From the IMG/VR virus record IMGVR_UViG_3300033153_006754, positions 1 to 63,727 of that record: a DNA stretch of 63,727 nt. The stretch is one strand, 5' to 3'. The DNA is from a virus. Below the pieces are notes generated by a model. It saw only the letters and a list, made by a program, of their open reading frames with translations, was not told the origin of the DNA and searched no databases. The first letter of the stretch is position 1. Each line of letters opens with the position of its first letter. A program made the position numbers and the translations under genes. Shown here in pieces: positions 1-63,727 of this stretch.

Positions 1-40
1 CAACTGCGTAGTAGGCTTCTTTGGGAGCGTACTCGGTCAT
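1..40 (-). CDS. 5' end of a baseplate or tail gene (partial)
   Basis: An ATG at 40-38 overlaps the stop of the baseplate J gene in an ATGA arrangement and stays open to the window edge (reads M-T-E-Y-A-P-K-E-A-Y). Only 13 codons are visible, so no function can be assigned. The coupling places it in the same baseplate operon; in other myophages the gene after J often encodes another wedge or fibre-connecting protein, which is inference only. Confidence 0.6.
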   Translation of the reverse strand, partial: MTEYAPKEAYYAV

Positions 41-1170
41 GCTATTGCCACCGTAACAGGGTTCTCAGACTGCGGGTCTGGGGTGAACAGCTGGTCTTCC
101 AGCAACCGGTGGTTCCTCACCAGCTGTGGTCTTCGGTCAAAGTTCAGGCACACGATCCTGTGATCATACACCCGGGAGTCAGCATCCTGGATCCTCTGGG
201 ACATCTGACGTACCACAAACTCCCCGGCCATCTGGATGTCGTCAAAGTACCCGAGTATCACAGACCTCACGGCCTCCTTGACATTGGCTACCTGTGTAGA
301 TGGGGTCTCCCTGGTCGTCTGGATCTGCACATAAGTCTCAAAGGTAACCATGTCTGGAGCTCGAGCTGAGAGCCTGATCCCGCCGGACTTCTCACGCTCG
401 CCTAGGAACTGGCACGCCTGAACTATTGAGTCAGACACCCAGTTCCCGGTCGGGAGGATCAGGGCGTCCATGTAGCCGGCAAACTCGTTCATGATGATGT
501 CAGAGACACCAGGCACAGGCAGCATGGCCAGCCGTACTGCGGTGAGGTTGCCTGACTCAAGCACTGCCCTGCTGTTGGCGATCCTGTACCTGTAGTTGTC
601 GTCACCTTCAACATCCTGTCCTGAGCTGATGTTCTTCTCGTTGGTGACGAACACATCAGGGTTGCCGAGGGAGTGTACTGTGAGGATGTTGGTGCCAACG
701 TTGTTCTCAGTGCCAGAGGACTGTGCGGCCGCGGACACATACACTTGGTCTGTGACAGCGTCAAAGTTGGCTGCCACAGTAACCTGGTAAGTGATGCTGC
801 CAGTTGGATCAGTGATAGTGGTCCCGATCGGGATGACACCAGACCCGATCTTGGACTTCAGGGTACCGGTGACCACATAGAACTTGATGATCTTGTCCTC
901 ACGGTCCACAAGGGCCGTCTGAGAGGATCTTCGTATGGTTCCTGTGAGAGACCCAAGCAGGTCCAGGAAGATGCCTGTGGACGTACTCAGGAAGCCCATG
1001 GCGACGTTGAACTTCAGGGTGTCATAGGCCTCGCCAACGCGTCTGTTCATGATCTGGAGAAGGGCGAGTGCCCTGGCACCTGCTGTCAGGTTAGTAACGA
1101 CCCCCTCGCCGACCATCTCGGCCTGGCTTCGCGCGTCGAGCTCAGCAGTGGTCTTGAAATCCATTACCAT
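37..1170 (-). CDS. Baseplate J-like wedge protein
   Basis: 377 residues. The protein resembles the J/gp47 family that builds baseplate wedges of contractile tails. Seen: an early TGIFLDLLG segment (about 66-74), a beta-rich middle containing GSGVIPIGTTI, and the GDDNYRYRI motif (about 198-206) that family members carry before the conserved helical half. It lies directly after a small gp25/W-like gene, the usual order. An alternative ATG two codons downstream is equally possible. The family assignment is firm; fine function is by analogy. Confidence 0.88.
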   Translation of the reverse strand: MVMDFKTTAELDARSQAEMVGEGVVTNLTAGARALALLQIMNRRVGEAYDTLKFNVAMGFLSTSTGIFLDLLGSLTGTIRRSSQTALVDREDKIIKFYVVTGTLKSKIGSGVIPIGTTITDPTGSITYQVTVAANFDAVTDQVYVSAAAQSSGTENNVGTNILTVHSLGNPDVFVTNEKNISSGQDVEGDDNYRYRIANSRAVLESGNLTAVRLAMLPVPGVSDIIMNEFAGYMDALILPTGNWVSDSIVQACQFLGEREKSGGIRLSARAPDMVTFETYVQIQTTRETPSTQVANVKEAVRSVILGYFDDIQMAGEFVVRQMSQRIQDADSRVYDHRIVCLNFDRRPQLVRNHRLLEDQLFTPDPQSENPVTVAIA

Positions 1171-1173
1171 GGT

Positions 1174-1638
1174 CTACTCCTTCCCGCCGGTAATACGGGA
1201 GATGTAACCTGTCTTGGTGCTGTAGGTGAAGGCCAGGACCGTGGCCGCCTGATCATACTGGTTCTGATTCAGGGCTTCAATGTCCTCGACATAGTCCTGG
1301 ATGAAGATATAGATGGCCAGCGGGCCGTTCACGATATCGTATGGCACCACGTCAACAGCTATTGCTGACCTCTCAAACCTGCCATCTCTGATCAATGAGT
1401 AGTAGACAGCCTCCTTCATGGAGTCTGCGGTCTGCTGCGTGCAACCTCTGCCTACAAACTGGGACAGGTTAGCAGGTAGATAGGGCTCTGGTTCGAAGTC
1501 AAAGAACTCCCCAGCCACGCGGAACTGCACGTCTTGGAGCAGTGTACGTGGCACTGTGGCCAGGCTGAGGTCTCCTGTGTTGTCAATGACGATATCCCCA
1601 TCGTCAGTCATCTCGATGTCTTTGGCGACTTGAGGCAT
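1174..1638 (-). CDS. gp25/W-like baseplate wedge protein
   Basis: 154 residues. The N-terminal half (DGDIVIDNTGDLSLA, then a VQFRVAGEFFDFEP stretch) has the look of phage baseplate proteins of the gp25/GpW or DUF2634 type, which sit at the sheath-baseplate junction. The location immediately before baseplate J supports this. The start ATG overlaps the stop of the preceding gene (TAATG). Length fits the family. Assignment rests on pattern and gene order, not on a diagnostic residue. Confidence 0.6.
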   Translation of the reverse strand: MPQVAKDIEMTDDGDIVIDNTGDLSLATVPRTLLQDVQFRVAGEFFDFEPEPYLPANLSQFVGRGCTQQTADSMKEAVYYSLIRDGRFERSAIAVDVVPYDIVNGPLAIYIFIQDYVEDIEALNQNQYDQAATVLAFTYSTKTGYISRITGGKE

Positions 1639-2270
1639 TAGCGTTCAGCCTCCTGTAGGTCAAGGAGAGCCTGGTGCACTGGTATTGCCACGCTCTTGAT
1701 GATGGATACTATCCACGTCGGCATCTGGGACAACATGGTTGGGTAGTGATTGACCAGGTTCTGGGGCACGTACTCGGCCCTGGGGTTAAAGATCTTGTCC
1801 TTGAACAGGGTCCGCGGCAGCTTGGTGTCAGTCCTGAGCTGCTGGCCGCCGGCCCTGAGGTCACTACCAGCTTTGGCGTCAAACGTGAACCCAGGGTTTG
1901 CTGGGTCAGGTATGTTGGAGCCCACAGACTCCTTGCCAAACCATACGTTCTGGGATCCGATCCCGATCTTGGCCATGTCTTCTGTCCACTCCTGCTGACC
2001 TGGTTCATTGCCACCTGTCTCATCCCTCAGCTGGCTTATCATGCCATCCCTGGAGGCACGTTCAGGCGCCTTCAGCTGGTCCTCAATGAATGCCAGATAG
2101 GTCTCAGCATCCACCGGTGAGTTGAGGTCAAGACCATAGATAGTAGACACATCCGCTGGCAAGCCATCTGGTGAGTCAAGGTCAAGGCCATGGGCCATAC
2201 GCGACTCACGTGATCCCTCAGCCGGTATGTTGTACGGCTGCCCCTCACCTATCGGGAATTCGTTGACCAT
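1638..2270 (-). CDS. Probable baseplate protein, unknown family
   Basis: 210 residues, not recognised. The acidic N-terminal half contains two GLDLDSP/GLDLNSP segments (about 28-33 and 47-52), a small internal repeat; the C-terminus is helical and hydrophobic (PTWIVSIIKSVAIPVHQALL). It overlaps the end of the upstream gene by 22 bases and shares TAATG with the next gene, so it belongs to the baseplate operon. A later start at residue 26 (MAHGLDL) is possible. Confidence 0.6.
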   Translation of the reverse strand: MVNEFPIGEGQPYNIPAEGSRESRMAHGLDLDSPDGLPADVSTIYGLDLNSPVDAETYLAFIEDQLKAPERASRDGMISQLRDETGGNEPGQQEWTEDMAKIGIGSQNVWFGKESVGSNIPDPANPGFTFDAKAGSDLRAGGQQLRTDTKLPRTLFKDKIFNPRAEYVPQNLVNHYPTMLSQMPTWIVSIIKSVAIPVHQALLDLQEAER

Positions 2271-2866
2271 GGACCAGCTCCCTTGTTGAAGTTCGGCTTT
2301 GGTTCACGAAGAGCGAAGGCACTGTAACGTTGCTCCTCAGTGCCCTCGCTGAACACGGTCTTCAGCCTTAGCTTGCCTGTGGAACCACCTCGTATAGAGT
2401 TTGAGTTGCTTACTACAACCACCTCCCACTCTCGTGGATCAGGGATCCTCTGGATGTCACTCAGTTCGAGCCTGACCTGTACAATGATGCGCCTTAACAG
2501 CTTCTGATGCAACAGTGTCTTCAGTCCCGGGTTGGCCTCCAGGTATTCCAGGTCAGTAGCTATTCCGGCTGAGTTCACAATATCGGACCAGCTGCTGATC
2601 TTGGTGTCAAGAAGCTTGCCAATGCGTACGTTAACAATGTCAATGGTACCGTTCCTGTGCAGTCCCCACCCCATCGAATCCTCACCAGGGAAGCTGCCAA
2701 GCTTCTGGCCTGGTAGTATGTTCCAGTTCCTGACACCATGTTCAACTGGATCAAACACTGGGCCACGGAAGATCGGTACCACGATCTCCTCTCCATGCAT
2801 CCCATGCTGGGCCTTCTTCTCAGGCCCAAGGTGAGATACCTGAGCTTGTTTCAGCATACCTTCCAT
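2249..2866 (-). CDS. Probable baseplate protein, unknown family
   Basis: 205 residues, not recognised. It starts one base before the stop of the giant hub gene (overlap at 2866) and is followed by another baseplate gene overlapping it by 22 bases. The sequence is a mixed alpha/beta protein without signal peptide or membrane segment; the middle (about 95-150) is charged and helical. The C-terminal tail is proline- and asparagine-rich. Context alone suggests a small hub- or wedge-associated protein. Confidence 0.6.
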   Translation of the reverse strand: MEGMLKQAQVSHLGPEKKAQHGMHGEEIVVPIFRGPVFDPVEHGVRNWNILPGQKLGSFPGEDSMGWGLHRNGTIDIVNVRIGKLLDTKISSWSDIVNSAGIATDLEYLEANPGLKTLLHQKLLRRIIVQVRLELSDIQRIPDPREWEVVVVSNSNSIRGGSTGKLRLKTVFSEGTEEQRYSAFALREPKPNFNKGAGPWSTNSR

Positions 2867-5800
2867 TACAGACCTACCTGATCTTCAGCAGCCTCACTTA
2901 GTATACTGAGGCCGCGTTTGAAGTTGGCAATCTTCTTGAACATCCTGAGCTGCCAATTCCCGTCGCCGAACCCACGCAGGCCGGCCGTCCATGGTACGTT
3001 GTTGCGTATCAATGGGATGATATCAATTGGGATCTGTTGTCTGCCATAGGTGCCCCTGCCCATCATGTTGCCCCAGATGCCAGCGCCAGATTCTTCATTC
3101 AGCTTCCAGCTTTGGTAGATACCCTGGCCAATGACACCTGCGCCGCCACCTATCAGGCCGGCTGCAAGCGCCATACCTGTACCGACAAAAGGTACGTTCC
3201 TGATTACACCAGGCATAAGACTCTTGGCTGCCAAGCCTGTGGCAATGCCTGCACCAAGGCCTGTGCCAACCATCTTGGCCAAGGACCCAAGGGCATTGAA
3301 TTGACCGCACACCATGGAATCCATCCATTGGGACCTGGACTGTGGTATGGCCAGCAGTTGTGGTATCACCGTTGTGGTGTATCCAGTTTCAGAACTGAAG
3401 TTGGTCAGCACGCGCTCCACTTCGATCGGGCCAAAGATGTTCTCGTATGGATCATTTATCCAGATGATGTCGTGAGGCTTGATCCTTGGGTTGCCACGCA
3501 GGATCAACTCACCACGGTACATTGGTCTCAGGGCTTCAGCCAGGTTGGACCACACACATTGCCTGGCTTTCTCAGTCTCTTCAGCGTTGATCTCGGTAAC
3601 CAGGCGTACCTTCTTCTCTGATGGCAGGATGTTCTTGTCTACCATGACCTCCATGGTCTGCCAGTCAATGTTGTTCGCCATGAAGTAGCGGCCGCCACCT
3701 TCGCCGTAGTCTATATCGTCCGGATACTTTACCACTACTGTGTTGGCCATCTGTTCCTTGGTGGCAACGATCTTGTTGGCAATGATGTCCTTGACAGCTG
3801 AAACATAGTGGTGATCACGGAACCTCTTGGTCCTTGGGTTGTGCTCAAAGCGCTCAGACAGGCGACCAGCATTGTAGGCTGCCTCAAGAACAGATGTGTC
3901 ACCCTCAATGATCTTGAGCTGTATGAATATCTTGAAGAAGTTCAGGAAGTCCTTCCAGGATGGTATGTAGTCAATGATGGCATTGACAGACGTCTCGTAC
4001 TTGTCACGAGGTATCTGCTTACCCTGAAAGTCCACCACGCCTGCATTATTGTCATGCTTGGCGTTCCACGTACGTACATCAGTCGACATATCAAACGTCT
4101 GGTACCTGAGGTCGTTGTTGAACTTCTTGGTGCCGTCATTCTTGACGCTGATGTCACCCACCTTGTCACGCCATCCTGGTAGTTTGGCAAGCATTGATCC
4201 TGGCAAGGCGCCAATGGTGTGCGCTTTGGTAAGCGCAGCATACAGGTCAGTGGCTGCTGCCCCAGCATCAACATAGTCCTTGGTGGCCATATTCAGGGCG
4301 AACGATGCAAAGGCTCGTACTGACTTTACACCAGCTGCAGCTGTAGTCCAGCCAGAACCATACTTTCCGGTGTAGCGATCAAAGAAGTAAACTGATAGTG
4401 CCTTGAGCATGGTGGTGCCGAGGTGCTTCTCTATATACGTCAACTCAGCAGTACGGTCCGGAGACTCGTAGTACCCGAACAGGTTGTCCTCACCAACACG
4501 TCTCCCGGCTGCCTCCCAGTCTTTACCCATGTAACCAAGAGACACCATGCCGAGAACCTTCCCTGGGAGCCCTCCAGCATACCTTGCATAGGCCTTGCTA
4601 CGCTCTCTCCCTGAACTGTGCCTGGCCTTTGCAGTGACTCGGGCAACCGTACCAAACGGGCTGCTCTCGAACTGGGTCATCAAGTTCACGAAGGCAAGGT
4701 CAACGGCCTTGGATTCTTTGGTCTTCTTGTCCTGATGCTCCTGCCAGAGCTTCTCCTCGTCAAACTTTGTAGCTGTGTAGAAGTAGCGCTGCTCAGGTTT
4801 GCCAAAGAACAAGGTGGCGTTGTGATCATATGGGCGAACATCACACACGTATCCTGGCATGTGTCTGGTGACTTCATGCAGAACCTCAAGTCCGGACTTG
4901 TCAGGAATCAGGAACTCGCGTTTCCAGGCCAGGGCCTCTCTCAGGGTTGAGTGCCTGGGCAGGTACACATTACTCATCTTCCTGTTTGTGGTGTAGCTGA
5001 CAAGGCTGTCAGCTATGGATCCAAACTTGGAAGCAATGGCATCAGCTACCCACGCAGAGCCTGCGCCGATATCACTTACCAGAGAGTTCTCACTGACAAT
5101 GTTGCCAGGAGTAGGATCCACAAAGTTTGCTACGTCGCCAACAGTATCTGTGGCGTAGTTGGTAACGCCACTGTAAGCGTCTCGAGCTTTCTGGTCAGAC
5201 TCACTGTTACCCTTGGGGCCCTGACGATAACCCTGCCAGCCAAGTCTCTCTGTGGACTGTGGGTTATATACTGAGCCATCCCTGGCCTTGCCATTTATCA
5301 GGCCCACCTCATATGGACTCCAGCTACCAAAGTGCATTGTTGGTGACTCATCCATAACCCACTTGACAACGTCCAGCGGATCAGCGTCGCTACCATCAAG
5401 ATATGTGTTCAGTGGTACAGAGAGCTCGTTCTTGTAGCTCTGGCAGGTCAAGGTGATTATGTCACCAGGCTGCACAGCTACTACGATGCCATTGAACTTT
5501 ATCTCCAGGTCCTCTTCACCAGACCCGTAGCCCAGTCTGAGCTGGACATTGGTGCCAACCTGCACATAGAACTTGTCCAGCTCTCGTGGCTCACCGGTTC
5601 CTCTCTCTGTTTCATCACCACCAATAGGAGGCCTTGGGTCCCTGAACTCGGTGTCAGTCTTCTTCCATGAAGCGTTCGCACCGTACTTGTCAGGATCCTC
5701 CATGTGACTGCGCACCTGGTCCAGGTGGCCATTGGTGTTGATGATCTTGATCTCTAGCAAGTCAGGTTCGAACTTGTGTTCGGACATCTGAATGCTGGCT

Positions 5801-8800
5801 ACGGCGTTGTATGAATACAGGTCATCCCAGTAGCCCCAGTTCTCATTGTCCAGTTCAATGAAGTAGAACCGGAACGTCGGGAAGGCCCTGATCATTCTCA
5901 GGGCATCGTCCTTCTGCGACGCAATGGTCTCCCTGAACAAGCTTGTGAGGTGCCTGGGATCGTCATGGACGAACTTGCCAAGCAACTCCTGCATCTTTGG
6001 ATCACCGGGTGCATACCGGTGATGTTCCTCAGTGCCATAACCAGGCTTCGGCTGAGTAGCTGACCAGATGCCGTTCTTGAAGGACCACTTGGCATATGAT
6101 CCATTTGGATGAGGCACGAGGTCCAGGTTATCCATTTTGTTCTCGGCTTCATCAAGGTACATGTTCGCATGCTCGTTGGACCTGGACCTCACCTCCTGTT
6201 CACGTGAAGCATCTGCCAGGTCCTTCTTGATAGCCTTGCTCTTGCCTATGGACTGGTCGTAGTAGTTGGTTGACGGTTGGTATAGGCGCTGACACTCGTC
6301 CTGCACCTCTTCCTCAAAGGAGTCATACAGGTGCGAGGTGCGTTGATGGAAGAAGTAGAAGTCCGGGTCCACAAAGTCACTGAAGCTCTTGGCCAGATCA
6401 AACGGGTCCTTGTTGAGAGGTGCCCTCTTGCCTAGGTCCCTGTATGTAGGCACAAAACGTCTTAGAACCTTCTTGGTTTTTGGACCAACATACTTGTCAG
6501 TGAAGATCCTCAGCAGCTTGGTGTCCATCTCAGCTGATGTAAAGCCAAGCATCTGGCTCACCACGGCCGCATTGCCAATGAATATCTCTGAGTACGTGGG
6601 TAGGTCGAGGTCCGGGTACATGGACTTACCACGGTTATCCTCTATCCGGCCCTTAACGTACTGCCTGACTTCTTCCCAGTTCTCTACAGCGTAGTCAGCA
6701 AACTGTTCGAGCCAGCCATTCTCCAGTGAGAATTCCCTGATCTTGGTAATAGCTTCCAGTATTGGCTCAAGCATACTTGCAGGAGTGGTGAATAGCTGAA
6801 CGTTACCGGTAATTTTGGACAGCTTTACCTGAGGCACAATCTGCACAGTCTTCCCGAACACACTCAGATTGACCTTGGACTGCCTCCAGAATTCGATGGC
6901 CTCTCTAGCCAGCTTCTTGCAGGTCACCTCCAGGCTGTAACGGGCATCCAGCTGAGCATCAAGCTCAGTTCTGATATTCCTGCCAATAATTCCTGCAGTA
7001 CGTCCAACACGAGATGTGCTATCAACTAGCGGGATGCCCGCCCTCAGTGCATACGTAGTACTGCGTGCTACCTTGCTGAGCCTGCCAGTACCGAGGTATC
7101 CAGGATCATCCTTCACTCTTTGCCTGGCCTTCTGCTTCAGGTACTCACGCACCATGGCTCTTACATGTTGGTCATTCATTAGCACATGGGTAACCACTCG
7201 CTCAGATATGATTCCAGGGTCTCGCGGCTTGCCACTTCCATAGAGAACGTTGTGGCAGTACAAACCAGCGTCAGACTCGTTGGCCAGGCGTCCTCGCTGA
7301 GTTGCATTGTCACCACGGTTGTAGTCCTCGGCGAGCTTTACAGCGAGCTTGAGAGAACCTTCCTTTAGTGCAGCACGAGATCCAACAGATGGCTGGGCAC
7401 GTCTCAAGGCCTCCCTCTTGTCCTGGCTGGCCGTGTATTCGGTCATGTGCAGGAGCACTGTGGACGAATATAGCTGTCCAGGATTGTTCTTGGTGGTGAC
7501 ACCATCGATCTGTACGTACCTGATGCCTGCCAGGGCGAGCAGGTCGTTCCAGGCTCTTATACGGGTGTTCCTCCTGACCTTGGGGCCACCCATGAGACCC
7601 ACACGTTCAGATTCAAGCTTCATCTTCTGGATGCTGGCCACACCCAGATCGTGATCACTCTTGTTGTCAGCTGTGATGTCAAACGCTACAGACACCTTGG
7701 AATTTATGGCACCCATGTGCTGGGCAGTACCATACAACCCACCATGAATCGGCTGGAGGGCTATCTTGTTCTGTATCGTGATCACACACTCAGCTGGCAT
7801 GATGTTCGGGTCGTTGTCCTTGATCAGGAGATCCGCGGTCTTTGGCCGAACCATCTTCTGGGTCTTGATGTTCTTCCCTGCCATCAGGAAGGACTTGCCA
7901 CCATACACCTTGTCCTCACGGATCCTTGGCACGAGGTCACTGCTGGCAGGTTCGTTCTCTGATACCTCCTCGAGTCTTGGTATCGGATACTTGAACTTCC
8001 ACTGTTTGGCACCTTTAGATGACACCTTGCCGAGGAAGCGCTGGGCCTTGTCAAAGGTCTGCTCGTTCTCGCCGTTGCCACGAGCGTTGAGGAACCTGGT
8101 GTTGATGTACTTCTCGAAGTATGGGCACTGGCCTATGTCCAGTGTGGGTCCGCCCTGCACGTCTTTGTAGGCGAACTCGGGAACGTATGGGCCATGAGCG
8201 AAGTAGAGCACTGACATCCTGACCTTCAGGCAGTCACGTTCACCCTGACCAGCCATGATCTCCATGGTGTTAAACACGACTGGTACTACAGGGCGCCTCG
8301 ATGCTTCAGACAGTCCTGTCTGCATCAGCTCAGAGTGCAGATTCTTGATCTCATCTATTATCCGGTAAGCCTCCTTCATCAGGTTCTCAAGATTCCAGAG
8401 GTTCACATAGGACTTGCCCAGTGCACGCTCTGTTGGCTGGAGGATCCTCGTACGACGATCTGGTCGCTTCAGCACACTGTCATCGTTACGACCATCCTCA
8501 GGCCTGCTGACCAGGTCTGTGGCCTCCTGGAACAGATCATATGGTAGGTAGGACCTGTACTTCTCTATTACCTGAGCATCGTTGACACCATGCTTGATCC
8601 TGGCGACGGCCATCAGTATTGGGTTTGAGGAGATAGCCTCCAGCATCTTGCCATGAATATCCTTGTAAAGATCATACAGCCGGTTGATCTTCAGGCGGGC
8701 GTCATCCAGCATCTTCACGTCTACCGCAGCTGCAGCTGCCATGACAGCGTTGTAGATATAGTGGCTCTCGAGTGGCAGGAATGGCGACGCCCTGAACTGG

Positions 8801-9237
8801 GCGATGATAGTTCTCAGCTCAGAGTTAATGGAGTCCAGGTTAGGGAACTCGAGGTTAAGGTCGATCCTGACTTGCCCACGGCCAGTCTTTACCAGTGCGT
8901 TGGAGTCAGTCCTGAGGCCAGAGATATCGTCGTTGTACCTGATCTCGTTGATACGGATGGCCTGTGGTGGAACAGTCATCCAGGTCAGCCCGACACGGAT
9001 CTCACTGAATGGATCATGTGGACCCGTTTCACTGGACACAACACGTGCCCTGAGGTTACTCTCGATCTCATTGGCTGTCAGGCGGTCAAACCCGTCGGCC
9101 ACGTCTGAGAGCCTGTCAGTAGGTGCCTTGTAGCTGGCAGCCTGAGCCTTGATCCTGTTAACCACTACCTCGTAGTTCTTGTACAGGGGCTCTACGTCCT
9201 GCGTGCGGGTCAGCTCTAGTGTCGACTGTACAGGCAT
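2866..9237 (-). CDS. Giant baseplate hub protein with gpD/gp27-like core
   Basis: 2123 residues. A central region (about 1120-1330) contains VQVGTNVQLRLGYGS and FNGIVVAVQPGDIITLTCQSY, typical of late-control-D/gp27 hub domains that adapt the tube to the spike. Near the C-terminus (about 1900-1960) ILRGNPRIKPHDIIWIND followed by VERVLTNFSSETGYTTTV looks like the closing hub strands. Residues about 1990-2050 form glycine-rich hydrophobic segments that could insert into a membrane. A SVLEAAYNAG stretch (about 1783) faintly recalls lytic transglycosylases, but the remaining motifs were not found. The N-terminal 1100 residues are unassigned. Far longer than usual hubs, so probably a fusion of hub and tail-tip functions. 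Confidence 0.7.
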   Translation of the reverse strand: MPVQSTLELTRTQDVEPLYKNYEVVVNRIKAQAASYKAPTDRLSDVADGFDRLTANEIESNLRARVVSSETGPHDPFSEIRVGLTWMTVPPQAIRINEIRYNDDISGLRTDSNALVKTGRGQVRIDLNLEFPNLDSINSELRTIIAQFRASPFLPLESHYIYNAVMAAAAAVDVKMLDDARLKINRLYDLYKDIHGKMLEAISSNPILMAVARIKHGVNDAQVIEKYRSYLPYDLFQEATDLVSRPEDGRNDDSVLKRPDRRTRILQPTERALGKSYVNLWNLENLMKEAYRIIDEIKNLHSELMQTGLSEASRRPVVPVVFNTMEIMAGQGERDCLKVRMSVLYFAHGPYVPEFAYKDVQGGPTLDIGQCPYFEKYINTRFLNARGNGENEQTFDKAQRFLGKVSSKGAKQWKFKYPIPRLEEVSENEPASSDLVPRIREDKVYGGKSFLMAGKNIKTQKMVRPKTADLLIKDNDPNIMPAECVITIQNKIALQPIHGGLYGTAQHMGAINSKVSVAFDITADNKSDHDLGVASIQKMKLESERVGLMGGPKVRRNTRIRAWNDLLALAGIRYVQIDGVTTKNNPGQLYSSTVLLHMTEYTASQDKREALRRAQPSVGSRAALKEGSLKLAVKLAEDYNRGDNATQRGRLANESDAGLYCHNVLYGSGKPRDPGIISERVVTHVLMNDQHVRAMVREYLKQKARQRVKDDPGYLGTGRLSKVARSTTYALRAGIPLVDSTSRVGRTAGIIGRNIRTELDAQLDARYSLEVTCKKLAREAIEFWRQSKVNLSVFGKTVQIVPQVKLSKITGNVQLFTTPASMLEPILEAITKIREFSLENGWLEQFADYAVENWEEVRQYVKGRIEDNRGKSMYPDLDLPTYSEIFIGNAAVVSQMLGFTSAEMDTKLLRIFTDKYVGPKTKKVLRRFVPTYRDLGKRAPLNKDPFDLAKSFSDFVDPDFYFFHQRTSHLYDSFEEEVQDECQRLYQPSTNYYDQSIGKSKAIKKDLADASREQEVRSRSNEHANMYLDEAENKMDNLDLVPHPNGSYAKWSFKNGIWSATQPKPGYGTEEHHRYAPGDPKMQELLGKFVHDDPRHLTSLFRETIASQKDDALRMIRAFPTFRFYFIELDNENWGYWDDLYSYNAVASIQMSEHKFEPDLLEIKIINTNGHLDQVRSHMEDPDKYGANASWKKTDTEFRDPRPPIGGDETERGTGEPRELDKFYVQVGTNVQLRLGYGSGEEDLEIKFNGIVVAVQPGDIITLTCQSYKNELSVPLNTYLDGSDADPLDVVKWVMDESPTMHFGSWSPYEVGLINGKARDGSVYNPQSTERLGWQGYRQGPKGNSESDQKARDAYSGVTNYATDTVGDVANFVDPTPGNIVSENSLVSDIGAGSAWVADAIASKFGSIADSLVSYTTNRKMSNVYLPRHSTLREALAWKREFLIPDKSGLEVLHEVTRHMPGYVCDVRPYDHNATLFFGKPEQRYFYTATKFDEEKLWQEHQDKKTKESKAVDLAFVNLMTQFESSPFGTVARVTAKARHSSGRERSKAYARYAGGLPGKVLGMVSLGYMGKDWEAAGRRVGEDNLFGYYESPDRTAELTYIEKHLGTTMLKALSVYFFDRYTGKYGSGWTTAAAGVKSVRAFASFALNMATKDYVDAGAAATDLYAALTKAHTIGALPGSMLAKLPGWRDKVGDISVKNDGTKKFNNDLRYQTFDMSTDVRTWNAKHDNNAGVVDFQGKQIPRDKYETSVNAIIDYIPSWKDFLNFFKIFIQLKIIEGDTSVLEAAYNAGRLSERFEHNPRTKRFRDHHYVSAVKDIIANKIVATKEQMANTVVVKYPDDIDYGEGGGRYFMANNIDWQTMEVMVDKNILPSEKKVRLVTEINAEETEKARQCVWSNLAEALRPMYRGELILRGNPRIKPHDIIWINDPYENIFGPIEVERVLTNFSSETGYTTTVIPQLLAIPQSRSQWMDSMVCGQFNALGSLAKMVGTGLGAGIATGLAAKSLMPGVIRNVPFVGTGMALAAGLIGGGAGVIGQGIYQSWKLNEESGAGIWGNMMGRGTYGRQQIPIDIIPLIRNNVPWTAGLRGFGDGNWQLRMFKKIANFKRGLSILSEAAEDQVGL

Positions 9238-12200
9238 TAGGTGAACGAGCTCAACATACTACTACGGCTATCCATCATCCTCTGGATGGTACCTTCATTT
9301 GGGTCCCACCTGTTTGACGTGAGGTCAACCCGCATACCAAGGGCTTCGCTCATTATAGACTCAATATCATCGTCAGCACTCGAACCTTCTGGTTGGGTGG
9401 CTTCAATTGTTACTCCACCACGCATGTACTCAGGCAACGAAACCATTGCTGGAGGCTCGGTCGTCGGGGATATATAAGGCATCTGCTCCTTGCTCCTGCC
9501 CATTGCAGCCATGGCAGGCTGCATTGGTGAGCCTCCGCCAACTGGTGGTCCAGTGAGGATCAGCGGCCTCTGTTCAGAGTCGGCAATGCCAGGTCCTATG
9601 TCCAGACCAAATCCGGACATGTTTACCCTGGGCCCAAACGATGGCTTCACTGGCCACATGCCGGTAGGTGAGTCCTGCCCATAGTGCTCTGAGTCAAACC
9701 CGACCTGGTCACTGACATATGCGAACAGCCCACCAGGCTTCTTGCCTAGGTTGTAGGGCATCTCCGGTGGCTGCCATGGCCCACCACCCATTGGTATAGG
9801 CAGAGCGGCCATGATCACCGGCGGAGGTGGACCCATAACCTGGTCTGCAGTCATCCGCGGCGGGCCCTCGGGGCCGTAGCCACCAAGCAGCGTGCTCTTG
9901 GCTACGGCGCCCAAGATGATGGCAGCTCCAGTAATCACCCCGGCCTTCTGCCAGTATGGAGTCTTGGTGTTGGTCCACCAGCCAGTAGCCCTGTCCAGTA
10001 CAGTAGTCTTTGCGGCCGCGCCGGCCTGCTTTATACTGTCGTTGCTAACTGCCTGCTCAGCTATGCGGTATTCACGAGCCTGTAGTGCCTTGGCGGCTTC
10101 GTCAACACTGGTAGCCTCACTGAAGCCCATGACCTTGCCAAGACCAGCCATGTCTGTGTACAGCTTGGCGGACTGGTCATAGGCTGTTCTGACACCTGAC
10201 TCTGTTGATGCTCGCTCATAGATATCCAGCACACCCTCAAGACCATGGAAGGCGGCCATGAAGCCTTCTCTACCCTTGCTGAACTGCTTCATGATCTCTG
10301 GGTACTGACCTCTTTGCCGTACGGCGCCGACACCAAGCATCTGCTTCATGGCATTGATGGCAGTAGATTCCCTGCCGAGAACACCAGCAGCTGCTCCTCT
10401 ACCACCAACAGTAAATGGCTCCCCTCTACCCTTCAGGGCCTGGTAGATCTCCCTGCCAGACGCACCGGGCTTGGCTCCAGTGAGCTTGACAACAAGACCA
10501 TGAGCCTCAGCCGCTGCTGCATTGAACTTGTCAGGAGAAGCCTTGGGGTCCCACGAGGTGTTCATCAGCTCAAACAGCCTGATCGCACCCTGACTCTCTG
10601 TGCCACTCTTGGCGATGGCTGTCTGCTGCTCGATGATCCCGAAGATGCCACCAAGCGCGCCGGACAAGCGCTCACTGGCGCCGAGGATCCCCATCTCCCT
10701 TAGGTCACCAACCATTGCCTTCTGGGTTGACAGCGTCCTGAACTGCTGCATGTACCAGTTAACAGTAGGAGTAAGGGCCTTGGTGCCATACTTGGCTGCT
10801 ATATCAGTACCCTTGGCTATGCGTGCGTGAATGGACTGCGTCTTGATGTCAGCCATTTTGATAAGGGTGCTGTGGCGAATGTCCTTGCCTTCACGCCTGG
10901 CTGCCTGGATGGCGTCACTAATCTCTTTGGAAGCACCTGCACTCTCATCAACCATGTTCTTCAGGGTGGGGTCTATCTTGGCCAGCTGAGAGTAGCCCTT
11001 GAGGCGAGGTATGCTGGTCTTCTCATACATCGCCTTGGACAGTTCCTGAGCGTTCTTGCCAGTGAGGAAGGTAACGCCGGCCTTGTCAGCATCGAAGTCC
11101 CTGAACATGGTCAGGGCAACAAGCTGGGAAATGCGCAGTGAGTTGCGACCCAGCTCACCTTCCTTGGCGAGCTTGAACCGCAGCACGTGCTCCATGGTAG
11201 GCCCGATACCAGGCCATGCAGTAGTGCGGCCGTACAGAGATCTTGTAGCTCTGCCTCTGGTGTCAAGGAAGTGCTTGTAGACACCCATCTCCTTGGCAGT
11301 CTCTGGTGAGATGAGTGCAGTGAATGGATCGTCAAGACCAGTACCGAGTGCCTTGGCTACCTTGCCACCAAGACCTCGAGTCTCGCCACCTGGCACCAGG
11401 CTCAGGTAACCACTCTGTGCCATCCTGGCTGTGGACAGGTAGGAGTAGACGCCGGTCTTGTCAGTGAATCCAGAACCCAGCAGGTTGTAGTACTGGTTCA
11501 GACGCTTCTCAATCTGACCGTGGTCAGGATTGGTGGAAGCCAGCGAGAGGAACGCACTCTCATGTGCGCGCACCAGTTTGTCCCTGAACATGCCTATGTC
11601 AGAACCGAGACCTTCTTCAACGGCTGGCATGACACCGCGGTAGAACTCAAGAGCGGGAAGATAGAACTCCCGGGACTTGACACCACGCTCTACTACTCTG
11701 CCGGCCTGATCCTTGATAGCGCCAATCTCAATCGCCTCACCGAGCTTGAAGGCGACACCCTGTTTCCTTAGGGGGCTGGTCTCACCGAATATGGTGCCTC
11801 CGAGCTCCTCCATGGTGAGCTTGGCAGCACCACCAGGAGCTGCCTTGTAGTTGCCATACTTCTTGGCCATGTCCTCTAGGGACAGAGACCCACTGAGCTT
11901 CTGGAAGCCCTTCTCGCCCTTTGGTGACCATGAACCCCATATCCTTCCGAGCTCGGTCTTCTCCTTGCGACCCCAGCCCTTGATGATTCGTTCGTAGTAG
12001 TCAGCAAGTCGGTCCGCCTCTTTAGACTGATACATGCGCAGGTTGATGATGTCCCTGGGACCCATCTTGACACCGCGCGGGTGATAGAGGCGGTTTACTA
12101 TGGTGCGTGCTGCATCCTGGCCTTTGGACCAGTATTGCTCTCCGGCGCGCCCAACATCAGGTTTATCAAGTTCCGAAAGCCTTCCCAGTAATATGTCCAA

Positions 12201-14096
12201 GCCACTGGCTTGCGATGGTCGCGTCCAGTGACCTACGGCCTTGGTCACCACCTCCTGCATCTCAAGCCGGCGCATGAAGCTGGCAGTGAGGAACATAGAC
12301 TTGAACGTCTCACCGCCGGCCTTCAACTCGCCGACCCTGAACATGTCGTTGATGCGACTCAGTCCAAGGTTCATCTTGCCGACTTTATCGGTCTTTAGAG
12401 CCTTGTTGTATTCATCAATGGCGACCTGTACGGACCCCATCTCAGCTGCACCGAATTTGGAGGCGGCACCAGTGCGTATCTGGGGAACGATGCCACGTAC
12501 ACCATACTCACCGGTGAGGTAATTCAGCTCAGCACCACCACCAATGGCAGATGTCATCTTGCCGAACAGTTTGTTCAGCAGTTCCTTGCGCTTACTTATC
12601 TGCCCTGGTGAGAGCTTCCTGAAGGTACCTTTGGATGTGCGGCCAATTGCACGTTCGTAGGCTCCGGACTGGTCCATGATGTCCCTGAACACAGCATCCC
12701 TGAGAGCCTCAGGGTTCTTGCCTGCCAGGAAGGTGGACCAGCCAACTGCTACCTGGGCACCACTCATCTTCTCGAGTATTGAGGCAACTGTGTGCTTGGA
12801 TCCCATTGACGAGATGAATGGTGTGCCCACCACCATCTCTGACAGATACCTGCCAGTCTTCGGATCCTGAAGCTTGCCCCATCTGGAAGAGTCATACTGA
12901 GCGAACTGGGTGATGTCCGCGGTCATCTGACTGGCGAACTCACGACTCACAACTGCACCACCAGCAGAGCCAGCTACTGCAGCCTCAAATCTGGGATCCA
13001 TTACCAGGGCTACCTTGGAAAGTGCGCCCCATCGTCCAGTACCACCACCCTCAGTGCGTGAAATGAACTGCTCAGCAGCAGCTCGAGCCTTGGTGGTGAG
13101 TGGATCAAAGCGTCTGGCTCCACGTGCACCCTTGGCAACTGGAGCCAGCTGGGAGATCCCCCATCTCTGGTAGGCCTGCCTGCTGGGATCTCCCGAGCCT
13201 CCGAATGGTACGATGTCACCTAGCTTCCAGACACCTATATTACCACCAAGAACATGCTCAGCCTTTACGGCCTCATCACTAAGGTTCAGCCCAAGACCAG
13301 TCAGGGTCTTTTGGTATTCCTCAATCTGCTGCCATGCATTACCTGGCTGGAACTTGCCACCAACGAACGGGAACTTGCTCTCGACTTCCTGGATGACTCT
13401 CCCAGCACCAATGCCAGGGCCCTGGGTCACACCAACGACACCCATCTGGAAGACGTCGTATATGGAACCCATCTTCTTGTAGGCCTGGCCTGTTGGTCCA
13501 CCACCCTCGGCGAGTGGTTTGAAGCCAGTCCAGACCAGGTTCTTCATGTACTCATTGGAGAACCTGCCTTGAAGAGTGCGTGCCAGGTTACGCATCCTGC
13601 CTGGGGTGCTGGTATCTGCGGTACGGATATCGCGGCTCATAGTGTGAGCCAGTGACTGCAGCCCGGTCATAGGTTGAACAGACTCCGGACCGACTCTGGC
13701 AAAGCGCTGACGAGATATGAAGTGGGCTTCCTTGTTGGCTGCTGTCTGGGCGTACCCAGTTGATTGGGACATCTCAGGTGACCATGCAAACCTGCCCTGG
13801 CTCTCAATGGGTATGGTGAAGTTGGCCCCGGTGACAGACCTCATGGTCTCGGAGCCACCCTCGAGCAGGTTCACCCGGACGTATTTGCCACCAATGAACT
13901 TGGCTGAGAAGTTCTGATTGGATTCCTTCAGGGCTCTGAAGATGTTCTTTACCGAGTCTTCAGCCGCGGCGCCACCGATGTTGGCCTTCTGCAGAGCCTC
14001 AGGCAGAGCGATAGCCTCACCCTCCGCAGAACGGATGGCTTTGAGGATGTTACCATAGCCCCAGCTACCACCGCTGATTTGGCCTGGTGCTGCCAC
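9237..14096 (-). CDS. Giant tail-associated virion protein (tape-measure or injected type)
   Basis: 1619 residues, no domain recognised with certainty. It is rich in Ala, Gly and Lys, with long amphipathic stretches and one clear hydrophobic segment near residues 1383-1410 (AGVITGAAIILGAVAKSTLL), followed by a proline/methionine-rich tail (PMGGGPWQPPEMP). It lies between the hub gene and another giant protein, downstream of sheath and tube, where tape-measure proteins are encoded. It abuts both neighbours with stop-start overlaps. It could set tail length or be ejected into the cell. Confidence 0.5.
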   Translation of the reverse strand: MAAPGQISGGSWGYGNILKAIRSAEGEAIALPEALQKANIGGAAAEDSVKNIFRALKESNQNFSAKFIGGKYVRVNLLEGGSETMRSVTGANFTIPIESQGRFAWSPEMSQSTGYAQTAANKEAHFISRQRFARVGPESVQPMTGLQSLAHTMSRDIRTADTSTPGRMRNLARTLQGRFSNEYMKNLVWTGFKPLAEGGGPTGQAYKKMGSIYDVFQMGVVGVTQGPGIGAGRVIQEVESKFPFVGGKFQPGNAWQQIEEYQKTLTGLGLNLSDEAVKAEHVLGGNIGVWKLGDIVPFGGSGDPSRQAYQRWGISQLAPVAKGARGARRFDPLTTKARAAAEQFISRTEGGGTGRWGALSKVALVMDPRFEAAVAGSAGGAVVSREFASQMTADITQFAQYDSSRWGKLQDPKTGRYLSEMVVGTPFISSMGSKHTVASILEKMSGAQVAVGWSTFLAGKNPEALRDAVFRDIMDQSGAYERAIGRTSKGTFRKLSPGQISKRKELLNKLFGKMTSAIGGGAELNYLTGEYGVRGIVPQIRTGAASKFGAAEMGSVQVAIDEYNKALKTDKVGKMNLGLSRINDMFRVGELKAGGETFKSMFLTASFMRRLEMQEVVTKAVGHWTRPSQASGLDILLGRLSELDKPDVGRAGEQYWSKGQDAARTIVNRLYHPRGVKMGPRDIINLRMYQSKEADRLADYYERIIKGWGRKEKTELGRIWGSWSPKGEKGFQKLSGSLSLEDMAKKYGNYKAAPGGAAKLTMEELGGTIFGETSPLRKQGVAFKLGEAIEIGAIKDQAGRVVERGVKSREFYLPALEFYRGVMPAVEEGLGSDIGMFRDKLVRAHESAFLSLASTNPDHGQIEKRLNQYYNLLGSGFTDKTGVYSYLSTARMAQSGYLSLVPGGETRGLGGKVAKALGTGLDDPFTALISPETAKEMGVYKHFLDTRGRATRSLYGRTTAWPGIGPTMEHVLRFKLAKEGELGRNSLRISQLVALTMFRDFDADKAGVTFLTGKNAQELSKAMYEKTSIPRLKGYSQLAKIDPTLKNMVDESAGASKEISDAIQAARREGKDIRHSTLIKMADIKTQSIHARIAKGTDIAAKYGTKALTPTVNWYMQQFRTLSTQKAMVGDLREMGILGASERLSGALGGIFGIIEQQTAIAKSGTESQGAIRLFELMNTSWDPKASPDKFNAAAAEAHGLVVKLTGAKPGASGREIYQALKGRGEPFTVGGRGAAAGVLGRESTAINAMKQMLGVGAVRQRGQYPEIMKQFSKGREGFMAAFHGLEGVLDIYERASTESGVRTAYDQSAKLYTDMAGLGKVMGFSEATSVDEAAKALQAREYRIAEQAVSNDSIKQAGAAAKTTVLDRATGWWTNTKTPYWQKAGVITGAAIILGAVAKSTLLGGYGPEGPPRMTADQVMGPPPPVIMAALPIPMGGGPWQPPEMPYNLGKKPGGLFAYVSDQVGFDSEHYGQDSPTGMWPVKPSFGPRVNMSGFGLDIGPGIADSEQRPLILTGPPVGGGSPMQPAMAAMGRSKEQMPYISPTTEPPAMVSLPEYMRGGVTIEATQPEGSSADDDIESIMSEALGMRVDLTSNRWDPNEGTIQRMMDSRSSMLSSFT

Positions 14097-17000
14097 TACC
14101 AGCCACCTCCTGTGTACGCTGCAGCATTATATGGGGAACGCATGTGCTGCCAGTGCTTGGAGCGCTTCTTGCGCATCCTGAACCTGGTGTCACCTTCATC
14201 ACTGTATGAAGGCACAGCAGTCATGCTTTCATAACCCTTACGGTGCAGCTCATCAAGCATTCTATCCCGGAAGTCCTGGTCTCCACCACTATCAAGTGAG
14301 ATCGGTTCCAGTTCAGGATACATGCGGTCCGAGCGCAGGGCCTGGCTCTCCCACAGGCCGAGCTGATGGATATCAATGCTTTCCTGGTTCGCAGTCTTGA
14401 TGGTCACAGCCTCGAGGTCCACTCCTGGATGCCACCCCATCCAGCCCTTGGGTGGCATTGGGTACTGAGAGAAGAACTCTGAGACACGTGTGTCGACTGG
14501 CACATCTCCGTATGACTCAGCAGCCTTTGCATACCTCTGAAGAATGGGGCTGTCAAATGAGTTACCAGGCATCTTGCGTTTCCACTGGCCAAGGTAGTGC
14601 TGACGCATGTAGCTGGGAACCATACCTATGATGCGCTCCTGCTCCTCCTCTGATGTAGTGCCCGCGAACGCGTTGAAATATGGGCGTTCAGCAGGCGGCA
14701 GGGCGGAGTAGATGTTCTTCCAGTAGTTTGGTTCTCCAGACTTCAGGGCAAGCATTGTCTGTCCGGCACGCTCACCGTACTGTGATGCGATCTGGCCCTG
14801 GCCGGCCTCCATGGCCTGCATCTGTATCTTGCGGTTCTTAACATACTTCAGGTGGTCCATGTAGTTCGTGAGTTCTCGAGCCCTGACACCCTCCTTCATT
14901 GGTGTACGTGTCATCTGGTGCCATGTCGGGAGCACGAAGTTCCGCCATGGGTGGCTCCAGTTGGTGTTCGAGGTTCCATAGGCCTGGAACTGCTCGTACT
15001 CCTCTACAGGAGATCGCTGACCAAGCCATTTCACCCGTGGCCAGTCAAAGACTCCTGGTGCCTGGGTATGCATCAGGCCTTCCCAGGCTGCTTCCAGACC
15101 GCCACCGCCGTACTTGGCTCTGTAACCAAGTGGGCTCATCCGCGGAGCCCCGAGACCACTCTCTATGGCGTCTCTGTTCAGACCTTCAAGTATGGCCGGC
15201 GTGGCCACTCCAGATCCACCCCAGGTCATGGACATGGTATCGCCGATGCTGGCGCGCATGCGACTCTGCAGATCTCCGTAATCACCCAGCTGAGTGGCGT
15301 CCATCTCGTATTCACGGTGCTGGACACCAGCCAACTTGAAGGTCACCCCAGGCATCTCATGCACCTGGAAGGATCCAGGGTTGATTACCCTGGAGATAGT
15401 CACCTCGTCCTGGGCGAATGCTCCAGACCTGAACCTGCTATTGCCAGCAGAGACCTTGGAGTCCACCCGCTCCTGGATCTGATCCAGGGTCCTGTAGAAG
15501 GTCTTGGAATCCTGACCCCTAAGCAGGCCCATCTCCACCTGGGACTGGATGTCTCGCCTGTAGTGCTTGAAGGCTTCGGAGAACGGCGCCACGTCAGCAA
15601 GGATCTTGAACCGGTCGAACTCGTCATACACACCATGGGCTGCGCTGTGGAGTCCATGGAGCGCTTCATACCCACGACCAGGCAGGCGTGCCTCACCCTT
15701 CTCTAGAGCTGTGTATGGATCACCGGTGTGGAAGTCAAGATAGCCAGCACGGTCGCCCGGGAACACAGACTTGTGCCCAGGCAGCCACTCCGGAGCAACG
15801 TTCTCGATCGGGTTGTAGAAGCCCCTGACACGACGGCGTGGCATGAAGCGCCTGAGGAATTCGGTGCCACCAAGCATACCACCGGCATTGCGGTCATAGA
15901 AGTCACGCTCAGGTGATGTCATCATGCCTGAGGCTGCCATCACCGTTTCGTCAGCCATCCAGCCGCGGCTACCGGTGACGTTCTCCTTGATAGCTCCGAG
16001 CATGAACCCGGGTAGGCCGGTCCAGTCGAACAGCCTGTGTATGGTCTCACCGGTGAGCTGTGACATCCGCCACTTGGTGATGGGCACCGGTGCCTGGATG
16101 TTCGCCTTTGGCAGGCCCATCAGCTCAGCGTTGGCCTGGCCCTGGAACGTATCCCGTGGCAGCCCATGAGGATAAGGCGCCTCGTAGTTACGATACCTGG
16201 TAGGCTTGATCAGCCGGCCGATAGTGGCACCAAGCAGAGGACCTACGAGTGGGGTCTCCTCAAACATCGGCGAGGTGGACGGATACGGCCGTTCGTGGTA
16301 GTTGAGGTTCTCTACATAGTACGGATCATAGAAGTTCTTCAGCAGGAACATGTTCTCTGGAGTGGGCAGCCAGCTACCACGCCAGGACTCCTTCTCACTT
16401 CCGTAGAGAGCCTTCTCCTTGTACCCGGACATCATCTCGGCGAGCCAGTGCTTCTTCCAGTACTTGATCCTTGATCCACCGAATGGATGACGGCCGAGCA
16501 CCCACCACCGGTCCGCACGTACTGGGACCTCGGCCTCACCCTCATAGATGGCCTTGAGGTCCTCGGCGTTGGTACGCACACCCGAAGCGAAGGTCAAGCC
16601 GGCCACGAGACCTGCAGCAGCACCTATTGCTCCGCCCTTTGCACCGAACTGGCGGCCAATGGCTGCGCCACCGAGAGTGCCACCAACTACTGCAGTACCC
16701 TTGCTGAATGGGCTCTCAATCAGCCCCGGGAAGCGCTCCTCGAGCTCTTGGGCAGTGTCAGTGACACCTGTGGCGTCGAGTATCTTCTGTGCTTCCAGGC
16801 GCGCCTTGGTGTACACCGCAGCAGGACCGGAGATGGGCCCGTAGCCAAAGTACTGCCGGCTCTTGTAGTCAGCATACTTCAGGGCCTGGTAACCCATGTA
16901 GCCGGGCAACACAACCTTGGTGCCAATGTTCCACATCGACTCCAGTGGTCCCTTACCCATCTTCAGGCCTATACCTGTGGCTTCCTGCAGCAGCCACAGC

Positions 17001-18544
17001 GGACGGTTGATCTGGTAGTTCAGCCAGTCGCCAAGGCCCTGCTTGACACCCTTGAACGCATAGTGTCGACCACGGAGAGGTACTTCTTTGGCAAACGAGT
17101 ACGCGTCACGGATCCTGCTGCCCGATCGGTCAAGGATCTCTGCTACTGGCTGGCTCTCAATGAAGGACTTGCCGCCGCGGATAACCTCTACTGGACGTCT
17201 GGGTTCTATACCAGCCGACAGTTTCATCCGCTCAATCCAGGTGAGGTCCTTGGCTGACTTGACCTTACCGGTCTTGGCCAGGCCCACTGCACTCAGGATA
17301 CGCCTGAAGAAGGCACCCTCAGGAGTGGCACCATACGCCGGCCGTGTTGGGTCAATAAACCTGTAGTCCTTCTGTGCAGCAGCTGACCTGACGACGTCCA
17401 CAGCCTGCCTGGCCCTGCCGCCGAACCCTATCCTGGTGGAATACTGTGGTCCTACGCCAAACCGCTCGCCAACTTTCAGTGCAAAGCGCTGGATCTTATC
17501 CCACCAGGTCTTGGGCTTGGCAAGATCCGGCCGCTCGGCGAAGATCTCAGACAGGGGCCTGGCTACAGTTCCTCCCATGCGCTCAGCGGCCGCACGTCCC
17601 ATCCCAGACCCAAGAAGGCCCAACCGCATGCCTTCGGCCTCAGCCTCCTGTGAAATGGCCCTGTAGGTCCTGCCAGCAGCCTTGAACTTCTCTACACGAT
17701 ACAGGCTTCCACCAGCGAAGAATCCATGCGTGTCCTGCATGCCCTGGCGATACGAAGGCAGGTTCTGGGCCGGCACATGGCCAAGGGTGGGGCCACGCTT
17801 CAGGAGTTCAGTTGGTAACAGAAGCTGAAGAGGTCTCCATGGGGTGAATGGGATCCTGGCCGAGGCTATGGTCTCCAGCATTCCACCAATGGTTGGGGCC
17901 GGCCTCTTCATGGCTGCCCCGGCTAGCTGAGCAGCAGATTCCCTGGCACTGAGCCCCATACGGCCGGCGGTCAGCTGGAACTGAGGCAGCCTGGCCAGGT
18001 CCCTGATCTCCTGGGGCCACGCCGACGGCATCGGTAGTGCCTGTGGGTGCTTGGATCCATAGCGCTCCATCATGGCTGACAGAGCAGACTCACGGTTTCC
18101 AATGTACCCTGAACGAGCAGAGAAGAGCTTGTGGGCTATCTCCACGTCATGCTGCAGGTCAGAGTCCAGGATGCCGCGGGCCCGGCCAGACTTCTGGGCT
18201 GCCCCGCTACGTGAGAAGGCCTTCCGGATCTTCTCATACCAGCTGGCGCCCTTGGTACGCTTGGCCTGACTGGCTATGGAGTCCCTGATGTTCCGGGTGG
18301 CTTTCTGCAGTGTGGATGATGGGAAGTGGCGTAGACCTGCGTAGGCTCCGGCCGCGATCAGGGCTGCCATGGCAACGCCACCTATGTGGAAGTTGCCAGT
18401 GGACTCCTCAATCTGGCGCCGGTGGTCCTCACGATCCTCTGGGCGCAGGAAGGGAATGTCCCTGTCGGACACAAACCGGTCGTTCTCACGACGGTCGGTG
18501 AACCTGGTCACAGGGTCGATCCGCCAGTCGTCCCGCTCGCTCAT
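14096..18544 (-). CDS. Giant tail-associated virion protein
   Basis: 1482 residues, family not recognised. Hydrophobic segments occur near 52-72 (VAMAALIAAGAYAGLRHF) and about 620-660, a long Gly/Ala-rich stretch resembling membrane-active parts of tape-measure proteins. A distinctive block near 950-1010 contains FHTGDPYTALEKGEARLPG and GYEALHGLHS, then DRFKILADVAPFSEAF; I have the impression of having seen similar blocks in other phage tail proteins but cannot name the family. The start overlaps the stop of the preceding gene by four bases. Confidence 0.5.
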   Translation of the reverse strand: MSERDDWRIDPVTRFTDRRENDRFVSDRDIPFLRPEDREDHRRQIEESTGNFHIGGVAMAALIAAGAYAGLRHFPSSTLQKATRNIRDSIASQAKRTKGASWYEKIRKAFSRSGAAQKSGRARGILDSDLQHDVEIAHKLFSARSGYIGNRESALSAMMERYGSKHPQALPMPSAWPQEIRDLARLPQFQLTAGRMGLSARESAAQLAGAAMKRPAPTIGGMLETIASARIPFTPWRPLQLLLPTELLKRGPTLGHVPAQNLPSYRQGMQDTHGFFAGGSLYRVEKFKAAGRTYRAISQEAEAEGMRLGLLGSGMGRAAAERMGGTVARPLSEIFAERPDLAKPKTWWDKIQRFALKVGERFGVGPQYSTRIGFGGRARQAVDVVRSAAAQKDYRFIDPTRPAYGATPEGAFFRRILSAVGLAKTGKVKSAKDLTWIERMKLSAGIEPRRPVEVIRGGKSFIESQPVAEILDRSGSRIRDAYSFAKEVPLRGRHYAFKGVKQGLGDWLNYQINRPLWLLQEATGIGLKMGKGPLESMWNIGTKVVLPGYMGYQALKYADYKSRQYFGYGPISGPAAVYTKARLEAQKILDATGVTDTAQELEERFPGLIESPFSKGTAVVGGTLGGAAIGRQFGAKGGAIGAAAGLVAGLTFASGVRTNAEDLKAIYEGEAEVPVRADRWWVLGRHPFGGSRIKYWKKHWLAEMMSGYKEKALYGSEKESWRGSWLPTPENMFLLKNFYDPYYVENLNYHERPYPSTSPMFEETPLVGPLLGATIGRLIKPTRYRNYEAPYPHGLPRDTFQGQANAELMGLPKANIQAPVPITKWRMSQLTGETIHRLFDWTGLPGFMLGAIKENVTGSRGWMADETVMAASGMMTSPERDFYDRNAGGMLGGTEFLRRFMPRRRVRGFYNPIENVAPEWLPGHKSVFPGDRAGYLDFHTGDPYTALEKGEARLPGRGYEALHGLHSAAHGVYDEFDRFKILADVAPFSEAFKHYRRDIQSQVEMGLLRGQDSKTFYRTLDQIQERVDSKVSAGNSRFRSGAFAQDEVTISRVINPGSFQVHEMPGVTFKLAGVQHREYEMDATQLGDYGDLQSRMRASIGDTMSMTWGGSGVATPAILEGLNRDAIESGLGAPRMSPLGYRAKYGGGGLEAAWEGLMHTQAPGVFDWPRVKWLGQRSPVEEYEQFQAYGTSNTNWSHPWRNFVLPTWHQMTRTPMKEGVRARELTNYMDHLKYVKNRKIQMQAMEAGQGQIASQYGERAGQTMLALKSGEPNYWKNIYSALPPAERPYFNAFAGTTSEEEQERIIGMVPSYMRQHYLGQWKRKMPGNSFDSPILQRYAKAAESYGDVPVDTRVSEFFSQYPMPPKGWMGWHPGVDLEAVTIKTANQESIDIHQLGLWESQALRSDRMYPELEPISLDSGGDQDFRDRMLDELHRKGYESMTAVPSYSDEGDTRFRMRKKRSKHWQHMRSPYNAAAYTGGGW

Positions 18545-19185
18545 GTGCGCTCAAACGCCTTATACTCGGCCAGGTCTCTCTCCCAGTCGAATGCTGTACT
18601 GCCTTGAGGCTGTTGAGCAGGATGATTGATACCAGAGAGCTGCTGCTCCGGGCCTTGCTTCGGTTGGGATGGAAGCTTTAGTGGCTCCATACCCAACATG
18701 ATCCTGGCCAGCGCTACATGGTAGATGATCTTCTCTGGCTGCCAGCTGTTGATTGTGTCAGGAAGCAGGCCCGGGAAGGCCTTCATCATCATCAGGATGT
18801 TCTCCTGATCAGGTGAGCGAAGGGCGTTGTCAAACTCAGCCACCCTAAGCTCGAAGGCCTCCGTGTCCTTGAACCCAGATGCTCTCCAAATCGACTCGTA
18901 TAAACCCTGAAGGTCCGCCAGAGTCATGTCCTCAGGCAGATCCTCAGGGTAAAGGATGCACTTGGAAACGAAGCTGTCCATCCCAAGCTCTGGGACGGAC
19001 ATGACATTCATGTCGTGCTCGATGGCCTCCCTACGAGTCGGGCTACGGTACACGTAGTGCTTATTATGAATCTGGACGTACCAGATCTCATCCCATTGCT
19101 CGCGCCACTTTGGCAGCTGTTCCAATACTGTTGCTGGTACCCTAGGCCCGTCGGAAGTAGGATCGAGCGGATGTTGTCCACTCAT
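18541..19185 (-). CDS. Tail-region protein, paralogue of its upstream neighbour
   Basis: 214 residues. The first 120 residues match the upstream 156-residue protein: both share a W-K/R stretch, YVYRS/YIYRS followed by xRRE/xRRD, an SKC/DKC-(I/V)-L-(Y/W)-P motif and a RASGF motif. The C-terminal part (100-214) is extra and ends in a Gln/Pro-rich tail. The gene sits just upstream of two giant tail genes, where tail assembly chaperones usually lie, so a chaperone role is plausible. Only nine bases separate it from its paralogue, in the same frame, with two stop codons between. Confidence 0.55.
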   Translation of the reverse strand: MSGQHPLDPTSDGPRVPATVLEQLPKWREQWDEIWYVQIHNKHYVYRSPTRREAIEHDMNVMSVPELGMDSFVSKCILYPEDLPEDMTLADLQGLYESIWRASGFKDTEAFELRVAEFDNALRSPDQENILMMMKAFPGLLPDTINSWQPEKIIYHVALARIMLGMEPLKLPSQPKQGPEQQLSGINHPAQQPQGSTAFDWERDLAEYKAFERT

Positions 19186-19194
19186 GGCCTACTC

Positions 19195-19665
19195 TTACAG
19201 ACGTACGGTTATAGGGTCAGACTGTTCGAAGCCACTGGCCCTGAGGATCGCTTCTGACAGTGTGAATGGGAGACCGGCCGACATCTGAAGCCAGTCGGAT
19301 GAGCGTTTCGGCCACAACACGCACTTGTCTGATATGGACTGATCGCTCTTCTCTCTCGGGAGACCCGGACCCATGATGCTCAGGTACTCATCTCTCCGGA
19401 GGCTGCGGTAGATGTACAGCTGATCCAGAACGTGGACGGACTCGATCCTCGGGTACGACTTCTTCCACTCCTCGACCTGCTTGCCAAGGCCAGACTCCAG
19501 GGACTCCAGGTACTCCATGCGCTTGTCGCGCTGATCGTCTTCGATCTTCTTGATCTCGAGCCGGGCCACTACCTCGGAATCTTCCGGCGACTTCGTCTCT
19601 TCGGCATCTCCGGCTGGTTTGCCCTGGTCTGCCTCAGGTTGTGACTGCAGGTGGTCATCACCCAT
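19195..19665 (-). CDS. Tail-region protein, possible tail assembly chaperone
   Basis: 156 residues. The N-terminal 55 residues are charged and probably disordered or coiled coil (EIKKIEDDQRDKRMEYLESL). The remainder is paralogous to the next gene (YIYRSLRRDEY, SDKCVLWP, LRASGF). Gene pairs of this kind before tape-measure-like genes are often tail chaperones made by frameshifting, but here the pair is in the same frame and separated by TAA and TAG, so a frameshift is not needed. The start follows a good purine-rich site (GGAGATCAAACG). Confidence 0.5.
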   Translation of the reverse strand: MGDDHLQSQPEADQGKPAGDAEETKSPEDSEVVARLEIKKIEDDQRDKRMEYLESLESGLGKQVEEWKKSYPRIESVHVLDQLYIYRSLRRDEYLSIMGPGLPREKSDQSISDKCVLWPKRSSDWLQMSAGLPFTLSEAILRASGFEQSDPITVRL

Positions 19666-19688
19666 CGTTTGATCTCCTACTGGTTCAC

Positions 19689-20459
19689 CTATGCGGCTCC
19701 GCCGTCAGAGGGAACACGTCCATTCATATCCCCGGAACGCACGTCCCGGGCGAGGAAGTCATAGACTTCGCGTATCGCACGGCCTCCATCAGGCACGTCT
19801 ATCTCGGCCACCACTGATTCTCCGGTAAGGTGGACGTTTTGTATGATGCGGATCAGACCTGGATCCTTCTCTTTGTCCAGGACTGCTCCGAACTCCATGG
19901 TAATGTCAAAGCCGTCTGTAAACAAGCCTGGTCTCATAAATGCTCTCTGTTCACGCTTGGCTTCCTTGTCCTCAGGGCTCTCGTTGGGTATCTCCAGTGT
20001 TATCTGTTCAAGATCACCTTTGCCATTCGTGCTGAACATCTTTGCCTTGAAGAAGTTGAACCGCTTCTCACGGAGTGCTGGTGGAGCATGAATAGCCTGA
20101 TCGTTCAGCCACTCGAGTCGTTCAGCTGAGCTCAACCTCAGTATCTGGTAATCGTCAGCTGTGATACCACTCTCCAGCTCAAGTGCATCCTTGCGACGCC
20201 GCACCTGATCCTCAATCACGGTACGGAGGTACCCATTGTATCTGTAGACAATGGACAGCCGACCGCGAACCATGGTAGTTCCCTGAGCTACCGTACGGTA
20301 GAACTGATCCCAGTAGCCATATTTGGGCACCTTGTTGTCAATGACCCGATACAGAACCGAGCAGGCGTCATCAACCCATGTACCATCTATGAAGAGCCTG
20401 ACCTGGGCAGGGCTCCAGTACTGTTCGACCGTCGGATCATATGCTTCTTCTACGGGCAT
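19689..20459 (-). CDS. Virion-associated protein of the tail region, unknown
   Basis: 256 residues, not recognised. Seen: an N-terminal aromatic-rich stretch (YWSPAQVRLFIDGTWVDD), a beta-rich segment GTTMVRGRLSIVYRYNGYL and a helical, charged middle. No membrane segment. The start ATG shares a base with the stop of the second tube-like gene. Its place between tube-like and tape-measure-like genes suggests a tail-completion or tube-initiator role, which is inference. Confidence 0.55.
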   Translation of the reverse strand: MPVEEAYDPTVEQYWSPAQVRLFIDGTWVDDACSVLYRVIDNKVPKYGYWDQFYRTVAQGTTMVRGRLSIVYRYNGYLRTVIEDQVRRRKDALELESGITADDYQILRLSSAERLEWLNDQAIHAPPALREKRFNFFKAKMFSTNGKGDLEQITLEIPNESPEDKEAKREQRAFMRPGLFTDGFDITMEFGAVLDKEKDPGLIRIIQNVHLTGESVVAEIDVPDGGRAIREVYDFLARDVRSGDMNGRVPSDGGAA

Positions 20460-21235
20460 CAGTTTCTAATCTGCCAGTATGACTCGCCTGTTTTCCAGTT
20501 CGTTACCCAGACACGACCACGGTTCCGGGCTGCGTTTCTGGTGTTGATGAAGTCTTTGAGGGAGCTGGCCTTTTGAACCTTGCCCTGCATGTTGCTGACA
20601 GACTGGGCCAGGCCGGCGCGCCAGGACTTCTTGTTCATGAACGGAGAGGCATACTTGGCAACATATGTGTAGGTAGCCTCGAGCATGAGGTCGTCCACAC
20701 TGTAGGTCTGTCCGAAGTTGGTCAGCGTGACACCAATGATTGAAGCTGTGGCGCTGAACCCCATCTCGTTGTTGGCAGAGATGATGATGTGGAACGGTGG
20801 GATCTGATCCACGAAGAGCGGATGCTCAGCCGGGTTCTCAGCCTCATGGTTCTGATAGATGTCGGCGAACACGTCCCTGTCGAGCACTGTGAATACCATG
20901 GATCCGGCAATCGTGCGGACTCCACGGACGTAGTCACGGACACCTGCCACACCAAGGGTACGAACGGGGCCGGCCGGGCGTTCAGAAGAGATTGTTAGGG
21001 TCTGCAGTTCAGACCAGATCTTGTAGCTTCCTGAGGCACTGTACTTGTGTGGTGGGACCCATACGGCGCACTTGATATCGACGCCGGAGAAGGAGTTGTA
21101 ATCAAGGTAGCTGGCTCTGGTTACACCCTGCTGGTTGAGCCACTTGGTCCAAGTGCCAACACCGTCGTTGGCAGCATCAACTGCAATCGACGGGTCTATG
21201 CTCAGAGTACCAAAACTACTTCGTCCATTCGGCAT
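20459..21235 (-). CDS. Tail-tube-like protein, second copy
   Basis: 258 residues, a paralogue of the tail tube at 21293-22000. Shared features: YNSFSGVDIK/Q near the N-terminus, RGVRTIAGSMVFTVLDRD versus RGKRGIAGSLIFLVFDRS, DQIPPF-H/D-I, and the final (V/I)DD segment. It has about 60 extra C-terminal residues, basic and Asn-rich. It may form a tail terminator, a tube initiator ring or a minor tube subunit. A transcription-terminator-like hairpin separates it from the main tube gene, so it is probably made in smaller amounts. Confidence 0.75.
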   Translation of the reverse strand: MPNGRSSFGTLSIDPSIAVDAANDGVGTWTKWLNQQGVTRASYLDYNSFSGVDIKCAVWVPPHKYSASGSYKIWSELQTLTISSERPAGPVRTLGVAGVRDYVRGVRTIAGSMVFTVLDRDVFADIYQNHEAENPAEHPLFVDQIPPFHIIISANNEMGFSATASIIGVTLTNFGQTYSVDDLMLEATYTYVAKYASPFMNKKSWRAGLAQSVSNMQGKVQKASSLKDFINTRNAARNRGRVWVTNWKTGESYWQIRN

Positions 21236-21237
21236 AG

Positions 21238-21282
21238 TAATAATAAGCCAAAGGGTGCCCCGGCGTGAACCAGGGCACCCTT
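21238..21282 (-). terminator. Intrinsic terminator after the tail tube gene
   Basis: Read on the minus strand, a perfect 10-bp stem (AAGGGTGCCC with GGGCACCCTT) and a 12-base loop are followed by a T-rich stretch (TTTGGCTTATTATTA). It lies just after the tail tube stop and before the next tail gene, where it would raise tube expression relative to downstream genes. Confidence 0.8.
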
Positions 21283-21292
21283 GACTGTGATC

Positions 21293-22000
21293 CTATGACA
21301 GAGCGGGTAGCTGGCTAGCCTGTCCGAATGGCAGCTGTGAAGCCACCCCTGGATCTGCCCAGCCCAACGACTGCCACGGAATGATATCCGTGGCCACGAA
21401 CGTCATGTTCTCGTCCGTGGTAATGTCGTCGATGCTGATACCGCTACCTGCGTTCAGGATCTCGACTCCCCTGATGACCATCCTTGCCGCGTGGCCGTAT
21501 TCGTTGAGGGCCGTGAGCACGATGTCAAACGGAGGGATCTGGTCATGGTACCAGGCCCTCGCGCGCTGAATCGTACCCGAACGGAGCTGATCGGTCACTG
21601 TACCATCATTGATGGTATCAGTCAGAGCATAAGGACTGCTGAACGAAGTCGCATCCTCTGCTCCAGGAGGTCCATCGTACCCGATGTTCTTGAAGTAAGT
21701 CAGGTCGATGTTGTCAGCCCAGAACTTGGCTTTGTCTCCCAGAGCCTCTAACAGGTTGGACCTGTCAAAGACCAGGAAGATCAACGAGCCGGCGATCCCA
21801 CGTTTCCCCCTGGAGAACGCTCTGGGATCCGGGGAACCCATCGTGTACAGAGGTGCCTTCTCACGAGTGACCGTGTAAGACACACCCTGCAACTCACCGA
21901 TCGGCTGACCCGCGAACGTAGCTTGGATGTCTACACCGGAGAAGCTGTTGTACGTCTTTGAGAGACGCGCAACTGTTCCCGCCATACCTGGTGTGGACAT
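21293..22000 (-). CDS. Major tail tube protein
   Basis: 235 residues, directly downstream of the sheath gene, as is standard in myophages. The protein is beta-rich and carries YNSFSGVDI, RGIAGSLIFLVFDRS, DQIPPFDIVLTALNEYG and GSGISIDDITTDENMTF, a pattern of phage tube proteins built on the gp19/Hcp fold. It polymerises around the tape measure to form the inner DNA channel. Two paralogues exist in this window (20459-21235 and 52189-52923). A strong terminator follows. Confidence 0.85.
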   Translation of the reverse strand: MSTPGMAGTVARLSKTYNSFSGVDIQATFAGQPIGELQGVSYTVTREKAPLYTMGSPDPRAFSRGKRGIAGSLIFLVFDRSNLLEALGDKAKFWADNIDLTYFKNIGYDGPPGAEDATSFSSPYALTDTINDGTVTDQLRSGTIQRARAWYHDQIPPFDIVLTALNEYGHAARMVIRGVEILNAGSGISIDDITTDENMTFVATDIIPWQSLGWADPGVASQLPFGQASQLPALS

Positions 22001-22025
22001 AGTTCATCTCCTTACGCTAGTGCGC

Positions 22026-23408
22026 TTATGCAGCCGCCGTGGAGAGCCCGATCTGGATCCTGATCTCCTGGATTTCGAACGCCGGTACGATGGTGAGGTC
22101 CACGATGATTTGTCCGAGAACCCGCATCGTTGGCGTGCTAACCAGGGAGAACGCAAATCCTTCCAGAGCACCCCGTTTTTGGAGTCGTCCGAGTCCCTCG
22201 TCGATCGCGTTCTCGATGGCGCTACGGTTGGCCGCATTGTTGGGCTTCCCGATGAACGGCAGGGAGACGATGCGAACGGCATTGATGGACTCCTGTGTGA
22301 TCCGCATGGTGGTCAGACGTACGAAGTCCGACCGGTAATACTGGCTTATGTTGTGAGCGCCGGTCATTCCGGAAGCTACAACATACCCGTTGGGACGTGC
22401 CCAGAAGGCGACGTACCTGGCGCCGGCTAGGTCATTGACCTGCCGTGCCGAGAAGTTCCTCAGGGATTCGGCACCCCTGACGATCTGGTTAGTCGTGGAG
22501 ATTTCGGGTGGCAGTGCAGAGATGAGACCCGCGTAGGCCCCGTCTCCCGGACCGTTGTAGTACCCAATGACGGGGTTCAAACGGGCCGACGCCTCGTTAC
22601 GGAACTTGCACCATGAGGAGATGACGCTGATGTAGGCGCCGATGTCGATCGGGTTACCCTTGGCGTCGTTCCGGATGTTTGCCGCGTCCCAAGGAGGTGA
22701 GCCCGTAGGAACAACCTCATCAGTGGTGGCCAGGAAGGCATAGGTGTCAGGGACACCATTGCTTCCTGAATCCGTTACTCCGTCGAAGACGGTGAAGTCC
22801 GAGCCCTGTAGCAACGACGTGTCAAATGCTACCAGAGCCGTAACGTGTGCGTTCTGCTCCGCAAGACTCGGTGTTCCCGAGGTGGCTACGGCAGCGGTCG
22901 GAGGTTCAACACCAATCACGCCCAGGCACGAGTTGTACTCCTTGGTTGCCTGGAAGCAGAAGTTGGCCAACTGGTAGCCATAGTTCTGCGTGCCTGCCAG
23001 ACCGCTCACATCAATCGAGGTGCCGCAAGGCACAACGATGTCCACATCGTGGTGCATGAGCAGTTCGTAGGCCCTGGCAAGGGCAGCGTACCGCTGTGCA
23101 GTAGTGATAGTGTCTTCATCGTACCGCGTACCGGATCCATCCGAAATGACGAACACTTCGACGAGCTTGGCGCCACCGGACATTGCCTCTTGAGCCTTCT
23201 TGGTAATCTCAGAGGGTCCGCCCGCCGCCTTGTCATAGTTCTGGAGGTCTTCGAATCGTGTAAGAACGATCGGGTCTTCCAGAGCTGGCGTCACGTTGTC
23301 CGTCACTCCGATGATGGTCACCTTGGGCCCTATGGCCGGCGGAGTGATCCTGGTACCGAAATCCACGACTTGGGCTCTTGTGCCTGGAATGTTTTCAAAG
23401 TCAGGCAT
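22026..23408 (-). CDS. Tail sheath protein
   Basis: 460 residues. N-terminal PGTRAQVVDFGTRITPPAIGPKVTIIGVTDN, then LTRFEDLQNY, matches the start of contractile sheath proteins, and the C-terminal third (TTMRITQESINAVRIVSLPFIGKPN, then the last beta strands VDLTIVPAFEIQEIRIQIGL) is typical of the conserved sheath core. It lies before the tube gene. Length is within the usual range. The sheath contracts on infection to drive the tube through the envelope. The start is supported by AGGAGG upstream (GGTTTGTAGG). Confidence 0.92.
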   Translation of the reverse strand: MPDFENIPGTRAQVVDFGTRITPPAIGPKVTIIGVTDNVTPALEDPIVLTRFEDLQNYDKAAGGPSEITKKAQEAMSGGAKLVEVFVISDGSGTRYDEDTITTAQRYAALARAYELLMHHDVDIVVPCGTSIDVSGLAGTQNYGYQLANFCFQATKEYNSCLGVIGVEPPTAAVATSGTPSLAEQNAHVTALVAFDTSLLQGSDFTVFDGVTDSGSNGVPDTYAFLATTDEVVPTGSPPWDAANIRNDAKGNPIDIGAYISVISSWCKFRNEASARLNPVIGYYNGPGDGAYAGLISALPPEISTTNQIVRGAESLRNFSARQVNDLAGARYVAFWARPNGYVVASGMTGAHNISQYYRSDFVRLTTMRITQESINAVRIVSLPFIGKPNNAANRSAIENAIDEGLGRLQKRGALEGFAFSLVSTPTMRVLGQIIVDLTIVPAFEIQEIRIQIGLSTAAA

Positions 23409-23409
23409 C

Positions 23410-24462
23410 CTACAAACCTCCTAACGGATTGTAGAGTCCAAGGTCGTTGACAGTAATGTCGACTTGTCCTGTCGGCACTGGACATCCGGTCTGTGCCGAG
23501 AGCTCCGGTGGAGCGCCTATACTGACGAGTACATCAATCTGCTCTATCCTCCGAATACGAGCGAATGATACTCGTTCGGTCCTAGCATACCATAGCAATG
23601 GCCTGTGTACCATGTCATTGCGTACGTTGCCGACCGGTTTATCTTCGGTACCCTGCCACTCAAGGAGTTGCTGGACACCATTCCATATGAACACCCATCT
23701 GTACCTCATCATGAAGTCCTGGAACCACGCTATCAGGCCCGGGTCCCCGCCACCATCAACGGCAGCGGTTCCATAGAGCCTCTCGTTGTTCCTGGTAAAG
23801 AGATCGAACTGGACAATATGGTCGAACCACCATCCATAGGTGTCCACACCATAGCTGGGATCAACAACTTCATCGAGGTTTGGTTCACGCAGTAAAGGTA
23901 GCGCTTGCCTCTCCCTGTCAAACGGTCGTTTCCCAACCGTACCAGGCTCCGTGCGACGGATCGAGAACTCGACCGTGTCGTTGAACAAAGCTGGCCGGTC
24001 TGTCGTATCCGATTCATCATCATAAGAAGATGCAGAAACCTCCGATCGCGGGTGCGCATGTGACGCTACGATCATGTTCTTGGTATCAAGCCTCAACCTG
24101 TCAGTCTCTTCTGGATCAGTACCACCGCTTAGGATGACCTCACCTAGAAACTCACCGTCATGACCTGTCACCAGTCTCTTGACCGTGTATACATCACCTG
24201 TTGTCAGGTTCCTGATGTTGTCTCCTTCACTAATATACCGGGCGAATTGAAACAAACCCCTGAAGCTACCCGTCTTCACGAAGTAGCTTTGATAAGCCTT
24301 GAGTCTATCCTGGACCATGACCCACAGGTCCGCGATGCGGGCACCTCTGTCACGGCGCTGCCTGTGAGGTGTACCGGTTCGAGGGTTAATTGACCTCGAC
24401 AGTTCCTGGTAACTTGGCAGGAAGCGTTCATCCCAGTCCTCAAGTGAGCCATCAGTTCTCAT
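23410..24462 (-). CDS. Neck or tail-completion protein, unknown family
   Basis: 350 residues. The start chosen (24462) forms an ATGA overlap with the stop of the preceding gene; a start 11 codons earlier is open but less likely. Seen: an N-terminal basic region, then FKTGSFRGLFQFARY-like aromatic stretch and a C-terminal domain ending VDITVNDLGLYNPLGGL. Not recognised. The gene lies between a zinc-site neck protein and the sheath, so a neck or head-tail joining role is likely from position. Confidence 0.55.
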   Translation of the reverse strand: MRTDGSLEDWDERFLPSYQELSRSINPRTGTPHRQRRDRGARIADLWVMVQDRLKAYQSYFVKTGSFRGLFQFARYISEGDNIRNLTTGDVYTVKRLVTGHDGEFLGEVILSGGTDPEETDRLRLDTKNMIVASHAHPRSEVSASSYDDESDTTDRPALFNDTVEFSIRRTEPGTVGKRPFDRERQALPLLREPNLDEVVDPSYGVDTYGWWFDHIVQFDLFTRNNERLYGTAAVDGGGDPGLIAWFQDFMMRYRWVFIWNGVQQLLEWQGTEDKPVGNVRNDMVHRPLLWYARTERVSFARIRRIEQIDVLVSIGAPPELSAQTGCPVPTGQVDITVNDLGLYNPLGGL

Positions 24463-25061
24463 TCTTTGCCAAGTGCTCCTTCTCGAACCCAGCAACCACA
24501 GTACTCAATTCTGCCGCGCTTGTCACGGAACGGTTGCACCTGGCCGATATTCCAGATCTTCTCGATCTTTACAGCCTGCACAGGCAGGCCTGTATTCTCG
24601 TCCAGGGTAACCTCCAGGATCAAGTCTCTTTTGCTGGGTGTAGGATCCACATCTGGCCCGAACCAGAACAAGTATTGAGCTACGCCCATGATGCCGATGG
24701 CCTTACGACCTTCAAGCAGGGCTGCTACAGTTGGGTCTGTAACTGGCATTCTCCTGGCCAGATGCAGGTGATCAGAGTACAACCAACCAGTTCCGGTGCA
24801 GTGAGGACAATCGGCTTTGGACTCACGCATGGTGTCGCTCCAGCAGCCACACCGCCTCTCCTTGGTGCGCCGGAGGTATACGTAGTGGCCACGACGGCCA
24901 AGAATCCCGGTGATCTCCGACCTCATGTCAATGTCATTGGCAAGGGAGTCAGCTGACGGATACACCGTCGGCGACTGACCTGTAGTCCGCCTGGTATCCA
25001 GTGTAGACGTCGGCCTGACTACATGCCAAGGTTTCGGATTCAGTGGGAGATCGAACGCCAC
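24459..25061 (-). CDS. Neck/adaptor-like protein with a cysteine cluster
   Basis: 200 residues. Seen: a cluster RRCGCW...ADCPHCTGTGW (about 75-100) that could bind zinc, and two further cysteines near the end (EYCGCWV), which may complete a second site. Similar cysteine clusters occur in small head-tail joining proteins of myophages. Neighbours (DUF5659-like protein before, neck protein after) agree. Function is inferred from position. Confidence 0.55.
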   Translation of the reverse strand: MAFDLPLNPKPWHVVRPTSTLDTRRTTGQSPTVYPSADSLANDIDMRSEITGILGRRGHYVYLRRTKERRCGCWSDTMRESKADCPHCTGTGWLYSDHLHLARRMPVTDPTVAALLEGRKAIGIMGVAQYLFWFGPDVDPTPSKRDLILEVTLDENTGLPVQAVKIEKIWNIGQVQPFRDKRGRIEYCGCWVREGALGKE

Positions 25062-25062
25062 T

Positions 25063-25365
25063 CTATTTGAACTCCTTGTTGTGGATCATGTTCTTCAGGT
25101 CGTTGAAGTTGTTCAGCAGAAGCCGTGGGTTCACAGCCATCTCGTCATTGACCATCTTCATCATGTCTTCTTTGATGTTGTTGCGTTCGAACACGAACTG
25201 CAGCTTCTTGGATCTCCTGCTGCGCTTCTGCTCGAGCCCGATGAACTTGTGCCCTATAGTGCGGAGGATGGCAGCTGTCTCAAGATCCGTGGTCCTGTAA
25301 GGCTCGTTCGGATCCTCTTCTACGCGCTCCCCGGCTCCCCTGCTATCCTGGATTTCAAGTGTCAT
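25063..25365 (-). CDS. DUF5659-like small protein
   Basis: 100 residues. The central part (TTDLETAAILRTIGHKFIGLE, then KKLQFVFE) looks like the DUF5659 pattern: residues AA-L-GH and a closing F-F strand, found in phage proteins encoded near neck genes. The C-terminal half is helical and basic. It ends two bases before the next gene. Role unknown; probably a small virion or assembly protein. Start supported by GGAGGTT upstream. Confidence 0.5.
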   Translation of the reverse strand: MTLEIQDSRGAGERVEEDPNEPYRTTDLETAAILRTIGHKFIGLEQKRSRRSKKLQFVFERNNIKEDMMKMVNDEMAVNPRLLLNNFNDLKNMIHNKEFK

Positions 25366-25374
25366 AACAACCTC

Positions 25375-26850
25375 CTATGAATGCCACGGGAAGGATGCAC
25401 CACCTTCCAGCGCCTCATCCGCCTCACCAATGTAGTAAACCTTGTCGATGGACGGATGATCATGGCTGAGCAGAGACTTCATCCTGCGCGAGTTTGTGGT
25501 GTTGGCAGACGGAGATGAGCTGTTTCTATGGTGCTGCCAAGTGCGCAGGTAATAGTCAGTGCGTTCGAATGCATAGCTGGAGCCCTTGACAACCACGCGA
25601 GGTCGGCTTTGACGCCGATACGCACGCAGCTCAATGAGGCTCCTGTCTTTCTCTTTCTCGGCCCTACGATAGGCCGCGATGACTTTTGCAAGGTCCTGGG
25701 GCCTGTAGTCAACCTTCAGGTCCCCGAGCTGCTTGGAGCCGCTCTGCAGACCGGACAGCAGCCCGATCTCGTCGAGGATCCTGAGTATACTGATCGACCG
25801 CACGTACCTCCGGACAGCAGGGTATGGATGTTCAACATCGAACATACCAGCTGCGTGATCAACTGCATCTATGGATGCGGCGTGGATGTGCCTTCGTATG
25901 GTGTCATCCCACAGGTCTGCAACCAGTCGCCCGAGTTGCAGACGAATGTACTCCACACCAACGTACATGGGCCAATACTCAGTGGTGAAGGTAATGTATA
26001 CGTCTTCAGCCAGCATATGACCGGTTGTGTTGACGATATAGTCGGAACGTACACGTACAGTCACCTCAGAGTTGTAGTGGAACGGTGGGCTGTCAGGATC
26101 AATGTCCCAGCGTACTGTGTCACCGCTGAAGGACACAGCACCATAGGGATCTGTTGCGAAGTCAGCTTGACGGACGTCACCGGTTGCGAGCCAGTCCTGA
26201 AGGACTCGCCCGGTTGGGTCCGGAGGTCGAGGGTCACCCTCGCCATAGTACTCGTCCATTCCCAGCACATTGATGATGGACAGCTCGAGCGCGGTAGCTG
26301 AGCCAGTCTGCTGTACAGCTTGGCCAAAGTCGACCCAGATCTCTGACAGAGACCGGTTCACTCCGGACTCGAAACCGCTCGGGTAAGCCTCCTGAATGTC
26401 CAGCACACCGGTGACCTGGCCAAAGTCCGAGTCCTCCCTGATGGGACCAGCCTGGATGATGTCAGTACGATCAGCTGCCTCAGTGAGGGACACATAGCGC
26501 TCTACAGCGGTACGGAATTCGATCTGGTGGGTGTCTGGCAGGTCGATGCCGTCTGAGGCCTTGATGTTGCCTCCTGGCATGCCATCAGAGGCGCCATACA
26601 CGGCCGCAACATAGACCACGTCCTCCAGTAGGCCACGGTCAGGCATGATCTGTATGGTCTTGAGATCTGAGCTAAGGCTGACGTTGACAGGAATGATCTC
26701 AGCTGTGTCGTCACGCCATAGACCCATGGTGCGCTCGGAGACGCTGGATGCCAGGAGTGCTGTGTTGAAGGTGAATGAGATGGTGGCTTCGACATTAGTG
26801 TCGGTAGCCTGATCGAGTGGTGACGTGCTGGCCAGAATTGGAACTGGCAC
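25375..26850 (-). CDS. Virion protein with N-terminal bacterial Ig-like domain
   Basis: 491 residues. The first 110 residues (TSPLDQATDTNVEATISFTFNTALLASSV, then DLKTIQIMPDRGLLED) have the strand pattern of SbsA/Big_5 Ig-like domains. A second, similar segment may occur around 150-270 (VNRSLSEIWVDFGQAV ... VTVRVRSDYIVNTTGHML). The C-terminal half is helical and basic. Such domains decorate phage heads, necks or tails and help weak binding to cell surfaces. Located between capsid and neck genes; possibly a neck fibre or adaptor. Confidence 0.6.
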   Translation of the reverse strand: MPVPILASTSPLDQATDTNVEATISFTFNTALLASSVSERTMGLWRDDTAEIIPVNVSLSSDLKTIQIMPDRGLLEDVVYVAAVYGASDGMPGGNIKASDGIDLPDTHQIEFRTAVERYVSLTEAADRTDIIQAGPIREDSDFGQVTGVLDIQEAYPSGFESGVNRSLSEIWVDFGQAVQQTGSATALELSIINVLGMDEYYGEGDPRPPDPTGRVLQDWLATGDVRQADFATDPYGAVSFSGDTVRWDIDPDSPPFHYNSEVTVRVRSDYIVNTTGHMLAEDVYITFTTEYWPMYVGVEYIRLQLGRLVADLWDDTIRRHIHAASIDAVDHAAGMFDVEHPYPAVRRYVRSISILRILDEIGLLSGLQSGSKQLGDLKVDYRPQDLAKVIAAYRRAEKEKDRSLIELRAYRRQSRPRVVVKGSSYAFERTDYYLRTWQHHRNSSSPSANTTNSRRMKSLLSHDHPSIDKVYYIGEADEALEGGASFPWHS

Positions 26851-26863
26851 GTTAACCTCCGAA

Positions 26864-27364
26864 TTAAGCGCTACCAGGCACGATCAGGTTGCCAGCAGGT
26901 CTGCGTGGCTCGGACGCCTGACTTCTCCTTGCAGCAATTGATTTGAGGCCGTCGTCCCACCTGTTCTTCATCGTGCCAGCCTGCTTACGCCTTTGCTTAT
27001 CCTCGGCCGGGTCTTTACCGCCCGGGATAGCAATGTCTGTGACGATCTGATCAAAGGACTCCATGAACTTGCCCTGACTGTCCGGGTTTGTCAGGTATGT
27101 CACGCGGGTCAGTCCGCGATCAATCCACCTCATGAAGGCTGCGCCTTTGGCAGCAAACATTCCCTGACTGTTCTCCAGGTCCTTTACGATCTCGGCCATC
27201 CGTTCCAGCAGGTACGTGGCTCGTAGCTTCGCGCCCCTCCCAGGTGTCTCGGCGGCCTTCTCGAGCATCTTGACGATCTTGTCAACGAGGCTCGGCTCGT
27301 CGGCCTCCATGAGCATCCTCTTGATGTCGTGGTCGACGGCGAGCAGAGTCTGGATGAGGTCCAT
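26864..27364 (-). CDS. Small protein following the capsid gene, unknown
   Basis: 166 residues, mainly helical and basic at the C-terminus (KDPAEDKQRRKQAGTMKNRW). Not recognised. A strong ribosome binding site (AGGAGGTTCC before the ATG) fixes the start. It lies behind the terminator that follows the major capsid gene, so it is probably needed in lower amounts. Position fits a head-completion protein, without sequence proof. Confidence 0.6.
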   Translation of the reverse strand: MDLIQTLLAVDHDIKRMLMEADEPSLVDKIVKMLEKAAETPGRGAKLRATYLLERMAEIVKDLENSQGMFAAKGAAFMRWIDRGLTRVTYLTNPDSQGKFMESFDQIVTDIAIPGGKDPAEDKQRRKQAGTMKNRWDDGLKSIAARRSQASEPRRPAGNLIVPGSA

Positions 27365-27380
27365 GGAACCTCCTGCCTAA

Positions 27381-27413
27381 TAAAGGGGCTCAAGGGGCCC
27401 CCGAAGGGGCCCC
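27381..27413 (-). terminator. Intrinsic terminator after the major capsid gene
   Basis: On the minus strand GGGGCCCC, a TTC loop region and GGGGCCCC form an 8-bp GC stem, followed by TTGAGCCCCTTTATTA. It sits 40 bases behind the major capsid stop and before the next gene, as expected for a gene needing much more transcript than its downstream neighbours. Confidence 0.82.
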
Positions 27414-27452
27414 GAGAACCTCGATTTACTATTGCGTGTTCAGGCAGCCCGC

Positions 27453-28844
27453 CTAGATGCCAGATACGAACCCGGTCGGAAGTGCTCCCGTGCCCATCTG
27501 CCACTGCAGGGACAGGTTGTCCTCCCAGTCGTAGTTCTTGGCGATCCTGACGTTCTTGGCCTGGATCACGGCCTCGCCCTGGTTGTCCAGCGCAAGGGCG
27601 TACCTTTCCCGGATCTTCGTCGACCTGATGTCACGGCGCGGGTCGTCCCACGATTCCGTGACAGGGTCTTCGTCAACCACGAGGATTCCGAGCTCGTTCC
27701 TGTCGGCCATGATGATGTCTGTCAGAGCGTTCGTTCCATCGAAATAGATGAACGGGGACACGACTACCGCCAATGGCGCGGGGAAGAGAGACGGAACCGG
27801 AGTCATCATTGAGGACTGAGGATCCAGGGTCTGGCCCGGAGTGCCCTCGAGTCCCTGTGATGGCCCCATGTTGACCCCACCAGCGTTCCCGAGTGGGCCC
27901 TGCCCTGGCTGTCCCTGATGGGACTGGAAGAGCTGGCCGTTGTTCATGAACCCGAAGTTGCGCATCGTGCCATCGCGGGCAAAGATGAGCCAACCCATGG
28001 GGTTCATCAGGAGGACGTTGGGGATGAAGCCGACGTTCAAGAGGTCAGCGTACATCACGAAGAGGTCATCCAGGGTGATGGTCTTGTTGAGCAGACCGTC
28101 GATGTGCCGTCCCGTGGTTGCCCCGTGAAGGGATCCGGACGGTGACGCGTTATCGAACGCGATACGGCCTTCGGAGTTGATCAGGTTGAAGATTTTGACT
28201 TCCTTGTGACGAGCGAGTGCACGGCTTGCGGCCTGCAGGTGCATCGTCATGACGTCGAACATGGAGTACCTGATCATTTCGTCGGTGATACGGACCTTGA
28301 GACCGGATTTCCCGATCTTTGCAGTCACGTAACCAGCGAATTCCATGCTCTGTTCCGGATACTCGCCCCCAGGCGGAATGTCTTCGGCCCACATCCCTCC
28401 ACCAGCTGCAGGAAACGTGATCGTCTCCCCAGCAGAGAAGTTGATGCGGCGCATCAAAGTCGTTCCGATGAGAACGGGCTCGGCGGCCTCACGCACGATC
28501 CGGGTGATGACTTTGGGCAGCAGAATGACTGCAGAGGATGTTTCGATAGCATCCTTCAGCCCTGCGCCTTCCATCTTCTGTGCGTTCTCGTCCAGGACCT
28601 GGCAAAGCTTGTCATAGCCTACCCGGTGCGAGTCACGTTCGTGACCCTCCTGGTACTGATAACGCTCCTCCGGATCGAGCCACCCGTTGTTACGCCAGAC
28701 CATGTCGGTCAATGCCAACTGGTCTTCGACGCTGGGGCCACCGCTGCCGAGGGTCTTGGGATCTACCCCAAGCTCCTCTAGCCTGGAATCGACAAGCTCA
28801 CGGATTGACTTGTCGAGGCTTTCGGCTACGGTTCCTTGTGGCAT
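27453..28844 (-). CDS. Major capsid protein (HK97-like fold)
   Basis: 463 residues. The pattern is that of large HK97-type capsid proteins: helical N-terminal arm (1-100), ILLPKVITRIVREAAEPVLIGTTLM, FPAAGGGMWAEDIPPGGEYPEQ, then ITLDDLFVMYADLLNVGFIPNVLLMNPMGWLIF in the spine/P-domain region, and a C-terminal QWQMGTGALPTG. It sits between a protease/scaffold gene and neck genes. The start has AAGGAGG upstream and a strong terminator follows. Three small accessory proteins at 50.9-53.7 kb echo segments of this protein (see findings). Confidence 0.9.
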   Translation of the reverse strand: MPQGTVAESLDKSIRELVDSRLEELGVDPKTLGSGGPSVEDQLALTDMVWRNNGWLDPEERYQYQEGHERDSHRVGYDKLCQVLDENAQKMEGAGLKDAIETSSAVILLPKVITRIVREAAEPVLIGTTLMRRINFSAGETITFPAAGGGMWAEDIPPGGEYPEQSMEFAGYVTAKIGKSGLKVRITDEMIRYSMFDVMTMHLQAASRALARHKEVKIFNLINSEGRIAFDNASPSGSLHGATTGRHIDGLLNKTITLDDLFVMYADLLNVGFIPNVLLMNPMGWLIFARDGTMRNFGFMNNGQLFQSHQGQPGQGPLGNAGGVNMGPSQGLEGTPGQTLDPQSSMMTPVPSLFPAPLAVVVSPFIYFDGTNALTDIIMADRNELGILVVDEDPVTESWDDPRRDIRSTKIRERYALALDNQGEAVIQAKNVRIAKNYDWEDNLSLQWQMGTGALPTGFVSGI

Positions 28845-28911
28845 CTCAGCCTCCTTGTTTCAACAGGTTCTGTCGATCACTGAACACAATTCAGTAACCG
28901 TTTGCCCCACC

Positions 28912-29724
28912 CTAGAGGAGGGCGATGTTGATCCTCACGTATTGCGTGGCCTTGTTCACTGCCTGGTTCACGATGTACGCGTCCAGGTGACGGGGTACCC
29001 CGTCGTTTTCCATTCCGGTCAGCCCGAGACCGCGCACCGGGCGCTGGAGATGGGCTGCCGACCTCGAGTTTGACCCCGAGGGGATGGTGTCTTTGTACAG
29101 GATTCGACCGCAGATCAGTTCCACAGAGTCAGAGCCGTTCGTCCACTTGTCCGGAACGCCTAACTCTACCCCATCCGCCGCCGGCTTGACCAGGTTGCCA
29201 GCCTCAAAAGACTGACTCAGGTTGTCGCCGATGAGCGGGATCTCGATCTCGTAGTCACAGAGAATCGAGACAAAGGGTTGCAGCTCGTAGTTGACGAGCC
29301 GCTTCTCGATGCTTCCAGTGTACATGTTGTGCCATGCCCACCCGATGGGGTAATTGATGGCGATTTGCGCAGAGGATGATCCAGCGACACTGACCAGTGA
29401 CGGATCCGTCATGTCGGCAGAATCAATGTTAACTGTGTAGTTGACATCGCTAGCCGTGTAGGTCAGGGTTGCTGCTGAAGCACCCGCGCAAGGAACGATC
29501 ACTGGAAGTGATTCGATTGCGGAATCGATCGAGACAATCGTGCCTGCCAAGACCACCCACCACTCATTGTTGAACTTGTCCTCGAGCTTCACAGGTAGCC
29601 AGGACGCGGCCTTGGCTGCCTGATCCAACGCAGGACGGACACCTTGCGAGATCTCGTGGAACCGGTGCAAACCGGTACGATCGTACCCGCGGGCATCCTT
29701 GAGTGTTTTGGTGATATTGGGCAT
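28912..29724 (-). CDS. Capsid-associated protein, possible decoration protein
   Basis: 270 residues. After a helical N-terminal segment, residues about 50-130 are rich in Ser, Thr, Ala and Val with alternating pattern (SAATLTYTASDVNYTVNIDS), suggesting beta sandwich. No membrane segment. Encoded between the protease/scaffold gene and the major capsid gene, where decoration or second capsid proteins are usually found. A small hairpin (ACTGAA, TTGTG, TTCAGT at 28877-28893) lies between it and the capsid gene. Confidence 0.55.
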   Translation of the reverse strand: MPNITKTLKDARGYDRTGLHRFHEISQGVRPALDQAAKAASWLPVKLEDKFNNEWWVVLAGTIVSIDSAIESLPVIVPCAGASAATLTYTASDVNYTVNIDSADMTDPSLVSVAGSSSAQIAINYPIGWAWHNMYTGSIEKRLVNYELQPFVSILCDYEIEIPLIGDNLSQSFEAGNLVKPAADGVELGVPDKWTNGSDSVELICGRILYKDTIPSGSNSRSAAHLQRPVRGLGLTGMENDGVPRHLDAYIVNQAVNKATQYVRINIALL

Positions 29725-29787
29725 CGTTGCCTCCCGTAATTCAAAGGTTGATCTTCAATGTAGCTCCGAGCTACGTTAAAGTGGTAC

Positions 29788-31911
29788 CTACTTCTTTGCG
29801 AAGGTACCCGCCAGACGGTCTTCCAACCGGGATGCCTGGCTTGCCCCGGTGTCCCCACCCTTGTCCTTGTCCTTGTCCTTGTCTTTGTCCTTGTCACCCT
29901 CGTTGTCAGCGCCCACGCCTGTCGGATCGTCCGTTTGTTTGCCATCACGGAGATCCTTCGTGGCGGGAGACAGTTCCCCCTGCAGGTCCTTGACCGAATC
30001 CCGAAGGGAACCCGTGCTTCGGAGAGCCAGCTTGTCCAGGTACTCCTGGCCTGCTGCCTTATCCTTTAGCACGAGCACGTCGGCCTTCTTCAGCTCGGTG
30101 CGGAGATCGTAGATCTTCTGGGCGAACATCTTGTGAAGTTCGACCCGAATGTCCTTGTTCTCCCCAACCATATCGCTGTTCCGGCGGTTGAGATCCTCGA
30201 TCCTCGACTTGGCATGTACCAGCTGGTCTTCCATGCGCTTCGCCTTCTGTTCAGGCTTCTCATCCTTCGGCGGTTCCTGGTCAAGGATGGTATCATCCTT
30301 GTTGGAACCTGCGTCCGGAGGGGTAACCTTGTCCCAGACGGAGATCAGCTTGGAGTATTCCAACTCGTCATCGCCAATTGTGACGCCTAGCACTGATGCT
30401 TTGCGACGCACGTTTGCAAGAATACGAGCCTTCTGAGTGTCGGTGAAGTTTGTGTCCTGCGGAAGCCTTGACAACGCGTTCCTCACATGAGCTGCATCGT
30501 GAACCGGGAAGGACCTGTTGGGGCCACAGAACGCGCTCTCAGGGAGACGATTTCTCGAATCCGTAGTGAGTTTGCCGTCCTCGGCAATGAGACCCGCGAT
30601 GGCGCCTTGGGCTTCACCCATGGCGTCCTCGAAGACGAGATCGTAAACGTTCCCGTCCCAGTCGGACCAGTCATTGCATTTGGCCTCGTCCAGACCTGCC
30701 GCAGCCTTCACGATTCCCACCCACTTTGTAGAGGGACCGTTTGTACCTGGCATATCCGAGCCTCCTATATCCACCATTTGGAGAGAGCTTGCGCACTCCG
30801 AGATACGCTGCTCGAGAGACTGTTGGTCAGCACAGCGGACCAGTCCCCGCTTAGCGATACTCATAGCTACCTCAGCAGCAAGAGCGTCGGTAATCGGGAT
30901 GGTTCCATTGGGACCAACACGAAATCGTGCCTGGTGAAGATCGGTCTCCCGGTCGGAGGTCCTGAAGATTTCGATCCTGTCCAGAGCCTGTTGCGGGGCC
31001 TCGTCCACAAGTCTCCCACCATCGGCGAGGGACGTGAGGATTCTAGCCTCGGCCCACATGCTCTCATCCCAGAGAGATGCAGGGTCTTTATGAGAACCTG
31101 GTTCGAGCAAGAGTTCAATGACACCATCGCGACTGTCGATTAGACAGATACCGCTGAGGGCGCCGATTGCGACCTCTCCACTCTGAAACAAGTCCTTCAT
31201 TTCTTGAGAGTCGAGGAACTCCGCGTGCAGCACCGTAGAGTAAGGCTGCGCTGGAGTGTTCACTCGTGCAAGGTGATCATAGTACAACATGCCAGTGACG
31301 AAGTACATGAGCTTCGGATCATCGCTGTCACCGAACTTGTATACCTGACCTGGTGAGTGGTCACACCGACCCTTCTTGGCTGCCCAGTCCGAGCCGCAGC
31401 ACGAACAGAACAGGTGGTTCGTATCCATTCCGGACGACACAGTGAGGAACCTCTCCCCGAGGATGGCCTCAGCTGCCTTGCCATCGGTGATTGAGGTCTT
31501 CAGCTCAGCAAAGCCGGAGCCCTGATCACGGTAGCCTGGGTTCCTCCAGTCGTTGGGGAGCTTGTCCTCGCCGATCAGGGGAATGTACCTGGCCTCGCGT
31601 ACCCGCCCGACGGTATCCGGTTCCGGAGCCCCGGGCATTCCCGAAGGATGGCTGGCCAGAACAGGCTTGCGGTAAGGCGTGGTCCAGTAGACCATGCTCT
31701 TGCGCATATGGGAGCCCGGGTAGCAGCGCCGGTTGACAATGGTGCCCGAGTGTGTGGCGTCAAAGGTAACCATGAGGGAGGAGTTGCTGGACTTGCGGTT
31801 GATCCTGTCCATCAGAGTGCCCAGCCTGAACGTGGCCTCGCGACCATCAGCCAGACGGGAAGCCTGAATGTTGAATGGGTCAACAGCAACAATGTCTTGG
31901 AGTGTTATCAT
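29788..31911 (-). CDS. Prohead protease and scaffold-like protein
   Basis: 707 residues. The N-terminal 330 residues, with FDATHSGTIVNRRCYPGSHM, PVLASHP, and a CSCCGSDWAAKKGRCDH cluster (about 165-180), resemble the large N-terminal regions of maturation-protease proteins in some myophages. The middle has LPESAFCGPNRSFPVHDAAHVRNALSRL, a motif common in phage capsid-region proteins. The C-terminus is a long charged coiled coil (EQKAKRMEDQLVHAKSRIEDL) ending in Asp-Lys repeats, typical of scaffolds. Catalytic residues could not be assigned with confidence. Place before the capsid gene agrees. Confidence 0.6.
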   Translation of the reverse strand: MITLQDIVAVDPFNIQASRLADGREATFRLGTLMDRINRKSSNSSLMVTFDATHSGTIVNRRCYPGSHMRKSMVYWTTPYRKPVLASHPSGMPGAPEPDTVGRVREARYIPLIGEDKLPNDWRNPGYRDQGSGFAELKTSITDGKAAEAILGERFLTVSSGMDTNHLFCSCCGSDWAAKKGRCDHSPGQVYKFGDSDDPKLMYFVTGMLYYDHLARVNTPAQPYSTVLHAEFLDSQEMKDLFQSGEVAIGALSGICLIDSRDGVIELLLEPGSHKDPASLWDESMWAEARILTSLADGGRLVDEAPQQALDRIEIFRTSDRETDLHQARFRVGPNGTIPITDALAAEVAMSIAKRGLVRCADQQSLEQRISECASSLQMVDIGGSDMPGTNGPSTKWVGIVKAAAGLDEAKCNDWSDWDGNVYDLVFEDAMGEAQGAIAGLIAEDGKLTTDSRNRLPESAFCGPNRSFPVHDAAHVRNALSRLPQDTNFTDTQKARILANVRRKASVLGVTIGDDELEYSKLISVWDKVTPPDAGSNKDDTILDQEPPKDEKPEQKAKRMEDQLVHAKSRIEDLNRRNSDMVGENKDIRVELHKMFAQKIYDLRTELKKADVLVLKDKAAGQEYLDKLALRSTGSLRDSVKDLQGELSPATKDLRDGKQTDDPTGVGADNEGDKDKDKDKDKDKGGDTGASQASRLEDRLAGTFAKK
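29860..29895 (-). repeat. Hexanucleotide GACAAG repeat coding for Asp-Lys
   Basis: Six near-perfect copies of GACAAG (one copy with AAA in place of AAG) encode an alternating Asp-Lys run near the C-terminus of the scaffold-like protein. Such zwitterionic repeats form extended or single-helix linkers. The repeat could change length by slippage in steps of two residues without breaking the frame. Confidence 0.85.
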
Positions 31912-32204
31912 CCGATTCGAACTACTCCACTCCCGAGGAAGGTTCCCAGCACACCTGCGATCCCTTTTTGCCTGCCCGCTGCGAAGCCTTTGAGCGCCGG
32001 ATTCGGAACTGCGGCTGCACCTGTGCTCGGGTTACCGAGGAACAGGTTCTCGGGCATTGGGGTCCCACGTCGCATGCCAGTTGGATTCCGATCTTTGGTC
32101 TGACTATGCAGATCCTTCTCGACAGCTGATAGATAGTTGCCTACCGCATCAACTCTCGGATCGTAAATCACTCCTGCGTTACTGGGGCTGATAGCTACAG
32201 CCAT
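31908..32204 (-). CDS. Small protein before the protease/scaffold gene
   Basis: 98 residues, overlapping the next gene by four bases (ATGA type). Sequence is neutral with no membrane segment; contains RGTPMPENLFLGNPSTGAAA and a glycine-rich end. Not recognised. It is the first gene behind a candidate promoter (32228-32257), so it may be the leader gene of the capsid sub-operon. Start supported by GGAGGTTCACC before the ATG. Confidence 0.6.
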   Translation of the reverse strand: MAVAISPSNAGVIYDPRVDAVGNYLSAVEKDLHSQTKDRNPTGMRRGTPMPENLFLGNPSTGAAAVPNPALKGFAAGRQKGIAGVLGTFLGSGVVRIG

Positions 32205-32227
32205 GGTGAACCTCCAACAAGAGTTTT

Positions 32228-32257
32228 ACTGGGATCCAGGACCAGCTGTCAAGATAA
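32228..32257 (-). promoter_or_regulatory. Candidate promoter for the capsid sub-operon
   Basis: On the minus strand TTGACA, an 18-base spacer and TAAAAC precede the 98-residue gene, with the ribosome binding site GGAGG a little further on. The -35 is perfect; the -10 matches TATAAT in four of six bases. Its location behind the portal gene and before the capsid genes is sensible. It lies in a rare intergenic gap of this module. Confidence 0.5.
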
Positions 32258-32281
32258 AATTTATCTCAGCTGGAAACTTAT
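32249..32281 (-). promoter_or_regulatory. Large inverted repeat between portal and capsid genes
   Basis: An outer pair CCAGCTG/CAGCTGG encloses an inner perfect palindrome of AGATAAA and TTTATCT. The AT-rich centre within GC-rich arms is unusual here. It overlaps the end of the portal gene and the -35 box of the candidate promoter, so it could be an operator or a terminator for portal transcription. No long T-run follows on the minus strand. Confidence 0.5.
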
Positions 32282-34323
32282 CTCGAGTCAGCTACTTCTA
32301 GCTGAGTCATACACTTGTCATGGTAGAACAAATCCCCGGGTTTGAAACGCTTTATTTTGAACGGCCCGTTGCCTTTGCAGTCTTCGCATGCCACATCACC
32401 TAGTCCCCACTGTACGTGCTTGTACTTGGCAACCTGAGCCATCCTTGCGTAAGCATAGTTCTCAGCCAAGAAGGCCAGCTGGTTGAATGCACTGGTAACA
32501 TGCATGGTGTACAGATCAGCCACGGCAGCTCGATCCTCGATCGTTGTGGACCGCTCAAGTTTCTTCCTGAAATCTTCACGAAGATATTTGAGTCTTGGCA
32601 TCATGAAGTCATCAACGAACCCATCCTGTATGTTGGTGCCAACATAAAGTCTGGTACCAATCTCGTTGTTGAGGCGCTGACATCCTTCAGCCATCCAGCT
32701 GTAGATGTGCTTCTCAGCATATGAATCTACGACGTCCATGAAGTTGTCCAGGCCACCTAGTGAAGACAGTATGGGTGACCGGTGGTCAGCTATGCAGTCC
32801 TGCAGAGCTGCTATGGCCGCCATGTTGGCTGCTACTGTCGGTTTCGAAGTAGACTTCTTGCTCTTGTTCTCCGGCTGCTCCCTGTTGGCTGTGGCCTTGA
32901 CACCACCAATGCCTTCCTTGTTGTCAGCCTGGACCTCTGCCAGCTTCTTCTCGAGGATCTCAAAGTGCATCCTCTTCCTCTGCTCATCAGTGACAGGGTC
33001 TCTGCTGATCTCGATCCTTGCCTCGTCCTCGTCAAGCAGCCCACCCTGGTACAGTGCCAGGGAATGGTTCTCGTGTGCCCGCCGCTCCTCCTGATCAATG
33101 GTCTGGAACACCAGGTACACCCTGTTCTCCGGAATAGGCAGCTCACCCATCTCGAGCACCAGCTCGTCAAGGATGAAGTAGGTGAAGTACCAGCTGAAGA
33201 ACTCCTGGAATCTGGTGCACCTGTCAGACAGGCCCTTGGACATGGTCTGTGCTGTGGCCCTGTTGGCTGTTTCACCACGGCCGATATCGATACCGGACAG
33301 GTTCAGACCTGACAGCACGCGTGCCTCATAGTACTGTACATATGGCTCTGCATTAACTGCCTTGTTCTTGGTGCCCAGCACGACGATCTCATGCCTGTAT
33401 GGAGTTACAAGCCCACCCTCAAAGGGCATGTTGGCAATCTCGGCTCGAACGTCGTTCACCTCAGAGTGACCGTCATCATATTCCCTGGCATCCTCAGTCT
33501 CTGTGCCCACCTTGTAGTGGAAGAACGGGAATGCATGCTTGTGCACCAGCACCTCAACGAGCTCCTCGATCCTTCTTAGGGCGAGGATGTCATCGAGAAC
33601 TGGTATCGGGAATGGTGTACCAAAGATGTGACCCTTCTTCTTCCGGAAGGGCATGTGCACTACGTTGTAGGGCTTGAACTTCTTGAACACCCTGCCACCA
33701 GTGACCTGATGCCAGTTGGTGATCTCCCGGACGCCACGCTTGCTGGTTCGGATGAACGGCTTCATACCAGCAGAGTTCGGGGAGAAGATACCAGTGATTG
33801 GCGCCAGGTTCCGGCCGAACCGGCTGCGATAGGTCTCCTCGCCCTCTTTGCGGGCAAGAACGTAGAACACATTGGAGGACTCAACGAGGTCCTCAATGCC
33901 GGCTTCAATGATGCGCTCCAGGGGCTCGTTCTGGCTCCACGAGATCTCATGGAGGCGCTTCATCACGTATGAGCGGGTAGCTGGATTCTGGCCCTTGAAT
34001 CCCCACTTACCCTTGAGGATTAGCTCCTCATGCTTGTCAAACGCAAGCCTCATGTAGGATTCCGTGTCCATCGCCTTGAAGATCTCTGCCAGGTTGTATT
34101 CTGGCTCGGCGAACCCTGCACGGAATTGCTTGCTCTCGTAGGACAGGATGACGGGCTTCTGCTTCGTCTTTGGAAGCTTGGCGCCCTGGGTGTTGACTCC
34201 AGGTGCGACCCCTACCTGAATATCGTGTATTGTCGTCAATACAGGTTCAGGTCTGGATCCACCAAAGAGTCGCTTCCATCCTCTACGGATTAGGCCTGGA
34301 GCTACCGATGGTGCTACTGGCAT
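32278..34323 (-). CDS. Portal protein
   Basis: 681 residues. Portal-like features: EPEYNLAEIFKAMDTESYMRLAFDKHEELILKGKW at the N-terminal wing, FRKKKGHIFGTPFPIPVLDDILALRRIEELVEVLVHK in the core, and a long helical C-terminal part. The last 40 residues carry ACEDCKGNGPF and HDKC, a possible zinc site seen at the ends of some phage portals. Forms the dodecameric DNA gateway at one capsid vertex. It lies two genes from the large terminase, the common order. Overlaps its upstream neighbour by 41 bases. Confidence 0.85.
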   Translation of the reverse strand: MPVAPSVAPGLIRRGWKRLFGGSRPEPVLTTIHDIQVGVAPGVNTQGAKLPKTKQKPVILSYESKQFRAGFAEPEYNLAEIFKAMDTESYMRLAFDKHEELILKGKWGFKGQNPATRSYVMKRLHEISWSQNEPLERIIEAGIEDLVESSNVFYVLARKEGEETYRSRFGRNLAPITGIFSPNSAGMKPFIRTSKRGVREITNWHQVTGGRVFKKFKPYNVVHMPFRKKKGHIFGTPFPIPVLDDILALRRIEELVEVLVHKHAFPFFHYKVGTETEDAREYDDGHSEVNDVRAEIANMPFEGGLVTPYRHEIVVLGTKNKAVNAEPYVQYYEARVLSGLNLSGIDIGRGETANRATAQTMSKGLSDRCTRFQEFFSWYFTYFILDELVLEMGELPIPENRVYLVFQTIDQEERRAHENHSLALYQGGLLDEDEARIEISRDPVTDEQRKRMHFEILEKKLAEVQADNKEGIGGVKATANREQPENKSKKSTSKPTVAANMAAIAALQDCIADHRSPILSSLGGLDNFMDVVDSYAEKHIYSWMAEGCQRLNNEIGTRLYVGTNIQDGFVDDFMMPRLKYLREDFRKKLERSTTIEDRAAVADLYTMHVTSAFNQLAFLAENYAYARMAQVAKYKHVQWGLGDVACEDCKGNGPFKIKRFKPGDLFYHDKCMTQLEVADSR

Positions 34324-36175
34324 TTCTCAGGTCCCTACTCAGCTGGATGCTTAATCCCATTGCCTTCAGGATCTGCTGAGGACTAGCGTTGCGACGCAGA
34401 CAGTCCTCCATGCGGAACCGTTTCGAACCGTCAACCCCTGGGCCTTCACTAGGCTGGATCGGTAGACCCAACGACGTCGTGAACTCCTCGAGTTTGAACG
34501 TCTCCCACGGATCATCGCCAACCGGCAGCTTAACCGGTGTGGGCAACCCTTGTGAGACTCGGTTCACAAAGTCCTCTACCTCCTCCGGGTTGGGCATGTT
34601 ATCCCCTTCCCGTGCGCAGAGGTTACCGCGCTCAATGGCCTCAAGGATCTGATTCAGTACGTCGAGGATTACACGACACTGTTTCGAATCCCCAAGAAGC
34701 CGGAGCGATAGATTTCCTTTGTAACCCTTGACCTCAATTCGATTCCAGACTTTCTGGATGAGTTCCTTGAGCTTCTTCTGCAGCCGCAGCAACCCGTCAA
34801 GTGCATACTCGATCATCTGGTCAACGGGCGCGCAGGCCATAACTATATCGTAGAGCTCTGGGTCAGGCCACTGAGATTTGTCGACCATCGCCAGAGCGTC
34901 GTTCTTGTACTTGGTGAAGAACCGATCAACCTGGTGCATGATCGGCTCCAGGATACTCTCAGCCATAAAGCTATGCACCCGGTTCTGCATACCGCTCATA
35001 GCTGAGCCAAGGTCGACGCTGAAACCTCTTGCTCCAGACGTCAGGCTGAATTTCAGCAGCTTGAGCTGCTGTGTCGGCAAGGCGCCAACGAATAATACCA
35101 GACAGCATAGCAGGTCAGCTGTGAGTTTGGAACTAAGAATCGAAGCCAACCTGTCGACTCTCTGGTTGACAGCGTGGGCTTTGTACACCATAGACCTGTA
35201 GATGTCCTTGCTCATTGAGAAGGCAGCCTGCTCAACCTCCTCGACCTTGCGGCCGTAGTGGTCGAACTCAGCTATGGACTGTTTCACGTCAGCCTTGTCA
35301 CCCTCGAGGATATCGTAGGACTGCCAACCTTCATACCCGGGCTCTGTGTTGTTGGTCATGAAGTCCTGGGAATAGCGCACAATAGCGTCCCAGTAGTATG
35401 GACGATTGATGTTCTGGTACCTGCTGATCAGGTCATCACCACCCTGCTCCTCAGCTAGTGCAATAGCATCATCAGCAGTAAGATCACTGAGACCAGGATC
35501 GGAGGCTATGGTCTCCTTGAGGAGATCCTTGACCTCCTCCTTGTTCTCGGCGATCTGTAGCAGCAAGGCAGCCAGGCCAATTATGTACTGAATCCTGGAC
35601 GGCGCCTGCTCAGTCCCGGGGTAGATCTTCGGCGCGGCTACCTTGGCCATGTCTGTAGACGAGTGAGGGCTGGAGATCTTGTTGGCTACATACAGCAGCA
35701 TGAACTGGCCAGCTATCATGGCCAGTTCTTTGGGATCAATATCATCGCCGAGAATGAACTGCTGCTCGTTCAGCAGCCGGCCGTCCAGCTCGGCATTGCC
35801 GGAGGTGATGTTGACCACCACATCAAGGTTAATGTTGGACCTGCGGTAGCCATACTCCAGGGCCTGTATGTACTCATCAAAGAAGATGTGCGTGCTGGGA
35901 CGGTCAGGGAATAGAGTCCGGAGTGCCTGCTTTACCTCATACGCCTTCTCGTGTACGGGGATGCTGTCCTTGGCTGTCTCCTTGATCTCATCCTGGAGCT
36001 TCTCAATCTTGCCAGCTACTCCATTGAGTCGTCGATGCAGATCTGACACCATCTCCGGGAGTATGTTCACAGACGCGCGATCTACAGGCTCCTTGCCAAT
36101 GGGAGCTGTGATAGTACGCTCACGCTTGTGCCTGAGGTCCGGTTTGCGTCCGAGGATGTTGCCGTAATCAGTCAC
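34283..36175 (-). CDS. Large protein between terminase and portal, unknown
   Basis: 630 residues, mostly helical and acidic, no membrane segments. Seen: an N-terminal basic stretch, a coiled-coil-like region about 35-75 (LHRRLNGVAGKIEKLQDEIKE), and repeated acidic helical segments (KEEVKDLLKETIASDPGLSDL). Not recognised. Overlaps the terminase gene by eight bases at its start and the portal gene by 41 bases at its end. Likely a virion or packaging protein. Confidence 0.65.
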   Translation of the reverse strand: MTDYGNILGRKPDLRHKRERTITAPIGKEPVDRASVNILPEMVSDLHRRLNGVAGKIEKLQDEIKETAKDSIPVHEKAYEVKQALRTLFPDRPSTHIFFDEYIQALEYGYRRSNINLDVVVNITSGNAELDGRLLNEQQFILGDDIDPKELAMIAGQFMLLYVANKISSPHSSTDMAKVAAPKIYPGTEQAPSRIQYIIGLAALLLQIAENKEEVKDLLKETIASDPGLSDLTADDAIALAEEQGGDDLISRYQNINRPYYWDAIVRYSQDFMTNNTEPGYEGWQSYDILEGDKADVKQSIAEFDHYGRKVEEVEQAAFSMSKDIYRSMVYKAHAVNQRVDRLASILSSKLTADLLCCLVLFVGALPTQQLKLLKFSLTSGARGFSVDLGSAMSGMQNRVHSFMAESILEPIMHQVDRFFTKYKNDALAMVDKSQWPDPELYDIVMACAPVDQMIEYALDGLLRLQKKLKELIQKVWNRIEVKGYKGNLSLRLLGDSKQCRVILDVLNQILEAIERGNLCAREGDNMPNPEEVEDFVNRVSQGLPTPVKLPVGDDPWETFKLEEFTTSLGLPIQPSEGPGVDGSKRFRMEDCLRRNASPQQILKAMGLSIQLSRDLRNASSTIGSSRPNP

Positions 36176-38120
36176 CGTCTTCTGGTATCCTAAAACTTGC
36201 AGCTCGAGAACGATCCCAGGTAGGTCGACTCAAACCAGAGCTTTGACCGGCCCTGTTGAGGTGGCCAATGCGATTGCGCATACCACGGCCGCCGGAGGCC
36301 TGGCGATCGGCCACGTGCATGAACTCTGCGAATGACATTGCATTGCGATTGTGGGTGGAAGTCTGGAACGTACGCGGCAGAGGAGTGAGTCTCTTCTGTT
36401 TGTCCCTGAACTCACGATCTTTGTTCTGAGCTATCAGGTCAGTCTGGCCATCGCCGAAGTATCCTGTGAATGCAATCCTGGTGGACACATTAACCTTGGC
36501 TATGTCAGACAGCTCCATTACCACTGCATAGATGCTCAGCATCCAGGCAATCAGTGTATGCTCCTTCTCGTCAGTGAAGATTGGCTGACCATCGCGGCCA
36601 TACCTGACTACTGAGTAGTCACGCATCTGGCCGACCAGTCCGGTAGAAGTGTCCTCACCACGAGGAAGAATAACCTCATGACTCTCAACCCGGCGGACGC
36701 AGACGTCAACCATGAAGGGCTTGATGGCCTTCTTGACAAAGCCTTTGGTTAGCGGATCCCTGATCAGCTCCTTGCCGCCGAAGTTGACCGCCTTCACCTT
36801 TCTGTGGAGACGTGTCTTCGGATGCTGCATGCCCCACAGCTTGAGCGCTTCAACCTGTGTATCACCGTCACCCTGATCTACGTATATGAACTCCGGGTTC
36901 CATACCTCGTTGAGCTTGGCAATACGCTGGATGGCAGTGTGCTGAGTAAACTCCCCAGCATCTACGACCTCCTTGTACGCCGTGCGGAACTTCTGGGTGG
37001 TGAAGTCGTACCCAGTCAGGATTACGTGTACACCAATACCACGTCGATTCCAGTCAACACCCATGGTGTACATCTCGTTGGAGAATGGTACTGCACCCTT
37101 GAGCGAGTAGTCTTGCAGACACGCCTCAATATGCTTGTGCTGGAACAGACCCACTTCCATTTCGCCGAACTCAGCCATGAACTCATGAGCAAATCCGTTT
37201 GAGGAGTAGGTCTCCCTGTAGAACAGCTCGAGCTCCGGAGTCCAGTACGGTGACACAAACGAGGTGTAATGGAACTCACGGAAGTCGATGCGCTTGTTGG
37301 TGCAGTACTTCCAGTACATTGCGCGGCGCCCTGTAGGCGTCGAGCTGACAACCATCTGTGCGATCGGACCGGAGCCAGTCAAGGACGCCAGAACAGACTC
37401 AAGGGTCTCATCGTCGAGCATGTCAGCTTCATCAATGATCAGCAGGGATGGGGTCTGGCCGCGGTACTTGTCGCCCTTCTGACCGGTCCGGACACCAGCA
37501 GTCATGCCCAGCACAGATGAGTTCCCGTCCGGGTGATAGAACTCAATCTCATGCGGGTTCATCTTGTCCCTGATCTTGAACTCTGTGTCTGACATTGTGT
37601 GGCTGCGCTGGATGTACTTCCGGAGCCTGTGGAAGACCAGGTCTACCTGATCCTGGTATGGGCACAGAATGACAACCCTGAAGTCAGGGTGGGTGGCAAG
37701 GTAGTAGAGGGCAAGAATAGACAGGATTTCAGTCTTGCCGATCTGCCGGCCCATCCGGAAGACCTTCTTCCTTGCTGTGCAGCGCAGTGGCTCGATCTGG
37801 TACCAACGAGGGTCCCAGTCCAGCTCTACCTTTGCCCAGGCGATTGGGTCGTTGAACATCCACCACTGGTTGGTCTCATCCTGATCCAGCTGATCCATGT
37901 GTTCGTTGTTGCGGATCTGGATGTCAGTCGTGAGGAAGCATTTCGGAGAGAACTCCTGGCGGACAACCTCGTCGTAGTAAGTCAGGCATCGATCACAAAC
38001 GACGTCATGCTGATCACCACAAGAGGAATTATTGACCTTCGCACGTAGCTCCTTGTACCTGAGTATGCGCAAGGGACGCAGTTCAGCGGCTAGTTTCTCG
38101 GCTATGGCGCCTTGGTCCAT
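36168..38120 (-). CDS. Terminase large subunit
   Basis: 650 residues. ATPase: Walker A at about 124-130 (GRQIGKT), Walker B at about 226-232 (LLIIDEAD), and coupling motif SSTPTGRR near 259. Nuclease: MGVDWNRRGIG (about 350), YVDQGDGD (about 415) and a C-terminal acidic DEKEH give the RNase-H-like acidic residues. A Cys cluster (CGDQHDVVCDRC, about 34-46) near the N-terminus may bind zinc. Drives DNA packaging through the portal and cuts the concatemer. Confidence 0.95.
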   Translation of the reverse strand: MDQGAIAEKLAAELRPLRILRYKELRAKVNNSSCGDQHDVVCDRCLTYYDEVVRQEFSPKCFLTTDIQIRNNEHMDQLDQDETNQWWMFNDPIAWAKVELDWDPRWYQIEPLRCTARKKVFRMGRQIGKTEILSILALYYLATHPDFRVVILCPYQDQVDLVFHRLRKYIQRSHTMSDTEFKIRDKMNPHEIEFYHPDGNSSVLGMTAGVRTGQKGDKYRGQTPSLLIIDEADMLDDETLESVLASLTGSGPIAQMVVSSTPTGRRAMYWKYCTNKRIDFREFHYTSFVSPYWTPELELFYRETYSSNGFAHEFMAEFGEMEVGLFQHKHIEACLQDYSLKGAVPFSNEMYTMGVDWNRRGIGVHVILTGYDFTTQKFRTAYKEVVDAGEFTQHTAIQRIAKLNEVWNPEFIYVDQGDGDTQVEALKLWGMQHPKTRLHRKVKAVNFGGKELIRDPLTKGFVKKAIKPFMVDVCVRRVESHEVILPRGEDTSTGLVGQMRDYSVVRYGRDGQPIFTDEKEHTLIAWMLSIYAVVMELSDIAKVNVSTRIAFTGYFGDGQTDLIAQNKDREFRDKQKRLTPLPRTFQTSTHNRNAMSFAEFMHVADRQASGGRGMRNRIGHLNRAGQSSGLSRPTWDRSRAASFRIPEDGD

Positions 38121-38125
38121 GGTAC

Positions 38126-38566
38126 CTACGAATGTAAAATACGAGCCTCATTGCCAATTGCGCCCCGAAGCGAATAGGCTGAATTGTGCATGGCCTGTAG
38201 TGAAGATTGCCTCATCGTGTATGCCATGCGGGTGTCGACAACTGGTGAGGCGTAGTCAGGACCAGAGTTCGAACCCAGCTTCTCAATGAACCTCAGAGTC
38301 TTCACAGCTCCATGGGTTATCTCTGCTGGCATTGAGGCTACGCCCCAACCACCATGCCAGGCTGCTTTAGCAGCAAACATGGCTGGTGCCAAGTAGGGCG
38401 CAACAACGGAAGCACCGATCGCTCCCACAGTGGTCATCTTGGAGAACCAGTTGCCCCAAGGGTTCACGTTGCCGCGCATGAACCTGAGCGCGCTACCAGC
38501 ACCGTTGGCATCCAATGGGTGCCGCCCCCAAGCGTCATTTAAAGTTTTACGTGTGTAGTTGGCCAT
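38126..38566 (-). CDS. Small hydrophobic protein upstream of terminase
   Basis: 146 residues. A hydrophobic stretch at about 43-65 (MTTVGAIGASVVAPYLAPAMFAAKAAW) could cross or insert into a membrane. Not recognised. Its start overlaps the stop of the preceding small hydrophobic protein. Three consecutive small Gly/Ala-rich proteins and a giant SNase protein precede the terminase; they share this hydrophobic style and may form an ejected group. Confidence 0.6.
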   Translation of the reverse strand: MANYTRKTLNDAWGRHPLDANGAGSALRFMRGNVNPWGNWFSKMTTVGAIGASVVAPYLAPAMFAAKAAWHGGWGVASMPAEITHGAVKTLRFIEKLGSNSGPDYASPVVDTRMAYTMRQSSLQAMHNSAYSLRGAIGNEARILHS

Positions 38567-38895
38567 TAGAAGCTACCTGCAAAACGACCTACCATACCAA
38601 GCATGGGATTCTGGATCCCAGTGCCATTCCTGGCGTAGTGGAGTGCCAAGGTCATGTGTGCCGAGTTACCGTAGTTCGAACCCATTCCGTGTCTGGAAGT
38701 CGGGCCGAAGGGTCCACGTTGCATGGTGGACAGTACCCGGGACATGTGAGCTGACTCTTCAGCGCGCCTCCACCTGTTTGATTGTGTATAGCCTTCACTC
38801 ACAGCAGCACCAGCACCGACAGCTGCTATAGCAGCACCACCAAGTCCAACACCAGCACCTATTGCTGCAAGGCCAATATTCCTGCCCAAAGGCAT
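38566..38895 (-). CDS. Small Gly/Ala-rich hydrophobic protein
   Basis: 109 residues. The N-terminus (GLAAIGAGVGLGGAAIAAVGAGAAV, within 8-32) is a Gly-zipper-like membrane segment, like those in ejected channel proteins. The rest is polar with RAEESAHMSRV. Not recognised. Shares the stop/start overlap with the next gene. Start preceded by GAGGAAGCTCAT. Confidence 0.6.
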   Translation of the reverse strand: MPLGRNIGLAAIGAGVGLGGAAIAAVGAGAAVSEGYTQSNRWRRAEESAHMSRVLSTMQRGPFGPTSRHGMGSNYGNSAHMTLALHYARNGTGIQNPMLGMVGRFAGSF

Positions 38896-38905
38896 ATGAG
38901 CTTCC

Positions 38906-39559
38906 TCAAATTATTCCGGTCATGACTCCGAGACCAGTGGCTGCCAGTCCCATCCTGCCACCCCAGCGACGGCCGGCAGCTCCATATCCGGCTCTGCTGG
39001 CACCAATTTGGGCCACACCACCAACGGTCTTGAAACTATTGGCAGCTCTCGCACCAAATGGAGCTGATATGGCACCGCCCAGTACAGATCCTATGCCCCA
39101 GCCAGCTCCCATCTTCATCATATTCCCGTAACCAACGAACTGACCGGCAGCCATGAGCCCTGCACCACCAGCTACACCGCCGGCAATTCGCCTGCGGCCA
39201 AAGGTAGCAGCAGCTTCCTTGCCAAATCTTCTGGTATCCCACAAGCGCTTGGTGTATTGCGATCTGCTAACTGGCCTTCTACCAGACGGAAGGGTAGTAA
39301 ACGCCTCATGCCCTGCTACTGTCTTGAGGTATCTACCCATGCCTTCCATTCTACCCTGTGCACTGAAGCCAACCCCAAAGAAGGACTTCATCTGACTACC
39401 CATACCAACGAAGCCATCATTTTGGAAGGCCTTCATGAATCCTGGGCCGCCCTCGTTCATCTGCAGCCAACCGTTCTTGCCACCCTTGATGCCAACCATT
39501 TGAGCACCTTGGTCAGCTATTGCGGCACCAGTTCTGTACATTACATCCAATACACCCAT
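38906..39559 (-). CDS. Hydrophobic virion-associated protein
   Basis: 217 residues. After a polar N-terminal half come several Gly/Ala-rich hydrophobic segments (AGGVAGGAGLMAAGQFVGYG, GWGIGSVLGGAISAPF, and the last 20 residues). The pattern resembles membrane-active ejected proteins. Not recognised. It lies directly after the giant SNase protein gene, ten bases apart, with GGAGGTTGGC before the ATG. Confidence 0.6.
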   Translation of the reverse strand: MGVLDVMYRTGAAIADQGAQMVGIKGGKNGWLQMNEGGPGFMKAFQNDGFVGMGSQMKSFFGVGFSAQGRMEGMGRYLKTVAGHEAFTTLPSGRRPVSRSQYTKRLWDTRRFGKEAAATFGRRRIAGGVAGGAGLMAAGQFVGYGNMMKMGAGWGIGSVLGGAISAPFGARAANSFKTVGGVAQIGASRAGYGAAGRRWGGRMGLAATGLGVMTGII

Positions 39560-39568
39560 GCCAACCTC

Positions 39569-42500
39569 CTATGCTGCCCTTGCTGCCATACGGGAACGGT
39601 TGCGATCTAGCTTGGGAACACTGTTCATGCCAGAGTAGCGTTCGATAACACTTCTAACGCGACTACCACGTCGTTGGTTCCACAGTACATTATTAACTAA
39701 CCCAAAGGTCGGTGTAAACATAGATATTGGCCGGCCGGCCTTCGGACTCGAGGTGATCTTCCGCTTGCTCTCTGTTATCTGCAGAGTTTTTGAATCAATA
39801 TCCTGACCCTGTATTGGGTTGTAGGCACCACCGAATGGAGTCATGTCCGGGCGTGCAGGATCCATACCATGGAACCTGTTGAACTGGTTCACAGGACCAC
39901 GCATACCCTGGATGCCACCCATCTGGTAGAGCATGGCAGGATCCATACTCATGCTAGGATCAGGATTGCGGCGCTTGCGTGCACCTAGTACTGCAGCTGT
40001 TGGATACCTTACTGCTGTAGCAGCAACTTCACCAAGAACAAAAGATCCAACAAGGTTGATGACCGCCGAACCAACGAATCCAAGTATTGCCCCACCAATC
40101 GTACCAGCAGGGCCAAGAGCAGAACCTGCAGCAGCAAGCTTGGCACCAGCTGCCAGCCAGAGACCAGGTCTGATCAAAGCGAAGGCGGCCATTCGAGCAG
40201 TACCAGCAGCAGTCTCAGTAATGAAACCCTTTGTGGCATTCTCGTATTGATCCATCAGGGAGTAACCTTCGATAGCACCCCAGGCAACGTTCATGTATGG
40301 AATCTTGCCAAGAGCTCTGCCAACGCCACTCTTGCCAAACTTGCTGATACTGGAACCAACCTTGGTAAGCCGCCTCATCTTGTCTACATGTGCGGTGAAC
40401 AATGGACTGTTCTTGTTGATGTCCTTTAAGCGCTTGCCTATGTTGGTGAAGACATTCTTGACTTCCTTCTTTGCCAGGAGTGACTTCTTGTCTATGACCC
40501 TGTAGGCAAGAGCCATTTCCTCCAGGCGGCCGAAGTTGGTGATGATATCTTTTACACCGGTCACCTTGGCCATGAAGCCCTGCGGGTTGGTGACAAGATT
40601 CTTGACATTCTCACTCAGAGCATGTGTGAACTGATCCCAGGCCAGGATCTTTTTGGCACCAACGAGTTTGTTTAGCTTACCCATCTTCTTCAGGCGTTGG
40701 ATCTCGTTGGCGTCAACTCCGTATGTCCAATGCTTGGACTTTGTGGCAATGCTCTTGAACCAATCCTTGACGTTGCCACTGGCATCCTTAGTTAGTTTGC
40801 TCTGCTTACTTTCGATGTAGTCCCACAGCTTCCCAGGTGCTTCTTTGATGGACTCCCAGGAGAACTTCTTGAGTATCTTGTCGAACCACCCGAGCTTGGT
40901 ATCTGCAACACTGGCTATGTTGGTGATGAACGAGGTGCTCATCTTGCGACGTCTCATCCATGCGTGTCTGGACATCTGGTCATACTTCATTGCCTTGAGA
41001 CCAGCTTTTACCTTTTTGCCAGCAACCTTACTTTCCCTCAACTGGTTCGGCGTCAACGTTTCAGCTGGGTCCAGGAGATGACCTGCCTTAACGAATGAGT
41101 CCCAGGCCTCGAGCATTGGATGCTTGTTAGGAGCCAAATAGCGCTCGAGGCCCATTACAACACCCTGCAGACCAAGGTGCTTCAGAGCCTCCCGCTTGTG
41201 GGCAGAGGCTGCCTCTTCAGCTGCCACACCCATGTTCTGGTGCTGGGCCCAGGCTCCAACCTTGTGGCTGGCTACGAAGTCTCCATGCGGCCGCATTCCC
41301 ATGAACTCCCGCGGGTGCCGCGGTGTGTCCATCATCCGCTCGCCGATGCCTTGCTCATCACCCTTGAGCATAGCCCAGGTGCCAATTGCGACTCCGGTAA
41401 GAACCAGAGCTCCAATGCCAGCAGCAGGACCAATACCGTGGTACCTGGATGAGGATGACTTCATGCCTGAGCTGGGTGGCACTGGAACATTGCGCGCCGG
41501 GATGGACCGGTCAACCACCTTGATAGCTTTGGGTGGTTTCGCTGTTGTGGTTGGTGTTGGCTTGCGTGTTGGTGACTGTGGTGGTTTGGCATGTTGTGCC
41601 TGGGCAGCATCATCCACTTGCTCAAGGTAAGCGTCCACATCATTGACATAGAAGCCATGGCCACCGTCTTTGTAGGTCTGGAATATGACGTCCCTGGCCT
41701 TGGCATCAGGGTATGCAGCAAGGGTACGTTTCGGGGTGTCAATGACCCTGTATTTACCAGTGGTGCTACTGTGTACGTACAGCTCACCAGTGCCTGTGTA
41801 TATGGGACCTACACCCTTACCCATGTTTACGGGAGTGGTGCGATGCAGGTCTGGTCTGGTACCCGATTCACCAGGATAATGGTTCACTGCTTGTGTAAGG
41901 TCAGGTCTGGTACCTGCACCCAACGGATCGGCACTGACCGGAGCACTCGGTAGCATCGGGGATGTGACTGCAATTGGAACAGACGTAGCGTTCAGATTGT
42001 TGACCGTGGTGTTCCATATGGTACGTGAATCAATTGGAGAAGATCCGTACCTCTCATTCACTGCTGACTGTACAGCAGTGATCTTGGCTCGGCCGGACGA
42101 GAAGTCAGAGACGTTGCCACCACGAACCTGAGTTGGCGTGATGCCAGATCCAACGATACTCCATGGAGTTACTGGACCACGGATGCCAGGCAGGAAGCCG
42201 GCGTTCTTGGTGCGCTTGTTTAGCCGGCCCATGGTCTCGGCCCTGTATGCCGAGCCGACCTGATACATGTCCTGGACTTCATCTGGAGTCCATGGTGAAC
42301 GGCTGCTGTCATGAGCGCGCTGGACCAGGCCATACCAATCGGACAACGCTGCACTACGCGTAATCCTGTCCAGGGAGGTCATGGTGGTGTTGGTGACCCT
42401 CTTGCCTGCAATGAGCCCCATGGCCCGGTGCATCTGCCAGCCCTTGGACTGCCACATGCCAATCTTGCCAGAGGCGGCTAGGGCTTCAGCACTAGCGTAG

Positions 42501-43750
42501 GCGTTGTGGTCAACGATCTGCCTCTTCCGACTCTGCCAGGGCAGAGCGGCAGCAGCACCACCACGAACCAGTTGGAGGTTAAGATTGGCGCGCCGATCGC
42601 CGATGAGCACGCCTACATGCCTGTTATAACTTCGTGAGCTAGGATCAAATACAAGCCGGAGGCTCTGCTGACGCTCGATCAGGTGCTCGAAGTACTCAGC
42701 ACCCTGCTTGCCAGCAAATTGATCCTCAGCTATACGCCCGGACATGCCCGGGTGCTCAACTTCAGGAGCATCGATGCCAGCCAGCCTGATGCTGACCGGC
42801 TTCTTGAACATGTTCATCAAGCCGCGGCGCTTGACAGTGATGGAGTCAGCATCGCTGACCTTAACGTGGTAGTTCTTCAGGTCGACCACGCCCATCCAGG
42901 CACTGCGGTTCAGCCCGGCTGTCTTGAGCCAGGAGCCCCTGGCCATGTCGTACTCACCGCGATGGAACAGCCGCCTGTTGGCGGACATCATCGCGCTGGT
43001 CCAGGTCTCGTGGCTCTTCTCAAGACTCTTGTAGCTTACACCGTCAATATCCGGGTATCGGATGTCGAGTGAGGACCTGTAGGCTGATAGTTCGTTGAAT
43101 CCTCTGGTGACAGGGTTCCCGAACCTGCGTCCGGACCCAAAGTCAGTCAGAGCTCGAGCTACACCACGGCCGCAGGGCCCGAAGCTGATGCCGTCAACCT
43201 CAAGGTAAGGCGAGTCACTGGGATCTCTAACACCCTTGAGCCTGGCCTGCTTCTCTGGTAGAGCAGCATCAGCTATGGTCATCCCGGCCAGAACCATGGC
43301 TGCAGCACGCAACTTCGGATGCCTGTTAAACCAGGGCTTATACTGGGTCCTCCAGGCGTCAGATATCTCGGCGCCGGCACGACTGTATATCTTCCTGAGT
43401 GTCTCTGGCTGACTGGCTAATGCGCGAGCTGTCGTCTTGGCACCAACGCGCTGGGCACTTATCTTGCTGGATAATGTTTTATCCAGAGATCTAAGTCTGT
43501 GGGATTCAGACCTGGTGACTTCGGTTGCCTTTTGGACTGGGTTTTTGATTGCAGGAGTTGGCTGTGTAGCAGCACGCAGATCCTGACGCATCTTCCTGAA
43601 GTACGTCTTCATTGCAGAAGTTAGACGCGCAGGGGAAGGTTCGGTACTTTGACTCTGGCGTGCCTTCTTTAAGTACTCCCTCACTGCCTTGACAACGCCT
43701 GGGCTGGGCTTTTGATAATCAGCCAACTGCCACTTCCTGCTCTTTAGCAC
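39569..43750 (-). CDS. Giant virion protein with an embedded SNase (thermonuclease) domain
   Basis: 1393 residues, GTG start overlapping the end of a 48-residue gene. Residues about 288-430 form a staphylococcal-nuclease-like domain: SDADSITV (Asp300, Asp302), RLAGIDAPE (Arg322, Asp327, Glu330) and YNRHVG (Arg377) match the calcium and catalytic positions of the family. A Pro/Thr-rich linker (around 720) leads to a hydrophobic segment (GIGALVLTGVAIGTWAML); later Gly/Ala-rich hydrophobic stretches lie near 1210-1290. Probably carried in the virion and ejected, where the nuclease could degrade host DNA or RNA. Confidence 0.75.
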   Translation of the reverse strand: MLKSRKWQLADYQKPSPGVVKAVREYLKKARQSQSTEPSPARLTSAMKTYFRKMRQDLRAATQPTPAIKNPVQKATEVTRSESHRLRSLDKTLSSKISAQRVGAKTTARALASQPETLRKIYSRAGAEISDAWRTQYKPWFNRHPKLRAAAMVLAGMTIADAALPEKQARLKGVRDPSDSPYLEVDGISFGPCGRGVARALTDFGSGRRFGNPVTRGFNELSAYRSSLDIRYPDIDGVSYKSLEKSHETWTSAMMSANRRLFHRGEYDMARGSWLKTAGLNRSAWMGVVDLKNYHVKVSDADSITVKRRGLMNMFKKPVSIRLAGIDAPEVEHPGMSGRIAEDQFAGKQGAEYFEHLIERQQSLRLVFDPSSRSYNRHVGVLIGDRRANLNLQLVRGGAAAALPWQSRKRQIVDHNAYASAEALAASGKIGMWQSKGWQMHRAMGLIAGKRVTNTTMTSLDRITRSAALSDWYGLVQRAHDSSRSPWTPDEVQDMYQVGSAYRAETMGRLNKRTKNAGFLPGIRGPVTPWSIVGSGITPTQVRGGNVSDFSSGRAKITAVQSAVNERYGSSPIDSRTIWNTTVNNLNATSVPIAVTSPMLPSAPVSADPLGAGTRPDLTQAVNHYPGESGTRPDLHRTTPVNMGKGVGPIYTGTGELYVHSSTTGKYRVIDTPKRTLAAYPDAKARDVIFQTYKDGGHGFYVNDVDAYLEQVDDAAQAQHAKPPQSPTRKPTPTTTAKPPKAIKVVDRSIPARNVPVPPSSGMKSSSSRYHGIGPAAGIGALVLTGVAIGTWAMLKGDEQGIGERMMDTPRHPREFMGMRPHGDFVASHKVGAWAQHQNMGVAAEEAASAHKREALKHLGLQGVVMGLERYLAPNKHPMLEAWDSFVKAGHLLDPAETLTPNQLRESKVAGKKVKAGLKAMKYDQMSRHAWMRRRKMSTSFITNIASVADTKLGWFDKILKKFSWESIKEAPGKLWDYIESKQSKLTKDASGNVKDWFKSIATKSKHWTYGVDANEIQRLKKMGKLNKLVGAKKILAWDQFTHALSENVKNLVTNPQGFMAKVTGVKDIITNFGRLEEMALAYRVIDKKSLLAKKEVKNVFTNIGKRLKDINKNSPLFTAHVDKMRRLTKVGSSISKFGKSGVGRALGKIPYMNVAWGAIEGYSLMDQYENATKGFITETAAGTARMAAFALIRPGLWLAAGAKLAAAGSALGPAGTIGGAILGFVGSAVINLVGSFVLGEVAATAVRYPTAAVLGARKRRNPDPSMSMDPAMLYQMGGIQGMRGPVNQFNRFHGMDPARPDMTPFGGAYNPIQGQDIDSKTLQITESKRKITSSPKAGRPISMFTPTFGLVNNVLWNQRRGSRVRSVIERYSGMNSVPKLDRNRSRMAARAA

Positions 43751-43890
43751 TTGCCCTTTTTACCCTTGCCTGCTTTCGCGCTCTTGTCAGCCTTGCCGAA
43801 CGGCATGGACTGTTTCCCACCGAAGGGCTTGCCTTTGCTGGCCGCCTTCTTGCCACCCTTCTTGGGAGCTGCTTTGGATTTTGCTGCCAT
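43744..43890 (-). CDS. Very basic 48-residue protein
   Basis: Reads MAAKSKAAPKKGGKKAA and continues Lys-rich to GKGKKGKC; about a third of the residues are Lys. Start supported by GAGAGGATACACC before the ATG. It resembles histone-tail-like or protamine-like peptides and ends in a single Cys. It overlaps the next gene by seven bases. Likely a nucleic-acid-binding virion or packaging accessory. Confidence 0.7.
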   Translation of the reverse strand: MAAKSKAAPKKGGKKAASKGKPFGGKQSMPFGKADKSAKAGKGKKGKC

Positions 43891-43911
43891 GGTGTATCCT
43901 CTCAACGAGTA

Positions 43912-43950
43912 TCGGGGACCGGCTGGAAACTGCTACCAACCGATCCCCGA
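43912..43950 (-). terminator. Hairpin between two genes
   Basis: TCGGGGA (43912-43918) and TCCCCGA (43944-43950) form a 7-bp stem around a 25-base loop that itself has a small CGG/CCG pairing. It lies between the stop of the 260-residue gene and the start of the 48-residue gene. No T-run follows, so it may act as an RNA-processing or partial attenuation signal. Confidence 0.45.
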
Positions 43951-43956
43951 CTACCC

Positions 43957-44739
43957 CTACTCTTCGTTCATGAAGCCAGTGACTGGATCCCTACGAGGCT
44001 TCTTGATTGGCTCTGTCTTGGGAGCTTGCTGCTCCTCCTTGACCTCAAAGTCGGCCTCAACGACTTCACCCTCGCTCTTGGAATGGTGCTCAATGAGCTT
44101 CCGTTGCCCGTCCACAACACCCTGCTGAGCCATGGCCATCTTCTCCCTGAGTTTGTTCAGCACCTCACTGGGACTCATGCGCTTGCGCGCGGCGTCCTTG
44201 CTCTTCTCCTTGCGGGTAGCCATGAGGCCTGACTGAGTGGATTGGTTCAGCTTCTGGAACTCACGCATCTCCTTGAGCCCGGGATGAGCCTTCATTTCAG
44301 TGATCGTACCTCCGTCCGGAGTGACGGCCCTGAAGGCTTGCTGGAACATGTTCTCATGGGACAGGGTCTCGGTGATTCGCTTGATCATGGTCAGGTTAAG
44401 AGCGATCGAGCCGATTGACTGCAGATCAAAGACATCGTTCGGCTGGATGTCAAGGTCATCCACCATGCCCTGCATCCACATCTGTATCAGGTTGACCTCA
44501 ACAAAGCACTGCCTGTGCATAGGAGGCTTGATGCCCTGATTGAGTAGCGGGCAGTCCTGGGATACGTCACAGTCAGGACCTGTGCAGATCTTCGGTACAA
44601 AACGAGGCACACCAGCCTTGTGGGACCTGAAGAACTTAGAGATGTTCTTCTGTTCCTTCTCATCGAGATTAGGAACCACCCAGCCTTTAGGTGACTCAAT
44701 TATGTCTTTGGGTTCTTCTTTGGGTTCTTCCTTGGCCAT
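43957..44739 (-). CDS. Protein with cysteine cluster, possible packaging role
   Basis: 260 residues. Seen: CTGPDCDVSQDCPLL (about 49-63) with a further MHRQC, a possible zinc site, then a helical middle (LDIQPNDVFDLQSIGSIALNLTMIKRI), and a Lys/Glu-rich C-terminal tail. It lies at the beginning of the packaging/virion operon, where a small terminase would be expected, but no diagnostic motif is visible. Overlaps the previous gene by 40 bases. Confidence 0.55.
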   Translation of the reverse strand: MAKEEPKEEPKDIIESPKGWVVPNLDEKEQKNISKFFRSHKAGVPRFVPKICTGPDCDVSQDCPLLNQGIKPPMHRQCFVEVNLIQMWMQGMVDDLDIQPNDVFDLQSIGSIALNLTMIKRITETLSHENMFQQAFRAVTPDGGTITEMKAHPGLKEMREFQKLNQSTQSGLMATRKEKSKDAARKRMSPSEVLNKLREKMAMAQQGVVDGQRKLIEHHSKSEGEVVEADFEVKEEQQAPKTEPIKKPRRDPVTGFMNEE

Positions 44740-44981
44740 AGCAACCGCCCACTTGGTGAGATAATGGTACCTGCTTCAGCATCGAACTTGAACTTGACAA
44801 GCTCGAGGTCGTGCTTACATAACTTCAGGGCGCACCTGAAGTAGTCACAGTCTTCCTTGTCCTTGAAGTAGTCGATCTGACGAAACCTGGTCTCCATGCC
44901 TGGGACCTCATGCTCCACCTCAAGTACGAACTCCACGTCGGTGAGAGCGGGGCCCCAGTCAAGATCAGCTTTTGTTGTCAA
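44700..44981 (-). CDS. Small soluble protein, unknown
   Basis: 93 residues. N-terminal part acidic (TDVEFVLEVEHEVPG), a short Cys-containing helix (DYFRCALKLCKHDLEL), then a basic C-terminus (RKNPKKNPK). Not recognised. It overlaps both neighbours (17 bases with the upstream membrane protein, 40 with the downstream gene), which supports real translation-coupled expression. Confidence 0.6.
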   Translation of the reverse strand: MTTKADLDWGPALTDVEFVLEVEHEVPGMETRFRQIDYFKDKEDCDYFRCALKLCKHDLELVKFKFDAEAGTIISPSGRLLWPRKNPKKNPKT

Positions 44982-45315
44982 GACCGAGCTCCTTCAGCTT
45001 GGCATCCATAAGCGCCTTGAGGCCAGCTGCCTCGAGATCCATGCCAGTGTTCTTCAAGGTCTTGCGTACGATGGCCCTGGCGTTCTCAACACCTGAGGTA
45101 TCCACCTTGATCTGGTTGAGGGCGCTCGTGGCATGCCCCAGGAGATCGTCGGTCTGCTTGCCGGCTTTTGCCAGATCAGCGGCGAGGCCCTTGAAGTTGC
45201 CGGCCTTGACCTTCTGGATGATGCCCCAGACAGTCATGCCCAGAGCTGTAACTGAGGCAATGATGCCAATGATGAGGTAGATGTTCTGAAGAGCAGTTGA
45301 TGCTTCGAGAATCAT
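44965..45315 (-). CDS. Small single-pass membrane protein (holin-like?)
   Basis: 116 residues with start at 45315, chosen because GGAGGACACC precedes it; an upstream start five codons earlier lacks this site. One membrane helix near residues 13-34 (YLIIGIIASVTALGMTVWGII), followed by an amphipathic, Ala/Lys-rich helix region. It is the first gene of the long leftward virion operon. Topology would fit a class III holin or a spanin-like helper; no lysin is visible nearby, so function is uncertain. Confidence 0.6.
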   Translation of the reverse strand: MILEASTALQNIYLIIGIIASVTALGMTVWGIIQKVKAGNFKGLAADLAKAGKQTDDLLGHATSALNQIKVDTSGVENARAIVRKTLKNTGMDLEAAGLKALMDAKLKELGLDNKS

Positions 45316-45419
45316 GGTGTCCTCCGTCAATACGCTAAGTGATAGCTGACAGAGCTCACCAACGGCGGAGGAACTCTACAGCTCCACCCGGCTTATCTTG
45401 GGTGTGTACAGGCAGGTTG

Positions 45420-45545
45420 TCAAGACTTTACTGTGTGGATCTTGCCGCAATTCACGCAGACAAGTTTGGTGTCATCCACAGCGTCTTCGATCCTGGGAGT
45501 GAACTCCTCGCCGCCACACTCATCACATTTCTTGTCGTCGTTCAT
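45420..45545 (-). CDS. 41-residue zinc ribbon protein
   Basis: Reads MNDDKKCDECGGEEF and ends VCVNCGKIHTVKS: two CxxC knuckles 22 residues apart form a minimal zinc ribbon. Start supported by GAGAGACGAC before the ATG. It lies alone between the tRNA array and the virion operon. Likely a small nucleic-acid- or protein-binding regulator; exact role unknown. Confidence 0.7.
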   Translation of the reverse strand: MNDDKKCDECGGEEFTPRIEDAVDDTKLVCVNCGKIHTVKS

Positions 45546-45574
45546 ATGTCGTCTCTCTCGAGTTATTTGTCTGC

Positions 45575-45597
45575 CCGGCTCTATGGCCGGGCCTGGT
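45575..45597 (-). terminator. GC hairpin upstream of the zinc ribbon gene
   Basis: GCCCGGC and GCCGGGC pair around a short loop. It lies between the array-end promoter region and the zinc ribbon gene. On the minus strand it is followed by AGACAAATAA, not a T-run, so it is at best a weak terminator or a 5' leader stem. Confidence 0.4.
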
Positions 45598-45635
45598 GCG
45601 GGGTTCCAGGACGCCCGCTACGGTCTCAATGACCG

Positions 45636-45722
45636 TTATCTCGTATCTGAGAGGTCGACTAAGTAGCGTCCGCCTGGCCGGCCGAAACCTTCGTCTGGAT
45701 CCTTGACCTCCAGCACGTGCAT
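45636..45722 (-). CDS. Possible 28-residue peptide downstream of the tRNA array
   Basis: An open frame reads MHVLEVKDPDEGF and on to YLVDLSDTR. Its ATG overlaps the -10 box of a well-formed promoter (45721-45748); a transcript from that promoter would begin about at the third codon (GTG), so translation would have to be leaderless from GTG. The amino-acid make-up looks protein-like, but this is weak evidence. Confidence 0.3.
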   Translation of the reverse strand: MHVLEVKDPDEGFGRPGGRYLVDLSDTR

Positions 45723-45748
45723 GGTACACGGGCTGTGTGAGATGTCAA
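45721..45748 (-). promoter_or_regulatory. Promoter at the end of the tRNA array
   Basis: Minus strand TTGACA, 16-base spacer, TACCAT. It belongs to the same family as four other promoters here (TTGACT, 16 bases, TAnnnT). The -35 box overlaps the last base of the tRNA-Thr gene. It would drive the zinc ribbon gene and perhaps the virion operon. Confidence 0.6.
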
Positions 45749-45820
45749 GCCCCCGGCCGGCATCGAACCAGCGACCTACGGTTTACAAAACCGTCGCTCT
45801 CCCAACTGAGCTACGGAGGC
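45748..45820 (-). tRNA. tRNA-Thr(TGT)
   Basis: Complete cloverleaf: acceptor GCCTCCG with CGGGGGC, D-arm GCTC/GAGC, anticodon stem ACGGT/ACCGT with loop TTTGTAA, T-arm GCTGG/CCGGC. No CCA is encoded; the 3' flank is TGACA. Last gene of the array in the direction of transcription. Confidence 0.95.
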
Positions 45821-45823
45821 ATA

Positions 45824-45897
45824 TGGTGGGGCTGGAAGGAATTGAACCCTCGACATTGAGGTTCGTAGCCTCACGTCCCGAGTCCACGGGCAACCCC
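45824..45897 (-). tRNA. tRNA-Arg(ACG), unusual D-arm
   Basis: Acceptor GGGGTTG with CAGCCCC, anticodon stem TGAGG/CCTCA with loop CTACGAA, T-stem GAGGG/CCTTC, CCA encoded. The usual T at position 8 is C and the D-stem shrinks to about three pairs (CGT/ACG), so folding or modification may be atypical. Confidence 0.85.
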
Positions 45898-45901
45898 GAT
45901 C

Positions 45902-45977
45902 TGGTACGCCCGGAGGGATTCGAACCCCCAACAACCGGTTTAGAAAGCCGGTACCCATCCAATTGGGACTCGAGCGC
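45902..45977 (-). tRNA. tRNA-Arg(TCT)
   Basis: Acceptor GCGCTCG with CGGGCGT, anticodon loop TTTCTAA in a CCGG/CCGG stem, T-arm GGGGG... with loop TTCGAAT, CCA encoded. The pair closing the anticodon loop is a C-A mismatch. Confidence 0.9.
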
Positions 45978-46053
45978 TGGTATCCCCGGAAGGACTCGAA
46001 CCTTCATTCCAGGATTAGGAATCCTGTGTCCTGTCCGTTTGGACGACGGAGAC
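45978..46053 (-). tRNA. tRNA-Arg(CCT)
   Basis: Acceptor GTCTCCG with CGGGGAT, D-stem GTCC/GGAC, anticodon stem CAGGA/TCCTG with loop TTCCTAA, T-stem GAAGG/CCTTC, CCA encoded. It directly abuts the preceding tRNA gene. Confidence 0.95.
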
Positions 46054-46129
46054 TGGCACTGCGAGAAGGACTCGAACCTTCAACCGCCAGGTTCGGAACC
46101 TGGTGCTCTATCCGTTGAGCTACCGCAGT
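46054..46129 (-). tRNA. tRNA-Arg(CCG)
   Basis: Acceptor ACTGCGG with TCGCAGT, D-stem GCTC/GAGC, anticodon stem CCAGG/CCTGG with loop TTCCGAA, CCA encoded. Fourth Arg isoacceptor in a row, giving cover of CGG codons. Confidence 0.95.
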
Positions 46130-46200
46130 TGGCAGGCCGTCGAGGTGTCGATCCCCGCTGGCGGGGGTTGGAGTCCCACCTGATCGCCGGATCACAGCCT
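46130..46200 (-). tRNA. tRNA-Trp(CCA), degenerate
   Basis: Acceptor AGGCTGT with ACGGCCT and an encoded CCA are clear; T-stem CGGGG/CCTCG is paired but the T-loop starts with A (ATCGACA). The anticodon arm reads CTCCAAC with a mismatch at the loop-closing pair, and the D-region is shorter than normal. The only Trp candidate in the array; it may be weak or a pseudogene. Confidence 0.6.
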
Positions 46201-46203
46201 ACA

Positions 46204-46275
46204 TAGATCTCCGAGGAGTCGAACCCACAACCTACTGGCTCAAAACCAGCCGTGCTACCATTACACCAGAGATCC
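46204..46275 (-). tRNA. tRNA-Gln(TTG)
   Basis: Acceptor GGATCTC with GAGATCT, D-arm GTG/CAC around TAATGGTA, anticodon stem GCTGG/CCAGT with loop TTTTGAG, T-stem GTGGG/CCTCG. No CCA encoded (ATGT follows). Confidence 0.95.
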
Positions 46276-46351
46276 TGGTAGGGGTGGAAGGGTTCGAACC
46301 TTCGACCTCTTGAGTCAGAGTCAAGCGTTCTACCAGTTGAACTACACCCCT
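46276..46351 (-). tRNA. tRNA-Gln(CTG)
   Basis: Acceptor AGGGGTG with CACCCCT, D-stem GTTC/GAAC, anticodon stem CTTGA/TCAAG with loop CTCTGAC, T-stem GAAGG/CCTTC, CCA encoded. Its 5' end lies immediately after the permuted tRNA-like element. Confidence 0.95.
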
Positions 46352-46427
46352 ATTTGCCGGCGTTCTGCCAGTTAAACTATGCCAAGGTTTCCCTCGGCAG
46401 TCGGGTTCGAACCGACACTTCCGGCGC
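46352..46427 (-). ncRNA. Circularly permuted tRNA-like RNA with GAAA-closed acceptor stem
   Basis: On the minus strand the 3' half of a tRNA comes first and its 5' half second. Order: GCCGG (anticodon stem 3' strand), AAGT, T-stem GTCGG, loop TTCGAAC, CCGAC, TGCCGAGG, GAAA, CCTTGGCA, TA, D-stem GTTT with GAAC, G, CCGGC (anticodon stem 5' strand), AAAT. All four stems pair: the 8-bp acceptor TGCCGAGG/CCTTGGCA is capped by GAAA, and the 5-bp anticodon stem CCGGC/GCCGG is perfect but is open where the anticodon loop would be. It lies exactly between the CCA of tRNA-Pro and the 5' end of tRNA-Gln, so normal processing of neighbours would release it. No anticodon is present. Confidence 0.8.
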
Positions 46428-46506
46428 TGGTCGGGCCAGGAGGATTCGAACCTCCGGTCTCCTGCTCCCGAAGCAGGCGGCAACGGCCAAGCTTGCCCAT
46501 GGCCCG
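46428..46506 (-). tRNA. tRNA-Pro(CGG)
   Basis: Acceptor CGGGCCA with TGGCCCG, D-stem GGCA/TGCC, anticodon stem CCTGC/GCAGG with loop TTCGGGA, T-stem GGAGG/CCTCC, CCA encoded. Confidence 0.95.
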
Positions 46507-46584
46507 TGGTCGGGCGAGGAGGATTCGAACCTCCGATTTCCGGTCCCCCAGACCGGCGTCCACTCCAAACTGGACCGCCGCCCG
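46507..46584 (-). tRNA. tRNA-Pro(GGG)
   Basis: Acceptor CGGGCGG with TCGCCCG, D-stem GTCC/GGAC, anticodon stem CCGGT/ACCGG with loop CTGGGGG, T-stem GGAGG/CCTCC, CCA encoded. Confidence 0.93.
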
Positions 46585-46588
46585 ATAA

Positions 46589-46667
46589 TGGTCGGGGTGA
46601 CTGGATTCGAACCAGCGAATCTCCTGCTCCCAAAGCAGGCGCCCTGGCCAGGCTGGGCTACACCCCG
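46589..46667 (-). tRNA. tRNA-Pro(TGG)
   Basis: Acceptor CGGGGTG with CACCCCG, D-stem GCCC/GGGC, anticodon stem CCTGC/GCAGG with loop TTTGGGA, T-loop TTCGAAT, CCA encoded. With the two preceding genes it completes a Pro set. Confidence 0.95.
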
Positions 46668-46669
46668 TT

Positions 46670-46745
46670 TGGCTCCCCAGGTGGGGTTCGAACCCACAAC
46701 CTCCCGGTTAACGGCCGGGCGCTCTTCCACATGAGCTTCCGAGGA
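46670..46745 (-). tRNA. tRNA-Asn(GTT)
   Basis: Acceptor TCCTCGG with CTGGGGA, D-stem GCTC/GAGC, anticodon stem CCCGG/CCGGG with loop CCGTTAA, T-stem GTGGG/CCCAC, CCA encoded. Confidence 0.95.
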
Positions 46746-46749
46746 TCAC

Positions 46750-46823
46750 TGGAGCCACCGGGTGGAATCGAACCACCATTTCATCCTTACCAAGGACGTG
46801 TTCTGCCGTTTAACTACGGCGGC
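46750..46823 (-). tRNA. tRNA-Thr(GGT)
   Basis: Acceptor GCCGCCG with CGGTGGC, anticodon stem CGTCC/GGATG with loop TTGGTAA, T-stem GGTGG/CCACC, CCA encoded. One D-stem pair is non-canonical. Confidence 0.93.
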
Positions 46824-46826
46824 TTA

Positions 46827-46890
46827 TGGAGCGGGGACTGAAGCCGGTGCCAGCCCCAGAGATTAAGTCCCAGGATCGAGGGAGCCCCGC
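46827..46890 (-). ncRNA. Degenerate tRNA-like element
   Basis: A 64-base gap-filler between two tRNAs. Acceptor-like ends GCGGGGC and TCCCCGC with encoded CCA, and a D-arm-like TCCC/GGGA stem are visible, and a CTTAATC string recalls an anticodon loop (TAA). But there is no normal T-arm, and the remaining bases prefer an alternative GGGGCTG/CAGTCCCC hairpin. Probably a decayed tRNA-Leu or a tRNA-derived structural RNA. Confidence 0.45.
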
Positions 46891-46964
46891 TGGAGCCATC
46901 GGCCAGAATCGAACTGGCGTCTGCTGAGTACGAAACAGCTATTCTGCCCCTGAACTACGATGAC
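46891..46964 (-). tRNA. tRNA-Thr(CGT)
   Basis: Acceptor GTCATCG with CGATGGC, D-stem GTTC/GAAT, anticodon stem GCTG/CAGC with loop TTCGTAC (loop-closing T-T mismatch), T-stem GCCAG/CTGGC, CCA encoded. Confidence 0.9.
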
Positions 46965-46974
46965 AGTAGGAAGG

Positions 46975-47061
46975 TGGCGGAAGACGTAGGAGTCGAACCT
47001 AATGCCTCTCGACACGATCCGGTTAGCAACCGGTCCCCAGTCCACACCGAGTTCATCTTCC
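46975..47061 (-). tRNA. tRNA-Ser(GCT)
   Basis: Class II tRNA of 87 bases with a long variable arm. Acceptor GGAAGAT with GTCTTCC, anticodon stem CCGG/CCGG with loop TTGCTAA, T-loop TTCGACT, discriminator G and CCA encoded. Confidence 0.93.
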
Positions 47062-47138
47062 TGGAGACCCCGGTCGGACTCGAACCGACTAAGGTAGGGT
47101 TTGCAATCCTACGCCTCGTCCACTTCGGCATCAGGGCC
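47062..47138 (-). tRNA. tRNA-Cys(GCA)
   Basis: Acceptor GGCCCTG with CGGGGTC, D-arm GCC/GGC, anticodon loop TTGCAAA in a TAGG/CCTA stem with a mismatched loop-closing pair, T-stem GTCGG/CCGAC, discriminator T and CCA encoded. Confidence 0.92.
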
Positions 47139-47228
47139 TGGCGGTGGGCGGAGGAGTCGAACCCCTGTCATATTTCAGACCGCACGGCTTTCGAGGCCGC
47201 CCCCAGTCCAACACCGGGGTCACCCACC
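47139..47228 (-). tRNA. tRNA-Ser(CGA)
   Basis: Class II tRNA with long variable arm. Acceptor GGTGGGT with GCCCACC, D-stem CCC/GGG, anticodon stem GCGGC/GCCGT with loop CTCGAAA, T-loop TTCGACT, discriminator G, CCA encoded. Confidence 0.93.
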
Positions 47229-47236
47229 ATAACAAA

Positions 47237-47323
47237 CGGCAGGGCTGGGATTCGAACCCAGGAGACCTCTCAGTCTACACGCTTTCCAAGCGAGCGCTTT
47301 CAGCCGGACTCAGCCACCCTGCC
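47237..47323 (-). tRNA. tRNA-Ser(GGA)
   Basis: Class II tRNA. Acceptor GGCAGGG with CCCTGCC, anticodon stem CTCGC/GCGTG with loop TTGGAAA, T-stem CTGGG/CCCAG, discriminator G. No CCA encoded. It is the first tRNA behind the structured RNA at 47324-47530. Confidence 0.93.
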
Positions 47324-47530
47324 AGTAGGGTAATAGGTAGGAGAGGCCTCGTCTGGCCTCCCTTCTCCGAGTGCCTTATGATCGGCAACACGAAGAGGGG
47401 AAACTTCGCGCATTGGGCCAGCGCCGGGTCGTTCGACCCAGCTGCTGTCTCCTTCGTTGGAGTGTTGTGCGAAGCATCGAGAACCTCTTATTGCGTACCG
47501 GCGCTAAAGGCCGGCGATGAATATATTCTC
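47324..47530 (-). ncRNA. Structured non-coding RNA in the tRNA array (copy A)
   Basis: A 207-base stretch without tRNA or open frame starts at a family promoter (47531-47558) and ends against tRNA-Ser. Visible pairings: a long-range perfect 8-bp stem AGCGCCGG/CCGGCGCT (47420-47427 with 47498-47505), a GGGTCG/CGACCC palindrome, a 7-bp CGCGAAG/CTTCGTG hairpin, and a final hairpin with GGAGGCC/GGCCT-CTCC arms. Could be a leader, a small RNA, or a spacer with processing sites. Confidence 0.55.
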
Positions 47531-47558
47531 AGTGTACAGATGCCGAGAACGAAGTCAA
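47531..47558 (-). promoter_or_regulatory. Promoter within the tRNA array
   Basis: Minus strand TTGACT, 16-base spacer, TACACT. Same -35, spacing and nearly same -10 as the promoters at 49024, 50317 and 58091. Precedes a structured RNA and the Ser/Cys/Thr half of the array. Confidence 0.75.
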
Positions 47559-47569
47559 GTACTTTCTGA

Positions 47570-47643
47570 GGTGAACGGAGGGATTCGAACCCTCTCCTCG
47601 AGAGTCACAATCTCGTATGCTGACCACTTACACCACATTCAAC
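47570..47643 (-). tRNA. tRNA-His(GTG)
   Basis: Anticodon stem CGAGA/TCTCG with loop TTGTGAC; T-stem GAGGG/CCCTC. A G at position -1 opposite discriminator C is encoded, the histidine identity feature. No CCA encoded. The 1-72 pair is mismatched. Confidence 0.93.
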
Positions 47644-47718
47644 TGGTGACCCAGGCAGGAGTCGAACCTGCGTTAAGGAGTTATAAGCTCCCCGTTCTAG
47701 CCGTTGAACTACTGGGCC
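47644..47718 (-). tRNA. tRNA-Ile(TAT)
   Basis: Acceptor GGCCCAG with CTGGGTC, D-stem GTTC/GAAC, anticodon stem GGGAG/CTCCT with loop CTTATAA, T-stem GCAGG/CCTGC, CCA encoded. Anticodon TAT reads ATA; bacteria more often use a CAT anticodon with lysidine. Confidence 0.93.
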
Positions 47719-47762
47719 GCAACGTTCAGCTGCGGCTTGATATTCGTTCGTGTTCCATCTAT

Positions 47763-47832
47763 AGCGGGGAGGGGAATCGAACCCCCGAGACCAAGGTTAT
47801 GAGCCCCGGCTAAGCACCAACGCTTGCCCCGC
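47763..47832 (-). tRNA. tRNA with CAT anticodon (probably Met)
   Basis: Short 70-base tRNA. Acceptor GCGGGG with CCCCGC, D-arm AAGC/GCTT, anticodon stem CGGGG/CCTTG with loop CTCATAA, T-stem GGGGG/CCCCT. No CCA encoded, and C7-T66 is unpaired. The anticodon stem lacks the GGG/CCC pairs of initiator tRNA, so elongator Met is likelier; Ile2 is possible but a TAT Ile tRNA is present. A 44-base spacer lies on its 3' side. Confidence 0.8.
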
Positions 47833-47840
47833 GTCACTGA

Positions 47841-47913
47841 TGTCCTCGCTGGGATTCGAACCCAGACTCGACTGTATTTAAGACAGCTGGCTTTGCCGTT
47901 AGCCTACGAGGAC
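47841..47913 (-). tRNA. Class I tRNA with TAA anticodon
   Basis: Good cloverleaf: acceptor GTCCTCG with CGAGGAC, D-stem GGCT/AGCC, anticodon stem GCTGT/ACAGT with loop CTTAAAT, T-stem CTGGG/CCCAG, discriminator A. No CCA. The anticodon TAA would read TTA (Leu), yet there is only a five-base variable loop, whereas the other Leu tRNAs here have long variable arms. The amino acid is therefore uncertain. Confidence 0.88.
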
Positions 47914-47926
47914 AGCTGATTCCTGC

Positions 47927-48010
47927 TGGTACCGGAGACAGGATTCGAACCTGCAAGCCTTTCGGCGGTGCGTTCTGAGCGCACTGCGTTTACCATTTCA
48001 CCACTCCGGC
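47927..48010 (-). tRNA. tRNA-Leu(CAG)
   Basis: Class II, long variable arm. Acceptor GCCGGAG with CTCCGGT, anticodon stem GTGCG/CGCAC with loop CTCAGAA, T-loop TTCGAAT, CCA encoded. Confidence 0.95.
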
Positions 48011-48095
48011 TGGTGCCCAGGGTGGGAGTCGAACCCACAAGCCGCAAGGCACATGGCTCTCAACCATGCGTGTTTACCTGTTTCACCACCTGGAC
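48011..48095 (-). tRNA. tRNA-Leu(GAG)
   Basis: Class II. Acceptor GTCCAGG with CCTGGGC, anticodon stem CATGG/CCATG with loop TTGAGAG, T-stem GTGGG/CCCAC, CCA encoded. Confidence 0.95.
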
Positions 48096-48099
48096 ATTC

Positions 48100-48184
48100 T
48101 GGTACGGAAGGTGAGATTCGAACTCACACGCCTTGCGGCACAGAGGTTTGAGCTCTGCGCGTCTACCTGTTCCGCCACTCCCGC
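48100..48184 (-). tRNA. tRNA-Leu(CAA)
   Basis: Class II. Acceptor GCGGGAG with CTTCCGT, anticodon stem CAGAG/CTCTG with loop CTCAAAC, T-loop TTCGAAT, CCA encoded. Confidence 0.95.
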
Positions 48185-48187
48185 TAC

Positions 48188-48259
48188 TACGGCCACGGAG
48201 AGTTGAACTCCGGTCTCCGGGGTGAAAACCCGGTATCCTTGCCACTGGACGACAGCCGC
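48188..48259 (-). tRNA. tRNA-Glu(TTC)
   Basis: Acceptor GCGGCTG with TGGCCGT (several G-T pairs), D-stem GTCC/GGAT, anticodon stem CCGGG/CCCGG with loop TTTTCAC, T-loop TTCAACT. No CCA encoded. Confidence 0.93.
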
Positions 48260-48262
48260 TCA

Positions 48263-48334
48263 TACCCCTACAGAGAGTCGAACTCTGGTCTGCTGGATGA
48301 GAACCAGCTATCCTTGCCACTAGACGATAGGGGC
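48263..48334 (-). tRNA. tRNA-Glu(CTC)
   Basis: Acceptor GCCCCTA with TAGGGGT, D-arm as in the TTC isoacceptor, anticodon stem GCTGG/CCAGC with loop TTCTCAT, T-stem CAGAG/CTCTG. No CCA encoded. Confidence 0.94.
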
Positions 48335-48412
48335 TGGTAGGCCCGGTCGGACTCGAACCGACATGACCCCTGCGTGTAAAACAGGTGCTTGGCCAAGTTA
48401 AGCTACGGACCT
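48335..48412 (-). tRNA. tRNA-Val(TAC)
   Basis: Acceptor AGGTCCG with CGGGCCT, D-stem GCTT/AAGC, anticodon stem CCTGT/GCAGG with loop TTTACAC, T-stem GTCGG/CCGAC, CCA encoded. The only Val tRNA seen. Confidence 0.94.
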
Positions 48413-48416
48413 ATGC

Positions 48417-48477
48417 GGAAGCGTCACCGGACTACGCACGTGTGGAAGCACGGAACGTAGCACCCGGCTCAGCTTCC
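48417..48477 (-). ncRNA. Long nested hairpin between tRNA genes
   Basis: A 61-base spacer folds as one rod: GGAAGC/GCTTCC, then CCGG/CCGG, CTACG/CGTAG and CGTG/CACG around a small loop. It replaces a tRNA in size and spacing, between tRNA-Val and tRNA-Asp, but has no D- or T-arm. Possibly a processing signal or remnant. Confidence 0.55.
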
Positions 48478-48553
48478 TGGCGGGACTCACGGGGATCGAA
48501 CCCGCAACCTCCGGATCGACAGTCCGGCGCTCTTCCAATTGAGCTTCAGTCCC
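48478..48553 (-). tRNA. tRNA-Asp(GTC)
   Basis: Acceptor GGGACT with AGTCCC (7-66 mismatch), D-stem GCTC/GAGC, anticodon stem CCGGA/TCCGG with loop CTGTCGA, T-loop TTCGATC, discriminator G and CCA encoded. Confidence 0.94.
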
Positions 48554-48558
48554 GTTTC

Positions 48559-48634
48559 TGGTGGATAACGGTGGGACTCGAACCCACAACTCCTGGGTGC
48601 AAACCAAGTGTGTTCCCAATTACACCACGCTCCC
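48559..48634 (-). tRNA. tRNA-Ala(TGC), bulged acceptor stem
   Basis: Anticodon stem CTTGG/CCAGG with loop TTTGCAC, T-stem GTGGG/CCCAC, CCA encoded. The 5' acceptor strand GGGAGCG has seven bases but the 3' strand CGTTATCC has eight; all seven pairs form if one A bulges, and this places a G3-T pair at the alanine identity position. A second tRNA-Ala(TGC) follows. Confidence 0.85.
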
Positions 48635-48711
48635 TGGTGGACCCTGTCAGAGTCGAACTGACCGCCTCCTGCGTGCAAAACAGGCGCTCTACCCAGATGA
48701 GCTAAGGGCCC
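48635..48711 (-). tRNA. tRNA-Ala(TGC)
   Basis: Acceptor GGGCCCT with AGGGTCC, including the G3-T70 pair of alanine tRNAs, D-stem GCTC/GAGC, anticodon stem CCTGT/GCAGG with loop TTTGCAC, CCA encoded. Confidence 0.96.
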
Positions 48712-48722
48712 ATATGTAGTAT

Positions 48723-48797
48723 TGGTAGCCCCGGAGGGAGTTGAACCCTTCGTTTGCGGTTTATCAGACCGCTGTTCTGCCGTTGAACTACGGAGCT
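48723..48797 (-). tRNA. tRNA-Ile(GAT)
   Basis: Acceptor AGCTCCG with CGGGGCT, D-stem GTTC/GAAC, anticodon stem GCGGT/ACCGC with loop CTGATAA, T-loop TTCAACT, CCA encoded. Confidence 0.95.
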
Positions 48798-49020
48798 TCT
48801 TAGTTGAGGTCTCGAGGAAGTTTGGAGAAGACTTGCGGGAGACCTCAGCGTCGGTTACGCCGCGATCTCCATAATATCCAGAACGGCGGCGCCCACGACG
48901 ATGTCGTGTTCTAGGTGAAGTCGTATGTGTAACTTCTGCCGCTGCACTTCTGGTCTCCAGTTATAGGGGACGCCGGCACGGGGTCTTTACAGCCCGTACC
49001 GACGTCAGGTTCGATCCGTA
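48798..49020 (-). ncRNA. Structured non-coding RNA in the tRNA array (copy B)
   Basis: About 220 bases between a family promoter (49024-49051) and tRNA-Ile, with no tRNA and no open frame of note. It holds a chain of hairpins: a 14-bp stem (48969-48982 with 48993-49006) whose loop starts CTGTAAA, the Tyr anticodon loop sequence; CTGG/CCAG; GAAGT/ACTTC; CACGAC/GTCGTG; GCCGC/GCGGC; and GAGGTCTC/GAGACCTC. Same arrangement as copy A: promoter, structured RNA, then tRNAs. Confidence 0.6.
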
Positions 49021-49021
49021 T

Positions 49022-49309
49022 TTAGTGTACGGATGCCAGCACAAAAGTCAAGTTCAATCTGCCAACTTTTACTGTCTCGCCGTCAATCACCTTCCGGAAC
49101 AGCCGTGGCTTGTTCTTCTTCACTTGGCTGGTGCTGGGGAAGAGGCCCAGCTCAACTAGAGCTCGAGCTAAGAATGACTCGTCTGTTCGCACAATCATAT
49201 CTGCCTTCGGTAAGGTGTTGTTGTTAAGGATCCCCTTCACGAGCATGATCGCTTCGCGTACGGGGAGCTCCCATGATGCAACTACTGCTGGCTGTAAGAT
49301 CTCAATCAT
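49022..49309 (-). CDS. Small protein in the tRNA array, weakly S4-like
   Basis: 95 residues. The C-terminal half (FLARALVELGLFPSTSQVKK then a VKVGRLNLTF end) faintly recalls S4-type RNA-binding domains (LV-GL-S--V pattern), the kind found at the end of tyrosyl-tRNA synthetases, but with no decisive residue. Position inside a tRNA array makes RNA binding attractive. No close ribosome binding site (GGTGTGG region of the adjacent tRNA lies upstream), so expression level may be low. Confidence 0.55.
   Translation of the reverse strand: MIEILQPAVVASWELPVREAIMLVKGILNNNTLPKADMIVRTDESFLARALVELGLFPSTSQVKKNKPRLFRKVIDGETVKVGRLNLTFVLASVH
49024..49051 (-). promoter_or_regulatory. Promoter for structured RNA and tRNAs
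   Basis: Minus strand TTGACT, 16-base spacer, TACACT, identical in boxes and spacing to the promoter at 47531. It overlaps the 3' end of the 95-residue gene. Confidence 0.75.
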
Positions 49310-49386
49310 TGGTGTGGGTACAGGGATTCGAACCCTGACTGCCAGCTTGGAAGACTGGCGTGCTGGCCGTTGAACACTACACCCAC
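49310..49386 (-). tRNA. tRNA-Gly(TCC)
   Basis: Acceptor GTGGGTG with TACCCAC, D-arm GTG/CAC, anticodon stem CCAGT/GCTGG with loop CTTCCAA, T-stem CAGGG/CCCTG, CCA encoded. Confidence 0.94.
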
Positions 49387-49410
49387 AAATTCAAGGGACT
49401 GCATTAGATC

Positions 49411-49620
49411 TCATTCAACCACTTCCAGTATAGCCTCGAGCCCTGATCCTTCTGGGCTGAGCTTGACTAAAGGCCTGGACCTTATGACCTCAGCAATCTC
49501 ATCAGTGATATCGGGACCACCGATCTCACAAGTACCGTCCGGTCCTGTCTTGGCCGTGATGAAACCGTCCTTGAGCTTGATGAAGAACGTTGCCATTGGA
49601 GTGCCTATGGAAACTTTCAT
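49411..49620 (-). CDS. Small acidic protein in the tRNA array
   Basis: 69 residues: MKVSIGTPMATFFIKLKDGF, then an acidic, mainly beta-to-helix sequence ending LEAILEVVE. Not recognised. A strong extended -10 (49656-49664) lies 36 bases upstream. The small size and place among tRNAs suggest an accessory regulator; no function can be read from the sequence. Confidence 0.6.
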   Translation of the reverse strand: MKVSIGTPMATFFIKLKDGFITAKTGPDGTCEIGGPDITDEIAEVIRSRPLVKLSPEGSGLEAILEVVE

Positions 49621-49655
49621 TAGAGGCCCTCAAAAAGGTTATTGATCTATTGGAC

Positions 49656-49664
49656 ATTATATCA
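49656..49664 (-). promoter_or_regulatory. Extended -10 promoter
   Basis: Minus strand TGATATAAT: a perfect TATAAT with an upstream TG. There is no clear -35 because the tRNA-Lys gene lies there. It would drive the 69-residue gene and following tRNAs. Confidence 0.6.
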
Positions 49665-49669
49665 ACTAA

Positions 49670-49743
49670 TGCCCCCGGTAGGATTCGAACCTACATCTAT
49701 CCGGTTAAAAGCCGGATGTTCTACTCCATTGAACTACAGAGGC
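49670..49743 (-). tRNA. tRNA-Lys(TTT)
   Basis: Acceptor GCCTCTG with CGGGGGC, D-stem GTTC/GAAC, anticodon stem TCCGG/CCGGA with loop CTTTTAA, T-stem GTAGG/CCTAC. No CCA encoded (ATTA). Confidence 0.94.
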
Positions 49744-49745
49744 TC

Positions 49746-49820
49746 TGGTGGGCCGAAAGAGATTTGAACTCTTATCTAACGGATTAAGAATCCGTCGCTC
49801 TACCATTGAGCTATCGACCC
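49746..49820 (-). tRNA. tRNA-Lys(CTT)
   Basis: Acceptor GGGTCGA with TCGGCCC, D-stem GCTC/GAGC, anticodon stem ACGGA/TCCGT with loop TTCTTAA, T-loop TTCAAAT, CCA encoded. Confidence 0.95.
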
Positions 49821-49827
49821 ATGCTGA

Positions 49828-49898
49828 TGCGGGCAGATGGAGTCGAACCACCGTCGACTGTGATCAGCAGTCTGCTCTACCACTGAGCTATACCTCAC
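49828..49898 (-). tRNA. tRNA-Ile(GAT), second copy, bulged acceptor stem
   Basis: Anticodon stem GACTG/CAGTC with loop CTGATCA, D-stem GCTC/GAGC, T-stem GGTGG/CCATC. The 5' acceptor strand GTGAGGTA has eight bases against TGCCCGC; all pairs form if one A bulges. No CCA encoded. Distinct from the Ile(GAT) at 48723. Confidence 0.85.
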
Positions 49899-49982
49899 TG
49901 GTGCGCCGGGTTGGAGTCGAACCAACACAGTACTAGACGGGTGGGTTACAGCCACTTGAGCTCACCAATGCTCAGCCGACAC
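49899..49982 (-). tRNA. tRNA-Tyr(GTA)
   Basis: Class II with long variable arm. Acceptor GTGTCGG with CCGGCGC, D-stem GAGC/GCTC, anticodon stem GTGG/CCAC with loop CTGTAAC, T-stem GTTGG/CCAAC, CCA encoded. Confidence 0.94.
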
Positions 49983-50056
49983 TGGTGGGCCGAGATGGAA
50001 TCGAACCATCATTACCGCATCTTCAGTGCGGCGCTCTACCACTGAGCTACCGACCC
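49983..50056 (-). tRNA. tRNA-Phe(GAA)
   Basis: Acceptor GGGTCGG with TCGGCCC, D-stem GCTC/GAGC, anticodon stem CCGCA/TGCGG with loop CTGAAGA, T-stem GATGG/CCATC, CCA encoded. Confidence 0.95.
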
Positions 50057-50059
50057 AGA

Positions 50060-50130
50060 AGCGACTGGAGAGAATCGAACTCTCGTGTCCAGCTTGGGAA
50101 GCTGACGCTTTACCACTAAGCTACAATCGC
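50060..50130 (-). tRNA. tRNA-Gly(CCC)
   Basis: Acceptor GCGATTG with CAGTCGC, D-stem GCTT/AAGC, anticodon stem TCAGC/GCTGG with loop TTCCCAA, T-stem GAGAG/CTCTC, discriminator T. No CCA encoded. Confidence 0.94.
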
Positions 50131-50136
50131 GTTAGT

Positions 50137-50210
50137 TGGTGTGGCTGGCGAGAATCGAACTCGCATTGCCTGCGTGGCGGGCAGGTATCTTACCGTTGGA
50201 TCACAACCAC
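50137..50210 (-). tRNA. tRNA-Gly(GCC)
   Basis: First tRNA of the array. Acceptor GTGGTTG with CAGCCAC, anticodon stem CCTGC/GCAGG with loop CCGCCAC, T-stem GCGAG/CTCGC, CCA encoded. Its first four bases also belong to the 3' strand of the leader's 10-bp closing stem. Confidence 0.94.
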
Positions 50211-50316
50211 AGACAGGAGAGGTTCATCCGCAATATCGGAACGAACCTCGGGCGGTAAATCGCCCTCGGAGCGGATAGGTGGGCTTTCGTTTATATCTGT
50301 CTGTGGCCATGAACTT
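50207..50316 (-). ncRNA. Structured leader of the tRNA operon with a pseudoknot
   Basis: Between the array promoter and the first tRNA. A perfect 10-bp pair closes it (50297-50306 with 50207-50216); inside are GGGCG/CGCCC (50250-50254 with 50261-50265) and AGGTTC/GAACCT (50220-50225 with 50243-50248), and the loop of the latter (TCCGC side, 50227-50231) pairs with 50271-50275, making a pseudoknot. The closing stem's 3' strand includes the first four bases of tRNA-Gly, so leader folding and tRNA folding compete. Confidence 0.65.
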
Positions 50317-50344
50317 AGTATACGTATCAGGAGGGCGGAGTCAA
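50317..50344 (-). promoter_or_regulatory. Main promoter of the tRNA array
   Basis: Minus strand TTGACT, 16-base spacer, TATACT, in the gap between the methyltransferase gene and the first tRNA. The best match of the promoter family in this window. Confidence 0.8.
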
Positions 50345-50348
50345 GTCC

Positions 50349-50930
50349 TTAGGATAAAAGACTCAACTCCATGGAGCAGTGCTCATCGGGACCCAGCTTA
50401 TCAAGATCTTCAACGCACTGAACCTTGAACCACTCGTGGACGTATGCGATCTTCCAACAGCCATTGGCAGCAATGAGGTTGAACACAGTATCACCGAAGT
50501 CATTGGCTGAGCGAGTGTGTATGTAGAGGCGGGACGTCATCCTGCTAAGGTCAGTGAGTATGGAGTCCAGGTCATGATGCTCGAGGTGTTGCAGCACCAG
50601 AGATACCAGAACTGAGTCAAAGGTCATAGTCCGGACCGCTTCCCAGTTGCTCTCCAGCACAACGTTCGAAGGTATTGAACCCAGCCCCTCTTCCACCAGA
50701 CTCAGCATGCCTTCAAAGTCGTACCCAACGACCTCATCTGCTCTAGCCGCAAGCTCCTTCAGGTTCCGGCCTACTCCACACCCGAAGTCCAGCACACGAT
50801 TGCCGAAGGACGCACGTTGCATCAATCCAATGTCCGCCGGCAATGGTCCTTCTCTAGATCCCCATCCTGATAGAACGCGCTCCCTAGCTGACTTCAAGTC
50901 TCCAGGATCACGCCACTTGTCATATCTCAT
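50349..50930 (-). CDS. Class I SAM-dependent methyltransferase
   Basis: 193 residues. VLDFGCGVGRNL (about 46-57) is the glycine-rich SAM-binding motif I; an acidic residue follows in VVGYDFEGM (motif II), and VLVSLVLQHLEHHD (about 106-120) is motif IV-like. No target-recognition domain, so the substrate (small molecule, sugar, RNA or protein) cannot be read. The start overlaps the stop of the preceding mini-gene (ATGA). Last gene of the accessory operon, next to the tRNA array; tRNA modification is one possibility. Confidence 0.8.
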   Translation of the reverse strand: MRYDKWRDPGDLKSARERVLSGWGSREGPLPADIGLMQRASFGNRVLDFGCGVGRNLKELAARADEVVGYDFEGMLSLVEEGLGSIPSNVVLESNWEAVRTMTFDSVLVSLVLQHLEHHDLDSILTDLSRMTSRLYIHTRSANDFGDTVFNLIAANGCWKIAYVHEWFKVQCVEDLDKLGPDEHCSMELSLLS

Positions 50931-51184
50931 GGTCTGTACTCGTACCCAGATAGCTTGGAATCACGCTCAACCACCAGCGTCTCTTCGCAGTATTCGCCAC
51001 CAGGTGGGACCTCTTCGGCGTGCTTCATGAGGAACTCCTCACTGATCTTGATCTGTATGCCACGCTTTGACTTGCCGGGGATGGTGCTCTTCACCCAGAT
51101 CCTGACAACGTCCCGGCTTCGATCGAACTCTGCGTCCAGCTTCAGTTGCGGTGTCAGTTGAATGCTGCCTGGGCCGATGTTCAT
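50927..51184 (-). CDS. 85-residue protein echoing a major-capsid segment
   Basis: The C-terminal half has HAEEVPPGGEYCEETL, matching the capsid protein's WAEDIPPGGEYPEQSM; just before it, PGKSKRGIQIKISEEFL resembles the capsid's IGKSGLKVRITDEMI. In the capsid protein these two pieces occur in the opposite order. The DNA of the PPGGEY stretch is also similar, with mostly third-base changes. The N-terminal 35 residues are beta-rich and unlike the capsid. GGAAGGG precedes the start, and the stop overlaps the methyltransferase start. Function unknown. Confidence 0.65.
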   Translation of the reverse strand: MNIGPGSIQLTPQLKLDAEFDRSRDVVRIWVKSTIPGKSKRGIQIKISEEFLMKHAEEVPPGGEYCEETLVVERDSKLSGYEYRP

Positions 51185-51248
51185 TTGAGTGCCCTTCCAA
51201 AAGTATGGAGTGGAGGTTCTTTACCTCAGTGATGTGGTAGAGCTTCAT
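51039..51248 (-). pseudogene. Possible remnant of an ADP-ribosyltransferase-like gene
   Basis: An ATG coupled to the FkbM gene's stop (ATGA) reads MKLYHITEVKNLHSILLEGH, close to the N-terminus of DarT-type/DUF4433 ADP-ribosyltransferases (YHIT, then NL-SIL--G). The match ends after about 20 residues; the remaining 49 residues are out-of-family and overlap the 85-residue gene in another frame. It could be a decayed gene, or a short peptide overlapping the next gene. Confidence 0.4.
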
Positions 51249-52189
51249 GGTCGCACTGCAAAGACGTCTATCTGGAACGGGCGGTTATCAGGCAGATCAC
51301 CAATGGCCTGCATCTCATTGTCACCAGTGATAGCTAAGGGTTTGTATCCAAGATCCCTGAGCATGTTCATGTACTGGTTGGGACTGCAGTTTGACACCTT
51401 ACGCAGCTGGTCTCGGTGGACCTCGGTAATGATGGGCGGGTACTTGTGGCGCTTGAGGAACTGTCGGCCACCTTCAATGACCAATGGCTCAGCGCCCTCA
51501 ACATCCATCTTGATGAAGCTGACTCCTTGACCCTGATCCTCAATCTGAAGAGCGTCGAGCGGATACACCTGAACGGTAGCGGCCGTGTGGTTCGGAGGTG
51601 GCTCTGTACCCAACTCCGCCAGATAGGCACCACCATGGTTGATGGTGTCCGGGGCGTAGATGAGGTTGAGCTTTGATTCCGAAGCACCGACCGCCTCGTT
51701 CAGGCAACAGACGTCACCCATGTCTGGATGGTCCCTACGCAGGTTCTCCCTGACCGTACGATCCAGGAGTGAGTAGACGTGAGGCATTGGCTCGTAGGAG
51801 AGCACAGTGCCTTTTGATCCAACCATCCTGGCCATCTTGATCGAGAAGTAACCAACGTTGGCTCCGATATCCAGTACGTGAGTTCCGGGCTGTATCCACT
51901 TCTTCATCAGGTTGAGGACGTGAGGCTCATACTTGCCCTGGAGGATCCCGCGACCAATGAACTGGTCGTTGAGGTCGATCCAGAACCGGTCCCCATCGGT
52001 ATCCTCAACCATGACGATACTGTTCCCAGCTTCCTTGCTCTTCTCCTTGAACTCAGTGGACGCCATCAGGGAGTCCCTCAGGGTCTTCATGTCGCCGCAT
52101 CCCATCTTCTCTTCCATCACGGCAGAGTTTTCGGGCATGCGTTCAAAGAGGACCTTGTAGGCCCAGATGACGTCTTGCTGAGTGAGCAT
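51245..52189 (-). CDS. FkbM-family methyltransferase
   Basis: 314 residues. HVLDIGANVGYFSI (about 104-117) is the SAM motif; FIKMDVEGAEPLVIEGG (about 226-242) and a following ITEVHRD are diagnostic of FkbM enzymes, which O-methylate sugars or polyketides. The N-terminal 45 residues (AYKVLFERMPEN ... LMASTEFKEK) resemble the DUF4214-like segment often fused to glycan enzymes. Could modify a host surface glycan or a virion glycan. Shares TAATG with the gene before it. Confidence 0.88.
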   Translation of the reverse strand: MLTQQDVIWAYKVLFERMPENSAVMEEKMGCGDMKTLRDSLMASTEFKEKSKEAGNSIVMVEDTDGDRFWIDLNDQFIGRGILQGKYEPHVLNLMKKWIQPGTHVLDIGANVGYFSIKMARMVGSKGTVLSYEPMPHVYSLLDRTVRENLRRDHPDMGDVCCLNEAVGASESKLNLIYAPDTINHGGAYLAELGTEPPPNHTAATVQVYPLDALQIEDQGQGVSFIKMDVEGAEPLVIEGGRQFLKRHKYPPIITEVHRDQLRKVSNCSPNQYMNMLRDLGYKPLAITGDNEMQAIGDLPDNRPFQIDVFAVRP

Positions 52190-52923
52190 TATGATTCCAC
52201 CACTCGGACCATATGATGGTCTTCTTCAAGAGGCTCACCGGTGAGGGCCTCAATGACCTCCTTGGAGAAGGTGTACTCACCTTTCTTCAGGTTATACGTT
52301 TGGCCCTTATTGTGTTGGTACACTTTGTGGTAACCCCTGCCCTTGATCCACCCGACCACGTCTTCAGCATGGTAGGTGTAGTTGTCCTCAGTGGTGATGT
52401 CGTCGATTGAAACTCCGCCACCTCTCTGGATAATATCCACGTTCCGGATGACGAGCCAGGCGTCGACGCCGTACTCATCGATTGACTGGAGGACGATCCC
52501 GCCGAGCTTGATGGGGAGGTGGGGCCACATGCTCTCCTCATTGACGATGGAGAGGATGGTGCCGACATACCCACCAATGTTCCAGTCAGTGTTGCCCCAG
52601 GAGATGCCTTGGACGAAAGGAGCTGGGTTGATGATCCTGGGTTGGTCCCCGCGCTCTGGACTGACCAGGAGGGCCTCAGTGTCGACGCCACAGAAGGACC
52701 ATCTGGTGTGCTTGCCAGGAGGCTTCTCGAACTCCTGGTCCTCCTTGAGGTCCTTCCCCCAGTCGAAGGGCTTCTTGGTAACGATCTTGCTGCGCTCTGA
52801 CCTGAGCTTGTACAGAACTCTGGATGCGTCCTTGATGCGACGATTGACATCGTCCATCTTGGCCTTATTGTCTGGGTCGGCCGCTTCGGGGCCTCGGTCC
52901 GGGCTTGAAGGGTTCTCCGTCAT
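52189..52923 (-). CDS. Tail-tube-like protein in the accessory region
   Basis: 244 residues; start at 52923 is set by AGGAGGAAGTACA. The C-terminal part (DEYGVDAWLVIRNVDII then GGGVSIDDITTEDNYTYHAEDVVGW) clearly matches the tail tube protein's NEYGHAARMVIRGVEIL and GSGISIDDITTDENMTF. FCGVDTEALL (about 78) corresponds to FSGVDIQATF. The N-terminal 70 residues are charged and helical, absent from the tube. A third tube paralogue, far from the tail genes; could be a tail-tip component, a polymerisation regulator, or a decoy. Confidence 0.75.
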   Translation of the reverse strand: MTENPSSPDRGPEAADPDNKAKMDDVNRRIKDASRVLYKLRSERSKIVTKKPFDWGKDLKEDQEFEKPPGKHTRWSFCGVDTEALLVSPERGDQPRIINPAPFVQGISWGNTDWNIGGYVGTILSIVNEESMWPHLPIKLGGIVLQSIDEYGVDAWLVIRNVDIIQRGGGVSIDDITTEDNYTYHAEDVVGWIKGRGYHKVYQHNKGQTYNLKKGEYTFSKEVIEALTGEPLEEDHHMVRVVES

Positions 52924-53089
52924 TGTACTTCCTCCTGAGTCGTTTGATCTCCTTCTCCAGTCCAGCGGACATAAGAGAAGTGAGCGTGACACTTTGGTCG
53001 TGCTCGTGATATTGCAGGAACGCTACTGCGGCCCTGGCCTCCGCTAGGAGAGCATCATCGACGTTATGTGTGGTTCGAACTTTTGACAT
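52865..53089 (-). CDS. Small ribbon-helix-helix-like DNA-binding protein
   Basis: 74 residues. KVRTTHNVDDALLAEARAAVAFL, VTLTSLMSAGLEKEIKRL and the tail RKYNDGEPFKP follow the layout of ribbon-helix-helix (ParB-like, CopG-type) proteins common in actinobacteria and their plasmids. It overlaps both neighbours (46 and 59 bases). Likely binds operators or a partition-like site as a dimer. It could regulate this operon. Confidence 0.6.
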   Translation of the reverse strand: MSKVRTTHNVDDALLAEARAAVAFLQYHEHDQSVTLTSLMSAGLEKEIKRLRRKYNDGEPFKPGPRPRSGRPRQ

Positions 53090-53286
53090 AGTTCAACCTG
53101 TTCGTTGTTATTGAAGGCGATTGCTTCAGAGTATCCTCTGGGGCTCATGAGTATCGTGTTAGGCTGGAACTGCTGCTTGGTCAGCATATCGTACATACGA
53201 TCCAGGTCAGCAAGCTGCATGCTGGCAGACTTGTTCTGTCTCAGGGCCAGATCCACAACATGGTGTGTAAGAAACAAGGGGTTCAT
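53044..53286 (-). CDS. 80-residue protein echoing a central capsid segment
   Basis: Residues about 23-58 (MQLADLDRMYDMLTKQQF then QPNTILMSPRGYSEAIAF) match the capsid protein's ITLDDLFVMYADLLNVGF and IPNVLLMNPMGWLIF: about 13 identities in 32 positions. The flanks differ. Start is coupled to the winged-helix gene (TAATG). One of three mini-proteins that copy different capsid parts. Confidence 0.65.
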   Translation of the reverse strand: MNPLFLTHHVVDLALRQNKSASMQLADLDRMYDMLTKQQFQPNTILMSPRGYSEAIAFNNNEQVELCQKFEPHITSMMLS

Positions 53287-53534
53287 TAGTAGCCTGCAGC
53301 CTCTCTACCGACGTCGGTGCAGAACCACCCGTAGCCCATCCATTGTGGATCGTATATCCACTTAACCAGGCCGGCCTTCTTCATCCGTCTCAGGGTAGAC
53401 AGCACAAGTCTGGCTTTCCTTTGGAGCCTGCGCTTTCGGGCCCATGCGGTCCGAGCCAAGTGTCCAACACGAACTGGTGTTGCCTGCTTGGCCAAAGCTG
53501 TTAGCACAGTAAGGTCCTTGCCTTGTAACTTCAT
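53286..53534 (-). CDS. Winged-helix DNA-binding protein
   Basis: 82 residues. Basic; LTVLTALAKQATPVRVGHLAR (helices 1-2), then ARLVLSTLRRMKKAGLVKW (recognition helix) and WMGYGWFCTDVGREA (wing) give a wHTH layout as in small phage regulators. Start is coupled to the previous stop (ATGA). Probably a transcription regulator of early or accessory genes. Confidence 0.7.
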   Translation of the reverse strand: MKLQGKDLTVLTALAKQATPVRVGHLARTAWARKRRLQRKARLVLSTLRRMKKAGLVKWIYDPQWMGYGWFCTDVGREAAGY

Positions 53535-53743
53535 TCTCTCACACTCACAGATTCAGGAAACTTCGGTGTCAAGATCCCACTAGCCTTGATGTCGACCCTG
53601 GGATCGTTCCATTCCCCAGGTATGGCTCCAGTACCCATCTGCCATCTGATGCCGCTCACTGTGACATCCATTGGAGGCCCACCACAGCCATCGCAGCTGT
53701 TGAGACCGGAGTTGAACCTGCCACAGTATTTACATTGCCACAT
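53531..53743 (-). CDS. Zinc ribbon fused to a capsid C-terminus-like segment
   Basis: 70 residues. CKYCGRFNSGLNSCDGCGG is a zinc knuckle pair. It is followed by IRWQMGTGAIPGEWNDPRVDI, which matches the capsid protein's QWQMGTGALP (its last residues) and WDDPRRDI (about 60 residues earlier there), again in swapped order. TAATG coupling to the previous gene. Function unknown; it could bind a partner of the capsid C-terminus. Confidence 0.65.
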   Translation of the reverse strand: MWQCKYCGRFNSGLNSCDGCGGPPMDVTVSGIRWQMGTGAIPGEWNDPRVDIKASGILTPKFPESVSVRE

Positions 53744-54051
53744 TAGAAGCCCTTGATATCAAATGTTGACTGATAGCTCCTGAGGCCCTTGCCTCTCATC
53801 CTCACAAGGATCTTACCGTCGTAGTCTGTGCACCAGTTCTTGAGATCGCCGAGCTTCCCATTGAATAGTGGGCGACCATGCTGGTTGCCGTCGTTGCACA
53901 CAAAGATACCAACTTGGGGATCAGTGGTGCATTCACCACCGCCATATATGTAGTCTTCAGAGCGAAGACTCCCCAGAACATGTGCCAGGCGTGCACCGCG
54001 GTTGGTTCCCTGGGAGAGTGTGAAGGCTGCTGTGTTCGGTATGTGATCCAT
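53743..54051 (-). CDS. Cysteine-containing small protein, start uncertain
   Basis: 102 residues from ATG 54051. Contains SEDYIYGGGECTTDP, FVCNDGNQHG and LKNWCTDYDGKILVRMRG. An upstream in-frame ATG at 54081 would add a hydrophobic LLFHILLC stretch, possibly a signal peptide. The frame stays open further upstream to 54525 but runs through two GC hairpins and reads Pro/Gly-rich there, so the long form is doubtful. Confidence 0.5.
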   Translation of the reverse strand: MDHIPNTAAFTLSQGTNRGARLAHVLGSLRSEDYIYGGGECTTDPQVGIFVCNDGNQHGRPLFNGKLGDLKNWCTDYDGKILVRMRGKGLRSYQSTFDIKGF

Positions 54052-54115
54052 ACACAGGAGTATATGGAATAATAGCATAATGGCAAGTATTATTTTGAAG
54101 AATTCTTTAAATGAC

Positions 54116-54192
54116 CCGGGCCCCGACTGAGGGGGCCCTTGGGGTCCTAACCATGCACCAATAGCATGTGGGCCCGCTTGCGAGGGCCCTGG
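54116..54192 (-). terminator. Pair of GC hairpins
   Basis: GGGCCC/GGGCCC (around 54166-54192) and GGGCCCC/GGGGCCC (around 54118-54146) follow one another between two accessory genes. Neither is followed by a T-run. Their position right behind the stop at 54207 suggests RNA 3'-end formation or a processing site. Confidence 0.5.
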
Positions 54193-54206
54193 ATGAACAA
54201 ACCTGT

Positions 54207-54521
54207 TCACCTGTCCTCTACTTGGGTTGCATGTCTCAGGAAATCTGCTAAGCGAATCAAACAGGATTTCGGGTAGGGGCTTTGATGGCCACAAGGCTCG
54301 CACTTCACGCGCGTGGGCGCAACGAGCGTCCTTGTTGTCACGACGGCGCCGAACCCGTTCATCGGGATGCCACTTGTAATCGCGGTGGTGTCCGTCCCAG
54401 TCCCGCCAGGGCCATACAGTCCAGTGTGTAGGACGACTGTCATCAATCCAGACTGTGTTTGCTGCGGCGGAGTCAGTTGCCTGAGTCCAGTCTGTGCCGG
54501 AAGTGCGGTCGCAATCAACAT
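54207..54521 (-). CDS. Accessory protein, reading frame ambiguous
   Basis: 104 residues: begins MLIATALPAQTGLRQL and ends with VKCEPCGHQSPYPKSC and a short helix. The CEPC...C cluster may bind zinc. A second ATG four bases upstream (54525) opens another frame (MDVDCDRTSGTDW, Trp/Arg-rich). I prefer the 104-residue frame because it stops just before the GC hairpins. A promoter-like TTGACT, 17 bases, TAATAT lies directly upstream and would start RNA at the ATG itself (leaderless). Confidence 0.45.
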   Translation of the reverse strand: MLIATALPAQTGLRQLTPPQQTQSGLMTVVLHTGLYGPGGTGTDTTAITSGIPMNGFGAVVTTRTLVAPTRVKCEPCGHQSPYPKSCLIRLADFLRHATQVEDR

Positions 54522-54532
54522 CCATCAGGCTA

Positions 54533-54561
54533 ATATTACCTTGAAGATTTCAGGGAGTCAA
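54533..54561 (-). promoter_or_regulatory. Possible promoter giving a leaderless transcript
   Basis: Minus strand TTGACT, 17-base spacer, TAATAT, inside the 3' end of the preceding gene. The predicted start of transcription falls on or next to the ATG at 54525/54521. It may be chance because it lies in coding sequence. Confidence 0.4.
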
Positions 54562-54769
54562 GTAACCGCTTGAGATGATATATGTCTGTGTCGTTGATCT
54601 GCAGGTCAAACACCTCTCCACAACAATTGATGCACATCCGGTAGATGTTGACGTCGCCGTCATGCTCGATCTGCTCCGGCAGGTGCCCGACACACAGAAG
54701 ATCCTGAGTGCTCAGGTGATACTTGCAATCCGTATGTGGGCACCACGCCGGCCGTTTGTTCTTGCGCAC
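54536..54769 (-). CDS. Small zinc-binding protein
   Basis: 77 residues from a GTG (54769) that follows the previous stop by two bases with AAGG upstream. Reads KRPAWCPHTDCKYHLSTQDLLC, then YRMCINCCGEVFDL: two pairs of Cys give a zinc ribbon. Acidic, helical C-terminus. Function unknown; the many small zinc proteins of this operon are typical of host-takeover regions. Confidence 0.6.
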   Translation of the reverse strand: MRKNKRPAWCPHTDCKYHLSTQDLLCVGHLPEQIEHDGDVNIYRMCINCCGEVFDLQINDTDIYHLKRLLDSLKSSR

Positions 54770-54771
54770 TG

Positions 54772-55083
54772 TCAAGCCTTGTTGGTTCCTTCCACGCCAC
54801 GGTCCTGGCGACCCTTGGTACGGTCTTCCAGCCAGTGGATGGCTTCCTGGAACTTGGTGATGGCCAGTGCATTCTCCCTGCACTTGAACGGGCCCTTCTG
54901 GAAACCCTCGAGCCGGTCGATGAGCACCTGTGCCACCAACTCGATAGTGGTCCCGTTCTCGTCATGCTCCTTGATGGGCCCGCACTGGAACTTGATCTTG
55001 ATGTACTCCTCTTCGATGAAAGACATGGTGCCATCAAGAGACTCCTGTGCCTCCAGGTCCAATTTCTCCAGGTTCTCGCTCAT
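54772..55083 (-). CDS. Conserved phage protein, possibly Acb2/Tad1-like
   Basis: 103 residues; start at 55083 set by AAGGAGATACAT. The second half (ELVAQVLIDRLEGFQKGPF, KCRENALAITKFQEAIHWL, then RTKGRQDRGVEGT) belongs to a pattern (C-R-E-N-A-x-A-I-T-K-x-x-E-A-x-x-W-L) I recall from many phage genomes, and which resembles the helical hairpin of Acb2/Tad1 cyclic-nucleotide sponges. If so it would blunt CBASS or Thoeris signalling. The link is from memory and not certain. Confidence 0.55.
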   Translation of the reverse strand: MSENLEKLDLEAQESLDGTMSFIEEEYIKIKFQCGPIKEHDENGTTIELVAQVLIDRLEGFQKGPFKCRENALAITKFQEAIHWLEDRTKGRQDRGVEGTNKA

Positions 55084-55241
55084 ATGTATCTCCTTCAAAA
55101 GGGTTGTTGGCAAAGAGCCCAGCTAGCACAGCAAGGTCAGCCGCCCTCCTTGCTGTTCCCGGGCGGAGTATTAACGAGGGGGAACGAAAACAAAAACCCA
55201 CGGGGCGGTCTCCGGGTCCGGACCCTTAAATTCTCCTGCTG
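55084..55241 (-). other. Intergenic stretch with terminator-like features
   Basis: No gene seen. On the minus strand it holds a GGGTCC/GGACCC palindrome, then GGGTTTTTGTTTTCG, a T-rich run that suits intrinsic termination, then CCGCCC/GGGCGG arms nearer the next gene. This would separate transcripts of the two halves of the accessory operon. Confidence 0.5.
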
Positions 55242-55346
55242 TCATTTCCTGCCCCAGATCACAATTGCCAGGACCATCAACATGATGAATCCATATGGTA
55301 TTAGCCACCACAGTTGTGGTGGTCCCATTTCATGAGCCAGTATCAT
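55242..55346 (-). CDS. 34-residue membrane peptide
   Basis: Reads MILAHEMGPPQLWWLIP, then a hydrophobic helix (FIMLMVLAIVIW) and GRK. The ATG overlaps the stop of the HigA-like gene (ATGA), a strong sign of real coupling. One membrane span with a positive C-terminal end. Could be a small toxin-like, superinfection-exclusion or host-envelope-targeting peptide. Confidence 0.6.
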   Translation of the reverse strand: MILAHEMGPPQLWWLIPYGFIMLMVLAIVIWGRK

Positions 55347-55669
55347 ACTTCCTTGCTGATCTCGCAGTTCTCAGCTTCCCACCTCTCAACCATCATCTGC
55401 AGAGTCTCGAGGTAGTCGGACTGATCATCAGTCATGTCGTGGCCGACCATCATGGCAACAACCTTGAACACAGCGTCGTACTGCTGGCTATCAGAGATCA
55501 CCCGCGGTGACCCCATCATAGCCACCAGCTCAGTGTAGGTCTTCGGCAGCTCGTTGAAACTCACTGCAGGACGTCTAATTATGATTGGCTTTCGGCCCTT
55601 GACCTCGGCGGCTGAGATAGGCTTGCACCCTGGAGGCCCCTGTACCGGCGATCTCTCGAACTCAGTCAT
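55343..55669 (-). CDS. HigA N-terminus-like protein without HTH
   Basis: 108 residues; start at 55669 with GGGAG upstream. The C-terminal part (YDAVFKVVAMMVGHDMTDDQSDYLETLQMMVERWEAEN) resembles the N-terminal part of HigA antitoxins (Y--A---I--L, then D-L--L--LVE-YE). The helix-turn-helix that follows in HigA is missing, and no toxin gene is adjacent. It may be a phage-borne antitoxin mimic. Confidence 0.5.
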   Translation of the reverse strand: MTEFERSPVQGPPGCKPISAAEVKGRKPIIIRRPAVSFNELPKTYTELVAMMGSPRVISDSQQYDAVFKVVAMMVGHDMTDDQSDYLETLQMMVERWEAENCEISKEV

Positions 55670-55670
55670 C

Positions 55671-55919
55671 TCATGCTCCCAAGGGTGGATGCTCACCTTT
55701 GCTGAGCATCCACTTGACAAACTCGTCGTAGCTGATGTCCTTGCTGGAGTGGACTGTCTCAAGGTACTTGTCTGCTACAGCCACAGTGATGCCATGCTTG
55801 TAGAACCGAATAGTCAGCCGGCCCTCTTCCTCTTCAATTAACCCACCCAGCTGTGGGGTCTTCACCTTCATGACGTGGTTGCCACCACTACTCTCTATAT
55901 GGCTGATCACTGTCTTCAT
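55671..55919 (-). CDS. Small protein, unknown
   Basis: 82 residues. A beta-rich N-terminal two-thirds (KTPQLGGLIEEEEGRLTIRFY, VAVADKYLETVHS) and a final helix (YDEFVKWMLSKG). Not recognised. It overlaps the previous gene by four bases and leads into the HigA-like gene. Soluble, acidic. Confidence 0.6.
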   Translation of the reverse strand: MKTVISHIESSGGNHVMKVKTPQLGGLIEEEEGRLTIRFYKHGITVAVADKYLETVHSSKDISYDEFVKWMLSKGEHPPLGA

Positions 55920-56173
55920 CTACCCTTACCTAAAGAGTCACCGGTGTTCTCACGGTGGGCCTTCACCAGCTGGGCCACCCGGATAGGATCCTCCCTGGAG
56001 TCGCCGACGTAGACGACCGCCCACCCATCGGTCCACTCACCTTTATCCTTCAGCTTCAGCACCTTCCCAAGCACAGCGTACTTCGATGGCACCCACTCCA
56101 CCCGGGTGATAGTCAGGGTGACCAGGTTGCGCTTACACTGCACCCGTTCCAGACTGCATTGCGTGTACTTCAT
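55916..56173 (-). CDS. Small protein, unknown
   Basis: 85 residues from ATG 56173, which overlaps the preceding stop (ATGA). Beta-rich: LVTLTITRVEWVPSKYAVLG, DGWAVVYVGDSRED, then a helical end. An SH3- or OB-like barrel is conceivable but not demonstrable. A longer in-frame reading to 56335 exists but ignores the coupling. Confidence 0.6.
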   Translation of the reverse strand: MKYTQCSLERVQCKRNLVTLTITRVEWVPSKYAVLGKVLKLKDKGEWTDGWAVVYVGDSREDPIRVAQLVKAHRENTGDSLGKGR

Positions 56174-56496
56174 TTCTTTAGCCAGAACCTCACGAACCGC
56201 CGCATCCAGATCTTGTCCAGAAAACGCAACAGGTACAAAGTGGTCATCGTTTCCTTGCGCCACCTCATCTCCACCCACCCGTTGAAGTCGCCGACTGCCT
56301 GCACGATCTTCTGCAATGATGGCTGCCATGTACACATGAACCCAGTGTAGTTCGTGTACGGCTTATCCTCCACACCCTCGCAGCTGTTTGTCGTGCACAC
56401 GCAGTCAATCTTGTTGAGCCACCGGACCACTGGCTGGATCTCGAGGTCCACATTAGCTGTCTGGATTATCATCTTCTTTGTTTTGTGTGGATTCAT
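56170..56496 (-). CDS. Small protein with CVCTTNSCEG motif
   Basis: 108 residues; ATG at 56496 overlaps the previous stop. IQPVVRWLNKIDCVCTTNSCEG (about 15-38), then GWVEMRWRKETMTTLYLLRF. The segment looks like small phage proteins in which a conserved T-x-x-S-C-E-G turn follows a helix; I do not know a function. Mixed alpha/beta, basic. Confidence 0.6.
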   Translation of the reverse strand: MNPHKTKKMIIQTANVDLEIQPVVRWLNKIDCVCTTNSCEGVEDKPYTNYTGFMCTWQPSLQKIVQAVGDFNGWVEMRWRKETMTTLYLLRFLDKIWMRRFVRFWLKK

Positions 56497-56792
56497 TCCG
56501 CCAACCAATCAGGTAGTTCAGGCAGCGGCACTGTCTTGCCGGCCAGGTCATGTTGACTGTCGTTCAGAAAACGTATTTTGCCGTCAGTGATGAACGAGTG
56601 ACATCTCCTCGTTGACTTGGGTCCCCATGACACTAGCAGGCTCGGCGTGAACGTCGGCGCCTCGAGACTACCATTCCAGCCCCACCCATCACATGTATCT
56701 GACTTCACCCTCAAAGAGTGTGCTATCTGGCACCCGGGACAGAAGATCCAGATGTGCTCCCCATCCTTGTGGGTACGCTTCCTGCAGATCAT
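56493..56792 (-). CDS. DUF6527-like protein
   Basis: 99 residues. FCPGCQIAHSL, WGWNGSLEAPTFTPSLLVSW, CHSFITDGKIRFLNDSQHDLAGKTV and LPELPDW follow the DUF6527 pattern (CPGC--H, W-W-G----PTF-PS, CHSF-TDG-I-FL-D--H-LAG). The conserved Cys/His residues suggest metal binding. Widespread in phages, role unknown. Confidence 0.75.
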   Translation of the reverse strand: MICRKRTHKDGEHIWIFCPGCQIAHSLRVKSDTCDGWGWNGSLEAPTFTPSLLVSWGPKSTRRCHSFITDGKIRFLNDSQHDLAGKTVPLPELPDWLAE

Positions 56793-57332
56793 CTAATGAT
56801 CCTTACAGGCATTGCCGGGAAAGCTATCCTCTTCGTGAACGAGATCCTCACGCTCCAACCCACAGGTATGGCACTTGCCGTCATGTGCCTCATTGAACTC
56901 ATGGTGCTCTACACCCTCCAGATGCCCTTGCCCCTTATCCACCTCCCTCATAACTATCTTCCTGGCAAGGTACAGCTGCTGTGGTTGTATCTTCTCCATG
57001 GTCTGTCCCTGGTCGTTACACAGAAAAGCGACAGTATCAAACAGGATCACACAAGGTTCCGGCGTGTCCACCTCAAGCACACAAACCTCATCATAATCCA
57101 GCTGCTTCCTGCCCTCTTCGCGCAACCTCAGTAACTTCTCATCGGGATCCGGCCACATAACCAGCTGGTCCCGGGGGATCATATGATACTTGAACTTGAT
57201 TACCTGTACGTTGAGCCAGCTAACCTCTGGCCTGAAACGAAGACGTGGAGTGCCATCCTCACCGTATGGCCCTGTGACATCTGCTTCCGAGCTGACCGGG
57301 GCGGGACTGGGGCGTGCTATCTTGATGTACAT
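56793..57332 (-). CDS. Protein with C-terminal Cys/His motif, unknown
   Basis: 179 residues; AAGGAGAAACC fixes the start. The N-terminal 120 residues are beta-rich (VQVIKFKYHMIPRDQLVMWP); the C-terminal 40 carry HHEFNEAHDGKCHTCGLER, a single zinc knuckle that could be completed by His residues. Not recognised. Confidence 0.6.
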   Translation of the reverse strand: MYIKIARPSPAPVSSEADVTGPYGEDGTPRLRFRPEVSWLNVQVIKFKYHMIPRDQLVMWPDPDEKLLRLREEGRKQLDYDEVCVLEVDTPEPCVILFDTVAFLCNDQGQTMEKIQPQQLYLARKIVMREVDKGQGHLEGVEHHEFNEAHDGKCHTCGLEREDLVHEEDSFPGNACKDH

Positions 57333-57619
57333 GGTTTCTCCTTATACTCCTTCTCCACCGCAGGAGTTGTCTCCGCCTCTACGCCGGCGAACTCCAGGTC
57401 ACCAATCAAGAACACGGCCTCATACAGCTTCCTGTCCTTGTTCCAGATCGTGTTCTCACACTGTTGGGATTCCAGCCTCACTAGCCGGTCAGCGATCACG
57501 CGCACCAAGCGGGGGTGTGAAGCATGCTCTCGAGGATTGAAGCCTTCCGGAGCGTTCGTAAACACCAGCTTGCAGACGCTCTTGAACCCTGGCCCCTCAA
57601 GTGTCATCTTGTACTCCAT
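57317..57619 (-). CDS. Small protein, unknown
   Basis: 100 residues from ATG 57619, chosen because AAGGAG stands six bases before it; an upstream ATG at 57634 overlapping the previous stop is the alternative. Mixed alpha/beta, SVCKLVFTNAPEGFNPREHA, then RLVRVIADRLVRLESQ. Not recognised. Overlaps the next gene by 16 bases. Confidence 0.6.
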   Translation of the reverse strand: MEYKMTLEGPGFKSVCKLVFTNAPEGFNPREHASHPRLVRVIADRLVRLESQQCENTIWNKDRKLYEAVFLIGDLEFAGVEAETTPAVEKEYKEKPCTSR

Positions 57620-57630
57620 CCTCTTCTCCT

Positions 57631-58050
57631 TCATCCTACATCCACCCACTGACCGGTCCCGTTGCACCTAGGGCACGAGATAGTCCGGCAGCCTATACGC
57701 TGGCACCGCGGACAGGGATTGGGGTCATCCACACGACCCTCCCCATTACATGCTGTGCAAGGCACGGTCTTCCACATACCCTCAACGAAGGGCACGTCCA
57801 GAAAGTCCTCCTGTATACCAGCCCACTCCTGGTACCGACCGTTGGGGTGGATAGATTGCTCCGCGCCGAAAAGCGGATGACTCTGAGCGCCCTCACAGCT
57901 ACCAAAAACAACTGCAGGCACCCCATCATTGTCATAGACAACGTGGTACTCCTTGGTGAGGGCCCACCGCAATGACTCCTCATCTTCCAGAGCCTGGTCC
58001 TGGATCCATTGGAGTAGGGTGGGTGCACGAGTGGGGATTGTGTCTGGCAT
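57631..58050 (-). CDS. DnaJ-type zinc-finger protein
   Basis: 139 residues; AGAGGTGAAGC fixes the start. The C-terminal 50 residues have CTACNGEG, CPRC, CRTISCPRC and NGTG: CxxCxGxG repeats as in the DnaJ central zinc finger. The N-terminal half is a small mixed domain. First gene of the leftward accessory operon, about 35 bases behind a family promoter. Could bind unfolded proteins or modulate a host chaperone. Confidence 0.7.
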   Translation of the reverse strand: MPDTIPTRAPTLLQWIQDQALEDEESLRWALTKEYHVVYDNDGVPAVVFGSCEGAQSHPLFGAEQSIHPNGRYQEWAGIQEDFLDVPFVEGMWKTVPCTACNGEGRVDDPNPCPRCQRIGCRTISCPRCNGTGQWVDVG

Positions 58051-58090
58051 GCTTCACCTCTTAACTGACTATGTTAACTAACTACCCAAG

Positions 58091-58118
58091 ATAGTACGCA
58101 TCAGAGCACACAAGTCAA
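58091..58118 (-). promoter_or_regulatory. Promoter of the leftward accessory operon
   Basis: Minus strand TTGACT, 16-base spacer, TACTAT, about 40 bases before the DnaJ-type gene. Same -35 and spacing as the tRNA-array promoters. Confidence 0.7.
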
Positions 58119-58124
58119 TAGCAA

Positions 58125-58310
58125 ACCCTATGGGCGTTTCAAAATAGTGAATTTATATGTGAGCAGTTCCCGAATACCTGCCTGAGGGTTTTCGTTTCCC
58201 TGAGTTTGGAAACTGAGAATGTGATGGGTGACAGCAAGGACCCCTATGGGGATTCTGAAACTCAAAATATGTAATGGGTGGGTATGGGGTATGTAGGGGA
58301 TGTGGAGACA
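58125..58310. repeat. Direct repeats in the divergent control region
   Basis: CCTATGGG occurs twice (about 58128 and 58243), each followed by a TCAAAATA string; GAAACT then ATGTxATGGGTG occurs twice (about 58210 and 58257); a GTTTCC/GGAAAC hairpin lies between. AT-rich patches sit in GC-rich surroundings. These iteron-like repeats between divergent operons suggest a replication origin or operator cluster. Confidence 0.5.
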
Positions 58311-58349
58311 TTCGTTGCATGCCCCCGGGGTCTTGCTCTGGTTAGAGCT

Positions 58350-58717
58350 TGAACCTTGACTAGCTCATGCGAGTTAGCAGCTACCTTAGCTGTGCGCATC
58401 ATGCACACACGCGTGTAGTACTAGCTACTCATAAACCATGAGTACTCAAGGTAAGAGTGGACCACATGAGCATGACCTGACAATTCAGTACTCAGCTAGT
58501 AGCTGTACATGGTGCTAGCGTATGAGGAGTAAAGGACATGTACCTGGCTACCACTACAGTGTGATCAGGGTAGTGCACCCCCACTGTGCCAGAGAGCATG
58601 AGCTATGTGTAGTTCACTAGTTGCGTGATGGCAACACAATGCTAGTGACATGGGTGCACATAGCGTAGTGCATGAGTGTTAGGCCTCGACCTGTAGGCAG
58701 TGGACAGGGACCCTTGG
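58350..58717. other. Hairpin-dense non-coding stretch
   Basis: No convincing gene. Many short inverted repeats built from TAGC, GTAC and CATG words: AGCTA/TAGCT, ACTCAT/ATGAGT, GTACT/AGTAC, GCTAG/CTAGC, CACTAC/GTAGTG, and a nested CACTAG-(GTTGC/GCAAC)-CTAGTG near 58615-58647. It precedes the rightward genes and may be a structured leader or origin element. Confidence 0.5.
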
Positions 58718-58835
58718 TACGTAGGGTATGGAAGGACGTACTACGCTCGGCCAGTAGCGTGGGAAGGACTGGCTACTATGCATGGTTGGTATGGAGGACC
58801 ATGCGTGCTCAGCTGGTAGCACGGGAGGACCAGCC
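58718..58835 (+). repeat. Four tandem D-arm-like units
   Basis: Four diverged units of about 30 bases each end in GGAAGGAC or GGAGGAC. Units 2 and 4 contain 4-bp stems around related 10-base loops: ACGC/GCGT around TCGGCCAGTA (58743-58760) and GTGC/GCAC around TCAGCTGGTA (58805-58822). The second is nearly a standard tRNA D-arm. Unit 3 has TTGGTA in its loop. Stem changes are compensated. Confidence 0.5.
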
Positions 58836-58970
58836 CCAACCCAGGGTTAGCTCATACCATGGCACACATGCCAGTGCTAAGGGACACACCCTGGATCACC
58901 ACAACCTGGATGGCTAGATAGCCATGAATGGCTCAGCGTACGCCTGCACGTGCATGTCACTGTAGACCGG

Positions 58971-59018
58971 GCTGAATAGGGTTCGAACCCCTTATGGGCC
59001 ATTAGCGTAATGGTACGC
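58971..59018 (+). ncRNA. T-arm and D-arm in permuted order in a gene leader
   Basis: AGGG, loop TTCGAAC, CCCT (58978-58992) is a perfect tRNA T-arm. It is followed by a tiny ATG-GGC-CAT stem, TA, and a D-arm GCGT, AATGGT, ACGC (59005-59018). Order T-arm, acceptor-like stem, TA, D-arm is that of the permuted element at 46352-46427, here with a 3-bp acceptor and no anticodon stem. It ends 17 bases before the ATG of the first rightward gene. Confidence 0.5.
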
Positions 59019-59034
59019 ATGAGAAGGAGACACC

Positions 59035-59319
59035 ATGGACGGCATAGACACACGTACATGTGATCACTTCACCGTCGCCAAGGATGGCCAGTGGGTGTAC
59101 TGCGAGAAGGACGCTGTTGCATTCTTGGAAGACAACAACCCATGGAGCAGCAAGCACTGTGGTGAGGACCTGTGTGAAGAACACCTGAAGGAGAGCATTG
59201 AGAGGAGGAAGAGGGACCAGGAGGAGACGGAGAGGAAGGAACAGGGCTTCTGCCCCGAGTGTGGGTACAGGAAGACCAACCACTCCATGACCTGTGAACT
59301 AGGACCGCACATCTACTAA
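59035..59319 (+). CDS. Two-site zinc-binding protein
   Basis: 94 residues; GAAGGAGACACC fixes the start. Cys/His pairs CDHF...YCEKD and HCGEDLCEEH in the first half, then a charged helix (RRKRDQEETERK) and FCPECGYRK at the end. First gene of the rightward set. Likely a small regulatory or RNA-binding protein. Confidence 0.75.
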   Translation: MDGIDTRTCDHFTVAKDGQWVYCEKDAVAFLEDNNPWSSKHCGEDLCEEHLKESIERRKRDQEETERKEQGFCPECGYRKTNHSMTCELGPHIY

Positions 59320-59335
59320 GAGAAGGAGGATCACC

Positions 59336-59497
59336 ATGACCAAGCTGGAAGCACTCAAGAGTGGATGGGCCAAGGAAGCCCGTCGCAACATATGGAAGTG
59401 GAGCACCAAGCTCAACAAGGCCAAGGCCAATGGTAACTGGGATACCGTAGCTATGTACAGGACCTGGATCGTCCTGGAGAAGCGTCACATCAGCTAA
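59336..59497 (+). CDS. 53-residue basic helical protein
   Basis: Reads MTKLEALKSGWAKEARRN, IWKWSTKLNKAKANGN, then YRTWIVLEKRHIS. GAAGGAGGATCACC precedes the ATG. Trp- and Lys-rich, helical; probably binds nucleic acid. Not recognised. A small hairpin CTGGC/GCCAG (59505-59518) follows the stop. Confidence 0.7.
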   Translation: MTKLEALKSGWAKEARRNIWKWSTKLNKAKANGNWDTVAMYRTWIVLEKRHIS

Positions 59498-59573
59498 CCA
59501 CCAACTGGCTCATGCCAGATTAAACGTAATAGGGCACACCAACCTAAGTCCGTGCTTACCGAAGGAGGTGCTT

Positions 59574-59789
59574 ATGCGTAATGCGTACACGGACAAGCTG
59601 GGAGAGACGATCACCATGTTGCACAAAGGGGCGTTCTCTGAGTGCACCAACATGGAGTTCATTGCACACGTGGCAGGTGCGTTCGACGTTCAAGAGTCGG
59701 ACACACAAACAGCCTTCCACGTGATACTGAACAACAGCATCGTCACGTGTTACTCCCCAGCATCACAGACATGGTACTGCAAGTACTAA
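59574..59789 (+). CDS. 71-residue protein, unknown
   Basis: MRNAYTDKLGETITMLHKGAF, then a helix with SECTNMEFIAHVAG and a beta-rich end (IVTCYSPASQTWYC). GAAGGAGGTGCTT fixes the ATG at 59574 over an in-frame GTG six bases earlier. Fold is like small phage proteins of unknown role. A strong hairpin (ACGAG... GTCCTG/CAGGAC ...CTCGT, 59800-59837) follows. Confidence 0.7.
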   Translation: MRNAYTDKLGETITMLHKGAFSECTNMEFIAHVAGAFDVQESDTQTAFHVILNNSIVTCYSPASQTWYCKY

Positions 59790-59797
59790 TGGGTTTG

Positions 59798-59838
59798 AAC
59801 GAGGGGTCCTGATGTGAGCAGGACCTCTACTCGTATCC
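59798..59838 (+). terminator. Strong hairpin between small genes
   Basis: Outer ACGAG/CTCGT and inner GGTCCTG/CAGGACC around an ATGTGAG loop. It lies between two rightward genes, followed by TATCCATTGG, so not a classical T-run terminator; could protect the mRNA end or be cut. Confidence 0.5.
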
Positions 59839-59869
59839 ATTGGTAGTCAACCACTGAGAAGGAGGAGTT

Positions 59870-60058
59870 ATGAACGCAACAATAACCATCGCATTCAGGT
59901 GCCCTTGTGGAGCACAGGACAAGGTCACGGTTCCCACCAACAAGAGAGAGGCCGTGAAGGAGGCCATCGTATCCAACAACGCCCGCTGCACATCCTGCCG
60001 CAGCACGCAGTACACCGAGCCCACCCTCATAGGCTTCGATGACTGCCCTCCCTGCTAA
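59870..60058 (+). CDS. 62-residue zinc ribbon protein
   Basis: GAAGGAGGAGTT precedes the ATG. RCPCGAQDKVTV and RCTSCRST give two CxxC knuckles, with CPPC as the last residues. Beta-rich zinc ribbon of the type that contacts RNA polymerase or nucleic acid. A long structured leader of the next gene starts right at the stop. Confidence 0.75.
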   Translation: MNATITIAFRCPCGAQDKVTVPTNKREAVKEAIVSNNARCTSCRSTQYTEPTLIGFDDCPPC

Positions 60059-60337
60059 GGAGCTCACATCGCTGTCGGCGATGCTCGGCATTCATTCTAT
60101 GCCCAAGGAGCTCGTACCCTGTCGGGGTACTCGGCACTTATCTTATTTAGCTCCGGCTACCGCCTACGCTATCGGTAACCCGCTGGTGCGGATTCCCTCC
60201 TGCAGGATGGACTGCGTCCGTACTCATTCTATGGGCCTTGGCCACATGACAGCTAAGTACTGTCGTCACGTGCTAAGGCCTTCTCTCACTCCCACTCTGT
60301 GCCTGTCTTTGTGAAGGCACAAGAGTAGGAGGTTCCA
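60059..60337 (+). ncRNA. Structured 5' leader with repeated covarying hairpins
   Basis: Two copies of AAGGAGCTC, 6-bp hairpin with TGTCG loop, CTCGGCA: stems CATCGC/GCGATG (60067-60083) and GTACCC/GGGTAC (60114-60130). The loops are identical and the stems differ in every pair by compensation. Further on: GGCAT/ATGCC, TACCG/CGGTA, GGAC/GTCC, a long GGCCTT...AAGGCC hairpin with inner GACAG/CTGTC (60235-60280), and GTGCCT/AGGCAC just before the ribosome site. A regulatory leader of the 523-residue gene is likely. Confidence 0.65.
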
Positions 60338-61909
60338 ATGGCTTATCAGCGGTTGACAAAACAGTTCGACGCTGACATGAGTCAAGTCCCTAACGAAGGA
60401 GAACACACCATGATTAACGAAGCACTGGTTCCCATGTACAAAGAACTGGGATTCGGAGGCCTTCCCGAGGTCTTCGCGAACATCACCAACGAGGTGCTGA
60501 AGGATTACCCTCACACGGTAGTCATCAACCTGGACCTGGGCATCTGCGCCATCAACGGCTGCAGGATGGACCTCAACGAGGGGTTGCTCAATCACCTCAA
60601 GAACCAGAGGGACTGCCTCAGCGCAGTACTCACCATGACACCGCGGACCAGGCGGATGTACCCCACCAACACCAGTGAGACAGAGGACCTTGAACTTCAG
60701 ACGCGAGCCATGCGCTCCTACCTGGCACACGGGGTCATCACCTACTGGGACCTGGTTCTCCTCAGGGAACTGGGTAACGCGCTCAGTGGTCACGTGAACA
60801 CCGAGGACGCCCAGCAGTGGAACGAGAACGCAGTCGAGTGTGACAAGGAGATTGGACGCAACAGGGACAGCAAGAGCGGGGGTGACTTCGGTTACCCCGC
60901 CGGAGAGTCGCTGGTTGCATTCACATGGGACGCGTCGTCAAAGACTCTTAACGACCACACAGGCAATATGCCTACGGAAATGGGCGAACCAACGAAGACC
61001 ATCGCACCTACCAAGAGTGAACAGGGAAATAGATCAGAGGGTCGTATCAGCCAGATGCAGATCGCTTCACCAATGGAATCGGACATCTTCTATGACCTCT
61101 ATGCGACGCTGAAGGTCAGCAAACGCATGTACCGGGGACACGAGTACACCAACAGATACAGGGATCCAAAGGGCTCCACCAAGTCAGCACTCATGGCGCT
61201 GGTTCAGCTGGTCGAAGGCGAAGAAGCCAACAAGGCCAACGCAGTACTAAGATGGAAGATCGGTGCTGGAACAGTGATCGCCGCTACATTCAAGGAGAAC
61301 AGCAAGGGACAAGTGACCGCAACAGCACCAGCATCAGTCATGATCAGTCTCCGAGAGGTGTACGAATACATAGCACTCAAGGATGAGGGGTTCGCAGACA
61401 CTTGGGCTCTGGCTAAGAAGATGGCTTTCGGCAACACCAAGATGAACCTCATCGCTTTCAACCTTGACGAGCGCAAGTACGGTCGGATGCCCAGCTGGTA
61501 CACAGAGACAGAGCGCACAGCCAAGATCGAAGAGACCAAGCGCGTCAACAAGAAGGCATGGATACTACAGCAACGGCTGATCAGGATGATCTCAGTAATC
61601 AACGGTGACTGGGCAGACATAGGCCTCAAACATGGCTTTCTCATGCTCAAGTGCTGGGGACGTCTCGTAGACGAGTGGAGGGTGGCCCTCGGTCACCCAC
61701 TGACCAAGGAGATACAGCAAGAAGTACGAATCAAGAGACTCAGCCCCCCAAAGGTCAAACCTGTCTGCACCAAGTGCGGCCGGCACATGACTGACAATGT
61801 ACTCCCTGGGGGCTTCATCATCGGTCGCGAAGACAAGGAAGGCCAATGCATCCACTGCCTGGATGTAGTACGCCAACCCGAGCGTAGACTGAAGCCCGCA
61901 GCTGGCTAA
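60338..61909 (+). CDS. 523-residue protein with C-terminal zinc ribbon, unknown
   Basis: GTAGGAGGTTCC fixes the start. No known domain seen in the first 450 residues: N-terminal mixed region, a low-complexity Thr/Pro/Glu stretch (about 218-240), and a helical block with YDLYATLKVSKRMYRG (about 252) and YEYIALKDEGFADTWALAKKM. The last 50 residues have VCTKCGRHM and CIHC, a zinc ribbon. It is the largest protein of the rightward arm, with a heavily structured leader, so it is probably tightly controlled. Function unknown. Confidence 0.8.
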   Translation: MAYQRLTKQFDADMSQVPNEGEHTMINEALVPMYKELGFGGLPEVFANITNEVLKDYPHTVVINLDLGICAINGCRMDLNEGLLNHLKNQRDCLSAVLTMTPRTRRMYPTNTSETEDLELQTRAMRSYLAHGVITYWDLVLLRELGNALSGHVNTEDAQQWNENAVECDKEIGRNRDSKSGGDFGYPAGESLVAFTWDASSKTLNDHTGNMPTEMGEPTKTIAPTKSEQGNRSEGRISQMQIASPMESDIFYDLYATLKVSKRMYRGHEYTNRYRDPKGSTKSALMALVQLVEGEEANKANAVLRWKIGAGTVIAATFKENSKGQVTATAPASVMISLREVYEYIALKDEGFADTWALAKKMAFGNTKMNLIAFNLDERKYGRMPSWYTETERTAKIEETKRVNKKAWILQQRLIRMISVINGDWADIGLKHGFLMLKCWGRLVDEWRVALGHPLTKEIQQEVRIKRLSPPKVKPVCTKCGRHMTDNVLPGGFIIGREDKEGQCIHCLDVVRQPERRLKPAAG

Positions 61910-61928
61910 GGTGAACCCGCCCTTCAGC
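61901..61928 (+). terminator. Hairpin of the GGTGAACCCGCC family, copy 1
   Basis: AAGG and CCTT, extended by GCTG/CAGC, pair around a TGAACCCGC loop directly at the stop codon of the 523-residue gene. Related hairpins follow the next genes with different stems but the same loop core. Confidence 0.55.
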
Positions 61929-61949
61929 TATCCATTGAAGGAGGTGACT

Positions 61950-62222
61950 ATGTACTACGACTGCGGAGATTGCCCAGTGCTACGCGGTAGCCACTGCTGC
62001 AAAGACGATGACGTCAGCTGCACCGATGCCAGAGACATGGCCGGGGACGATCACATGGTTGGCGAAGTCCTTGCCAAGGTGTTCAGCTCACTCAGCTCAC
62101 GCAATATCGACCCCGAAGTCGACACTGTCGAGTGGGAACGTTGCAGGTGCTGTGGAGATCCTACCGAGACGGTCAATGGCTCTGGCGAGTGCACCGGGTG
62201 CGAGTCAACCATCAACGACTAG
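61950..62222 (+). CDS. Cysteine-rich 90-residue protein
   Basis: GAAGGAGGTGACT fixes the ATG. Cys clusters CGDCPVLRGSHCC and C in the N-terminal third; WERCRCCGDP and CTGCES at the C-terminus form a zinc ribbon. Acidic middle. Two metal sites likely. Function unknown. Confidence 0.72.
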   Translation: MYYDCGDCPVLRGSHCCKDDDVSCTDARDMAGDDHMVGEVLAKVFSSLSSRNIDPEVDTVEWERCRCCGDPTETVNGSGECTGCESTIND

Positions 62223-62230
62223 ACCAATAT

Positions 62231-62263
62231 CCCTGGGGCAGGTCAGGTGGACCCGCCCTGGGG
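62231..62263 (+). terminator. Hairpin of the GGTGAACCCGCC family, copy 2
   Basis: CCC-T-GGGGC pairs with GCCC-T-GGG around a loop containing GGTGGACCCG, just behind the stop of the 90-residue gene. GTTAATTG follows. Confidence 0.5.
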
Positions 62264-62348
62264 TTAATTGGGTGATCTGAGCTATAACCTGGAGTTATTG
62301 CTCACTTTATACAGGATTTGGACGGTTTTACGCCAGAAGGAGGCTGAA

Positions 62349-62954
62349 ATGTCCGAGAACGACAGCAAAGTGCCCGTTATGGGCTTCTTTTCGAAGGTCT
62401 ACAACGGCTTAGCCGGTGCTGGGCAGTACATCGCCGACACCGCATTCGATCTCCACATCAAGGCAGAGAGCGAAGAGGAACGCGACATGTTCCAGAGGTT
62501 CCACGACAAGGTAACGGGCAGGGGCCCAGCTGCCAAGGTAACGGCCGCAAGCGTGGTCACCGGTGGGGTAGCTGAGATAGCTAACCAGCTGATCCTTGGC
62601 TCGATCACACTCAGCCTCATCAACCTCGGGGTGATGGGTGCCGGAGCTATCGGTAACGTGGCCATCCGCGGCCACCGCTACATCATCACCAGGAAGGACA
62701 AGGATGGCGAGCCCACCAGCAAAGAGGTCGGTCAGCTGGTTGACGGCGCCGTTCCCGCACTGCTCGAAGAAGAGCACAAAGCACTCTGGGGTGTGGCCAA
62801 GGGAGCTAACTGGGTCCGCAAAGACTTCGACGACGTCTACAGCCAGTTCAAGGCTGGGTCGTTCAAGTCAGCTCGCTTCGCAAGGGAATTCGGCACGCTC
62901 ATCAAGCTGGCCGAGTCCAATGGCGTCATCAAGCTGGCGCCGGCACCAGCCTAA
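62349..62954 (+). CDS. Membrane-associated protein
   Basis: 201 residues; GAAGGAGGCTGAA fixes the ATG at 62349. Charged N-terminus, then a long hydrophobic region about 63-105 (VVTGGVAEIANQLILG, ITLSLINLGVMGAGAIGNVAI) that could form one or two membrane helices. The C-terminal half is charged and helical. Might be an inner-membrane effector such as a superinfection-exclusion or antiholin protein, by topology only. Confidence 0.7.
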   Translation: MSENDSKVPVMGFFSKVYNGLAGAGQYIADTAFDLHIKAESEEERDMFQRFHDKVTGRGPAAKVTAASVVTGGVAEIANQLILGSITLSLINLGVMGAGAIGNVAIRGHRYIITRKDKDGEPTSKEVGQLVDGAVPALLEEEHKALWGVAKGANWVRKDFDDVYSQFKAGSFKSARFAREFGTLIKLAESNGVIKLAPAPA

Positions 62955-62981
62955 CCAGCAACGGTCACCTGACCATGCAGC

Positions 62982-63007
62982 AGACCAGGGGCACCCGCCC
63001 TTGGTCT
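62982..63007 (+). terminator. Hairpin of the GGTGAACCCGCC family, copy 3
   Basis: AGACCA/TGGTCT with inner GGG/CCC around a GCACCCG loop, 28 bases behind the membrane-protein stop. TGCTGTGTGA follows. Confidence 0.55.
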
Positions 63008-63058
63008 TGCTGTGTGATACGAATCAGAATCCACTACTTCATCTTGGAGGATAGTACC

Positions 63059-63112
63059 ATGCGATCTGGGGGTAAGTCCCCAGTGGTGTCAGCTGGCATC
63101 ACGCCCGGCTGA
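63059..63112 (+). CDS. Possible 17-residue peptide with a strong ribosome site
   Basis: CTTGGAGGATAGTACC stands before ATG, and the frame reads MRSGGKSPVVSAGITPG then stops. An almost identical ribosome site at 63376-63392 precedes an ATG with only one further codon. Both may be remnants or minimal ORFs that stall or protect ribosomes. Confidence 0.35.
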   Translation: MRSGGKSPVVSAGITPG

Positions 63113-63334
63113 CCATCTAATGGGTGAGTGGTCCGACAACTTGCCAGCTACATGGCAGGGACTGGGGAAACCCGGTGCTGGGCGTGGTAGCTCAGCTGGA
63201 TTGCGTCGGGTAGCTGGGGAGCCAGACAGGGACATGGGTCGTACAGCCCAGAGTCATGACCAGCTCCTTGTAGACAGCTACTTGCGGGTGAAAGCCCCGT
63301 GCTCACCGCCAATACCTCCTTCTCAGCTCGGTTG

Positions 63335-63360
63335 CCAGCAGGGTGAACCCGCCCTGCTGG
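63335..63360 (+). terminator. Hairpin of the GGTGAACCCGCC family, copy 4
   Basis: Perfect 9-bp stem CCAGCAGGG/CCCTGCTGG with loop TGAACCCG. Best copy of the family. It is not directly behind a recognisable gene, so the element is not merely a stop-codon companion. Confidence 0.6.
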
Positions 63361-63596
63361 TATCTGAGTGCCATGTCTTGGAGGACAGTCCAATGGACTA
63401 ACCCAGCCCCGGTCAGCTGAGGTGGACATCAGCTCGACCAGAACTCAGCTGCTAAGGTGGTGTGTCAGCTGAGGTGGGCCCAACATTGAAAGCACACCAT
63501 CGGCTACTGGACAGGGGCGCCTGCCTGCAGGAACGGGGTAGCTCGACCCGGAAGCCAGTAGTCCAGAGAACGTTCCGACAGGGTTGCGAGCACCCG

Positions 63597-63655
63597 AGCT
63601 GAGTCAGCCAACGAGTCCATAGTCAGCTGACTCAGCTACGCCCCCGAAGGGGGCG
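63597..63655 (+). repeat. 12-bp inverted repeat followed by a GC hairpin
   Basis: AGCTGAGTCAGC (63597-63608) and GCTGACTCAGCT (63626-63637) are perfect inverted repeats with a 17-base spacer. Directly after, CGCCCCC/GGGGGCG with a GAA loop (63639-63655). Could be a double terminator or an operator-like site. Confidence 0.6.
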
Positions 63656-63727
63656 GGTACCCAGGTGTGCCAGTAGGCAGCTGGGTGGGGGCATAGCTCA
63701 CAATGGCCTGTGGCATGGCTGAGTGGT

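What the first reader, a model, noticed from the sequence alone, without database searches (positions are those of the whole stretch)
46352..46427. Circularly permuted tRNA-like RNA closed by a GAAA loop in a phage tRNA array
The 3' half (T-arm) precedes the 5' half (D-arm). All stems pair: acceptor 8 bp capped by GAAA, D-stem 4 bp, anticodon stem 5 bp, T-stem 5 bp. It is opened exactly at the anticodon loop and fits precisely between mature ends of two normal tRNAs. Permuted tRNA genes are known from a few algae and archaea, where halves are joined by tRNA splicing enzymes; I know of none in phages. Without an anticodon it may be a decoy for enzymes that bind tRNA (RNase P, CCA-adding enzyme, anticodon nucleases), or a precursor that an RNA ligase would circularise.
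Basis: partly seen in the sequence, partly recalled or inferred. Interest (0 to 1): 0.93.

Follow-up and report, generated by a model that had tools for sequence, protein, structure and literature searches.

The report
Ro-free Y-RNA-like module in tRNA array
A phage tRNA gene cluster contains, in the slot where one tRNA should be, an RNA that folds like a tRNA cut open at the anticodon and sealed at the amino-acid end; this is the tRNA-mimicking shape already known from bacterial Y RNAs, but here it stands alone among tRNAs without the usual Ro-protein handle, and similar stand-alone copies turn up in several unrelated phages.

Summary
On the minus strand, 46352-46427 is a 76-nt circularly permuted tRNA-like unit: T-arm, 8-bp acceptor helix closed by GAAA, D-arm and 5-bp anticodon-type stem. 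It is flush with the CCA of tRNA-Pro(cgg) and the 5' end of tRNA-Gln(ctg). Chance is excluded: 0 of 609 adjacent tRNA junctions look like this, and the random-pair rate is 2.6e-4.

The architecture is not unprecedented. It is the tRNA-mimicking module of bacterial YrlA Y RNAs, described as circularly permuted relative to tRNA (PMC11472068), and I found many full Y RNAs of this type beside Ro/TROVE genes in phage contigs.

The window unit differs from them. It has no Ro-binding stem and no TROVE gene in its record, and it occupies a tRNA slot. The same Ro-free arrangement recurs in other phages: L091 has 2 copies, L193 has 3 alternating with tRNAs, and cluster M mycobacteriophages carry one after tRNA-Asn. 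In cluster M, 8 base pairs show two-sided compensatory changes.

Maturation into a decoding tRNA is unlikely: a ligated loop would be 6 nt without U33. My best reading is a stand-alone tRNA mimic released by processing of its neighbours. Decoy function is inferred, not shown. New variant of a known kind.

The parts
46352..46427 (-). whole permuted tRNA-like unit (76 nt)
46421..46425 (-). GCCGG, 3' strand of the anticodon-type stem (pairs with 46356-46360)
   Evidence: 5/5 pairs
46400..46416 (-). T-arm: GTCGG TTCGAAC CCGAC
   Evidence: aligned to Rfam YrlA positions 30-81
46392..46399 (-). TGCCGAGG, 3' strand of the acceptor-type helix
   Evidence: 8/8 pairs with 46380-46387
46388..46391 (-). 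GAAA tetraloop closing the acceptor-type helix (no free CCA end)
46380..46387 (-). CCTTGGCA, 5' strand of the acceptor-type helix
46362..46377 (-). D-arm: GTTT AACTGGCA GAAC
46356..46360 (-). CCGGC, 5' strand of the anticodon-type stem
46352..46355 (-). AAAT 3' tail of the unit; with the 5' GC (46426-46427) all that is left of an anticodon loop
46428..46506 (-). upstream neighbour tRNA-Pro(cgg), ends with encoded CCA at 46428
46276..46351 (-). downstream neighbour tRNA-Gln(ctg), 5' end at 46351; RNase P cleavage here would set the unit's 3' end (inferred)

Best explanation
The unit is a stand-alone version, without a Ro-binding stem, of the tRNA-mimicking module of YrlA-type Y RNAs, carried as one slot of a phage tRNA array. 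Shown: the permuted tRNA-like fold, its flush position, the lack of a Ro stem and of a TROVE gene in the record, recurrence of the arrangement in other phages, and compensatory base-pair changes in homologous copies of cluster M mycobacteriophages. Inferred: the RNA is cut out by maturation of its neighbours (RNase P at tRNA-Gln sets its 3' end, 3' maturation of tRNA-Pro sets its 5' end), stays an L-shaped RNA with a capped acceptor end and no anticodon, cannot be charged, and acts by occupying enzymes that bind the tRNA elbow (tRNA-modifying enzymes, PNPase, or tRNA-cleaving defence nucleases).
For: Geometry and chance tests. The Rfam YrlA model aligns exactly to the T-arm/capped acceptor/D-arm part, positions 30-81 of 114. 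Published: the YrlA module (PDB 6CU1) superposes on tRNA with a circular permutation (PMC11472068) and is a substrate for DusA and TruB (PMC8394870). Flanking sequence cannot form a Ro stem, and no TROVE is found in the window record. Other copies flush with tRNA ends: L091 x2, L193 x3. None of the embedded-type records has TROVE, against 25 of 37 other module-bearing record groups (Fisher P = 0.001). Non-circular covariation in cluster M phages found by flank homology: 98% of cells paired, 8 pairs with changes on both sides, 0 of 500 shuffles.
Against: No close relative of the window's own unit was found, so covariation was shown for the class, not for this copy. The Rfam YrlA score (11.6-16.5 bits, cut-off 69) is no better than that of ordinary tandem tRNAs in the same array (up to 23.8). 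All metagenome records may be fragments, so a TROVE gene could lie outside. Stable RNA and any decoy function are untested. The cluster M copies abut a tRNA on one side only, so they are an imperfect match to the window's arrangement. The three L193 copies each have one imperfect helix or pair.
Confidence: 0.55

Rival explanations
1. A neutral remnant: tandem duplication of a tRNA followed by loss of the outer halves leaves 3'half-spacer-5'half, with no function.
For: Explains the origin economically. The array holds other aberrant slots (46130-46203, 46824-46890, 48413-48477). The two halves resemble tRNAs of the same array, the 5' half most of all the adjacent tRNA-Gln.
Against: Perfect 8-bp and 5-bp helices persist. 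Similar units recur in unrelated phages, three in a row in L193. In cluster M phages homologous copies keep pairing through two-sided changes.
Confidence: 0.18
2. A processing punctuation element: a tRNA-shaped spacer that helps nucleases cut the polycistronic tRNA transcript at its neighbours, with no role in trans.
For: Copies lie flush between mature tRNA ends (window, L091, L193), and in L193 they alternate with tRNAs.
Against: Most tRNAs in the same arrays are adjacent without any such spacer, and the capped acceptor lacks the free end that tRNA 3' processing needs.
Confidence: 0.15
3. A true permuted tRNA gene: the ends are ligated across the anticodon loop and the GAAA cap is opened to give a working tRNA, as in algae and archaea.
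For: The order of halves is as in permuted tRNA genes, and the break lies in the anticodon loop.
Against: The joined loop would be AAAUGC, 6 nt with A at 33. There is no bulge-helix-bulge partner in the flanks (mature tRNA ends). Neither RtcB (PF01139) nor RNA_ligase (PF09414) was found in the window record. The remaining end sequences in other copies differ and do not make regular 7-nt anticodon loops.
Confidence: 0.06
4. A complete Y RNA that tethers a Ro/Rsr protein.
For: The module is the YrlA module, and full Y RNAs with Ro genes are frequent in phages.
Against: There is no basal stem: both flanks are mature tRNAs. No TROVE in the record.
Confidence: 0.04

Closest known systems
YrlA-type bacterial Y RNA (Rfam RF02553; structure PDB 6CU1)
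   Same: Same order T-arm, tetraloop-capped acceptor-type helix, D-arm; circularly permuted relative to tRNA (PMC11472068)
   Different: The window unit lacks the Ro-binding basal stem and a neighbouring Ro gene, scores far below the Rfam cut-off, and sits as a slot between two tRNAs
Circularly permuted tRNA genes of algae and archaea
   Same: 3' half precedes 5' half, separated by a short linker
   Different: Those carry splice motifs and mature to tRNAs with a regular anticodon loop; here the ends abut mature tRNAs and the joined loop is irregular
Two-piece (permuted) tmRNA
   Same: Permuted tRNA-like gene order (from general knowledge)
   Different: The window unit has a full D-stem and anticodon-type stem and no tag reading frame
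Ordinary phage tRNAs of the same array
   Same: Sequence of the arms, zero-spacing packing in the array
   Different: Halves swapped, acceptor end closed, no anticodon, no CCA

Membership tests
YrlA Y RNA | permuted tRNA-like module with capped acceptor helix | tested here: met
   published shape
YrlA Y RNA | basal stem that binds Ro/Rsr, formed by flanking sequence | tested here: not met
   flanks are mature tRNA-Pro and tRNA-Gln; few pairs possible across them (4.4 expected pairs, against about 17-32 for most Y RNAs)
YrlA Y RNA | Ro/TROVE gene nearby | tested here: not met
   PF05731 absent from the 63.7-kb record; the record may be incomplete
YrlA Y RNA | score above the Rfam RF02553 gathering cut-off | tested here: not met
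   11.6 bits alone, 16.5 in context, cut-off 69
YrlA Y RNA | binds PNPase / modified by tRNA enzymes | not testable with these tools
   needs biochemistry
circularly permuted tRNA gene | 3' half before 5' half with both sets of arms complementary | tested here: met
circularly permuted tRNA gene | ends rejoin to a regular 7-nt anticodon loop with U33 | tested here: not met
   AAAU + GC = 6 nt, A33
circularly permuted tRNA gene | bulge-helix-bulge splice motif in the flanks | tested here: not met
   by inspection, flanks are the CCA of tRNA-Pro and the first bases of tRNA-Gln, not complementary
circularly permuted tRNA gene | circular intermediate and mature tRNA in cells | not testable with these tools
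   needs RNA-seq of infected cells

The most novel reading that the evidence does not exclude
Phage tRNA arrays contain a distinct class of small RNAs, free of Ro: stand-alone permuted tRNA mimics with a sealed acceptor end and no anticodon, released by tRNA processing and used to bind host tRNA-directed enzymes, for example as decoys against anticodon nucleases.
Probability: 0.3. Interest if true: 0.8.

Novelty: new variant of a known kind. Interest (0 to 1): 0.58.

Why it matters
The tRNA-mimicking half of YrlA has, as far as I know, been studied only as part of Ro-bound Y RNAs. Finding it alone, packed among tRNAs in several phage groups and kept by compensatory changes, separates the mimic from the Ro handle and suggests that the mimic itself is useful to phages. 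Copies in sequenced isolates that grow on M. smegmatis (Rey, MrMagoo, Aziz) make this directly testable. It also warns that tRNA finders skip such slots: ARAGORN and Rfam leave this one blank.

Tried and rejected
(1) Natural permuted intron-exon (group I) origin for the flanked copies: considered because the flanks were conserved; rejected when the flanks proved to be Y-RNA stems next to Ro genes, and Rfam found no group I intron there.
(2) Permuted tmRNA: rejected, because the unit has a D-stem and an anticodon-type stem.
(3) Chance juxtaposition of two unrelated tRNA halves: rejected.
(4) Direct relatives of the window unit: none found in the phage records, nor with the pattern of its exact geometry in viral contigs. 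One terminase relative (L002, 69% identity) does not reach the array.
(5) The first pattern was miscounted by one base for the window's own geometry; it still revealed L022/L034/L038, and one search repeated it with the right spacing.
(6) Rfam YrlA bit scores as a membership test are uninformative here, since tandem tRNAs score as high.
(7) Covariation over all scanner hits was not used, because the scanner selects for pairing; only homologous cluster M loci found through their flanks were counted.

Full report
What is there. The interval lies in an array of at least 35 tRNA genes, all on the minus strand, 45748-50210. Read on that strand, 46427 to 46352 is GC-GCCGG-AAGT-GTCGG-TTCGAAC-CCGAC-TGCCGAGG-GAAA-CCTTGGCA-TA-GTTT-AACTGGCA-GAAC-G-CCGGC-AAAT. 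The unit starts right after the CCA of tRNA-Pro(cgg) and ends right before the first base of tRNA-Gln(ctg). It is one slot in a nearly gapless stretch of the array.

Is it chance? No. The folding z-score is -4.6. Zero of 3000 dinucleotide shuffles pass a strict scan for the layout, and random strands of the same composition form both diagnostic helices about twice in a million. The sharper null is the neighbourhood itself: in a tandem tRNA array, the 3' half of one tRNA always precedes the 5' half of the next. Among 609 distinct adjacent tRNA junctions from the loci fetched, none has acceptor 7/7 and anticodon 5/5 complementarity, and random pairs from 1676 tRNAs do so at 2.6e-4. The single-sequence MFE prefers a different pairing of the D and T arms by 4 kcal/mol, but 10 of 11 ordinary neighbouring tRNAs tested also have an MFE that differs from the cloverleaf.

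What it resembles. Pattern scans of viral contigs and a purpose-written scanner found many other units with the same layout. In most, conserved flanks form a long stem. BLAST showed that such arrays sit next to 'Ro-like RNA binding protein' genes of mycobacteriophages, and TROVE was found in 29 of the 47 records checked. These are Y RNAs of the YrlA type. Published work states that YrlA has a Ro-binding stem plus a tRNA-like domain that is a substrate for DusA and TruB (PMC8394870), that this domain superposes on tRNA with a circular permutation (PMC11472068), and that phages have been reported to carry it (PMC7765460). So the shape is known, also in phages. The original Y-RNA papers (Chen et al. 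2014; Wang et al. 2018) were not in the library and are known to me from memory or through others.

What is different here. The window unit has no Ro stem, because its flanks are mature tRNAs. There is no TROVE gene in the record. The Rfam YrlA model matches only the tRNA-like part, far below cut-off. The same Ro-free, tRNA-embedded arrangement occurs elsewhere. L091 (135-kb record) has two copies, one between Phe and Pro and one between Pro and Ala. L193 (152 kb) has three alternating with Ala, Ala, Pro and Pro tRNAs, each with one imperfect helix or pair. Weaker cases, abutting a recognised tRNA on one side, are L075, L093 and L031. None of these records has TROVE. Taking one record per group, embedded copies have TROVE in 0 of 7 and other modules in 25 of 37 (Fisher P = 0.001), with the caveat that records may be fragments and that grouping was done by hand.

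Isolated phages. The modules in L123 and L127 belong to cluster M mycobacteriophages (MrMagoo, GardenSalsa, Estes, GenevaB15, Aziz, Reindeer, Rey), three nucleotides after the ARAGORN-called tRNA-Asn in L123 and L127. Their downstream side is not a tRNA, so they match the window's arrangement only in part. Bongo, PegLeg, Skinny and Nanosmite lack the module at this site. Because these loci were collected through their flanks and not by pairing, their alignment is a fair test of structure: 98% of cells form standard pairs, 8 of 21 pairs change on both sides, no shuffle of 500 reaches this, and slid controls fall to 50% or less. Reindeer, for example, has GTGGA/TCCAC where MrMagoo has GCGGG/CCCGC. 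No direct relative of the window's own copy was found.

How it may work. Joining the ends would give a six-base loop AAAUGC with A at position 33, and no regular anticodon loop appears in the other embedded copies read. Neither RtcB nor the RNA_ligase family was found in the window record; RtcB is present in the L123 and L127 records and RNA_ligase in L031. A working tRNA or a required circle is therefore unlikely. The capped acceptor leaves no end to charge. I think the most likely course is release by maturation of the two neighbours and use as a tRNA mimic that occupies tRNA-elbow-binding enzymes. Competitive inhibition of an anticodon nuclease has been suggested for the YrlA domain (PMC7790460). 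This step is inference. A neutral remnant or a processing spacer remains possible.

Verdict.

Noticed in passing
window 46130-46203 (-): A 74-nt slot missed by ARAGORN and Rfam, flush on both sides, folds as a cloverleaf in normal order with CCA but with a 9-nt anticodon loop, no U8-A9 spacer and an odd D-arm.
   Followed up: partly
window 46824-46890 (-) and 48413-48477 (-): Two further aberrant slots in the array: a truncated three-way junction with TCCA near its end, and a 65-nt two-helix rod with folding z-score -3.6.
   Followed up: partly
window 47325-47567 (-) and 48798-49309 (-): Two array gaps carry similar promoter-like stretches, TTGACT...GGCATC(T/C)GTACACT; a pattern search with a guessed spacing found neither, so this rests on reading.
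   Followed up: partly
L130, L253, L277, L281: YrlA-like modules with a different conserved flank motif (about TWACAGCAA) and a basal stem in most, but no TROVE match in records of 4 to 148 kb; perhaps Y RNAs with another or diverged partner protein.
   Followed up: no
L022, L034, L038: An HNH (endonuclease VII-like) reading frame starts just downstream of a YrlA-type module (read by eye).
   Followed up: no
L065, L043, L106, L097, L111: Several tandem Y-RNA-like permuted modules appear in one phage.
   Followed up: partly
window 39569-43750 (-): A 1393-aa protein carries a staphylococcal-nuclease-like domain.
   Followed up: no
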